Shown one piece after another: positions 1 through 50,158 of a stretch of DNA of 50,158 bases. Every line of letters starts with the position of its first letter. Within the stretch, counting starts at the first letter, position 1. Source of the stretch: Candidatus Atopostipes pullistercoris (lineage in GTDB: Bacteria > Bacillota > Bacilli > Lactobacillales > Carnobacteriaceae_A); the NCBI GenBank assembly GCA_019116785.1, contig DXAZ01000086.1:1-50158 (forward strand), given 5' to 3'. A program made the translations under genes and the position numbers. Under the pieces are notes generated by a model that saw nothing but the letters and a program-made list of their open reading frames with translations, was not told where the DNA came from and made no database searches.

Positions 1-84
1 GAATTAGGAGAGTGCTAAGTCAAAAAATGACCAAGTATTCTAATGGACCAATGACTTATTACAAAAACTGATTTTCTTAAAAGA

Positions 85-550
85 TTACCCTTACAAGTCG
101 GGCCTATTTTTACACTCACTTGTGAGGATAGTGCTGTTACCCTTACAAGTCGGACCTATTTTTAGGCTCACTTGTGAGGATAGTGCTGTTACCCTTACAA
201 GTTGGACTCATTTTTGTGCTCACTTGTGAGGATAAAGCTGTTATCCTTACAAGTCGGACCTATTTTTAGGCTCACTTGTGAGGATAGGGCTGTTACCCTT
301 ACAAGTCGGACCTATTTTTAGGCTCACTTGTGAGGATAGAGCCGGTACCCTAAGGAGTTGGTGTTATTTTTTCGCGCACTTCAAGTGATAAGCCCATTAT
401 CTCCCGGAGTTGGTGTTATTTTTTTCACTCACTTCGGATGATAAGCCTATTATCTCCAGAAGTCAGGTCTTTTTTTCGCGAACTTGAGTAGATTCATCCA
501 TAATCTGTCAAAGTGCAGCTTATTTTACACTTACTTAGAAAGATTCAATC
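85..550. repeat. Tandem array, about 52-bp period, 9 recognisable units, each containing an inverted repeat
   Basis: Unit starts (TTACCC/TTATCC/TTATCTCC) at about 85, 137, 189, 241, 293, 345, 398, 450 and 501. Units 1-5 are near identical (CCTTACAAGT...ACTTGTGAGG); later units diverge in sequence. Confidence 0.93.
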
Positions 551-566
551 GATATTTTTCAAAAAT

Positions 567-599
567 CAAAAAAACGAGTCAACTTTTCAGTTAACTCGT
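567..599 (-). terminator. Rho-independent terminator after mnmG
   Basis: Minus strand ACGAGTTAAC-TGAAAA-GTTGACTCGT followed by TTTTTTT. Confidence 0.85.
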
Positions 600-627
600 C
601 ATTTCACGTGCTATTTTATTTTTTTAT

Positions 628-2526
628 TTAATTTTCAACAGTTTCGTAAGATCCTTGTTCCACATACACGCTTAAGATCGCGATATCAGAAGGGGTAACT
701 CCACTAATACGGCTTGCTTGTGCAATGGTTTCAGGTTGAATTTTCGTTAAGCGGTCAACAGCTTCTGTAGCAAGGCTACCCACCAACTTGTAATCAATAT
801 TTGCTGGGATTTTTTTATTTTCCATACGTTTAACTTTATCTACTTTACGTTGAGCTTTGTTAATATACCCTTCATATTTGATATGAATTTCAACTTGTTC
901 TTTAACAGCTTTAGAGACTTCTTTTTCTGGTGGATAAATCGCAGCTACATCATCATAAGAAACATATGGACGACGCATGAAATCGTATGCTAATATGCCA
1001 TCTTTTAATTGAGGTTCTTCTTTTTCTTCCAAATACTCAACCACTTGGCTTGGTTTAATTCGAACAGTTTTTAGACGAGCTAATTCAGCTTCTGTTTGTT
1101 CTCTTTTTTCTGTGAAAGCAGCATAGCGTTCTTCAGAAATTAAACCAAAGTCATACCCATAATCAGTTAAACGGAAATCAGCATTATCATGACGTAATAA
1201 CAAACGATATTCAGCACGAGAAGTCAATAAGCGGTAAGGTTCTGCTGTTCCTTTAGTTACCAAGTCATCAATCATCACACCAATATAACTTTCATTACGT
1301 TTCATAATAAACGGTTCTTTACCTTGGTTTCTCAAAGCTGCATTAATTCCAGCAATCAATCCTTGGCCAGCTGCTTCTTCGTAACCGGATGTTCCATTCG
1401 TTTGACCCGCTGTGAAAAGTCCCTCGACCATTTTCGTTTCAAGACTTGGTCGCAATTGATGAGGTAAAATGACATCATATTCTATAGCATACCCAGTACG
1501 CATCATTTGGGCATTTTCTAACCCTTTTACAGATCGTAGCATATCGACTTGTACATCTTCAGGAAGTGAAGTATTTAAACCTTGAACGTAAATCTCATCG
1601 GTATCGGCACTTTCTGGTTCTAAGAAAATTTGATGGCGATTTTTATCAGCGAAACGCACAACTTTATCTTCAATCGATGGGCAATAGCGAGCGCCTACTC
1701 CATCAATAATCCCTGTAAACATTGGTGCACGATCAATATTACTTAAGATTGTTTCGTGTGTTCCTTCGTTTGTATAGGTTAACCAGCATGAATATTGATC
1801 TTCAATTGGCATATAATCTTCATCTTTTGATTCATAGCTAAAATGATGTGGTTCCGCGTCACCTGGTTGTTCTTCAGTATAAGAATAATCAATAGAATCT
1901 TTATGGATTCTTGGAGGTGTCCCTGTTTTAAAACGGCTCAATTCAAAACCGTGTTCTTCTAAATTTTCTTGGAGTTTAATAGAAGGTAACGTATTTTCTG
2001 GACCAGATGAATATTTTAATTCTCCAATAATTATTTGTCCACGAGCTGAAGTTCCTGTGGTTAAAACAACAGATTTTGCTCGGTAAATGGCTCCAGTGTT
2101 AGAAACGACTCCTTCAATTTTATTCTCTTCAATAATTAGTTCTTCAATAATTCCTTGTTTAATATCTAGATTTTTAGTATGTTCTAGTGTCTTTTTCATT
2201 TCCAAAGAGTATAAGTGTTTATCGGCTTGTGCCCGCAACGCACGAACAGCAGGACCTTTTGCGGTATTTAGTAGACGCATTTGGATATAGGTTTTATCAA
2301 TATTTCGACCCATTTCTCCACCAAGGGCATCAATTTCTCGGACAACAATTCCTTTTGCCGGTCCTCCGATAGAAGGATTGCAAGGCATAAAAGCAATTTT
2401 ATCTAAACTAATTGTAACCAACAAAGTTTTTTGTCCCATACGTGCTGCTGCCAATGCCGCTTCAACTCCAGCGTGTCCACCACCTACAACGACTACATCA
2501 TAATTTCCAGCTTCATATTTTTGCAT
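628..2526 (-). CDS. mnmG: tRNA uridine-5-carboxymethylaminomethyl(34) synthesis enzyme MnmG (GidA)
   Basis: N-terminal [22 protein letters not shown]; full-length GidA-like sequence; SD GGAGG upstream. Confidence 0.98.
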
Positions 2527-2540
2527 AATAACCTCCTATG

Positions 2541-3929
2541 TTATTTTCCAAGGCAAAATTGACTAAATAATTGCGTAATCAATTCATCTTGTACTGAATC
2601 TCCGGTAACTTCTCCTAATAAATCCCAAGCTCTAGTCAAGTCGATTTGAACTAAATCAACCGGCATCCCTAACTCGATCCCTTCAATTACTTCTTCTAAG
2701 GATTGGATGGACTGTTCAAGCAATGAAATGTGACGAATATTTGAGATATAAGTTGCATCTTTTTCTCCCGTTTTTCCTTCAAAGAACAAATCAACAATTG
2801 CATTTTCGACCTCATTAATTCCTGTATTTTCAGTAATTGATACTGAAATGACTGAGTTTGGATCGACTTTTTCTAGTAATTTATCAACGTCTAATTTTTG
2901 AATTAAATCCATTTTATTTAAAAGAATTAAGCGTTCTTTATTTTCTGTTAACTCTAATAATTCAAAATCTTCATCAGTCAACTCTTGACTTTGATCAAAG
3001 ATCAATAAGACCAATTCTGCTTGTTCAATTTCTTTTTTACTTCGAATCACGCCAATACGTTCAACTTCGTCTTCTGTATCACGAATTCCGGCTGTATCAA
3101 TTAATCGTAAAGGAACGCCCTTTACATTCACAAATTCTTCAATGACATCTCTTGTCGTTCCTGCAATATCCGTGACGATTGCTTTATCTGAACGCGCGAA
3201 TACGTTAAGCAAACTTGATTTTCCAACATTTGGTCGTCCAATAATCGCTGTCGCTAAGCCATCTCGTAAAATTTTACCTTGTTGTGCGGTTTCTAAAATT
3301 CGTTCAACATGTTCTTTCACTTCAGTTGCTTTCTCAAGTAATAATTGTGAAGTCATTTCCTCCACATCATCATATTCAGGATAATCAATATTTACTTCAA
3401 CTTGAGCGAGTGTTTCTAAAATTTCTTGTCGTAAATTTTTAATTAATTCGGATAGATTTCCATCTAATTGTGAAATTGCATTATGCATCGCTTTATCTGT
3501 CTTCGCGCGAATCACATCCATCACAGCTTCCGCTTGCGATAAATCAATTCGTCCATTTAAGAACGCTCGTTTTGTAAATTCACCCGGCTCAGCTAAGCGA
3601 GCACCAGCACTTAAAACGGTTTGTAGGACTTTGTTTGTAACATGTACTCCGCCATGTGTATTAATTTCTACAATATCTTCACGGGTGTACGTTTTTGGGC
3701 CACGCATAATCGTAACCATCACTTCGTCAATTTTTTCATTTGTTTTTGGATGATAAATATTCCCATAATGAATGGTATGAGAAGGCTGATCAGAAAGCCG
3801 TTTGTCTCCCAGCTTATAAACTTTTTCAGCAATCTCTAAGGCCTCATCCCCACTCAAACGAACAATTCCAATCCCACCTTCTCCTGGTGGAGTTGAAATA
3901 GCTGCAATTGTGTCAAATTCTATCGCCAT
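2541..3929 (-). CDS. mnmE: tRNA modification GTPase MnmE (TrmE)
   Basis: [28 protein letters not shown] domain [13 protein letters not shown]-terminal CLGK. Start trimmed from the ORF track to the ATG at 3929, which has SD AAAGGAG. Confidence 0.97.
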
Positions 3930-3975
3930 CTTCACTACTCCTTTATTTATATTGTTTAAATTTATTTTAACAAAT

Positions 3976-4063
3976 AAAAAAAGCACTTGATTTACCTTGG
4001 AAAATGACTCTCTTACAAAGATTGTAAGCGTCTCAAAGGTAAAAAGTACTTTCACTACTTTTT
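3976..4063 (-). promoter_or_regulatory. Leader with terminator-like hairpin and overlapping alternative hairpin upstream of mnmE
   Basis: Minus strand AAGTACTTTTTACCTT...AAGGTAAATCAAGTGCTTTTTTT; overlapping AAAAAGTA-GTGAAAG-TACTTTTT. Confidence 0.6.
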
Positions 4064-4098
4064 AAGTAATATTTATTCTGTTTTCATTTGCGGATACC

Positions 4099-4127
4099 AT
4101 TCTATACAATTCGAAGCAAGAATTCAA
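4099..4127 (-). promoter_or_regulatory. Putative sigma-A promoter for mnmE
   Basis: Minus strand TTGAAT, 17-nt spacer, TAGAAT. Confidence 0.55.
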
Positions 4128-4159
4128 GGGTTAAGCTCATATTTTTTACAATTTTATAT

Positions 4160-5434
4160 TTAACTAAGGGCTTTCTTAATATCTCCTACTAAATACAAAG
4201 AACCATATTGTATTACAATCTCTTCTTTTGGTATTTGTTCTTTAATATAAGTGAGGACGTCTTCTATTTCAAAAAATGCACGTGCTTTGTAGCCTTTAGC
4301 TTCTAAGTCATTTGCGACGCGGGAAGCATCAAAACCTCGATAAGGATCTGGTGAAATGATCAGGAATTCCTGCGCGAGGGGGAAAACTTTTTCGAGCATG
4401 GCTTCGTAATCTTTGTCGCGCATCATGCCAACTACGAAATGAAACTTTTGATTTGGAAATAATTCTTCTAACGTTTCAACCAATCGATTCACGCTTACCC
4501 GATTATGTGCCCCATCAATATAAAATAATGGTTCTTCGGCTATTTTTTCAAATCGTCCGGACCAAGTCGCTTTTTTTAGTCCTCGATAAATGACTTCATC
4601 GGTTAATGGGTATCCTTTTTCTTTTAAAATTTCACAGGCTTCGAGCACTACACAGGCATTTTCGATTTGATGTAAGCCTAAAAAAGAAAGTTCCACATCC
4701 AAAAAAGAGTGATAATTAAATTTCTGGTGATTTTTTGTACTAGAAATTACTTCGATTTGATCGGTTTCTACAAAAGTTAATTGTCCATCTACTTTTTCTG
4801 CCCAATCAAAAGCAATTTTTTTCAAAGAGGATTCAACGGGTCCAACTACCAAGTGTCCATTTTTCTTTAAAATCTGTACTTTTTCATTCATGATCGCTTC
4901 TTTTGAATTTCCAAGTATCTTCACGTGATCAATTCCTATTGAAGTAATTACAGCAACATCTGGTGTTTCGATAACATTTGTTGAGTCCAAACGTCCCCCA
5001 ATTCCTGCTTCTAGAATAATCACATCCGGTTGTTTTTCTTGAAAATATAAAAAGGTGACCGTGGTTAACAACTCAAAGGCATAGAATTTTTCGTTTAATT
5101 CTTCCTCAAGTTCTAAAATTACGGGTTCTATTTTCTTCATAATACGAATAAGATCGGCATCCGCAATATATTCATTATTTAATCGAATACGCTCGTTTAT
5201 TACTTCTAAATGAGGGGAAGTAAAAAGGCCAACGTTTAATCCTGCTTCACGTAAAATGGATTGAAAGAAAGAGGCTGTTGAGCCTTTCCCGTTTGTTCCT
5301 GTAATATGAATAAATGATAGGCTTTTTTGTGGATGATCCAAACGACTTAATAATTGAAAGAGGCGATTTAAACTTTTTTTCTGCCCATTTCCACGATTTG
5401 TATTAATATAACTGATCACTTTTTCTATATTCAT
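4160..5434 (-). CDS. folC: Folylpolyglutamate synthase/dihydrofolate synthase FolC
   Basis: HITGTNGKGSTASFFQSIL, LFTSPHLEVINERIR, ILEAGIGGRLDSTN, IDGAHN motifs. Confidence 0.95.
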   Translation of the reverse strand: MNIEKVISYINTNRGNGQKKSLNRLFQLLSRLDHPQKSLSFIHITGTNGKGSTASFFQSILREAGLNVGLFTSPHLEVINERIRLNNEYIADADLIRIMKKIEPVILELEEELNEKFYAFELLTTVTFLYFQEKQPDVIILEAGIGGRLDSTNVIETPDVAVITSIGIDHVKILGNSKEAIMNEKVQILKKNGHLVVGPVESSLKKIAFDWAEKVDGQLTFVETDQIEVISSTKNHQKFNYHSFLDVELSFLGLHQIENACVVLEACEILKEKGYPLTDEVIYRGLKKATWSGRFEKIAEEPLFYIDGAHNRVSVNRLVETLEELFPNQKFHFVVGMMRDKDYEAMLEKVFPLAQEFLIISPDPYRGFDASRVANDLEAKGYKARAFFEIEDVLTYIKEQIPKEEIVIQYGSLYLVGDIKKALS

Positions 5435-5449
5435 CTAGTCATCCCCTTA

Positions 5450-5475
5450 TTGAAATGAATGTTCATTCATTTCAA
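5450..5475. promoter_or_regulatory. 26-bp perfect inverted repeat just upstream of the folC SD
   Basis: TTGAAATGAATG-TT-CATTCATTTCAA: 12-bp arms, 2-nt centre; no U-tract. Confidence 0.65.
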
Positions 5476-5581
5476 CCATTTTCTTTTACAGTTCAAAAAT
5501 ACTCTCGAATAAGAATAACATTTAAAGAAAAATTATTCATACTCAAGAGTATCTTTTTATTTATAGATATCGTTTTAAAAA

Positions 5582-6517
5582 TTATTGATTTTCTGGTTCA
5601 ACCACTAAATAACGTTTTGGTTCGCGTCCTTCAGAATGGGTCTTAACTTTTGGATTTTCATTTAAATAACGATGAATTTGTTTTCGTTCGTGTGCAGGCA
5701 TTGGGTCCAACTTGACACGGCGATTGGTTTTGATCACTTTTTCTGCTGTGCGTTCTGCCAATGCTTCAACGGTATTTCGACGACGTTCACGATACTTTTC
5801 TACATCTACACGAACATTGATTTTACTGTGTGCAAGTTGATGCATGTGATTTTGGGCCAATGTTTGTAAGCCATTTAATACTTTTCCATGACGGCCTATC
5901 ACTAAACCAGCATTTTCTGTTTCAACGTCATACTTCACATTATTATTCACTCGACTTGTATAAACTTCAACATCTGAGATACCCATTTGTAGGATAATAT
6001 CTTTTAAATACTGGCGAACATTATCAATAGCTTCTTGATCTTCTCTTTTAATTTCTTCTTCTTTGTCTATTTCTCTTTCCATTTGAGCGGATTTTTCATT
6101 TTTTTCTACAAGCTCCACTTCAGTCGAATCACGACCTTCAGTAAGTTCTTCTACACTCATCTTAGATTCTTCCACTTTGGCTTCTTGTTCATTTTTGATT
6201 TCTTGTTTATTGGTTGATTGTGTAACTTTTTCTTTTTTAACTTCTTTTGGAGCTTCTTTTGGTGTGGATGGTTGTTTTCGCTCTAGTTCTAAATCATCAT
6301 TGAATAATTCATCGACAAGATTTACTTCTTCTGTTCTCTCAACAATCACAACAGCATCTTTTTGACCAATTCCTAAAAAACCTTTTTTACCAGGCTCTTC
6401 TACTGTAATCTTCGCTTCGTCTTTAGTAATACCTAATGCATTAAGACCTTTAATAATAGCTTCTTCTTGTGTTGCTGCTTGTGCAATATATTTTTCCTTC
6501 ACGAGTCTACCCTCCAT
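5582..6517 (-). CDS. jag: RNA-binding protein Jag/KhpB (Jag-N, KH, R3H)
   Basis: IAQAATQEEAIIKGLNALG N-terminus; GLVIGRHGKVLNGLQTLAQ KH; R3H-like RERRRNTVEALAER...PMPAHERKQIHRYL. Confidence 0.95.
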   Translation of the reverse strand: MEGRLVKEKYIAQAATQEEAIIKGLNALGITKDEAKITVEEPGKKGFLGIGQKDAVVIVERTEEVNLVDELFNDDLELERKQPSTPKEAPKEVKKEKVTQSTNKQEIKNEQEAKVEESKMSVEELTEGRDSTEVELVEKNEKSAQMEREIDKEEEIKREDQEAIDNVRQYLKDIILQMGISDVEVYTSRVNNNVKYDVETENAGLVIGRHGKVLNGLQTLAQNHMHQLAHSKINVRVDVEKYRERRRNTVEALAERTAEKVIKTNRRVKLDPMPAHERKQIHRYLNENPKVKTHSEGREPKRYLVVEPENQ

Positions 6518-6563
6518 TAGATCATAGTCATTTTATTTCATCTAATATTATTATAACAAAAAA

Positions 6564-7418
6564 TTATTTTCTTACACTTCGACCAGTTTTTCTAGCTTTA
6601 TTGATCGCTCTTTTTCTACGACGTTCTTTTTCTTTTTCCATTTCTTCTTTTTCTTTAAGTTTTCTACGTTTAACAAATGGATTGTTGAAAATCAAAGTAA
6701 TGATAGCTCGTGTTGCATTAGAAGTTGCAAAATATAAAGCTAATGAACTAGAAACTCTAAACGTAATGAAAAAAATCATTACAGGCATTATAAATGTTGT
6801 TGCATTTGTTTTTGCTGCCGGATTTCCATAAGACATTAACATACTATTTGCCATAGTAAAGGCCGCAGCCAGCAATGGTAAAATATAATAAGGGTCAGAT
6901 GAGCCTAACTCTAACCATAAGAAATGACCAGTTGCTAATTCCGGTGTACGAACAACCGTTTGATACAAGGCGATAAAAACTGGCATTTGAACTAACATCG
7001 GTAAGCAACCCATTAATGGATTTACGCCCGCTTCATCTTGTAATTTTTTTGTTTCTTCTTGTAATTTCGCCTGTGTCTCTTCATCTCTAGATGAATATTT
7101 CTCACGCAATTCTTCTAGCTGAGGTTGAATTTCTTGTGTTTTTTCTATACTTTTTTGTTGATAATTCGTTAATGGTAACAAAATAATTTGCCCTAAGGCG
7201 GTAAATACAATAACAGCTAAACCATAACTCCCACCTAGTAGATCTGAAAGCCATAAAATAAATTGAGATAAATTATAAATAATAACTCCATCCCAAAAAC
7301 CACTACTATCAGGACCAATCGGCTCTGTAGAAGCCCCACAAGCGCTTAAAATGACAACAAACCCTAAAAGCGTAAATGTGAGGAGCATCCGTTTATTCTT
7401 TTTATAAAACTCTTTCAC
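6564..7418 (-). CDS. yidC: Membrane protein insertase YidC/OxaA, lipoprotein signal peptide
   Basis: LSACGAS lipobox; NPLMGCLPMLVQMPVFIALYQ motif; adjacent to rnpA. Confidence 0.96.
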   Translation of the reverse strand: MKEFYKKNKRMLLTFTLLGFVVILSACGASTEPIGPDSSGFWDGVIIYNLSQFILWLSDLLGGSYGLAVIVFTALGQIILLPLTNYQQKSIEKTQEIQPQLEELREKYSSRDEETQAKLQEETKKLQDEAGVNPLMGCLPMLVQMPVFIALYQTVVRTPELATGHFLWLELGSSDPYYILPLLAAAFTMANSMLMSYGNPAAKTNATTFIMPVMIFFITFRVSSSLALYFATSNATRAIITLIFNNPFVKRRKLKEKEEMEKEKERRRKRAINKARKTGRSVRK

Positions 7419-7496
7419 TATTCTTCTCTCCTAAAATATATTCAATTTATTCTACTATAGTATACATTAAATAAGTCCTTATATATGCATCTTTTA

Positions 7497-7850
7497 TCAA
7501 AGTTCATGTGAAATAACATGGGAAAGAGACAATACATGTAGAAGACTCTTTTTTATTTCTAAATAATCCATTTGGCTGACTGGTTTTCTGGCAATCACTA
7601 TAAAATCAAGTTCTTGATTAAATTTTTTTTCTTTATCTAATTCCATTAAGGCGTGACGTATTCTTCTTTTCACTTGATTTCGAGTAACCGCATTTCCAAT
7701 CTTTTTACCTACAGAAATTCCTACACGAAAATGATCTTGTCCCTCTTTAGGAAGTTTATAGATTACAAATTGACGGTTTGCTTTAGATTGACCACGACTA
7801 AAAACTTTTTGAAAGTCTTTTTCTGACTTTACTCTATAAGCTTTTTTCAT
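7497..7850 (-). CDS. rnpA: Ribonuclease P protein component
   Basis: [20 protein letters not shown]...[21 protein letters not shown]. Confidence 0.98.
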
Positions 7851-7903
7851 CTTTTTACTTCCCTTCTTTTTTAATTATGATAAATTTCACTTTCTTAAAA
7901 AAC

Positions 7904-7953
7904 AAAAAAGCGACGTTCACTCATTATCATGAGATCCTGTCGCTTAGTTTTTT
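7904..7953. terminator. Hairpin with T-tracts on both sides between rpmH and rnpA
   Basis: AAGCGAC...GTCGCTT stem, with T6 on the minus-strand side (rpmH direction) and T6 on the plus-strand side. Confidence 0.7.
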
Positions 7954-7973
7954 ATGAAACGTATTCTTCATAA

Positions 7974-8114
7974 TTAATGAGTCAGACGCTTTCTACCTTT
8001 ACGACGTCTGTTTTTTAAAACTCTACGTCCATTTTTAGTACTCATTCGTTTACGGAATCCGTGAACTTTTTTTCTTTTGCGTTTTTTTGGTTGATATGTT
8101 AATCCTTCTGACAT
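7974..8114 (-). CDS. rpmH: 50S ribosomal protein L34
   Basis: Translated by eye (below the ORF-track length cut-off): [54 protein letters not shown]. Confidence 0.97.
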
Positions 8115-8199
8115 TTAAAAACACCTCCTGAATTCATTGAACAATCATTTATTCACTAAAATATAATATAACATTATTACCATGCGAACAGACTAACCC

Positions 8200-8228
8200 A
8201 TTTTATGAAAAAATGCCATTCTTGTCAA
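8200..8228 (-). promoter_or_regulatory. Promoter for the rpmH operon
   Basis: Minus strand TTGACA, 17-nt spacer, TAAAAT. Confidence 0.7.
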
Positions 8229-8384
8229 CTAGATTTTTAATTTTCTGTCATTATTGTCATTAACATATGAAATTGTCTCAATAGTTAACAAATGAAAATG
8301 TCCCATCCATACGATACCTTGTCTTAGTTGCATAAAGCAGGAGAATGTTTATCAATGAAATTTTTATTCACTTTTTATTAAAAC

Positions 8385-8656
8385 TTATCCACATTCTATG
8401 TGTATGCTAAAATTTCTTTTTTGCGTTATCCACACAATTTTTTATGCTTTTTTCTTATTCCACACCCATGTTTATAAATTGTTAACATATCCACAAAACA
8501 TGTGCATAACTACTAATAATCTCTTAGATAAAGGCTTTTATTTTTCAATAAGTTATCCACAAAACTGATTTTAAGAGAAGTTTATATTTTATTATCCACA
8601 AAACTTACTCACTATGTGGATAACTTTGACACAAGCTCTGAATTTATTTATGCACA
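8385..8656. promoter_or_regulatory. oriC upstream DnaA-box cluster (incA-like)
   Basis: Seven perfect TTATNCACA boxes: 8385(+), 8426(+), 8501(-), 8553(+), 8592(+), 8615(-), 8648(+). Confidence 0.95.
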
Positions 8657-8736
8657 ATTTAATTATTCTGTGGAAAACTATTCAAACACATGATAAAATA
8701 AAAGATACCATATTACTTATAAAGGAGAGAAACCAC

Positions 8737-10065
8737 GTGTTAGAAGATCAAAATAGCCTATGGATTTATTTAAAAGATAAATTTAAAGAAGATCTTTCCA
8801 AAGTTAGTTTCGATACGTGGATTGATAGTGCACAAGTTCTTACTGTTTCTAATCAGACGATCATGATTCAAGTTCCAACAACCTTACATAAAGAATATTG
8901 GGAAAATCATCTTGCGACTAGAATTGTTGAATATGTTTATGAATATGCTGGACAAGAAATCACACCTCGATTTATAACAAAAGATGAACAAGACCAACAA
9001 GATCAAGAAGAAGAAACAATAGAAATTCCAAGTACACCAACTATCCATCAAGCAAGTGAACTAAATAGTAAATATACCTTTGACACTTTCGTTATCGGGA
9101 AAGGAAACCAGATGGCTCATGCAGCAGCTCTGGTGGTTTCTGAAGAACCCGGAACCATCTACAATCCTTTGTTTTTCTATGGGGGTGTTGGTTTAGGTAA
9201 AACACACTTAATGCATGCAATTGGTCATCAGTACTTGAGTATCAATCCAGATAAAAATGTAAAATATGTATCCAGTGAAACCTTTGCCAATGATTTTATT
9301 ATGTCTATTCAAAATCGAACACAAGAAGAATTTCGTAATAAATATCGTACGGTAGACTTACTTTTAGTGGATGATATTCAATTTTTTGCAGATAAAGAGG
9401 GAACACAAGAAGAATTCTTCCATACTTTCAATGCTTTATATGATGATAGAAAACAAATTGTTTTAACCAGTGACCGCTTACCCAATGAAATTCCAAAGCT
9501 TCAAGAACGTCTAGTTTCACGCTTCGCATGGGGACTATCCGTAGATATTACTCCACCGGATTTAGAAACACGAATTGCAATTTTAAGAAAAAAAGCTGAC
9601 GCGGAACGTTTAGAGATTCCAAATGACACCTTAAGTTATATCGCCGGTCAGATTGATTCAAATATCCGTGAACTAGAAGGAGCATTAGTGCGAGTTCAGG
9701 CTTTTTCAACCATGCAAAATCGCGAGATTTCAACCAGTCTTGCGGCAGATGCCTTGAAGAGTATGATCAAGGATTCTGATAAAGAAGTCACTATTGATAA
9801 AATTCAAAAAGACGTGGCCAGTTATTATCATGTTACAGTAGATGATTTGAAAGGAAAGCGTCGTGTAAAAGCTATAGTAACCCCCCGACAAATCGCTATG
9901 TATCTAGCTAGAGAACTCACAGGGGCTTCGCTTCCTAAAATAGGTGCTGAATTTGGCGGGAAAGATCATACAACTGTTTTACATGCCCATGAAAAAATTA
10001 CGAAAGTTCTAGAAGAAGATCCAAAAATGAAAAGAGAAATTGAAGAAATAAAAGATCGTCTTTAA
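8737..10065 (+). CDS. dnaA: Chromosomal replication initiator DnaA
   Basis: [16 protein letters not shown] Walker A, LLVDDIQF Walker [13 protein letters not shown]-terminal signature. GTG start at 8737 with SD AAAGGAGAGA; upstream ORF extension rejected. Confidence 0.97.
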
Positions 10066-10110
10066 GGTTCTGTGTATAACTTTTAAGTTAGGCACATTTT
10101 AATCCACAAG

Positions 10111-10220
10111 TTATCCACAGTGGAAAAGTAATTCTCTTAAACGATTATTTTAATTATCCACAGAATCCACAGGCCCTACTACTATTACTAAGTTATTTAT
10201 ATAATTAATTTAATTAAATG
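10111..10220 (+). promoter_or_regulatory. oriC downstream element: DnaA boxes, GC-rich spacer, DnaA-trio-like repeats, AT-rich DUE
   Basis: TTATCCACA at 10111 and 10154, degenerate GAATCCACA at 10163, GGCCC, TACTACTATTACTAAG from 10177, then TTATTTATATAATTAATTTAATTAAA. Confidence 0.88.
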
Positions 10221-10311
10221 AGCCTCAAATTCTGAAATTATAAAACATAAAAACATCAAATATTGTGCTATACTATAAAAGACAAAAAGTATGAGAAGAG
10301 GAGCAGATAGA

Positions 10312-11466
10312 ATGAAATTTACCGTGAATCGTGTAGAATTGTTGAAAAAATTACGTGATGTACAACTAGCTATTTCTAATAAAACAACAATCCCAATTCT
10401 TACGGGATTAAAAATAGAAGCTAAAAATAATGGACTAAAACTTACCGGTAGTAATTCAGATATTTCTATTGAAACTAAATTATATGTAGAAGATGAGAAG
10501 GCTCAACTTGTCATTGAAGAAACAGGGGCTATTGTTTTACAACCTGCTCGTTTCTTTGCGGACATTATTAATCGATTATCGGATGATACTTTTACTTTTG
10601 AAGTAAATACGCAACTGCAAGCATCGATTACTTCTGCCAATTCATTTTTTACGATTAATGCATTAGATGCTTCTAGTTACCCTTATTTACCAGAAATTGA
10701 TACTAGTGATTCCTTCACATTATCTGTTCGTTTATTAAAACGTGTAATTGAACAAACAGTTATTGCGGTTTCTAAACATGAAAGTCGCCCGATATTAACA
10801 GGAGTTAATTTTTCTATTCAGGAAGGAAAACTTAAAGCTGTAGCAACCGATAGCCATCGATTAAGTCAACGCATTATTCCTGTAAATGTTCCAGAAGAGT
10901 TAGCGTTTCAAATTGTTATTCCAGGAAATAGTCTATTAGAACTTTCAAAAATATTGACGGATGATATCGAAGAAGTGAATGTTGCATTAGCTGAAAATCA
11001 GATTTTATTTACAACAGAAGATACATATTTCTATTCTCGTTTACTCGAAGGAAAATATCCACAAACGGATCAGTTAATTCCAGAAGAATCTTCTACTCAG
11101 CTAACCTTAGATGTTCAAACCTTGAAAGGAGCAGTTGGACGTACATCATTACTTTCTCATGCAGGAAAAAATAATGTTGTTAAACTGTCAGTAACTGATG
11201 ATCATATTCAACTAACCAGTAATTCTCCAGAAGTTGGTTTTGTAGAAGAAGATGTTCCTTGCAAATCCATTTCAGGAGATGAAGTTGAAATTTCATTTAA
11301 TCCGGATTATTTAAGAGATGCCTTAAATACTTTCGAAAGTGGAGAAGTGACTTTAAAATTAATCTCTACTTTACGTCCTTTTGTTATTGTTCCAGCAGAA
11401 TCTGAAAATAATTATGATTTTGTTCAATTAATTACACCAATTCGAACATCAGCAGCAGCTCGATAA
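10312..11466 (+). CDS. dnaN: DNA polymerase III beta sliding clamp
   Basis: MKFTVNRVELLKKLRDVQLAISNKTTIPILTGLKI; ends PIRTS; start trimmed to the ATG at 10312. Confidence 0.97.
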   Translation: MKFTVNRVELLKKLRDVQLAISNKTTIPILTGLKIEAKNNGLKLTGSNSDISIETKLYVEDEKAQLVIEETGAIVLQPARFFADIINRLSDDTFTFEVNTQLQASITSANSFFTINALDASSYPYLPEIDTSDSFTLSVRLLKRVIEQTVIAVSKHESRPILTGVNFSIQEGKLKAVATDSHRLSQRIIPVNVPEELAFQIVIPGNSLLELSKILTDDIEEVNVALAENQILFTTEDTYFYSRLLEGKYPQTDQLIPEESSTQLTLDVQTLKGAVGRTSLLSHAGKNNVVKLSVTDDHIQLTSNSPEVGFVEEDVPCKSISGDEVEISFNPDYLRDALNTFESGEVTLKLISTLRPFVIVPAESENNYDFVQLITPIRTSAAAR

Positions 11467-11493
11467 ATTCAAAATAAATATAGAATTATTAGA

Positions 11494-11526
11494 AAAAAGT
11501 GGTTTTTATAAAAACCACTTTTTTTG
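11494..11526 (+). terminator. Rho-independent terminator after dnaN
   Basis: AAAGTGGTTTTTATAAAAACCACTTTTTTT. Confidence 0.88.
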
Positions 11527-11690
11527 ATTTTTGAGCCATATCTTTTATAAAACCCATTTTTAATATAAAGAGTTAAAAAAGCAATAGAGGCGATATATAG
11601 CCTTAAATACGCGTTTAAAATTGAATTTTCCTTCTTTTTCAAGTATAATAGATAAACAGAGCAAGTACTGAAAAATAAAGGAGCATTTTA

Positions 11691-11927
11691 ATGGATAGAA
11701 CATTAGTAGAAATTCATGATTCTTATATTACGCTTGGTCAATTTTTAAAATTGACAGATATTATATCCAGCGGAGGTATGGCTAAACCATTTTTGCAACA
11801 AATGGAAGTATTTGTAAATAATGAGCCAGAAAACCGCCGAGGAAAGAAATTATACAATCAAGATATTATCTCTATTCCAAATATCGGTGAATTTCAAATA
11901 AAATCATCAAATGAGACTCTTCCATAA
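11691..11927 (+). CDS. yaaA: S4 domain-containing protein YaaA
   Basis: 78 aa, ITLGQFLKLTDIISSGGMAKPFLQ...VNNEPENRRGKKLYNQD; conserved dnaN-yaaA-recF order. Confidence 0.92.
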   Translation: MDRTLVEIHDSYITLGQFLKLTDIISSGGMAKPFLQQMEVFVNNEPENRRGKKLYNQDIISIPNIGEFQIKSSNETLP

Positions 11928-13066
11928 TGTATTTAAAAGACATTGCCTTACAAAATTTTAGAAATTATGAGTCCTTAGAACTATCCTTTTCACCTTCAAT
12001 TAATGTATTGATTGGAGAAAATGCTCAAGGTAAAACCAATTTAATTGAGAGTATTTATTTTTTAGCAATGTCTCGAAGCCATCGGACCTCTAAAGATCGA
12101 GAACTTATTCGATGGGAAAGTGATTTTGCTAAAGTTAAAGGAGAATTGAATAAAAAGTCACATTCAGTTCCAATGGAGATTATTTTGTCTAAGCGAGGAA
12201 AAAATGCAAAATTGAATCACTTAGAACAAAAAAAGTTGAGTAATTATATTGGGCAGCTGAATGTGATTTTATTTGCTCCAGAAGATTTATCTTTAGTAAA
12301 AGGTTCGCCATCTATTCGCCGTAAATTTATAGATATGGAATTGGGACAAATGAATAAAATCTATTTACATCATCTTGTTCAGTACCAACAAATTTTAAAA
12401 CAACGTAATCAATTTCTAAAACAAGCAAAACATTCCCCTAAATTTGATCAAATCTATTTAGACGTCTTAACTGAACAACTAGCTGCTGAAGGAGCTGAAG
12501 TGTTATTTTATCGCTTCAAGTTTGTAAACCAGCTGAATGCATGGGCGCAGCAAGTTCAAATAGATATTTCTAATGGTAAAGAACATCTAAAAATCACCTA
12601 TAAAGCTCTCCCTGATATCACGGATGAATTAAGTATTGAAGAAATTTTTAACCGATTAAAAGAGTTGTATAAATCAGCCCAACAACAAGAAATAGATCAA
12701 GGAACGACTACCCTTGGTCCGCATCGAGATGATTTAATCTTTTATGTGAATGGTAAAAATGTGCAAAGATATGGTTCTCAAGGGCAACAGAGAACGACAG
12801 CATTAAGTTTAAAGTTAGCTGAAATTGAATTAATGAATGAAATTACTGGAGAGTATCCTATTTTATTATTAGATGATGTCTTAAGTGAGCTGGATGATAG
12901 TCGTCAAACTCACTTATTAAGCTCCATACAAAATAAAGTTCAAACCTTTATTACAACAACAAGTTTGGACGGGGTGCAAATGGAGTTATTGAATCACCCG
13001 CTCATTTTCTATGTAGACGAGGGAACGATAATAAATAAAGAAAACGAAGAAGAAATAAATTCATAG
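11927..13066 (+). CDS. recF: DNA replication and repair protein RecF
   Basis: MYLKDIALQNFRNYESLEL, GENAQGKTNLIESIYFLAMSRSHRT, LLLDDVLSELD. Confidence 0.97.
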   Translation: MYLKDIALQNFRNYESLELSFSPSINVLIGENAQGKTNLIESIYFLAMSRSHRTSKDRELIRWESDFAKVKGELNKKSHSVPMEIILSKRGKNAKLNHLEQKKLSNYIGQLNVILFAPEDLSLVKGSPSIRRKFIDMELGQMNKIYLHHLVQYQQILKQRNQFLKQAKHSPKFDQIYLDVLTEQLAAEGAEVLFYRFKFVNQLNAWAQQVQIDISNGKEHLKITYKALPDITDELSIEEIFNRLKELYKSAQQQEIDQGTTTLGPHRDDLIFYVNGKNVQRYGSQGQQRTTALSLKLAEIELMNEITGEYPILLLDDVLSELDDSRQTHLLSSIQNKVQTFITTTSLDGVQMELLNHPLIFYVDEGTIINKENEEEINS

Positions 13067-13100
13067 TTATTTTAAGCGTTTGAAAGATTGGAGAGTATAA

Positions 13101-15029
13101 ATGGAAGATAAAATGAAACATTTGCCTGATAGTTATGATGCAAGTCAAATTGAGGTACTTGAGGGATTAGAAGCCGTTAGAAAACGCCCTGGAATGTATA
13201 TAGGTTCAACAGGGATTGAAGGTGTTCATCATTTAGTCTGGGAAATTGTAGATAATTCAATTGATGAAGCAATGGCAGGCTTTGCAGATGAAATCAATAT
13301 AGTTATTGAGCCAGATAATCATATTCGTGTAACAGATAATGGTCGAGGGATTCCGGTTGATATTCAACACAAAACAGGACGACCTGCTTCTGAAACTGTT
13401 TTTACCGTATTACATGCTGGAGGTAAGTTCGGAGGCGGTAGTTACAAAGTGTCTGGTGGTTTACATGGGGTTGGAGCAGCCGTTGTTAACGCTCTTTCAA
13501 GTTTGTTGGAATATAGAATATATCGAGAAGGTAATATTTATTACCAAAGATTTGAAAAAGGTGTTCCTGTTAATGATATGGAAATCATTGGTGAAACAGA
13601 TTTAACAGGGTCAGAAGTTTTATTTAGACCGGATGAAGAAATTTTTAAAGAGAGCATTGAATTCAATTTCGATACCCTCTCTAACCGTAGTCAAGAATTA
13701 GCTTATTTGAATCGAGATCTAGCGATTCACTTGACTGATGAGCGAGAAGAAGAACCACATAGAATAGAGTATCAATACGGTGGTGGAATTAAAAGTTATG
13801 TAGAATATTTAAATGAAAATAAAGATGTTTTATATGAAGAACCGATTTTCTTATCTGATGAACAAGATGACATTATTGTTGAGGTTGCTTTACAGCATAC
13901 AACAGGTTATCACTTAAATTTGATGAGTTTTGCTAATAATATTCATACTCATGAAGGAGGAACACATGAGTCTGGTTTTAAATCTGCTTTGACTCGAGTA
14001 ATTAATGATTATGCTCGAAAAAATGATTACTTAAAAGACGATGATGATAACTTCTTAGGAGAAGATGTTCGTGAAGGTCTAGCAGCGATTATTAGTATTA
14101 AACATCCGGATCCTCAGTTTGAAGGTCAGACAAAAACGAAATTAGGTAATTCAGAGGTTCGTACGATTGTTGATCGACTATTTTCAGTGAATTTTGATCG
14201 CTTCTTAATGGAAAACCCTAAAATTGGAAAACAAATTATAGAAAAAGCAGATCTTGCTTCAAAAGCAAGAGTGGCAGCGAAACGTGCACGAGAAGTTACA
14301 CGGAAAAAAAGTGGCTTAGAAATCAGTAATTTACCCGGAAAATTAGCTGATTGTTCGTCGAAAGATCCTGAAATTTCAGAATTATTCATTGTTGAGGGTG
14401 ATTCAGCGGGTGGTTCTGCAAAACAAGGACGTTCACGTTTATTTCAAGCAATTTTACCGATTCGAGGTAAAATTTTAAATGTTGAAAAAGCTTCTATTGA
14501 TCGTATTTTAGCGAATGAAGAGATTCGAACTTTATTTACTGCAATGGGAACTGGATTTGGTGAAGAGTTCGATGTTGAAAAAGCTCGATACCATAAATTA
14601 ATTATTATGACGGATGCAGATGTCGATGGAGCGCATATTCGGACATTGTTGTTGACATTATTTTTCCGATATATGCGTCCAGCAATTGAGGCAGGGTATA
14701 TTTATGTGGCTCAACCACCTTTATACCAAGTTCGTCAAGGAAAAACTTCTGTTTATCTTGATTCAGACGATGAACTTGAAGAGTATTTACAGACGATTCC
14801 AAGCTCACCAAAACCAGCGGTACAACGTTATAAAGGTCTTGGAGAAATGGATGCAGATCAACTTTGGGAGACTACAATGGATCCAGATTCTAGAAGATTA
14901 ACACGCGTGCATGTTGATGATGCAAAAGAATCGGATCGTGTGATGACCATGTTAATGGGAGATAAAGTTCCTCCTCGTCGTAAATTTATTGAAGAAAATG
15001 CTCGGTATGTTGAAAATATTGATATTTAG
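13101..15029 (+). CDS. gyrB: DNA gyrase subunit B
   Basis: [60 protein letters not shown]. Confidence 0.98.
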
Positions 15030-15077
15030 TTATGACTGTACACAAAGAACGTAATGAAGTGGGAGGAGTTTTAAAAG

Positions 15078-17636
15078 TTGGCTGAAAATAGAAGTGGAAT
15101 TGAGGAAATACAACTTTCCCAAGAAATGCAAAAATCATTCTTAGATTATTCGATGAGTGTTATCGTCTCTCGAGCCCTTCCAGATGTTCGAGATGGATTA
15201 AAGCCGGTTCACCGTCGAATTCTCTATGGAATGAATGAACTAGGAAATACGCCCGATAAAGCGCATAAAAAATCAGCACGTATTGTTGGAGATGTTATGG
15301 GGAAATATCACCCACATGGGGATTCTGCCATTTATGATGCTATGGTACGTATGTCTCAGGACTTTAGTTATCGTTATCCTTTAGTTGATGGCCATGGTAA
15401 CTTTGGCTCTGTTGATGGCGATCAAGCAGCGGCTATGCGTTATACAGAAGCACGAATGAGTAAAATTGCTTTACAATTGCTTCGCGATATCAATAAAAAT
15501 ACAGTAGATTTTCAAGAAAATTATGATGGGAATGAATCCGAACCAACTGTACTACCAGCGAAATTTCCAAACCTTTTAGTGAATGGAGCTAGTGGTATTG
15601 CTGTAGGGATGGCAACGAATATTCCTACACATAATTTAAGAGAAACAATCAATGCTTGTCGAGTAATTCTAAAAAATCCAGAGGCAACTACCGCTGATTT
15701 GATGGAAGTTCTTCCGGGTCCTGATTTCCCAACTGGAGGAATTGTCCTTGGAAAATCTGGTATCCGAAAAGCTTATGATACCGGTCGAGGGTCTATCCAA
15801 GTTCGGGCAAAAACACGGATTGAAGAAGAAAATGGTCGTGAACGAATTATCGTTGATGAAATTCCATATTTAGTAAATAAAGCTAAATTGGTTGAAAAGA
15901 TTGCAGAACTTGCTCGAGATAAACGTATTGAAGGAATCACTGCTCTAAATGATGAATCGGATCGAGAAGGTATGCGGATTACCATTGATATTCGTAGAGA
16001 TGCTTCAGCAGCAGTCATTTTAAATAACTTATTCAAAATGACCTCATTGCAAACTTCTTTTGGTTTCAACATGTTAGCGATTGTCAATGGTGTTCCACGT
16101 ACATTAAACCTTAAAGAAATCTTAGTTTATTATTTGGACCATCAACGTGAGATCATTCGTCGTCGTACACAATTTGATAAAGAAAAAGCTGAAGCACGTG
16201 CTCATATTTTAGAAGGATTACGTATTGCTTTAGATCATATTGATGCGATTATTTCGATTATTCGTAATTCAGAAACAGGAGCTATCGCAAAAGAAGCTTT
16301 AATGACACAATATGAACTAAGTGATAGACAGGCACAAGCGATATTAGATATGCGAATGGTTCGATTAACTGGATTAGAACGAGAAAAAATTGAAGAAGAA
16401 TATCAAGAACTTAAAGCGTTAATTTCTGATTTAAAAGATATTTTAGCCAATCCAAAACGTATTGATTCTATTATTGATGAAGAAATGACCGAAATAGCTG
16501 ATAAATATGGAGATGATCGTCGTACAGAATTAATGGTTGGAGAAGCATTAAGTATTGAAGACGAGGATTTAATTGAAGAAGAAGAAGTTGTCATTACTTT
16601 ATCACACAATGGATATATGAAACGAATGCCTATTACCGAATTTAAAACACAAAATCGTGGAGGTCGTGGAGTTAAAGGAATGGTTACTAATGACGATGAT
16701 TTTGTCGAAACTATTCTATCAACATCTACACATGATATGATTTTATTCTTTACAAATACAGGGAAAGTATATAAAGCAAAAGCATATGAAATTCCTGAAT
16801 ACAGTCGTACAGCAAAAGGAATTCCTGCTTTGAACTTTTTAGGTATTGCTAATGATGAACAAATTCAAGCGGTTGTTAGCTTAAATGAAAAGCCAGAAGA
16901 GGGCGAGCAGCTCTTCTTTGCAACAAAACAAGGAACCGTTAAACGTACAGAGGCTACAGAATTTCAAAATGTTCGTACGAGTGGTCTAATTGCGATTAAA
17001 CTAAACGAAGGGGACGAATTAATTTCTGTTCGCTTAACGGATGGACATCAAAATATTATTATTGGTACAAAAGATGGCTATGCTGTTAGTTTCAGTGAAC
17101 AAGATGTTCGTTCTATGGGTCGAAATGCGACAGGAGTTCGTGGAATTAGCTTGCGTGAAGGTGATTTTGTAGTAGGAGCGGGTATTTTAACTGATGATAG
17201 TTATGTTTTAACCATTTCAGAAAATGGATACGGTAAAGCGACTGAGGCAGCTCAATATTCGATTCGAAGACGTGGAGGAAAAGGAGTAAAAACCTTTAAA
17301 ATTACTGAACGTAATGGCTCACTTGTTGGATTATCTACTATTATTGGCGATGAAGATATCTTATTAATTACCAATGAAGGGATTATTATCCGATTTGAAG
17401 CCAGTAATATTTCAAAGACAGGTCGAGATACACAAGGTGTTCGACTCATGCGTTTAGATGAAGAGCAATCGATCTCTACATTATGTGTAGTGGATCCAAC
17501 AGAAGAAGATGAGGACGAAAATAAAGATCCGTCTGATAAACTTCCAGCTTCAGAAGAATTATCTGAACGTCCCGATGAGGTTGACGAACTCCTTCATCGT
17601 GCTGAAGATGATTTAACGGATTCAGATGAAGAATAA
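15078..17636 (+). CDS. gyrA: DNA gyrase subunit A
   Basis: TTG start; [48 protein letters not shown]; acidic C-terminal tail. Confidence 0.98.
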
Positions 17637-17661
17637 ATATAAAATAGAACCTCTTTAACTT

Positions 17662-17715
17662 AAACACCATTTAAACAGGAGAACGTTAATTTACCCTGTT
17701 TAAATGGTGTTTTTT
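17662..17715 (+). terminator. Strong rho-independent terminator after gyrA
   Basis: AACACCATTTAAACAGG...CCTGTTTAAATGGTGTT: 17-bp perfect stem plus T-tract. Confidence 0.93.
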
Positions 17716-17834
17716 AAAATTTTAATTTATTGTTTAAAAATAAAAAATGAGTCAAGGAACATTCTTTTACATCAAGGAAAGAAATAAGAGAATTCCCTTT
17801 GTTTGTCAACAGTTCTATGATATTATTTAATTAA

Positions 17835-19393
<1,559 letters not shown>

Positions 19394-19493
19394 AATTAAA
19401 AGTAATGGATGTCAGCCTCTATCTTACTTAAAATGATTTGAGATAGAGGTTGAATCCATATAAATATTTTTAATCAGAGGGAGGAGTAAAAGG

Positions 19494-21161
19494 ATGAAAT
19501 TTTCCTCAAAAACGAGAACTGAGGCCATTGAAAGGTTAGCTTCTGAGCACTTAGATTTATTAATTATTGGTGGAGGAATTACTGGAGCTGGTTTAGCATT
19601 ACAAGCAGGAGCTAAAGATTTGAATGCAGGGTTAATTGAGATGCAAGATTTTGCTGCAGGAACCTCTAGCCGTTCAACTAAATTAGTTCATGGAGGCTTA
19701 CGCTATTTAAAACAATTTGAAGTGGAATTGGTTGCTGAGATTTTGAAAGAACGGAAAGTGATTAGTAACAATGCTCCTCATATTGTTCAGCCAGAGAAGA
19801 TGTTACTACCCGTTTATGAAGAAGAAGGTGCCTCTTTCACAGCCTTTTCTTCAGATATTGCTTTAGATTTATATGATCACTTAGCCGAAGTAGATGACAC
19901 TTGGTCGTATAATTTTATCTCAAGAGATGAAGTCTTAAAAGAAGCACCAGGGATTAAAGAAGATGGATTAATTAATGGAGGATTATACTTAGATTATGTG
20001 AATGATGATGCACGTTTAACTATAGAGATCATCAAAAAAGCACATGAATTAGGGACATTAATGGCCAATTATGTAAAGGCTATTGATTTTATTTATGATA
20101 AAAATGATCATATCATTGGTGTTTTAGCTGAAGACACTTTAACTCAAGAAACGTTTAATATTTATGCAAAAGTGGTGGTAAATGCTACAGGTCCTTGGTC
20201 AGATAAAACTCGCAGTTTGCAGAATGTATTAGAAGAAAACCGAATGTATCCAACTAAAGGAATTCATCTAGTGGTTGATGAAGAGAAATTACCTGTGAAG
20301 CGTACGATATATACCGATACAGGATTAGCCGATGAGCGGATGATTTTTATTATTCCGCGAGGGAACAAAACATATTTTGGAACGACAGATACGCCATACG
20401 AAGGGGAACTTATAGAACCACCTATCACACAAGAAGATATCGATTATTTGTTGAAAGCTGTTAACTATCGTTTCCCAGATGTTCATTTGACAATTGAGGA
20501 TATTGAAGCTGGCTGGGCTGGTTTACGACCTCTAATCTTAGAAGAAGGGGCAATGGATGCTTCTAGAATTTCAAGAAAGCATGATGTTTTTGTCTCGGAA
20601 GCAGGATTAGTCACTATAGCAGGAGGAAAACTTACAGATTATCGACTAATGGCAGAAGATACATTTATGACGATTGAAGATGAATTAAAAATGAAAACAG
20701 GAGAGACGTATCCGGAAGGGAATACAAAACATATTTCATTGTCTGGAGGAAATTTACCTCCAAATACGACGTTAGAAGAGTATATTCAAAAAAATATTTC
20801 TAAAGGAACAGAAATCGGCCTTACAGAAGCCGAATCTAGGTATTTAATTCATTGGTATGGAACTAATGCCGAAATTGTATTCTCTCTAATAGACGATTTA
20901 GAGAGAAAAGATTTACCATTGAAATTAGAGTTAGCCCTACGTTATGCGCTTGAATATGAAAGTGTATTGTCTCCCGTAGATTTCTTTTTAAGACGGACAG
21001 AAATTTTGTTATTTTCATCTGAAAATATTGACCATTGGAAAAATGATGTTGTAGATTATATGGCTCGTTATTTAGAGTGGTCAGAGAAAGAAAAAGAAAA
21101 TTATCTAAAACAATTGGAAGAAGCAATTTCACATATACAACTTAAAAATTTAAGAAAATAA
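19494..21161 (+). CDS. glpD: FAD-dependent glycerol-3-phosphate dehydrogenase/oxidase (GlpD/GlpO family)
   Basis: DLLIIGGGITGAGLALQAGAKDLNAGLIEMQDFAAGTSSRSTKLVHGGLRYL; located between glpK and glpF. Confidence 0.93.
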   Translation: MKFSSKTRTEAIERLASEHLDLLIIGGGITGAGLALQAGAKDLNAGLIEMQDFAAGTSSRSTKLVHGGLRYLKQFEVELVAEILKERKVISNNAPHIVQPEKMLLPVYEEEGASFTAFSSDIALDLYDHLAEVDDTWSYNFISRDEVLKEAPGIKEDGLINGGLYLDYVNDDARLTIEIIKKAHELGTLMANYVKAIDFIYDKNDHIIGVLAEDTLTQETFNIYAKVVVNATGPWSDKTRSLQNVLEENRMYPTKGIHLVVDEEKLPVKRTIYTDTGLADERMIFIIPRGNKTYFGTTDTPYEGELIEPPITQEDIDYLLKAVNYRFPDVHLTIEDIEAGWAGLRPLILEEGAMDASRISRKHDVFVSEAGLVTIAGGKLTDYRLMAEDTFMTIEDELKMKTGETYPEGNTKHISLSGGNLPPNTTLEEYIQKNISKGTEIGLTEAESRYLIHWYGTNAEIVFSLIDDLERKDLPLKLELALRYALEYESVLSPVDFFLRRTEILLFSSENIDHWKNDVVDYMARYLEWSEKEKENYLKQLEEAISHIQLKNLRK

Positions 21162-21184
21162 AAGAATATAAGGAGTTGTTATTT

Positions 21185-21904
21185 ATGGATACAACACTGG
21201 CTCAGCAAATGCTGGGGGAATTTATTGGAACACTTGTATTGATTTTATTAGGTGATGGTGTAGTTGCAGCAGATGTGTTGAAGAAAACAAAGTCAGAAAA
21301 TACAGGTTGGGTACTTATTACATTCGGTTGGGGGCTTGCTGTAACGATGGCTGTATTCGTATCCGGTTATCTCTCTCCAGCGCACCTTAATCCTGCAGTA
21401 ACTTTAGGAATGGCTATTTCAGGAGACCTTCCTTGGGGGAGTGTTCTTCCTTATGTTCTTGCCCAAATGGCAGGAGCCATAGTAGGAGCTACCTTAGTAT
21501 GGATTCATTACAGACCTCATTTTGATGAGACAGAAGATCAAATGACAAAGTTAGCAGTATTTTCTACAGCACCAGCGATTCGTGATACTTCATCTAACTT
21601 AATCGGAGAAATTATAGGAACGTTTGTTCTCGTTTTTGGTATTTTAGCTTTTGGTCGAGGATCATTTACAGACGGATTAAACCCAATTGTTGTGGGGTTA
21701 TTAATTGTTTCAATCGGGATGTCACTAGGTGGTACAACAGGATATGCGATTAATCCTGCACGTGACCTTGGGCCGCGCATTGCTCATCAAATCTTACCTA
21801 TATCCAATAAAGGAGATTCAGATTGGGGCTATGCATGGATTCCAGTAGTAGGTCCATTGCTTGGTGGAGCCATTGCTGCATTATTATTTGGACTTATTCC
21901 TTAA
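21185..21904 (+). CDS. glpF: Glycerol uptake facilitator (aquaglyceroporin)
   Basis: MIP motifs AHLNPAVTLG and YAINPARDLGPRI; start set to the ATG with SD AAGGAG. Confidence 0.95.
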   Translation: MDTTLAQQMLGEFIGTLVLILLGDGVVAADVLKKTKSENTGWVLITFGWGLAVTMAVFVSGYLSPAHLNPAVTLGMAISGDLPWGSVLPYVLAQMAGAIVGATLVWIHYRPHFDETEDQMTKLAVFSTAPAIRDTSSNLIGEIIGTFVLVFGILAFGRGSFTDGLNPIVVGLLIVSIGMSLGGTTGYAINPARDLGPRIAHQILPISNKGDSDWGYAWIPVVGPLLGGAIAALLFGLIP

Positions 21905-21907
21905 AAT

Positions 21908-21955
21908 GAAAAATAAAAAGAACCTCATTTCTTTTGAGGTTCTTTTTATTTTTCA
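21908..21955. terminator. Bidirectional terminator between convergent glpF and dhaM
   Basis: AAAAAGAACCTCATTTCTTTTGAGGTTCTTTTT. Confidence 0.88.
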
Positions 21956-21968
21956 AGTATTTTTTAAC

Positions 21969-22346
21969 TTATTCTTTTATAACAAGTGGCTTTAATTGTT
22001 CTTCAATGACTTCTAAATCTACATCCGTTTGCAATAAAGAAGCGGCTACATAAGCTCCTTCGATAAAGGCTGTTTCATATAATTTAATTTCTTTATCACT
22101 ATATTCCATAGCCATCTCTAAATTCATTTTAGCGCTCCCTAAATCATAAAAAGCTAGTATTGTTTCTTCTTCGAAAGTATTAAGAACTTGACTTATTTTT
22201 TCGAAATTAGTTCCGATTTCTCCATCATCCGTCCCACCAGCTGTTTTTATAGAGACATCACCAGCTACTTGTTTCAATAATCTTAATAAACCATCTGTAA
22301 TTTCTTCGACATGAGAAACTAATAAAATTCCATACTTATTTGTCAT
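21969..22346 (-). CDS. dhaM: PTS-dependent dihydroxyacetone kinase phosphotransferase subunit DhaM
   Basis: YGILLVSHVEEITDGLLRLLKQVAGDVSIKTAGGTDDGEIGT; follows dhaKL. Confidence 0.9.
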   Translation of the reverse strand: MTNKYGILLVSHVEEITDGLLRLLKQVAGDVSIKTAGGTDDGEIGTNFEKISQVLNTFEEETILAFYDLGSAKMNLEMAMEYSDKEIKLYETAFIEGAYVAASLLQTDVDLEVIEEQLKPLVIKE

Positions 22347-22926
22347 CTAATACCCCCGATTCTAGCAAAGCTTCAAAGAAATAGGCACTAGATTGCGCAC
22401 CAGGATCGATATGTCCAATAGAACGCTCTCCTAAATAAGAAGCTCTACCTTTTGTAGCTTTCATATCTTTTGTACTTTCTAAGCTTTCTTGAATAATTTC
22501 ATCCGTAAAGGAACCAGACTGTATATGATCAATGACTGGAGCCCATTCATCAACCATTGTTTTTTCTCCTACTTCTGCTTTCCCTCTTTTTTGAATGCCA
22601 TTTAAACCGGCTTCTAACAGTTCACCAATGTCTTCTGTTTCTTTCGCTTTCTTGGCCATTTCAATAAAAGCTGATCCATATAAAGGACCAGAAGCGCCAC
22701 CCACTTTACTTACTAAGGTCATTCCGACATCTTGAAATAATTTAGAGAGATTATCATAGGTTGTTTCTTCAGCTTTTTCTTGGATAGCTGCAGCCCCACG
22801 TGTTAAATTACTTCCATGATCGCCATCTCCAATGGCAGTATCTAATTTATTTAGCGTTTCTTTATTTTGAGTAACCTTTTGTCCGAATAATTCAATCCAT
22901 TTGCTTACTTTTTCAATCATAGACAT
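22336..22926 (-). CDS. dhaL: Dihydroxyacetone kinase ADP-binding subunit DhaL
   Basis: LDTAIGDGDHGSNLTRG; GGASGPLYGSAF; GRASYLGERSIGHIDPGAQSS. Confidence 0.95.
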   Translation of the reverse strand: MSMIEKVSKWIELFGQKVTQNKETLNKLDTAIGDGDHGSNLTRGAAAIQEKAEETTYDNLSKLFQDVGMTLVSKVGGASGPLYGSAFIEMAKKAKETEDIGELLEAGLNGIQKRGKAEVGEKTMVDEWAPVIDHIQSGSFTDEIIQESLESTKDMKATKGRASYLGERSIGHIDPGAQSSAYFFEALLESGVLDDK

Positions 22927-22962
22927 CCCACTCTCTAGAATTTGATTATTAATTGATCATTT

Positions 22963-23961
22963 TTACCATGAAATTGTGTCAACTGGCATATTTAAATAAT
23001 CTAACCATTTTTTATCTTCTAATCGAACTAGTGTTAAAGAAAGACCTTCCATATCAATAGAAGTCATATAATCTCCAACTTTTCTAAAAGATAAATTTAA
23101 TCCTTCATGATTTACTAATAATTCTTTTACATCATTCATAAAAACAAATTGCTCCATCAATGGCGTAGCACCCATTCCATTAACTAAAACAGCATATTCG
23201 TCGCCTTTGTTCCAATTAAAAGCTTTTTTCAATTGTTCAACAAGCTCAGTAGCTAGTTCTTTTGAAGGCTTTAATTTCTCTCTACGATATCCAGGCTCTC
23301 CATGAATACCCACACCATATTCAATTTCGTCATCCTCAATCTCAAAACCAGGACTTCCAACCTCAGGATTGGTGGCTGGACTTAATGCAACTCCAATTGT
23401 TTTTATATTTGGAATTAAACGATCTGCTAATTCTTTGATTTCATCTAGAGACTTTCCTTCTTCAGCAGCAGCTCCCAATATTTTATGCACAAGAACGGTA
23501 CCAGCAACCCCACGTTTACCAGCAGTATAAGTACTATCTTCTACAGCAATGTCATCATCAACAACAATTGTTTCTACTTTAATATCTTCTAAATCAGCTA
23601 AATCTTGAGCCATCTCAAAATTCATTACATCGCCTGTATAATTTTTGATAATTAAAAATACTCCAGCTCCTTCATCACTTGCCTTGATTCCTTCAAAGAC
23701 TTGATCAGGCGTAGGAGAAGTAAAAACTTGTCCAGCGACTGCTGCTGACAGCATACCTTTTCCAACAAAACCTGCATGGGAAGGTTCATGTCCACTCCCA
23801 CCACCACTGACTAAACCTACTTTGCCATTTTTTTCTGCTTTTCTATGGACAACCATGGTGTCAGGAATACGTTCTACTAATGAATCATAAGCGAATACTA
23901 AGCCATTCAACATTTCATCTACGACTTGATCGGGATTATTGATAATTTTTTTCATTGCCAT
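22963..23961 (-). CDS. dhaK: Dihydroxyacetone kinase substrate-binding subunit DhaK
   Basis: MKKIINNPDQVVDEMLNGL; GLVSGGGSGHEPSHAGFVGKGMLSAAVAGQVFTSP. Confidence 0.96.
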   Translation of the reverse strand: MAMKKIINNPDQVVDEMLNGLVFAYDSLVERIPDTMVVHRKAEKNGKVGLVSGGGSGHEPSHAGFVGKGMLSAAVAGQVFTSPTPDQVFEGIKASDEGAGVFLIIKNYTGDVMNFEMAQDLADLEDIKVETIVVDDDIAVEDSTYTAGKRGVAGTVLVHKILGAAAEEGKSLDEIKELADRLIPNIKTIGVALSPATNPEVGSPGFEIEDDEIEYGVGIHGEPGYRREKLKPSKELATELVEQLKKAFNWNKGDEYAVLVNGMGATPLMEQFVFMNDVKELLVNHEGLNLSFRKVGDYMTSIDMEGLSLTLVRLEDKKWLDYLNMPVDTISW

Positions 23962-24003
23962 GTCACAATCCTTTCGTATTTTTATTGAGATTGATACACT
24001 TTA

Positions 24004-24032
24004 ATTGTAACCGTTATCTAAAAATAAAACAA
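24004..24032 (-). promoter_or_regulatory. dhaKLM promoter with embedded cre-like operator (24006-24019)
   Basis: Minus strand TTGTTT, 17-nt spacer, TACAAT; TGTAACCGTTATCT on plus matches TGWAANCGNTNWCA at 13/14. Confidence 0.6.
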
Positions 24033-24210
24033 ACATATACGATAATTTTTACTTAATTTTTTTCTAGTTACTCATAAGAAATAATCTGTATTATTACATT
24101 GTTCAGAAACAATTTTTATAAAACATTTTATTGGTTCATATTCAGATATTTATTCTTTTTAGACAAGAATACTATGGATGGACATATTTTTCTTAAAATC
24201 GTTTAAACAA

Positions 24211-24239
24211 TTGCTTTCTCATAAGGTTTATGGTAATAT
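24211..24239 (+). promoter_or_regulatory. Promoter for rpsF-ssb-rpsR
   Basis: TTGCTT, 17-nt spacer, TAATAT. Confidence 0.55.
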
Positions 24240-24267
24240 TTTCCGAGTGAGTAATAATTTAATTAAT

Positions 24268-24318
24268 TACTCCCCTTGCTCTTTTTATTAAAGAGCCGAA
24301 AAGACCAAAAGGAGGTGC
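24268..24318 (+). promoter_or_regulatory. rpsF leader: candidate S6:S18 autoregulatory RNA
   Basis: GCTCTTT-TTATT-AAAGAGC hairpin followed by CCGAAAAGACC; CCCCTT can pair with the AAGGAGG SD. Confidence 0.6.
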
Positions 24319-24324
24319 AATACG

Positions 24325-24636
24325 ATGAGTAAAACAGCCAAACATGAAATTTTGTATATTATTCGTCCTGACTTAGGTGATGATCAGAAAAAAGAATTAG
24401 TAGAACGCTTTGACGCTATTCTTACTGACAACGGAGCAGAAATTACAAAATCAGAATATTGGGATACAAATCGTAAATTTGCATATGAAATTGAAGGATA
24501 TACAGAAGGTGACTACTACGTAGTTAACTTAGATTCAACTTCAACAGATGCAATTAATGAATTTGATCGTTTAGCAAGAATTAACGATAACATTCTACGT
24601 CACATGATTGTTCGTTTAGACCATTTAGAAGACTAA
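24325..24636 (+). CDS. rpsF: 30S ribosomal protein S6
   Basis: [34 protein letters not shown]. Confidence 0.97.
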
Positions 24637-24648
24637 TAAGCTAAAAAA

Positions 24649-24664
24649 TGTTCCACGTGGAACA
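24649..24664. promoter_or_regulatory. parS centromere-like site
   Basis: TGTTCCACGTGGAACA, perfect 16-bp palindrome matching TGTTNCACGTGNAACA. Confidence 0.92.
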
Positions 24665-24684
24665 TTTATGAGAGGAGCTTTAGA

Positions 24685-25260
24685 TTGATTAACAATACTA
24701 CATTAGTAGGAAGACTTACAAGAGACCCTGAATTGCGTTATACAGGTAGTGGAATAGCTGTTGTGTCTTTTAATTTAGCAGTTGAAAGAAATTACACAAA
24801 TGCTCAAGGAGAAAGAGAAACAGACTTCATTAACTGTGTTGCATGGAGAGGACTTGCCGAAACTTTAGCAAACTTTTCTGTGAAAGGTTCTTTAATTGGT
24901 ATTACAGGATCTATTCAAACAAGAAATTATCAAAATAATGAAGGACGTACAGTTTATATAACTGAAGTTGTTGCAGATAATTTCCAAATGCTTGAACCGA
25001 AATCTGTTACTGATAGCAGACGTAATCAAACAGGTGGTGGTCAACAAGCAAGTAATAGTAACTATGGAAATAATCCAAATAGTTATAACAACAATTACTC
25101 GAACAATAATCAATCGCAACAGTCTAATAATGCATCGAATAAAAACACATCGAATAATAACGACAATCCATTTGCAAATATTGACTTCGGAAATAACGAA
25201 GATCCCTTTGAATCAAATGAAGACGTAACAGATATCTCAGATGATGATTTACCGTTTTGA
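24685..25260 (+). CDS. ssb: Single-stranded DNA-binding protein
   Basis: TTG start; [24 protein letters not shown]-rich linker; DDDLPF tail. Confidence 0.97.
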
Positions 25261-25288
25261 TTTACACTTATAAAAGGAGGAAATGAAT

Positions 25289-25522
25289 ATGGCTGGACGT
25301 CGTGGAGGAAGAAGAAGACGTAAAGTAGATTTTTTAGCAGCAAATCACATTGAATATGTCGATTATAAAGACGTTGATTTATTAAGTCGTTTCGTATCTG
25401 ACAGAGGTAGAATTTTACCACGTCGAGTTACTGGAACTTCTGCTAAAAACCAACGAAAAGTTTCTGCTGCAATTAAACGCGCTCGTATTATGGGCTTATT
25501 ACCATTTGTAACAGAAGAATAA
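25289..25522 (+). CDS. rpsR: 30S ribosomal protein S18
   Basis: [15 protein letters not shown]...IDYKDVDLL-like [27 protein letters not shown]; second ATG chosen for SD spacing. Confidence 0.96.
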
Positions 25523-25549
25523 AAAATAACAAAAAATATTAAACAATAG

Positions 25550-25577
25550 GAGACTAGATTTTTTCTAGTCTCTTTTA
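25550..25577 (+). terminator. Rho-independent terminator after rpsR
   Basis: GAGACTAGA-TTTTT-TCTAGTCTCTTTT. Confidence 0.88.
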
Positions 25578-25995
25578 TTATCCTTATGCAAAAAATCAAT
25601 AGTTAATAATTATTTTGAAACTAACAATTTTCAATTAAGTTTTTTATGTGATTCTATGTTTTTATGAATGAAAAAGCATGAGAAAGTTTTTGGTTTTTAT
25701 ATTGAGAGTTACTGATTGTTTATTAGAAATAAGAGGATTGATTATAATTAATAAAATCATTAGTCTTAACAAAATAGTTGCTTCTTAATTTTAAGATGAG
25801 TTAAATTAATAGATGAAATTCTTTTAAAGATTCAAGTGGAACTTTTTAAAGAAATATTTTGTAGGTATTAGATAATATAGTGAAAAATGATAATTAGTTA
25901 TATAAGTAAAAAAATCGATAAATGAATGACGATTAAACTAAAAAATTAAAAAGCACTATAAAGTTTACAAAAATAATAACAATAAAAAATGATAA

Positions 25996-26011
25996 TGTTT
26001 CACGTGGAACA
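25996..26011. promoter_or_regulatory. Second parS-like site
   Basis: TGTTTCACGTGGAACA, matches TGTTNCACGTGNAACA. Confidence 0.92.
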
Positions 26012-26121
26012 TTTTGTGAAGAATAAATACTTATTAGTTAAATTTATTATATCTGGAGAAATGTGGAAATAAGAAGATAAAAGTGCTAAGATTAGTAAAG
26101 AAAATTCAAAAAGGAGTTCTT

Positions 26122-28113
26122 ATGAAACCGTTAAAAGATAAGCGATTAGCTTCTTTTTTTAAAATAGATTCATTAAATAAAGTAGTCTCATTAATAATCG
26201 CTATACAAATTTCTATAATCTTTATTTCAGTGGTTTTAAAACTATGGCTAGGTTTACTTGTCCTATTATTATTCATAATAATGGATGTCGTTTTGTGGCG
26301 GCTATCGGAGCGTGCCAGTGAAGACTTGAATTCTTATATATCAAATTTAAGTTATCGAATAAAACGTGGAGAACATGAAGCTATAATTAAACTTCCGATT
26401 GGAATTGTTATCTATAATGATGATTTTGAGATTGAATGGTTAAGTCCTTATTTACAAGCCGGTTCTAAAGATACTGAACCAATTATTGGTAGAAAAATAG
26501 AAGATGTTTTTGATGGCATTTTAGAAGCTATGGAAGAAGAGGCTCCAGAAAACAAAATAATAAAATGGCGTGACAATTATTATCGTATTAGAGTAGAAGA
26601 AGATATCCATGTTATTTATTTGGAGAATGTTTCATATTATATTCATATCCGAGAAGAATTAGAAAAAAATAGATCAGTAATCGGCTGGTTATTTTTAGAT
26701 AATTATGATGAATTAATTAAAGGATTAGATGATCGAGCAATTTCTAATTTTAATAGTTTATTGACGACTTATCTATCTAATTGGGCAAGGCAGCATAATA
26801 TTTATTATAAACGTATAGAAAATGATAAATACTTATTGCTATTAAGACACGATGAACTTGAACGATTAGAAGATGAAAATTTTAATATTGTAAATAACAT
26901 CAGAGATTATACATCTAAAAGAAATTTACCGTTGACAGTTAGTATTGGTGTTTCTTATGGTGAAGCTTCTTTTATCGAATTAGCTGAATTGTCTCAAAAA
27001 GATTTGGATTTGGCTTTAGGCCGAGGAGGAGATCAAGCTATTGTAAGAGAAGTGGGGCAAGAACCTCGCTATTATGGAGGGAATACGAATCCGATGGAAA
27101 AAAGAACGCGTGTTCGCTCTCGTATGATTAGTGAAGCACTCCAAGAACAAATAAAACAAGCACCAACTACTTATGTGATGGGTCATATGTTCCCAGATAT
27201 GGATGCAATTGGATCGTCTTTAGGTATAGCAAGAATTGCTATGATGCTTGGAAAAGATGCAAAGGTAATTATTGACCAAGAAAAAATTGGAAATGATATT
27301 AGTAATTTATTGGATGAAATTAGTAAATATCACGAAACAGCCAAAAATATTATTTCACCAGAGGAAGCATTTGAAGAAATTTCTCAAGAAGACTTAGTTG
27401 TGTTGGTAGATCATCACAAACCATCCATGTCCATAGCCCCTTATTTGAATGAGGAGACAAATAAAGTAGTGATTATTGACCATCACCGACGAGGAGATGA
27501 GTTCCCAGATAAACCAATTTTAGTTTATATCGAACCGTATGCTTCGTCGGCTTCAGAATTAATCACTGAACTATTTGAGTATGTTTCTTCAGATAGCAAC
27601 TCAATAAATCGTATTGAAGCAACAACTATGTTAGGTGGTATAATAGTAGATACGAATAACTTTAGTCTGAGAACTGGTTCTAGAACGTTTGATGCGGCAA
27701 GTTATTTACAATCAGTAGGAGCAAATACAACGACTATTCAACGAATGTTGAAAGAATCTCCAGAGAATTATTTAACAAGAATGGAAATTGTTAAAAATAT
27801 GGAATTTGTCACAAAAGGAATGGCAGTCGCTCATGGAGAAGAAAAGGATTATCATCGTCAAGTTATAGCAGCACAAGCAGCAGATACTATTCTTTCTATG
27901 ACTGATGTGGAAGCTTCTTTTGTTATTATACGTATAGATGAAGAAACAATAGGAGTAAGTGCCAGAAGTTTAGGCAAAGTTAATGTACAGCGAGTGATGG
28001 AGAAAATGGGTGGAGGCGGTCATTTAACAAATGCTGCTACACAAGTTAAAAATTCAACTATATTAGAAGTAAAAGAGCAGTTAAAACAAGCAATTGAAGA
28101 ATTAAATATTTAA
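26122..28113 (+). CDS. gdpP: Cyclic-di-AMP phosphodiesterase GdpP (PAS, degenerate GGDEF, DHH/DHHA1)
   Basis: [48 protein letters not shown]; start trimmed to the ATG at 26122. Confidence 0.95.
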
Positions 28114-28133
28114 TAAACATTGGAGGAATAGCA

Positions 28134-28589
28134 ATGGAAGTTATTTTATTAAAAGATGTAAAAGGAACTGGAAAAAAAGGAGAAATCCATGAAGTAGCTA
28201 ATGGGTATGCTCAAAATTATTTGATTAAAAATGGATTCGCAAAAGAAGCAACAGCAAGTGCTAAAAGTAAATTAAAAGCTCAAATTAAAGCTAAAAAACG
28301 TGACGAAGCTGAGATGTTAGAAGAAGCTAAAAAACAAAAAGAAATATTGGAAAATAATCCAGTAGAAATTTATGAAAAAGCTTCAGAAGATGGACGTTTA
28401 TTCGGTTCTATTACAACTAAAAAAATTGCAGATGCAATAAAAGAACAGTTAGATATTAGCGTAGATAAAAGAAAAATCACCCAAAAAATTCCAATGCGCT
28501 CTCTTGGTACGCAAAATGTTGAAGTAAAATTGCATAACCAAGTTACAGCAAGTCTAACCGTACGGGCTCTTTCAATAGAGGAAAAATAA
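28134..28589 (+). CDS. rplI: 50S ribosomal protein L9
   Basis: [31 protein letters not shown]. Confidence 0.97.
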
Positions 28590-28597
28590 ATTATATA

Positions 28598-28640
28598 AGC
28601 TCTTGTTCTTAAAAGAAAACAGGAACAAGAGCTGTTTTTT
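28598..28640 (+). terminator. Rho-independent terminator after rplI
   Basis: AGCTCTTGTTC...GAACAAGAGCTGTTTTTT. Confidence 0.85.
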
Positions 28641-28674
28641 ATCAATTCTACAAGAATTAGATTACTAGGAGAGG

Positions 28675-30057
28675 ATGATATATTTGGCAATGGAGATGAT
28701 GGGAGATCGTATGCCTCCTCAAAATATTGAGGCAGAACAATCTGTATTAGGATCTATATTATTACAACCATCCGCACTAATTTCAGCAATGGAATTCATT
28801 CAAGCAAATGATTTTTATCGTCGATCTCACCAACTTATTTTTCAAGTAATGATTGAACTAAATGATAAAAATGAAGAAATTGATGTCATTACCGTAGCAA
28901 ACTTATTAGAAAGAAGTGGACAATTAGAAGATATAGGAGGTACCCCTTATTTAGCAGAACTATCAAATGTGGTACCTACTGCAGCGAACGTAGAGTATTA
29001 TGCCAAAATTGTTGAAGAGCGTTCGTTATTACGTCGACTTATTCAAGCTTCTACAGATATTATTTCAGATACCTATGAAGAATCAGAAGAAGTCTCTAGT
29101 CTCTTAGATCACGCCGAACAAAAGATTTTAGAAGTTTCGGAACGTAAAAATAGAAGTGGTTTTATAAAAATAAGTGATGTTCTTCGAGATAGTATGGAAG
29201 AAATTGATCAGTTATATAAAAACGATGAAGAAATTACAGGAATTTCTTCGGGCTATCGAGCTTTGGATTTAATGACAGCGGGTTTGCATGAAGATGAATT
29301 GATAATTTTGGCGGCTCGTCCTGGGGTGGGGAAAACCGCTTTTGCATTAAATATAGCTCAAAATATTGGAACCTCAACAGATGAAAATGTGGCTATTTTT
29401 AGTTTAGAGATGGGAGCTACCCAACTTGTTAACCGAATGCTTTGTGCAGAAGGAACGATAAATGCTAATCATTTACGTACAGGGAAATTAACTGAAGAAG
29501 AATTTGAAAAACTATTTGTAGCAATGGGAAGTCTATCTAAGGCAAATATATTTATTGATGATACTCCAGGAATTCGTGTTTCAGAAATTCGAGCTAAATC
29601 TCGACGTCTTATGCAAGAACGTGGTGGGATTGGTTTAATTATTATTGATTATTTACAATTAATTGAAGGTTCAGGGCGTGAATCTAGACAGCAAGAGGTT
29701 TCTGAAATTTCTCGACAATTAAAGAAATTAGCAATGGAGTTAAATGTCCCGGTTATTGCTATCTCACAACTTTCTCGTAGTGTGGAACAAAGACAAGATA
29801 AACGTCCAATTCTAAGTGATTTGCGAGAATCTGGCTCTTTAGAACAAGATGCTGATATCGTGGCTTTCTTGTATAGAGAAGATTATTATCGGACAGAGGA
29901 AGGCGAAGAGGAAGTTGAAGAAGATAATGTCGTTGAAGTATTAGTTGAAAAGAACCGATCAGGAGCACGAGGAACAGTAAAATTATTATTTATTAAAGAA
30001 TATAATAAATTCTCCTCTTTAACATATTATCCAGAAGATGAAATCGCTGGTGTATAA
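28675..30057 (+). CDS. dnaB: Replicative DNA helicase
   Basis: RMPPQNIEAEQSVLGSILL; LIILAARPGVGKTAFALNIAQN; SDLRESGSLEQDADIVAFLYR. Confidence 0.97.
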   Translation: MIYLAMEMMGDRMPPQNIEAEQSVLGSILLQPSALISAMEFIQANDFYRRSHQLIFQVMIELNDKNEEIDVITVANLLERSGQLEDIGGTPYLAELSNVVPTAANVEYYAKIVEERSLLRRLIQASTDIISDTYEESEEVSSLLDHAEQKILEVSERKNRSGFIKISDVLRDSMEEIDQLYKNDEEITGISSGYRALDLMTAGLHEDELIILAARPGVGKTAFALNIAQNIGTSTDENVAIFSLEMGATQLVNRMLCAEGTINANHLRTGKLTEEEFEKLFVAMGSLSKANIFIDDTPGIRVSEIRAKSRRLMQERGGIGLIIIDYLQLIEGSGRESRQQEVSEISRQLKKLAMELNVPVIAISQLSRSVEQRQDKRPILSDLRESGSLEQDADIVAFLYREDYYRTEEGEEEVEEDNVVEVLVEKNRSGARGTVKLLFIKEYNKFSSLTYYPEDEIAGV

Positions 30058-30061
30058 ATAA

Positions 30062-30106
30062 AAAGCTGCCCATCGTGACGAATAAATACACATAGGCAGC
30101 TTTTAA
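30062..30106. terminator. Terminator between dnaB and the convergent ytxH-like gene
   Basis: AAAAGCTGCC...GGCAGCTTTT. Confidence 0.75.
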
Positions 30107-30117
30107 AATATTTAAAA

Positions 30118-30417
30118 TTAATGATTTAATTCTTCTTCAATAGAGGAAATCGTTTCACGAAGTTCACGTTGGCGTTCATCTAAATGCGCCAATTCATTTT
30201 CAACTTCTCTTTCAGCTTCAAAGTAAGCTTCTTTAAAATCTTCTTTAAGATTATCTGCACCTGTTTTTACTGAATCTTTAGTTTCATTTGCCTTGTTTTG
30301 TAAATCTTTCCGAAGTTCTTTCCCTGATTTTGGAGCAAATAATAAAGCAATACCAGCAGAAAACAGACTAACTAAAATAAGTAGTGGCCAGTTGTTTTTT
30401 TTCATTTGTTCACGCAA
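30118..30417 (-). CDS. YtxH domain-containing protein
   Basis: LILVSLFSAGIALLFAPKSGKELRKDLQ, typical YtxH N-terminus. Confidence 0.85.
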   Translation of the reverse strand: MREQMKKNNWPLLILVSLFSAGIALLFAPKSGKELRKDLQNKANETKDSVKTGADNLKEDFKEAYFEAEREVENELAHLDERQRELRETISSIEEELNH

Positions 30418-30426
30418 CTTTCTATG

Positions 30427-30870
30427 TTATTTTTGATAACGCATTTTTTGTTTTTGTGCAGTTTTTTTGAATGCACGTTTAAAAGTTTTTATTATTTGAG
30501 GTCCATCTTCTTTTACTTCATTCACGATATTACTAGAAATTCCTTTAGTATATTCGCCTGCATGAGATTGTAAGTAACGAAGGGATGATTGGAATTGCCC
30601 ATTTTCATCCATAAAATCCTCAAAATAAACCATCTTCACTTCCGCTTCGTTTTGAATTCCTTCAACGCGTTGTGTGAGTAAGGTAATTCTTTCATTTAGA
30701 TGTTGGCTTTCTCGTGTATAATACTTTGTTTTTTGATCAATAACTTCATTTAAATAATCTACATTTTTAAGTGTAGGCTTAATTTTTTTATAAGTCATAA
30801 ATCCAACGATAATTAAAGCAACGATAGAAATCACTACAATAGAAATCGCAATAATGGTTCCAGTACTCAT
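30427..30870 (-). CDS. DUF948 domain-containing (YtxG-like) protein
   Basis: Single N-terminal TM plus coiled coil; paired with YtxH. Confidence 0.75.
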   Translation of the reverse strand: MSTGTIIAISIVVISIVALIIVGFMTYKKIKPTLKNVDYLNEVIDQKTKYYTRESQHLNERITLLTQRVEGIQNEAEVKMVYFEDFMDENGQFQSSLRYLQSHAGEYTKGISSNIVNEVKEDGPQIIKTFKRAFKKTAQKQKMRYQK

Positions 30871-31026
30871 AAAAGTCCCTCTTTTCTATAACTTTTTAGA
30901 TATTTTTATTAAATAATTGTTATTTTGTTTAAATTGAATTATCTTTAATATAACAATACCAAAAAAAGTAGTATTCTAAAAATGAAATGTGTGTATGAAT
31001 AAAAATAAAATAAGGAGCTAATAAAT

Positions 31027-31551
31027 TTGACAAACAATAATAATATGCATCCGTATTCTGAAAAACAAGAATCGAATCAAGAAAATGATACGGTTTTAAA
31101 ATTACCGGCCGTTGTAGATGGGGAAATTATTCCAATAGAAGAAATTGAAGATCCCATTTTTGCAGACAAAATTATTGGAGAAGGATTTGGTATTCGTCCA
31201 ACAGGTAAAACTATATATTCCCCCGTCAATGGCAAAGTAGAGCAGATTGCTTCGACAAAACATGCTATTTATCTTTCGACCTCTAATAATATTAAATTAT
31301 TAATTCATATTGGTTTAGACACCATTGAATTAAAAGGAAAAGGGTTTACCAGTAATATAAAAAAAGATATGATCGTTCAGCGAGGAGATAAATTAGTAGA
31401 GATTGATCCGAAGTTCATTATGGAGGAAGGCTATAATCCTGTGGTGGCTGTTGTTCTTTTAAATCGTCTAAATAACAGTGAGGTTTCTGTCTACCCAACA
31501 AAAGAAGCTATTGGAAATGAAACCATTGCTTTTAAAATAGCCTTGAAATAA
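31027..31551 (+). CDS. Stand-alone PTS glucose-type EIIA domain (Crr-like)
   Basis: AVVDGEIIPIEEIEDPIFADKIIGEGFGIRPTG; IHIGLDTIELKGKGF. Confidence 0.92.
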   Translation: MTNNNNMHPYSEKQESNQENDTVLKLPAVVDGEIIPIEEIEDPIFADKIIGEGFGIRPTGKTIYSPVNGKVEQIASTKHAIYLSTSNNIKLLIHIGLDTIELKGKGFTSNIKKDMIVQRGDKLVEIDPKFIMEEGYNPVVAVVLLNRLNNSEVSVYPTKEAIGNETIAFKIALK

Positions 31552-31592
31552 AAAGCGATAAAAGAGAATAAAAGCGCTATGAAAACGCTTAA

Positions 31593-31621
31593 TTGCAATA
31601 AGTAGCTCCCTATGTTATAAT
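31593..31621 (+). promoter_or_regulatory. walRK promoter
   Basis: TTGCAA, 17-nt spacer, TATAAT. Confidence 0.72.
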
Positions 31622-31697
31622 TTACAGATGAACAAATAGCATTCTCGAATCTAATATATGTTAATTATTGAGTCTTTTAAAAATGAGGAGAATCAGA

Positions 31698-32411
31698 ATG
31701 AAAAAAATATTAGTCGTAGACGATGAAAAACCAATTTCTGATATTATTAAATTTAACTTAGAAAAAGAAGGTTATGAAGTCGTTACTGCTTTTGATGGTG
31801 AAGAAGCACTTGAAAAGGTATTAGAGGAAGAGCCAGCTTTAATCATTTTAGATATCATGTTACCAAAAGTCGATGGACTAGAAGTCGTACGAGAAGTTCG
31901 AAAAAATTATGACATGCCTATTATTATGGTAACAGCTAAAGAGACAGAAATAGATAAAGTACTTGGCTTAGAGTTAGGGGCCGATGATTATGTAACCAAA
32001 CCTTTTTCAAATCGAGAGTTAGTTGCTCGAGTGAAAGCCAATTTACGTAGACAAAGTACGGTCCAAGCTACTGAAACTACAGATAAAGAATCAAATGACT
32101 TAGAGATAGGGGACATCACGATTCATTCAGATGCTTATTATGTCTCAAAGTTAGGTGAAACTATTGAATTAACTCATCGTGAATTTGAATTATTGTATTA
32201 TTTAGCTCGACATGTTGGTCAAGTGATGACGCGAGAACATTTACTTGAAGAGGTTTGGGATTTTGATTATTTAGGAGATGTTCGTACGGTAGATGTTACT
32301 ATCCGTCGTCTTCGTGAGAAAATTGAAGATAGCCCAAGTCATCCAAATTATATCATCACCCGTCGAGGAGTCGGCTACTATTTAAGGAACCCTGATAAAA
32401 TGGAGCTCTAA
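31698..32411 (+). CDS. walR: Two-component response regulator WalR (YycF)
   Basis: [38 protein letters not shown]; wHTH; operon context. Confidence 0.96.
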
Positions 32412-32416
32412 ATATT

Positions 32417-34285
32417 ATGAAAAAAATCCGGTTTTACCATACTTTAAATGCAAAAATAGTTATTATTATTGCTATGGTTATTATTTTCGCCCTGCAGTTA
32501 ATGGGGGCGAATTTTATTACTCAGACAGAGAAGCAATTGATTAGTAACTTTCAAGAAACACAAAAACTACAGATGAACTTTTTAGAAAACTCTTTTGCCC
32601 CTTACCTAGAGATGCACGAAAATCCTGATGAAGCTTCGGAAGATATTGACCCTGAAGAAGAAATTAATGCGTTGATTTCTGATTTCTCAGGTACTGGGAT
32701 TACGAGCTTAATCGTCGTAGATTCCAGTTTTGTTGTGATAGGTAATAGTGATACGATACAGCAAGTCGAAGTGGGGCAACTATTAAATGATGAAGATGTT
32801 CGAACTACGATATTGCAAGGGAGTTCGAGTTCAAAGCAAATTATTAACTCCCAGTTGAATGCTCGACGATGGCGCATGGTGGAGCCTGTATATTCATCAG
32901 GTGACTCTCAAGCTGTGATTGGTGCAATTGTAATGGAAAGTAATATTGAATCAATCTACGAACAAATTACAGATATCACGTTGATTTTTTTAAGAGCATC
33001 GCTTATCGCTATTCTCCTTTCTTCTATCCTTGCGAATATGGTTTCAAAAGCCATCACGGAACCTATAAAAGAAATGCAAATTAAAGCAAAAGCTATCGCT
33101 GAGGGAGATTATTCAGGAGATGTTACGATTTATGGAAATGATGAAATTGGCTTATTAGCCCAAAATATTAACGAACTTTCTGAAGAGGTAGAAACAGGAC
33201 AGCAGCGTATTGAAGCAGAACGACAGCGTCTAGACAGTGTGTTAAGTAATATGTCTGAAGGTGTCATTGCAACGAACCGACGAGGAGAGTTAGATGTGGC
33301 CAATAACATGGCTTCACAAATGCTGAATTTATCTAGAGATGAATTAGCTGGCCAAAATATCTTAGCTTTACTTGAAATAGAAGAAGATTATAGCTTGCGT
33401 GATTTAGTTGATCAAAAAGAAGATATTACTCTTAATATTGAATCTGAAGAAGAAGAGACCCTTCTTCGTGCATCATTTTCCGTAATTCAAGCAGATTCGG
33501 GATATATTAGTGGAATTGTGTGTGTATTACGAGATGTAACAGAAGAAGAAAAAGTTGAAGAAGAACGTAAAGAGTTTGTTTCTAATGTATCGCACGAATT
33601 GAGAACTCCGCTAACCAGTATGAGAAGTTATATCGAAGCATTAATTGATGGTGCTTGGAAAGATCCAGAATTAGCTCCTAGATTTTTAGATGTAGCGCAG
33701 TCTGAAACGGATCGTATGATTCGAATGATTCAAGACTTACTTCATTTATCACGGATTGATGCAGGTAAAAGTGAGTTACAAAAAGAGCTAATTGATATAA
33801 CCGCTTTGTTTACTCAGGTTTTAACCCGATTTGATATGCTACTGGATTCTGAAGAATATCGATTTAAAAATTATAAAATCGTAAAAAATATTATAGATGA
33901 AGCAATATTCGTTGATGTAGATTCAGATAAAATCGTTCAAGTATTAGATAATGTTATGAATAATGCGATTAAGTATTCTCCAGAAGGCGGGAAGATTACT
34001 TGTTCGATGTCTTTAAAAGATAATCAAGTTTTAATATCAGTGAGTGACGAAGGGATTGGTATTCCAACTGAAGACTTAGCACATATTTTTGATCGCTTCT
34101 ATCGAGTAGACCGTGCGCGCTCAAGAGCTATGGGAGGTACAGGTCTTGGGCTTGCGATTAGCCGTGAAGTTATTGAGCAACATGGCGGCGAAATTTGGGC
34201 AGAAAGTGTTGATCGGAATGGAACAACTTTCTATATCGCTCTTCCTTATGTTCCGTATGAAGAGGAGGAATGGGGATGGGATTAG
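32417..34285 (+). CDS. walK: Sensor histidine kinase WalK (YycG)
   Basis: HAMP, PAS, FVSNVSHELRTPLTSMRSYIEAL H-box, GGTGLGLAIS. Confidence 0.96.
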   Translation: MKKIRFYHTLNAKIVIIIAMVIIFALQLMGANFITQTEKQLISNFQETQKLQMNFLENSFAPYLEMHENPDEASEDIDPEEEINALISDFSGTGITSLIVVDSSFVVIGNSDTIQQVEVGQLLNDEDVRTTILQGSSSSKQIINSQLNARRWRMVEPVYSSGDSQAVIGAIVMESNIESIYEQITDITLIFLRASLIAILLSSILANMVSKAITEPIKEMQIKAKAIAEGDYSGDVTIYGNDEIGLLAQNINELSEEVETGQQRIEAERQRLDSVLSNMSEGVIATNRRGELDVANNMASQMLNLSRDELAGQNILALLEIEEDYSLRDLVDQKEDITLNIESEEEETLLRASFSVIQADSGYISGIVCVLRDVTEEEKVEEERKEFVSNVSHELRTPLTSMRSYIEALIDGAWKDPELAPRFLDVAQSETDRMIRMIQDLLHLSRIDAGKSELQKELIDITALFTQVLTRFDMLLDSEEYRFKNYKIVKNIIDEAIFVDVDSDKIVQVLDNVMNNAIKYSPEGGKITCSMSLKDNQVLISVSDEGIGIPTEDLAHIFDRFYRVDRARSRAMGGTGLGLAISREVIEQHGGEIWAESVDRNGTTFYIALPYVPYEEEEWGWD

Positions 34286-35613
34286 GAAAAGATAAATTAC
34301 GTAATTTAACATTAACTTTTTTAGTCTTCTTAAGTTTTTTACTATCCTTTAATTTGTGGACAGCAGGTAGAAAAATTGGAGAAGAAGAAAATCCCAGTAA
34401 TCAATCTGTTCGATCAAATATATCGACGATAGAACATTCTGAAAGTGAAGCTTTCCGTCCTGCAACGGTGGCTTTACATGGAGTAGACCCAGAAAATTCT
34501 TTAATGATTGCTGAAACATTTCCATTGAGAAATTTATTAGAAAATTGGTTTTATTCTGAGGATTTAATTCGAGTAGAAGACTCAAGTTATATAAATAGTG
34601 AAGAGTATCAAGAAATGATGGAATCTAACCAATGGATAGAATTTATTTTTAGAGAAGAACTTCCTTTAGGTATTTTTGAACAAAAATTTGATGACCTGAC
34701 GAAAGAGTATGAAAATGAATACTTTAATCGTATCTTAATTAATGTTGAAGATCGAAACGATGTATATTTTTACAATACTGAAACATCTTCTTTCTATACA
34801 GTAGCTGCACTTGAGGATGAACTGATAAATATAGATCCATTTTTAAATATGGAAAATTTAAATTATAAAGCAGCTGAGCTTCAACATATTGGAAATAATC
34901 TTATTTATCTAACTAAAGAAAGTATGGAAGTGCCTTATCGAAGTTATGTGATTGATAGTGTACCTAATTCAAAATATACAACTAACTTTTACCCTGATCC
35001 TTCTTTAGTCGATACTCGTACAACTGAAACAACTACCAGATATATTGATTTAACCAGAGAAGTGACCATTAATCAACAGGACCATACATTAGTTTACTTA
35101 AGACAAATTGAAGACTCTGGAGATTTACAACCAACCGAGAGATTTATAAAAAGTTTTGAACAAGTGAATCGTTTTGAAAATTGGACAGGTTCTTTTGCTC
35201 TAACTGACTACGATGTTAAAAATGAGGTTGTTTCCTTTAGACGAGAAATTGATGGGCTTCCTGTCTTTAGTCCATCTGATAATGAGACCGTCTCAGAAGT
35301 AGGTTTAGTTGAGAGTGGTGTGACTCATTTAAAACTCCCACTTCGTTACATTAATACGCCAATCACTATGGAAGAGAATGCTAGTGAAGAGTTATTACCT
35401 GGAATTGAAGTCAGTGATCGACTCTTAAAAGAGTTATCCCCTGAAAAGCATGATAAAATTGAAGATTTAACTGTGGGATATACATGGAAAGAAAGCGAAG
35501 AAGCGGATCAAGTGATTTACTTTATCCCGGATTGGTATGTTTTATATGATGGTGTTTGGATAGAGTTTGAGTCATTATTGGAAATACAGGGGGAGGTTGC
35601 TTATGGATTTTAA
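34270..35613 (+). CDS. yycH: Two-component regulator accessory protein WalH (YycH)
   Basis: Position after walK, N-terminal TM; overlaps walK. Confidence 0.88.
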   Translation: MGMGLGKDKLRNLTLTFLVFLSFLLSFNLWTAGRKIGEEENPSNQSVRSNISTIEHSESEAFRPATVALHGVDPENSLMIAETFPLRNLLENWFYSEDLIRVEDSSYINSEEYQEMMESNQWIEFIFREELPLGIFEQKFDDLTKEYENEYFNRILINVEDRNDVYFYNTETSSFYTVAALEDELINIDPFLNMENLNYKAAELQHIGNNLIYLTKESMEVPYRSYVIDSVPNSKYTTNFYPDPSLVDTRTTETTTRYIDLTREVTINQQDHTLVYLRQIEDSGDLQPTERFIKSFEQVNRFENWTGSFALTDYDVKNEVVSFRREIDGLPVFSPSDNETVSEVGLVESGVTHLKLPLRYINTPITMEENASEELLPGIEVSDRLLKELSPEKHDKIEDLTVGYTWKESEEADQVIYFIPDWYVLYDGVWIEFESLLEIQGEVAYGF

Positions 35614-36529
35614 AAAAATCGCCCGAATATTTATTCTAACGTTTGGTTTATTAAATATTTATCTTATTGTAAGTATTTTTGGGCGACAAGATATTCAATA
35701 TACCTCCTCTGAACCAACAACGAATGATAATATAGCAAACATGGAAGAATTAGATATTAAGTTGCCTGATTTAGAAGGAATAGATATCCAAGAGGAAGAG
35801 ATTTTTCCACTTCAAATTAATGCCCATCATTTGTTAGCGGATGAATTTAAAAAGAATGATAAATTAACTGGAAGCTTAAATAAAGATGAAACTGTCTATT
35901 ATGAAAGCTTTCCATCGAATCCAATTAAACTTGAAGGAAATCCGATCGAAGGGTTTACTGATGAAGATTATGACCTTTTAAAAGAATTCATTTCGTCTGA
36001 TCGAGTGATGTTTGGTTCTGAATATCATTTTGCAGGATATGATGAAGAAGGAAAAAGATTTATATTTAATCAATTGGTGGATGATATACCGATTGCGGAT
36101 GGAACTTCAGAAATCTCTTTATATGTAAATGAAACAGGAGAAGTTTATTCTTATGAACAAACCTATGCAGGTCCAGCTATACGGCAAGGAAATACTTTGG
36201 AATTGATTGAACCAATACGTGCGATAGAAATTCTTTTTTTAAATAATGAAATTAGTCAAGGGTCCATCGTGCATAAACCCGTTTTAACCTATCGAAGAGC
36301 GCTACATTTAGAAGATTTAAGTATGTATAGTCCAGTATGGCTCGTAGAAGTAGAGAGATCTTCTGAACGAAATCTCTTTCGTGTGGATGCTGTAAATGGT
36401 ACAATAATCAAGCAACCTTCTGTATCATCTGATTCTTCTGATTCTTCTGATGAGCAAGAAAATACTGATGAAGAAAAAACAGAGACTGATGGACAAAATA
36501 CAGAAGAAGAGATGCCAAGTGAGGAATAA
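35603..36529 (+). CDS. yycI: Two-component regulator accessory protein WalI (YycI)
   Basis: MDFKKIARIFILTFGLLNIYLI; overlaps yycH; acidic Ser/Asp/Glu tail. Confidence 0.88.
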   Translation: MDFKKIARIFILTFGLLNIYLIVSIFGRQDIQYTSSEPTTNDNIANMEELDIKLPDLEGIDIQEEEIFPLQINAHHLLADEFKKNDKLTGSLNKDETVYYESFPSNPIKLEGNPIEGFTDEDYDLLKEFISSDRVMFGSEYHFAGYDEEGKRFIFNQLVDDIPIADGTSEISLYVNETGEVYSYEQTYAGPAIRQGNTLELIEPIRAIEILFLNNEISQGSIVHKPVLTYRRALHLEDLSMYSPVWLVEVERSSERNLFRVDAVNGTIIKQPSVSSDSSDSSDEQENTDEEKTETDGQNTEEEMPSEE

Positions 36530-36614
36530 TTTGAGAGAATCTATATAGAATGAAAATTCTTCAAAAATTAGGTCTCCTATTCAATAATACATTTAATTTG
36601 GAAGGATTTTATAA

Positions 36615-37445
36615 TTGGAAACGTTGAAGCAAAGAAATGCAAAGAAATTAGATGATCTACAAATTAGTGTTTTAGCGAGCGGTAGTTCAGGGAATGCTCT
36701 TTATATCGAGTCAGCACAGACAAAACTGTTAATAGATTGCGGCTTGACAGGAAAAAAGACAGCCGAATTAATGCGACAAATTGATCGAGATCCTCATGAT
36801 TTAGATGCGATATTAGTGAGTCATGAACATACTGATCATATTAAAGGTGTAGGCGTGATGTCCCGTAAATATAATTTAGATATTTATGCTAATGAAAAAA
36901 CGTGGCAAGCTATGGATAAAAAAATTGGTAAAATAAAAACAGAACATAAATTTTTATTTGATTTAGAAGAATTAAAAACAATTGGTGATATTGATGTTTT
37001 AAGTTTTGGTGTTTCACATGATGCAGCAGACCCTCAATTTTACGCTTTTGAAAAAAATAATAAACAATTTGTTGTTTTAACAGATACAGGCTACGTAAGT
37101 GACCGTATGCGTGATAATCTTAAAAATGCGGACGCTTATTTAATGGAAAGTAATCATGATACGTCTTTATTACGAATGGGTGGTTATCCTTGGCCTTTAA
37201 AGCAACGAATTTTAAGTGATAAAGGGCATCTTTCTAATGAAGAAGGGGCACTGGCTTTAGTAGATATGATTGGTGATAAAACGAAGCGTATCTATTTAGG
37301 ACATTTAAGCAAGGAAAATAATATGAAAGAACTTGCTCGAGATACGGTAGAAGAAGTGCTGCTTCGCAAAGATATGGGGGTTAATGAACAATTCCATTTA
37401 TACGATACGGATCCTGATCGTGCACAAAATTTATTTGTTCTATAA
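36615..37445 (+). CDS. walJ: MBL-fold metallohydrolase WalJ (YycJ)
   Basis: VLASGSSGNALYIES; SHEHTDHIKGVG; operon context. Confidence 0.94.
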   Translation: METLKQRNAKKLDDLQISVLASGSSGNALYIESAQTKLLIDCGLTGKKTAELMRQIDRDPHDLDAILVSHEHTDHIKGVGVMSRKYNLDIYANEKTWQAMDKKIGKIKTEHKFLFDLEELKTIGDIDVLSFGVSHDAADPQFYAFEKNNKQFVVLTDTGYVSDRMRDNLKNADAYLMESNHDTSLLRMGGYPWPLKQRILSDKGHLSNEEGALALVDMIGDKTKRIYLGHLSKENNMKELARDTVEEVLLRKDMGVNEQFHLYDTDPDRAQNLFVL

Positions 37446-37769
37446 ACGTATTAAATATGTAAGATAATAACCTTCTATAAAGATTGAGAGAATCAATTTT
37501 ATAGAAGGTTTATTTTGTTTAGAACCTTATTTTTAGGTCTATTTAAGTTTCAAGGTTTAATCTAATTGATAGAAGCAGAAAAAATTTTGTATAATCGCTA
37601 TGTATTCTTTTGTTAAAAGGCTTTTTTTCTAGATTTGCAACCGTTCATGTTAAAATATATAATATAACGTAAGATTTATTTCAATAAATTTTCACAGGTT
37701 TATATTATAATTAAATGCGCGTGAAGATTCCAAGTAATAAGTGTCTAACGAAAAAAGGAGAAGTAAGAA

Positions 37770-38945
37770 ATGAAAAATAAAATGAAGAGAGCGCTCATGC
37801 TTTCAGCTATTCCTCTAGTTTTATTAGGTTGTACGAATGGAGTCGATGATTCTGATACTCCAGATAATGAAACAGAGGATCAAGAAACTGTAAAAGAAGA
37901 AGTTAAAATTTCAAATGTAGAAGTAAATGTCCAAAGCGGAATTACTGAAGCAGTAGAACAAATCGATGATGCAGTTGTTTCTATTATTAACTTGCAAAGA
38001 AATGATTTCAGTTCATGGGCTGGTTTCTATGGTATGGAAAGTGCTAGTGAGGATGAATATCTTCAAGCAGGATCTGGAAGTGGCGCTGTGTATAAAATAG
38101 AAGACGATCAAGCCTATATTTTTACAAATAATCATGTGGTTGAAGGCTCTGATGCAATCCAAGTCCTATTGCAAGACGGTACTCGTGTAGATGCTGAAGT
38201 TGAAGGTACAGATGTATGGACGGATTTAGCTGTTCTTTCTGTAGATGCTTCAAACGTTGAAACAGTGGTTGAATTTGGAGATTCTGAAAATTTAACAGTT
38301 GGGGAACCAGCTATTGCAATTGGCTCTCCTTTAGGAACTGATTTTGCTTCATCTGTTACATCAGGTATTATTTCCGGAATAGGAAGAACCGTACCTGTGG
38401 ATACAGATGGTGATGGAGAATATGATTGGGAAATGACCGCTATACAAACGGATGCTGCAATTAATCCAGGAAACTCTGGAGGGCCTTTAATTAATATAGC
38501 TGGACAAGTGGTTGGTATTAATTCTATGAAAATATCCACGGAAACAGTTGAAGGAATGGGCTTTGCCATTCCAAGTAATGATGCAGTAGATATTATCAAT
38601 CAATTAGAACAAAATGGAGAAGTCGTTCGTCCATATTTAGGAATTACAATGATTGATTTAGCTTATATCTCAGATAGCCAAAGAGCAGATGAGTTGAACC
38701 TTCCTGATGATGTGACTGACGGTGTAGTGATTACTCGCGTTGGTAATGACTCAGCAGCTACAAATGCTGGCTTAGAACCTGCAGATGTGATTGTTGGCTT
38801 TAATGGTGAAAAGATTACTAACTCTGTTCATCTCCGTCAATTGATTTACAGTGCAGAGGTCGGTGACTCTGTTGAAATAGAATTTTATCGAAATGGTGAA
38901 CCACGTGTCGTTACAATGGAAATGCAAGCAGCAGATAATGATTAA
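37770..38945 (+). CDS. htrA: HtrA/DegP-like serine protease with PDZ domain and lipoprotein-type signal
   Basis: NNHVVEG (His), TDLAVLSV (Asp), NPGNSGGPL (Ser); PDZ; N-terminus ...IPLVLLGC. Confidence 0.94.
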   Translation: MKNKMKRALMLSAIPLVLLGCTNGVDDSDTPDNETEDQETVKEEVKISNVEVNVQSGITEAVEQIDDAVVSIINLQRNDFSSWAGFYGMESASEDEYLQAGSGSGAVYKIEDDQAYIFTNNHVVEGSDAIQVLLQDGTRVDAEVEGTDVWTDLAVLSVDASNVETVVEFGDSENLTVGEPAIAIGSPLGTDFASSVTSGIISGIGRTVPVDTDGDGEYDWEMTAIQTDAAINPGNSGGPLINIAGQVVGINSMKISTETVEGMGFAIPSNDAVDIINQLEQNGEVVRPYLGITMIDLAYISDSQRADELNLPDDVTDGVVITRVGNDSAATNAGLEPADVIVGFNGEKITNSVHLRQLIYSAEVGDSVEIEFYRNGEPRVVTMEMQAADND

Positions 38946-38956
38946 TAGATCTATTC

Positions 38957-38998
38957 ATACACAGTATCTTTCGTCAAAGATACTGTGTTTTTTTTGTA
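38957..38998 (+). terminator. Rho-independent terminator after htrA
   Basis: ACACAGTATCTTTCGTCAAAGATACTGTGTTTTTTTTG. Confidence 0.88.
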
Positions 38999-39096
38999 AA
39001 AAGAATGAAAATGACAGGCTAAAAAAGAACAATCATAAAATTTATTTGCTTCCTCCCTGTGAATTGTGGTTAAATTGTGGGTAGTTCTTTTACACT

Positions 39097-39372
39097 TGTG
39101 GATAACTAATTTAGAGACTGGATAACCATAGGGATTAATAATATTAGTTATCCACATTTTACGAAAACACATGTGGATAGGACAATTATTTAGAAGAATA
39201 GATGTATTAAAAGAGCGCACTTATAGGGTTATGCAAGAAATAAAATCTGAATAAATCTGTGCATAACTTGTTGATAACTTGTTGGAATATGTGTTCCCTT
39301 TTGAAAATGAAGCTTTGCTGTTAACAAATTAGAAAGAAAAAAAGCTTAGAAAATCTGTGGATATGTGGATAA
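39097..39372. promoter_or_regulatory. DnaA-box cluster between htrA and rlmH
   Basis: Perfect TTATNCACA at 39097(-), 39148(+), 39258(-), 39364(-); one-mismatch boxes at 39172(-), 39269(-), 39356(-). Confidence 0.85.
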
Positions 39373-39398
39373 CTGTGTTAATAACTTTGGAGGTAATA

Positions 39399-39878
39399 AT
39401 GGAAATAAAAATAATCGTTGTAGGTAAATTAAAAGAAAAATATTTAAAGAATGGAATTTCTGAATATTTAAAACGTATGAAGAGCTATGCCAATTTAAAA
39501 ATAATAGAAGTAAAAGATGAAGCAGCCGGTCAAACGCTGAGCGAAGCAGAAATAGAACAGATAAAAGAGATAGAAGGAAAACGTATTCTGGAAAAATTAC
39601 CAAAGCGAGCACGAGTGATTGCTTTGGATTTGAAAGGAAAGCAGTTAACATCTGAACGCTTTTCTGAAGAAATAAATGAGACAATGACCTATGGAACAAG
39701 TCAAATAGTTTTCATTATTGGAGGTTCTCACGGTTTAAGCCAAGAAGTATTACAAAAAACGGATCTGAAAATCTCCTTTGGTAAAATGACTTACCCTCAT
39801 CAACTAATGCGCTTAATATTAGTTGAACAAATTTACCGAGCATTTAAAATTATGCGAAATGAGCCTTATCATAAATGA
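39399..39878 (+). CDS. rlmH: 23S rRNA (pseudouridine1915-N3)-methyltransferase RlmH
   Basis: MEIKIIVVGKLKEKYLKNGISEYLKR; FIIGGSHGLS; NEPYHK C-terminus; start trimmed to the ATG with SD GGAGG. Confidence 0.97.
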   Translation: MEIKIIVVGKLKEKYLKNGISEYLKRMKSYANLKIIEVKDEAAGQTLSEAEIEQIKEIEGKRILEKLPKRARVIALDLKGKQLTSERFSEEINETMTYGTSQIVFIIGGSHGLSQEVLQKTDLKISFGKMTYPHQLMRLILVEQIYRAFKIMRNEPYHK

Positions 39879-39957
39879 AAAAATCATTTGTTACCAAGAA
39901 TAACGTCTTTAGAAATTCTCAGCAAATAACCGAAATAAATGAAAGAATCATTTGTTA
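39871..39957. repeat. 23-bp imperfect direct repeat pair (39871-39893, 39935-39957) overlapping the rlmH 3' end
   Basis: ATAAATGAAAAAATCATTTGTTA versus ATAAATGAAAGAATCATTTGTTA, one mismatch. Confidence 0.9.
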
Positions 39958-40033
39958 AATTCCAACGTGTATAAATACAAGTTCATTTATTTAGCATAGA
40001 AATAGCGTTTTCACAAGGTTTATAGGTCTTTTT

Positions 40034-40061
40034 TTGACAAAAATTTTATTTTTAGTATACT
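40034..40061 (+). promoter_or_regulatory. Promoter of the PTS IICBA gene, with cre-like site upstream (40000-40013)
   Basis: TTGACA, 16-nt spacer, TATACT; AAATAGCGTTTTCA is the reverse complement of TGAAAACGCTATTT. Confidence 0.65.
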
Positions 40062-40100
40062 GCTATAGTTGAAAATTTTTTTAAAAAGGAGATATAAAAA

Positions 40101-42275
40101 ATGAAAGGTCTATTTAATAAGCTGCAAAATTTAGGTAGAACATTTATGCTACCGATTGCTTTATTACCTATAGCAGGTTTATTTTTAGGATTAGGGTCTG
40201 CATTTACAAATGAGTCTTTGATTGCTAATTATGGACTAGAAAATATCATGGGGCCAGGAACCGTAATGAATGGTATTTTCATGATGTTTGTAGATGTTGG
40301 AGATATTGTCTTTGGAAACTTGGCATTATTATTTGCTATTTCAGTTGCTTTTGGTTTGGCTAAAGACCGTAAAGAAGTTGCTGCTATGTCAGCTGTGGTC
40401 GGTTACTTAACGATGTACGCTGCTATGACAAGCTGGATTCATAACTTACGTAATATGGAACAATTTAGACAAGTTAATGGTTTGGTTGGAAATGTTTTAG
40501 GATTTGAAGAAACCTTTAACATGGGTGTATTTGGTGGAATTATTATAGGATTATTGGTTTCATATTTGCATAATAAATATTACCGTGTTAAATTTCCAGA
40601 TGCTTTATCTTTCTTCCAAGGCACACATTTTGTACCGATTATCTCAACGGTTGGTGGTACTGCATTAGGAATTCTTTTTGCTTATGTATGGCCAATTGTA
40701 GGAACAGGAATTGCTAATTTTGGAGAAGTGATTGCAAGTTCTGGAGCAATTGGTTCATTTTTATATGGTTACATTTACCGTGCATTGATTCCATTTGGTT
40801 TACATCATGTCTTTTATTTACCATTTTGGCAAACAGCTCTTGGTGGATCTGTCGAAGTAGCGGGAGAAATGGTTCATGGGGCACAAAATATTGTTTTTGC
40901 TCAATTAGCTGCTAATGAAGCTGTTTTACCAGAAGCTGCAAAATATTTCTCATTCCAATTTCCATTAATGATTGGTGGTTGGCCAGCAGCAGCATTAGCG
41001 ATGTATCATTCAGCTAAAAAAGAAAACCGTTCAGAAATTAAAGGACTTTTATTTGGTTCTTCTATCACTTCTATTTTAACAGGGATTACTGAACCAATTG
41101 AGTTCACCACTTTATTTGCTTCACCCTTTTTATTCTATGGGATCCACAGTGTATTAGCTGGGTTTTCTGTAATCTTAGTGGAATGGTTAGGCGCTGGAGT
41201 TGGATTAACGTTTTCTGGGGGATTAACGGACTTTATTATATATGGTATTTTGCCAGGAAATGATATTACAAAATGGACTAGATTAATTCTCCCAATTATT
41301 ATTTGGTTTGTTCTATACTATGTTATTTTCCGCTTTGCGATCGAAAAATTTGATTTAGATACACCGGGACGTAAAGAAGAGGCTGGCGAAGCTCGTTTAC
41401 GTACAAAAGATGAATATAGAAAAGAACATGGAATTAACCAACCAGCTGAAAACTCTGCTGTATCAGCAGAAGACGATACCTCTATTGGCATTCTAGAAGG
41501 TTTAGGTGGATACGATAACTTAGAGGATTTCACAAACTGTGCGACTCGTCTACGTGTTACCGTAAAAGATGGTTCACTAGTGGATCAAGCTCGTTTACGT
41601 TCTACAGGTTCTGCAGGAATCATGCAAAATGGTCAATCAGTACAAGTCATTTACGGAACTAAAGTTGAAGGAATTGCTGGGGATTTAAGAGACTTTATTC
41701 AAAATAATCCAGAAGCTGCTAAGCAAACCAATCAAGGGCATTCAGATACTACTTCAAGTATTGAAGATGAGGAAAAAGAACCAAAAGATTCAAAAGACTC
41801 AAAAGATTCAGAAGTTCTAAAAAGTGAAGTATTAAGTGCCCCTATGAATGGAGAAGCTGTTTCATTAAAACAAGTAGAAGATGAAGTGTTCAGTTCAGGA
41901 ATGATGGGACAAGGAGCAGCTATTCTTCCATCTGACGGTGCAGTTTGCGCTCCAGTAAATGGAGAAGTCACGATGGTGATGGAATCTGGACATGCAATTG
42001 GTTTAACAAGTGAACAAGGAGCAGAAGTCTTAATCCATGTAGGAATTGATACAGTAAATATGAATGGAGAAGGCTTTACAACTCATGTAAAACAAGGAGA
42101 TCAAGTAAAAGTAGGCGATTTATTGCTTGAAGCAGATTTAGAGGCAATCAAAGAAGCGAATTATCCTACAGATACAATGGTCATTGTCACAAATACACCT
42201 GATTATTCAGCGGTTGAATTAATGACTACAGGAGAAATAAAAGTAGGCGATGAACTCGTAGAGGTTCATAGTTAA
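40101..42275 (+). CDS. PTS transporter, glucose family, EIICBA
   Basis: IIC GLFNKLQNLGRTFMLPIALLPIAG; IIB NCATRLRVTVKD; IIA LIHVGIDTVNMNGEGF. Confidence 0.94.
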   Translation: MKGLFNKLQNLGRTFMLPIALLPIAGLFLGLGSAFTNESLIANYGLENIMGPGTVMNGIFMMFVDVGDIVFGNLALLFAISVAFGLAKDRKEVAAMSAVVGYLTMYAAMTSWIHNLRNMEQFRQVNGLVGNVLGFEETFNMGVFGGIIIGLLVSYLHNKYYRVKFPDALSFFQGTHFVPIISTVGGTALGILFAYVWPIVGTGIANFGEVIASSGAIGSFLYGYIYRALIPFGLHHVFYLPFWQTALGGSVEVAGEMVHGAQNIVFAQLAANEAVLPEAAKYFSFQFPLMIGGWPAAALAMYHSAKKENRSEIKGLLFGSSITSILTGITEPIEFTTLFASPFLFYGIHSVLAGFSVILVEWLGAGVGLTFSGGLTDFIIYGILPGNDITKWTRLILPIIIWFVLYYVIFRFAIEKFDLDTPGRKEEAGEARLRTKDEYRKEHGINQPAENSAVSAEDDTSIGILEGLGGYDNLEDFTNCATRLRVTVKDGSLVDQARLRSTGSAGIMQNGQSVQVIYGTKVEGIAGDLRDFIQNNPEAAKQTNQGHSDTTSSIEDEEKEPKDSKDSKDSEVLKSEVLSAPMNGEAVSLKQVEDEVFSSGMMGQGAAILPSDGAVCAPVNGEVTMVMESGHAIGLTSEQGAEVLIHVGIDTVNMNGEGFTTHVKQGDQVKVGDLLLEADLEAIKEANYPTDTMVIVTNTPDYSAVELMTTGEIKVGDELVEVHS

Positions 42276-42291
42276 TCTTTTCATATTAAAA

Positions 42292-42328
42292 GAGCTTGGT
42301 AGAAAGAATCTGCCAAGCTCTTTTTTAT
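42292..42328 (+). terminator. Terminator after the PTS gene
   Basis: AAGAGCTTGG...CCAAGCTCTTTTTT. Confidence 0.85.
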
Positions 42329-42408
42329 TGAGGTAGCTCGTATGAAATTATTTTATATTTCATTCATTCCTGTTATTATTACAGTAAAGAAGAAGGAGAG
42401 AGATTGAT

Positions 42409-43566
42409 TTGAAGCATTCTACAAATAAAAACTTTGAACAAACAAAAGAAAACTATATCCGTTACTTTGATGCGAAAATTAGTGATGTACCTGATATATT
42501 AAAGTTTACAATGGGAGAACCTGATTTTGACATGCCAGATTTAGTTAAAGAGGCTGCTATTAAAGCAATCGAAAGTAATTATTCGCACTATGCCCCATCT
42601 GCAGGAATCCCCGAATTACGTGAGGAAATTGTTGCCTATTTAAAACGCCATTATGACTTAGATTATGACGCAAATAAGCAGATTCTAGTCACAATTGGTG
42701 TAACCGAAGCTCTTTCTGTAGCAGCAAATGCTTTATTGAATCCCGGTGAAAAAGTTGTTATTCCCGCCCCTTATTTTTCGCTGTATGACAATATTATTAA
42801 AACTGCTTATGGTGTGCCTATCCATGTTGATACATCAAGTGATGGATTTGTATGTACAGCAGAAAAACTCGATGAAATTTTAACGAAAGAAAAAAATGTG
42901 AAATATGTCCTCTTGAATTACCCGAGCAATCCTACAGGCACCTCTTATAACGAAGAGGAACTGGAAGCTCTAGCGAAAGTTATCAAAAAACATAAAGTCT
43001 ATTGTGTAGCGGATGAAGTCTACGCAGACCTTACTTATGATGGATTCAAACACACATCAATTGCCAAGTTCATACCTGAACAGACCATCGTTCTTAATGG
43101 TTTATCAAAAAGCTTCGCAATGACAGGGATGCGTGTAGGTTATATGGCCATTCCAGAAGATATTTACCAAAGTTTTTATGTTGTTCATCAATCTACAGTA
43201 ACTTGCGTTTCAACGCCTATTCAAAAAGCAGCCGTTGCTGCGCTTCGAAATGGTGACGAAGAAATGGAACATATGCGTCAAGCTTATGAAGAACGCCGAA
43301 ATTTTTTAATTCCAGAACTTGAAAAACTAGGCTTTGAGATAGCTTCTCCTGTTGGTGCATTCTATTTATTTTTAAAAATCCCAAAAAATCAAAATCAAGA
43401 TGATAAAGTTTTTGCTTTAGAATTAGCAAAAAATGCAAAAGTTGGACTTACCCCAGGTTCTGCCTTTGGTCAGGATGGAGCGGGATATGTGCGCTTGAGC
43501 TATGCGGCAAGTTTAGAAGACTTAAAAGAAGCAGTTAACCGTTTAAACAATTATTTTTTAGCATAA
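42409..43566 (+). CDS. Pyridoxal-phosphate class I/II aminotransferase (PatA-like)
   Basis: FTMGEPDFDMPD; YPSNPTGTSY; GLSKSFAMTGMRVGY. Confidence 0.92.
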   Translation: MKHSTNKNFEQTKENYIRYFDAKISDVPDILKFTMGEPDFDMPDLVKEAAIKAIESNYSHYAPSAGIPELREEIVAYLKRHYDLDYDANKQILVTIGVTEALSVAANALLNPGEKVVIPAPYFSLYDNIIKTAYGVPIHVDTSSDGFVCTAEKLDEILTKEKNVKYVLLNYPSNPTGTSYNEEELEALAKVIKKHKVYCVADEVYADLTYDGFKHTSIAKFIPEQTIVLNGLSKSFAMTGMRVGYMAIPEDIYQSFYVVHQSTVTCVSTPIQKAAVAALRNGDEEMEHMRQAYEERRNFLIPELEKLGFEIASPVGAFYLFLKIPKNQNQDDKVFALELAKNAKVGLTPGSAFGQDGAGYVRLSYAASLEDLKEAVNRLNNYFLA

Positions 43567-43633
43567 ATAGAAATTTTCTTGTTGCATGATTTAAAAAAAC
43601 TAAATGTCAACTTTAGTTAAAGAGGAGAGAGAA

Positions 43634-43825
43634 ATGATGATATTTGAATACTTTCTAAAATTTGATATGGTAGTTACTATTGTTTCGCTACTTACAATCG
43701 TCATGCTCTTGATATTAAAACTTTCTATTCCAAAAGCTCTATTGTGGGTTTTTGGTATTAGCTTAATGATTTCTATTATAACGCTTTTATTAATCCAACT
43801 TCATCAATCAAAAAATAATAAATAA
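43634..43825 (+). CDS. Small two-TM membrane protein, unknown function
   Basis: SD AGAGGAGAGA before ATGATG; hydrophobic segments; co-directional. Confidence 0.55.
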   Translation: MMIFEYFLKFDMVVTIVSLLTIVMLLILKLSIPKALLWVFGISLMISIITLLLIQLHQSKNNK

Positions 43826-43895
43826 GATATAAATCGTTCACTAAAAAGTTTATTCGGAAATATCCTAAAAATAAAGATTAAGGAGAGTTGCAAAG

Positions 43896-44681
43896 ATGGC
43901 TTATGAATTACCAAAAGTGTGGCAATGGGAAGAAGAAAATACAAAAAAAGAAGGGAATCGTCCAACAGCAGGTAAACGTTTCGACCAGAAGTTACCTGTT
44001 GGGAAAGCTCCCTTTCAACTTTATTCATTGGGAACTCCAAATGGAATAAAGATTACAATCCTGCTAGAGGAGTTGAAAGAATTAGGAGTAGTAGGGGTGG
44101 ACTATGATTTGTATGAAATTAATATTGGGGAAGGCGATCAATTTGGCTCTGATTTTGTTGAGGTGAATCCAAATTCGAAAATTCCCGCACTCGTTGATCA
44201 AAGTCAGACGCCTCGTCTTGAAATTTTTGAATCAGCTTCAATTCTTCTTTATCTAGCAGAAAAATTTGATCAATTTATTCCAACAGATATTCATGGACGA
44301 ACAGAAACACTGAATTGGCTATTTTGGCAAATTGGTGCTGGACCTTTTGTCGGTGGTGGCTTTGGACACTTCTTCACTTATGCGCCGGAGCCTATGAAAT
44401 ATCCAATTGATCGTTTTACAATGGAAACTAAACGACAACTTGACTTACTCGATAAAATCCTAAAAGAACGAACTTATATCGCCGGTGAGACTTATACGAT
44501 TGCTGATATGGCTATTTGGCCTTGGTATGGAAGACTTGTTTTAGGGGATTTATATGAAGGTGCGGCTGAATTCTTAAATGTCAAAGAGTATACACATCTT
44601 TTAGAATGGGCTCGCCTTGTGGAAAAACGACCAGGAGTCCAAAAGGGTTTGGCTGCTGATTATCAGCCAATCGATGCGTAA
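43896..44681 (+). CDS. yghU: YghU-type glutathione S-transferase/disulfide reductase
   Basis: FQLYSLGTPNGIKITILLEELKELG; NSKIPALVD; ESASILLYLAEKF. Confidence 0.88.
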   Translation: MAYELPKVWQWEEENTKKEGNRPTAGKRFDQKLPVGKAPFQLYSLGTPNGIKITILLEELKELGVVGVDYDLYEINIGEGDQFGSDFVEVNPNSKIPALVDQSQTPRLEIFESASILLYLAEKFDQFIPTDIHGRTETLNWLFWQIGAGPFVGGGFGHFFTYAPEPMKYPIDRFTMETKRQLDLLDKILKERTYIAGETYTIADMAIWPWYGRLVLGDLYEGAAEFLNVKEYTHLLEWARLVEKRPGVQKGLAADYQPIDA

Positions 44682-44698
44682 ATTTATTTGAATAAAAT

Positions 44699-44740
44699 AT
44701 AAAATGATAGGATATACATAAATAATCCTATCATTTTATG
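44699..44740 (+). terminator. Terminator after yghU
   Basis: AAAATGATAGGAT...ATCCTATCATTTTAT. Confidence 0.7.
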
Positions 44741-45031
44741 TTCCAAAAATTTCAATAAGTAGTATCTGGTGTATTGTTAACGGATCTGCAGCCGTTAAAA
44801 ATTAAATAAGATCTGAAGATTCTTTATACTTTAATTTCTACAAAAAAATAAGGAGAATCTTTATGACTAACAATATTTTTTTGATAGTCTTCATCCTTTT
44901 AATACACTAGTCCTTACAGTTTTATAATCATTGTTAAAAAATTTTATTATAATGGTTTAGCTATTTTTTAAATAAAATCTATGTTTTACATAATCTTTAT
45001 TTTAAATTCATTTTATTTGAGGAGTCTTTGT

Positions 45032-45445
45032 ATGTTAAATAAATTAAAGTGGAAATTTACTCGTTTTATGTATGGTCGTTATGGGGTAGACCAGCTTTAT
45101 AAGGCAAGTGTGCTTCTTTTTATTGTATTACAAGTGCTTCAAGTTTTTGTTCAAAATTTCTTTTTGAACGTGTTGATTTTTGCGTTGATATTTTGGACTT
45201 TTTACCGAGTATTTTCTAAAAACATCTATGCTAGGCAAAAAGAAAATCAAATATTTCTTAAATTTACACGAGCTATAAAATCAAAGGGAAAGCTTTTTGT
45301 ACGTAGGTTGAAAGATATTGATTCCTATCGGTATCGTAAATGTTCAGCATGTAATACTACCTTACGTTTACCAAAAAAAAGAGGGAAACATAAAGCGCGT
45401 TGTCCCAAATGTGGTCATTTATTAGAAGTGAAAATTTGGATCTAA
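45032..45445 (+). CDS. Membrane protein with C-terminal zinc ribbon
   Basis: Two hydrophobic segments; CSACNTTLRLPKKRGKHKARCPKCGH (two CxxC pairs); start trimmed to the ATG with SD GAGGAG. Confidence 0.8.
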   Translation: MLNKLKWKFTRFMYGRYGVDQLYKASVLLFIVLQVLQVFVQNFFLNVLIFALIFWTFYRVFSKNIYARQKENQIFLKFTRAIKSKGKLFVRRLKDIDSYRYRKCSACNTTLRLPKKRGKHKARCPKCGHLLEVKIWI

Positions 45446-45528
45446 AGTATTTTAAATTAGAAATCTTTATAAAATAATTTTCTAAAGAAGTGAGACAAAG
45501 GGTAAAAATAGATGAAGGAGCTATAACT

Positions 45529-46230
45529 ATGCGTATTTTTCCAATTAAGGCTTTTTTTGATAATTATATTTGGGTCATTCTGGAACAAGAAAAAGTGATT
45601 GTGGTGGATCCTGGTGAATCAAGTGGAGTATTGACTTATCTAGAGGAGCATTCAATTAAGGAAGTGACTATCTTATTGACTCATAAGCATGACGATCATG
45701 TTGGTGGAGTTGAAGCGATTGTTACTCAATATCCTAAAACGATTGTTTATGGACCGGAGGAAACACAAGAGTTTAATGATCAAACAATTTATTCGGGTGA
45801 TGTTTTTGAACTCAATGGAAATAATTTTGAGGTGTTCGACACGCCAGGGCATACAGAAGGGCATATTAGTTATTTAATGGATGAACATCTTTTTTGTGGG
45901 GATGCTTTGTTTTCTGCTGGATGTGGAAGGGTCTTTACGGGCGATTATCAAGCACAATATAATACGTTACAAAAATTCGCCAAACTTCCAAAAACAGTAA
46001 AAGTATATGCTGCTCATGAATATACACTGACTAATTTAGAGTTTGCACAGTCAGTAGAACCTGAAAATCAAGTCATTGGCGAAGCGTTAGAAGAAGTTAG
46101 AAAGAAACGTAAAAAAAATCAATCGACGCTGCCCTCAACGATTGGTCGAGAGCATGAAATAAATTTATTCTTGCGTGCGGATACTGTGGAAGAGTTTACC
46201 CGATTGCGAAAACTGCGTGATAATTTTTAG
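45529..46230 (+). CDS. gloB: MBL-fold hydrolase, hydroxyacylglutathione hydrolase (GloB) type
   Basis: LLTHKHDDHVGGVE; FDTPGHTEGHISYL; CGDALFSAGCGR; INLFLRADT C-terminus. Confidence 0.88.
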   Translation: MRIFPIKAFFDNYIWVILEQEKVIVVDPGESSGVLTYLEEHSIKEVTILLTHKHDDHVGGVEAIVTQYPKTIVYGPEETQEFNDQTIYSGDVFELNGNNFEVFDTPGHTEGHISYLMDEHLFCGDALFSAGCGRVFTGDYQAQYNTLQKFAKLPKTVKVYAAHEYTLTNLEFAQSVEPENQVIGEALEEVRKKRKKNQSTLPSTIGREHEINLFLRADTVEEFTRLRKLRDNF

Positions 46231-46385
46231 AGAATAAGAGATAAAATATTCTAGGGGGATCTGTCTTTTCATGCTAAAATATAATTTGCTCCTTAAGTTC
46301 TTTAAAGTTGAAAGGGTAATAGAGAGCTTGAAATTTAGGAGTATTAACGAATTAAAAAGTAAAATTTAAAGGATGGATTCTTGGA

Positions 46386-47291
46386 ATGAAATTGTTGTGG
46401 TTAGTGCTTAATGGCATGTTAATTGGGATATCAAATATCATACCCGGTGTAAGTGGGGGAACGATGGCTGTTTCTTTGGGGATATATGATGACTTTATTT
46501 TTTCCATTACCCATTTGTTTAAAAATAAGAAAAAAAGCGCAAAATTTTTACTTCCTCTGGGTGTGGGGATAGTTATTGGTGTCCTTTGCTTTTCTTATGC
46601 GATTGAATTTTTATTGTCTGAATTTCCTTTTATTACAGCTTTGATTTTTGTAGGTTTAATTATTGGGGGGGTACCAATATTAAATCAGGAATTCAAACAG
46701 TCCTTACAAGAGAAAAATGAGAAAGTCTCTTTGAAGCATGTTTTGGTCTTTCTTTTCTTCGTTCTTTTTATTATTGGTTTTTCTCTTATGCAGGAGCCGA
46801 CAATGGATTCTTTTTCTATAACTTTTTCGCTGGAAATGATTCTGATTCTGTTTGTTTTAGGGGTTATTGCATCAGTGACTATGATTGTCCCAGGGGTTAG
46901 TGGTTCTTTAGTGTTGATGATTCTTGGATATTATTATCAGTTGATCCAGTTATTAAATCAATTTTCTCAAAATGTTTTAACTTTAAATTGGGTAGGTATT
47001 TTTGAAGATCTTCTGTTAATTCTTCCTTTTGGGATAGGAATTATTATTGGTGTATTTGTGATTAGTAAGCTTCTTGAATTCTTATTTGTGAATTTCCCAA
47101 GTATTACTTACAGCGGTATCTTAGGACTAGTGATTGCTTCACCTTTTAGTGTTTTATATAACACGAATGCTTTTTCAAGTACTTCACTGGAAAATATGGG
47201 GTTAAAGTTACTTATTGGAATTATTCTTATGGCAGGAAGTTTTTCTATTACTTATTATTTGGGAAAACTAGAAGAAAAGATTACGGAATAA
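46386..47291 (+). CDS. DUF368 membrane protein (candidate polyprenyl-phosphate transporter PopT)
   Basis: LNGMLIGISNIIPGVSGGTMAVSLGIYDDFI and MIVPGVSGSLVLMILGYYYQ repeats. Confidence 0.88.
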   Translation: MKLLWLVLNGMLIGISNIIPGVSGGTMAVSLGIYDDFIFSITHLFKNKKKSAKFLLPLGVGIVIGVLCFSYAIEFLLSEFPFITALIFVGLIIGGVPILNQEFKQSLQEKNEKVSLKHVLVFLFFVLFIIGFSLMQEPTMDSFSITFSLEMILILFVLGVIASVTMIVPGVSGSLVLMILGYYYQLIQLLNQFSQNVLTLNWVGIFEDLLLILPFGIGIIIGVFVISKLLEFLFVNFPSITYSGILGLVIASPFSVLYNTNAFSSTSLENMGLKLLIGIILMAGSFSITYYLGKLEEKITE

Positions 47292-47302
47292 AACTTTGAG
47301 AT

Positions 47303-47346
47303 GAAAAAACTTTCCATTGAAAATCACAATGGAAAGTTTTTTGTTT
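47303..47346. terminator. Terminator after the DUF368 gene
   Basis: AAAAAACTTTCCATTG...CAATGGAAAGTTTTTT. Confidence 0.87.
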
Positions 47347-47410
47347 TACTGGGTATTTTCAGAAACTAATTCGTGTTTCTGACAAGGGGGAAGGTTTAAA
47401 TTTCTTTGTT

Positions 47411-48694
47411 TTAGTGTTTGTCTTTTGTTTCTAGAAATACTTGATCTTTTATTGGCTTTTCTAATAGAGCTAAGCGTGTCATGTTTAAAGCTGACAATAC
47501 GGAGTTTCGGCGGTTTCTGTCCCTTTTATAGCCGAAATGGAATTTTTTGGCAAAGGTTTCTTTTCCTTTTTGGGCTAGGCCAATCCAAACCGTTCCAGGG
47601 AGTTCTCCTTCAAGGGAAGAGGGACCAGCGACTCCAGTGAGCGATATGGCTAGATCTGCGTTAAAAAGTTGTCTTGCATTTTCAGCCATTTCGATTGCGC
47701 ATTGAGCACTGACGACGCCATGTTTTTCAAGCGTTTCTGTTGAGACTTTTAGGACATGATGTTTAATTTGCTCGCTATAGGTGACGATTCCACCTTCGAA
47801 AATTTCACTGGATTCAGGCTCACTGGAAATGACATCGAGAAATGAGCCGCCTGTTAAGCTTTCGGCTGCAGTAATTGTCTTTCCTTGTTCTTTTAATAAT
47901 TGTTTGACGATGTGAGTTAAATGTTTTTCATCTTCTCCATAAATATAATCACCAATGCATTCTTTCACTTTTTTTGCAGTTTCGCTGAGCAGTTTTTCTG
48001 CCTTGTCTTCGGTACTTGCTCGCGCAGTAATTTGGATTTTGGCTTCATCCTTTTCAAAGTAAATGCCGACAAATGGATTCTTTTCATATTGAATGAGAGA
48101 GTCTAATTGGTCATTGAGTTGACTAAGAGTGAGGCCGTAAACGGAGTATTTTTTGGTTTTAATGATGGGCTGATTGAGCACTTCTTTAACAATGAGCGGA
48201 TAGGCCTTTTCTAAAAACATGGGCTTAAGTTCATCAAAAGGTCCGGGTAACAGAATGTAGGTAGTATTTTCTTGAGTATAAAGAAAACCTGCAGCTAGAC
48301 CTGTAACATTTTCTAAAAGTGTAGAGTTCATTAGAATCATTGCTTGAAGTTGATTATACTTAGGCATGGTGAGACCGGAATTTTGATGATAAGAAATTAT
48401 TCGGTTTTGTGTTTCGTTATCTAACACTAAGGGGACGTTTAAATATTCGGAAAGCGTCTTTTTGGTAATGTCATTTTTACCAGGGCCTAACCCTCCTGTA
48501 ATCACAATTAAATCTGATCGTTTTTCCGCAAGTTCAAGGGCTTCTTTCAAATCTTCCGTATCCTCTTTAAGCATGACACTTCGATCAACAGAAATTCCTA
48601 AAGGGGTTAACTCTTGCGCTAAAAAACACGCATTTTCGTTGACCACTTGACCTCTAAGTAAATGAGAATTGATGGCAATGATTTCGGCTTTCAT
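47411..48694 (-). CDS. cinA: CinA family protein (COG1058 N-domain plus PncC-like C-domain)
   Basis: MKAEIIAINSHLLRGQVVNENACFLAQELTPLGI; GGLGPGKND; AAESLTGGSFLDVI; TGVAGP. Confidence 0.92.
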   Translation of the reverse strand: MKAEIIAINSHLLRGQVVNENACFLAQELTPLGISVDRSVMLKEDTEDLKEALELAEKRSDLIVITGGLGPGKNDITKKTLSEYLNVPLVLDNETQNRIISYHQNSGLTMPKYNQLQAMILMNSTLLENVTGLAAGFLYTQENTTYILLPGPFDELKPMFLEKAYPLIVKEVLNQPIIKTKKYSVYGLTLSQLNDQLDSLIQYEKNPFVGIYFEKDEAKIQITARASTEDKAEKLLSETAKKVKECIGDYIYGEDEKHLTHIVKQLLKEQGKTITAAESLTGGSFLDVISSEPESSEIFEGGIVTYSEQIKHHVLKVSTETLEKHGVVSAQCAIEMAENARQLFNADLAISLTGVAGPSSLEGELPGTVWIGLAQKGKETFAKKFHFGYKRDRNRRNSVLSALNMTRLALLEKPIKDQVFLETKDKH

Positions 48695-48844
48695 GGGATC
48701 CCTCCAAAGTAAAATACGTTGTGTTTTCCTATACCCTAGTATACGCTTAAAAAAACCTGATTCAAAATGACCTTGTTATTCTTTGTCATTTTGAAATTTT
48801 TTGATATGGATGAGTGGCTGAAATTAAGAATAGGAAAGTAGTTT

Positions 48845-49474
48845 TTATTCAGTGAGTGGCTGGAATTCGTCTGTATTCTCATTGTAAATAAGAACCGTTC
48901 CAGAATCAATGTCGTAATGCCAAGCTTCTAGAGTGAGTTCTCCATGTTCAACACGCTTTTGAATTTGAGGGTATTCGTATAAATGCTGGAGTTGTTCAAT
49001 GACATTTTCTCTTTCCATTAGGGTAGCTTTTGAGAACTCTTCTGTTTTTGTTTGCTTTTCTTCAACTTTTTTTTGAAGGTGGGCTAATGGTTTTAGATAT
49101 TCTTTTGTATAAGGAAGATCGGTTAAAGCTTCAGTTCCTAAAAGAGCAGCCGCACAGCCGCCACAATTTGAATGGCCACAAATAATAATTTGTTCGACCT
49201 TTAAAACTTTGATGGCATATTCAATAGACGAGAAGGTAGTGAAGTCAAAAGGGACTATTTGTAAAGAGGGAACAGTATTTGCGATATTTCGGATTGTAAA
49301 AATTTCTCCTGGCAAACTATTAGTGATCAATTCAGGGCTTACTCTGGAATCCGAACAAGCAATAAAAAGCGTATGAGGCTGCTGCTTGTCTTTTAAGCTG
49401 TGAAATAATTCTTCGTGTTCTTTATAGGTCTTTTTTTGAAAATGAGAAAGACCTCTTTTAATTATTGAATTCAT
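48845..49474 (-). CDS. Beta-class carbonic anhydrase
   Basis: FIACSDSRVSPELI; IICGHSNCGGCAAAL. Confidence 0.93.
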   Translation of the reverse strand: MNSIIKRGLSHFQKKTYKEHEELFHSLKDKQQPHTLFIACSDSRVSPELITNSLPGEIFTIRNIANTVPSLQIVPFDFTTFSSIEYAIKVLKVEQIIICGHSNCGGCAAALLGTEALTDLPYTKEYLKPLAHLQKKVEEKQTKTEEFSKATLMERENVIEQLQHLYEYPQIQKRVEHGELTLEAWHYDIDSGTVLIYNENTDEFQPLTE

Positions 49475-49672
49475 GTACTAGTGACTCCAATCTAAAATGG
49501 AATATAAAAATTGTACTATATTACAGATCTAAAAAGAACTTAAAAGATTACTGTTAGGTTGATTAAATGACACTTGTTTTTCAACGTATTTATCGCATTG
49601 ATAACTCACTGGAATATTTTATTGCATAAAAATTTTCATTTGGAATGATACCACTCGGAAATCATTATTTTT

Positions 49673-50050
49673 TATGCGCAGGAGGCTCCATCGCTCGGAA
49701 ATTGTGGTATTTCACGCGCTGGAGTCGTCCATCGCTCAGGAATCGCGGAATCCCACGCGCTGGAGCCGTCCAGCCCCCAGAAAATGTAGAATCTCACGCG
49801 CTGGAGTCGTCCACCGCTCAGGAATCGCAGAATCCCACGCACGGGAGTAGTCTAGCTCCCAGAAAATGTAGAATTTCACGCGCGGAAACGGTCCATCGCT
49901 CAGGAATTGTGGTATTTCACGCGCAGGAGTAGTCCATCGCTCAGGAATCGCAGAATCCCACGCGCAGGAGTAGTCCATCGCTCAGGAATCGCAGGATCCC
50001 ACGCGCAGGAGTGATCCACCGCCCAAGAATCGCAGAATTCCACGCGCGGG
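49673..50050. repeat. GC-rich tandem array, 41-bp period, about 9 units
   Basis: CACGCG-anchored units at 49713, 49754, 49795, 49836, 49877, 49918, 49959, 50000 and 50041 (exact 41-bp spacing), plus a degenerate upstream unit. Confidence 0.95.
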
Positions 50051-50158
50051 AGATATTTTTTTATTTAAAATTTGATCATACAATAGAAAGTACTGAATTT
50101 ATTCAGATTACTTTCTCTCTTCGTAGATAATTTTTGATTCTCTATAATAACTCCTGTA

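Follow-up and report, generated by a model that had tools for sequence, protein, structure and literature searches.

Tandem repeat arrays of fixed spacing adjoin NERD-domain nuclease genes that carry a predicted late-competence promoter in Carnobacteriaceae

In REP/REPIN elements with their RAYT enzymes (REPtron), an enzyme gene lies beside inverted-repeat units of which more copies are dispersed in the genome, as is the case at the locus described here; the enzyme there is, however, a Y1/HUH transposase, while here it is a PD-(D/E)XK NERD protein with a predicted winged helix, and the units here are in tandem, with a helix-phased period and a sequence which changes from locus to locus. No Y1 (HUH) tyrosine transposase adjoins the array in the window, where the neighbouring gene is predicted to encode a NERD domain, a zinc ribbon and a winged helix. 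Iteron and parS-type arrays likewise have helix-phased sites in tandem next to the gene for the protein presumed to bind them, whereas the arrays considered here are chromosomal, multicopy and associated with a nuclease, with no replication or partition gene. In type III toxin-antitoxin systems (ToxIN) a nuclease gene adjoins a short tandem array; ToxI lies upstream of its gene, acts as RNA and has repeats of 34-39 nt, whereas here the array is mostly downstream, is sometimes solo and has a period tied to the helix. Integron attC arrays are similarly made up of imperfect hairpins possibly active as single strands, but here there is neither an integrase nor cassettes between the units.

NERD proteins are largely unstudied. 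SmdA of Staphylococcus aureus, which shares the NERD domain (PF08378), is a membrane cell-division factor lacking a number of the residues that are most conserved in NERD, and its authors describe their study as the first to give evidence that the domain has a function in bacteria (PMC9040797). An array or a competence link is unreported for SmdA. In the open-access papers searched, no report connecting NERD with arrays or with competence was found; the protein belongs to the NERD family, but its combination of domains with an array and a competence promoter appears to be undescribed. To our knowledge NERD nucleases with arrays lie outside the known late-competence gene set, and a predicted promoter is what they have in common with the Lactobacillales late-competence regulon (comG, comE, comF, coiA, dprA, ssb).

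The window analysed is a stretch of 50,158 nucleotides from Candidatus Atopostipes pullistercoris and is one entire contig of the assembly. Its relevant features are:

1-71, forward strand: 3'-terminal part (about the last 22 codons, stop codon TGA at 69-71) of a type-A NERD nuclease gene truncated at the contig edge.
85-344, forward strand: array units 1-5 of 52 bp each (85-136, 137-188, 189-240, 241-292 and 293-344), from TRF, folding and unit extraction.
345-552, forward strand: array units 6-9, diverged and in register (345-397, 398-450, 451-501 and 502-552), from TRF and autocorrelation at lag 51-53.
570-605, strand not given: inverted repeat GAGTCAACTTTTCAGTTAACTC, likely the mnmG terminator, read from the sequence.
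628-2526, reverse strand: mnmG, from the ORF call.
49676-50052, no strand assigned: 41-bp tandem array of about 9 copies, matching the type found with type-B NERD genes, from TRF and from lags of 41 and 82.

The array at 85-552 was found to comprise nine units of 51-53 bp, five near-identical and four diverged, at the meeting point of the convergent NERD gene and mnmG. TRF returned two stretches, one of 52-bp repeats at 85-351 (5.1 copies, score 429) and one of 53-bp repeats at 353-485 (2.6 copies). The diverged units 6-9 had a best lag of 51 with 46% identity (0 of 1000 shuffles equally good); the array described in the earlier note is real and holds its spacing of about 52 bp despite divergence. 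The suspicion that its left limit might lie outside the window was refuted, as unit 1 begins at 85, only 14 bp past the stop codon of the NERD fragment.

The NERD fragment shares 100% identity with the C-terminus of a further NERD copy at the end of another contig of the source genome (G000:C162:1-132), and the 44-aa C-terminus from C162 was 86-93% identical to full genes of the sister species A. suicloacalis (G003:C27, C29). The equivalent locus in A. suicloacalis, between anmK and mnmG, was found to contain a full NERD gene of 302 aa, and a second full copy lies beside cspA; at both loci about five 52-bp units begin 13 bp past the gene. The occurrence of the array in the window is accounted for by this neighbouring nuclease gene, most of which lies beyond the contig edge.

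Linkage was assessed in 80 relatives from named genomes, nearly all of Carnobacteriaceae and Bacillaceae, together with the NERD genes of 23 family genomes. At most loci an array adjoined the gene; over the 80 loci, 57 TRF arrays lay within 300 bp of the NERD gene and 21 elsewhere in the surrounding +/-5 kb. Spacing was tested by autocorrelation, which is usable without strong repeats. The best flank lag was 51-53 bp for 94 of 104 type-A genes compared to 30 of 354 control window pairs (Fisher, P =1.4e-58), the control pairs being drawn from the same loci as the genes and homologous loci being partly non-independent; about 10% of type-A genes were without this lag. Type-B proteins form a separate subgroup of about 320-385 aa, and a lag of 40-42 bp was found for 11 of 15 of their genes (P =3e-9), while a strong array was found at none of 12 genes with the NERD domain alone. 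The array sequence followed protein relatedness (Mantel, P =0.002) and was near random below about 60% protein identity, yet the period survived where similarity in array sequence was gone. The spacings of 51-53 and 40-42 bp amount to about five and four helical turns, and a lasting period, close to 4 or 5 times 10.4 bp and dependent on the protein subfamily, favours phased binding sites on duplex DNA. A period set by the protein subfamily at four or five helical turns is also a simple, testable regularity.

These association tests contradict an origin by neutral tandem slippage in intergenic DNA in which template switching (quasi-palindrome correction) preserves the stem. Unit number does vary between the two Atopostipes species (1 versus 5 beside cspA, and more at sprT in A. 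suicloacalis), as slippage would have it, but slippage accounts neither for a location beside one protein family nor for a period which outlasts the sequence and is set by the protein subfamily. We regard it as extremely improbable as an explanation of the arrays; it may be a source of new units. The longest array seen, of about 31 units and 1.6 kb, was in Neobacillus muris, right after the NERD gene. Less than 9 kb of Pisciglobus halotolerans DNA contains two type-A NERD genes together with three 52-bp arrays, which suggests that the module was duplicated locally.

Units 1-5 contain the inverted half-sites TTAyCCTTACAAGT and ACTTGTGAGGATAr with a T-rich centre between them. The earlier note had read the array as a series of hairpins whose stem persists through compensatory change. 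The pairings it quoted in diverged units are as described (398-411 with 431-444, 12 of 14 paired with one wobble; 502-514 with 533-545, 11 of 13 paired). As single-stranded DNA, units 3, 5 and 7 folded better than shuffles (z -2.4 to -3.5) and unit 1 had a weak edge (z -1.4), while units 6, 8 and 9 did not fold above shuffles (z +0.6, +1.1 and -0.5); persistence of the stem was thus borne out in part, and since three of the seven units folded were no better than shuffles, the stem is not always kept along the array. Compensatory change was weakly supported. Among 56 distinct Atopostipes arm pairs, the two arms of a unit paired at 5.96 of 8 positions, slightly better than the 5.61 for arms taken from separate units within one array (permutation P =0.0025; Wilcoxon P =0.01). 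The excess lay mostly at the 1-2 base pairs beside the AGT/ACT core, chiefly as one compensated pair. In 44 arrays near related NERD genes same-unit arms paired no better than sister-unit arms (P =0.53). Inverted symmetry was significant in 18 of these 44 arrays (about 2 expected). What is common to all arrays is the spacing and not the stem. A dimer binding symmetric half-sites would explain most of these observations.

These data bear on the alternative that the units fold in single-stranded DNA or RNA and that the NERD enzyme acts on the hairpins in the manner of REP-associated transposases or integron integrases. Competent cells take DNA in as single strands, several Atopostipes units fold well and the weak same-unit covariation points in the same direction. 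However, the covariation is absent in the 44 other arrays, several arrays and several units of the window array have no stable stem, and the lock on a spacing of 51-53 or 40-42 bp is left unaccounted for, so we consider a hairpin substrate unlikely. A structured RNA of a known family was rejected as the arrays had no Rfam match: the window gave none at the gathering score, and among 13 related loci no repeat or array family was found, the T-box and SAM riboswitches detected lying elsewhere. The broader proposal of the earlier note, namely an undescribed, maintained and repeated feature which is possibly protein-bound, was upheld.

The A. suicloacalis protein of the window locus matched Pfam NERD (PF08378) at 5e-17 (62.8 bits against a cut-off of 22.1). 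Across 75 aligned relatives, D74, E87 and K89 were invariant and the CxxC...CxxC zinc cysteines were conserved, the predicted PD-(D/E)XK active-site residues being intact in the 75 aligned proteins. An AlphaFold model (pLDDT 95) comprised a nuclease core, a zinc ribbon and a C-terminal helix-helix-helix-wing, the last of which is winged-helix-like, a name read off the secondary structure of the model. Foldseek matches were to the R2 endonuclease, Can2/Card1 and BspD6I, all PD-(D/E)XK folds, as partial alignments with modest TM-scores. It is strongly suggested that the protein is a nuclease carrying a DNA-binding domain. In some Bacillaceae type-A NERD genes (G384), D replaces the conserved E of the nuclease motif. 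A known anti-phage defence system was considered and rejected, PADLOC matches (PglW, MkoA and others) being weak and confined to the NERD domain.

Related arrays were found at 13 places in the source genome, the window array included, and at 13 places in A. suicloacalis. Most arrays which could be matched between the two species sit at the same places, and movement is therefore slow. The source-genome arrays at pepV and ssb are absent from the syntenic A. suicloacalis sites. At pepV the array is flanked on both sides by a sequence of about 15 bp of which the empty site holds one copy (TATTGTAAAATAGGC and TATTGTAAATAAGGC against TATTGTAAAATAAAC at the empty site); this repeat, the lone such case among the presence/absence sites, may be a target duplication. 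The two pepV flanks lie on separate contigs, and their adjacency is therefore deduced. A search of plasmids, phages and viral contigs, for which a single type-A protein and the alignment of type-A proteins served as queries, yielded no copies, and a plasmid- or phage-borne mobile element was rejected on this basis.

Solo arrays with no gene outnumber gene-linked ones, and a decayed NERD pseudogene with stop codons was found upstream of the pyrF array in the source genome. We also considered that the array might titrate the nuclease, either as a decoy keeping it harmless until competence, a form of autoregulation, or as part of an addiction-like module. The position of the arrays would suit such a role, as they adjoin the gene, mostly downstream of it (median 66 bp; the stronger array signal was downstream in 72 of 104 type-A genes), and lie clear of the promoter; there are also more arrays than genes in the source genome. 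Solo arrays are nonetheless kept where there is no gene, for which a pure antidote would have no need, and titration seems to us an unlikely account.

The promoter of ssb, noticed during the empty-site comparison in A. suicloacalis, recurs upstream of type-B NERD genes. A search of the whole A. suicloacalis genome (2.1 Mb) for the promoter TTTNTGCAAATTATATATATAG, allowing up to 3 mismatches, gave 8 sites, and the reversed control gave 0; six of the eight precede comGA, comEA, comFA, coiA, dprA and ssb, and the other two precede type-B NERD genes (com gene names were assigned by reading translations). A close variant, AAAATAGCGTTTTTTTGCAAATATTAATAATAGGAG, which was missed by the 3-mismatch search, precedes the type-A NERD genes at both Atopostipes loci. 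In Alkalibacterium, regions upstream of type-A NERD genes had a median score of 7.2 on a matrix derived from nine comGA promoters, compared to -13.9 for 374 other genes (P =1.3e-19). NERD genes in Carnobacteriaceae therefore share a predicted late-competence promoter and are apparently turned on together with the DNA-uptake genes. In Bacillaceae the NERD promoter differs and no competence link was found. A candidate ComK box, AAAAN5TTTT with one mismatch, was in only mild excess there (57% versus 33%). An upstream box, GTTAACAAAAWRTTCAC, is common to some Bacillaceae type-A NERD genes (G384) and did not lead to com genes in the one genome searched. The source genome contains a comGA match with one in-frame TAA (contig C24), which reflects genuine pseudogene status or else a mistake in the assembly.

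The promoter also bears on a role in chromosome organisation, in which centromere-like or domain-marking arrays would be bound by the NERD protein and any nuclease role would be secondary. The phased multi-site arrays found at numerous conserved intergenic locations of the two species are in keeping with this, but a competence promoter, invariant nuclease residues and the presence or absence of arrays between sister species are not, and such a role is very unlikely.

The reading we favour, and hold to be probable, is a two-part module consisting of a NERD nuclease gene and a helix-phased array, the nuclease being induced in competence and binding its own array. On duplex DNA the winged helix would bind the inverted half-sites found in every unit, and many molecules could load onto one face of the array, holding the nuclease at its own locus. 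With its predicted switch-on alongside the late-competence genes of Carnobacteriaceae, the nuclease would act, presumably by cleavage, during the uptake and recombination of foreign DNA. Persistence or spread of the module in transformation would be the most likely benefit, and solo arrays would be relics left after gene loss. Its extension to a new class of selfish or self-recognition system in natural transformation, in which competence-induced nucleases read phased arrays at their own loci, so that DNA exchanged during competence acquires the module or is prevented from removing it, is more tentative and is put forward as a possibility. On the module reading, one NERD subgroup gains a probable substrate, its own array, and a probable time of action, competence; if true, a nuclease component joins the competence regulon, and transformation may be exploited by a new mode of selfish DNA.

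Both kinds of array are present in the window, the 52-bp kind on the left and the 41-bp kind at 49676-50052. The latter adjoins a carbonic-anhydrase-like gene, and no NERD gene lies next to it on the window contig. In A. suicloacalis a type-B NERD gene was found between two 40-bp arrays which differ from each other and have about 15 copies apiece (contig C46), and a GCGC-rich array resembling the 40-41-bp kind, partly masked as N, lies just upstream of comFA (contig C14).
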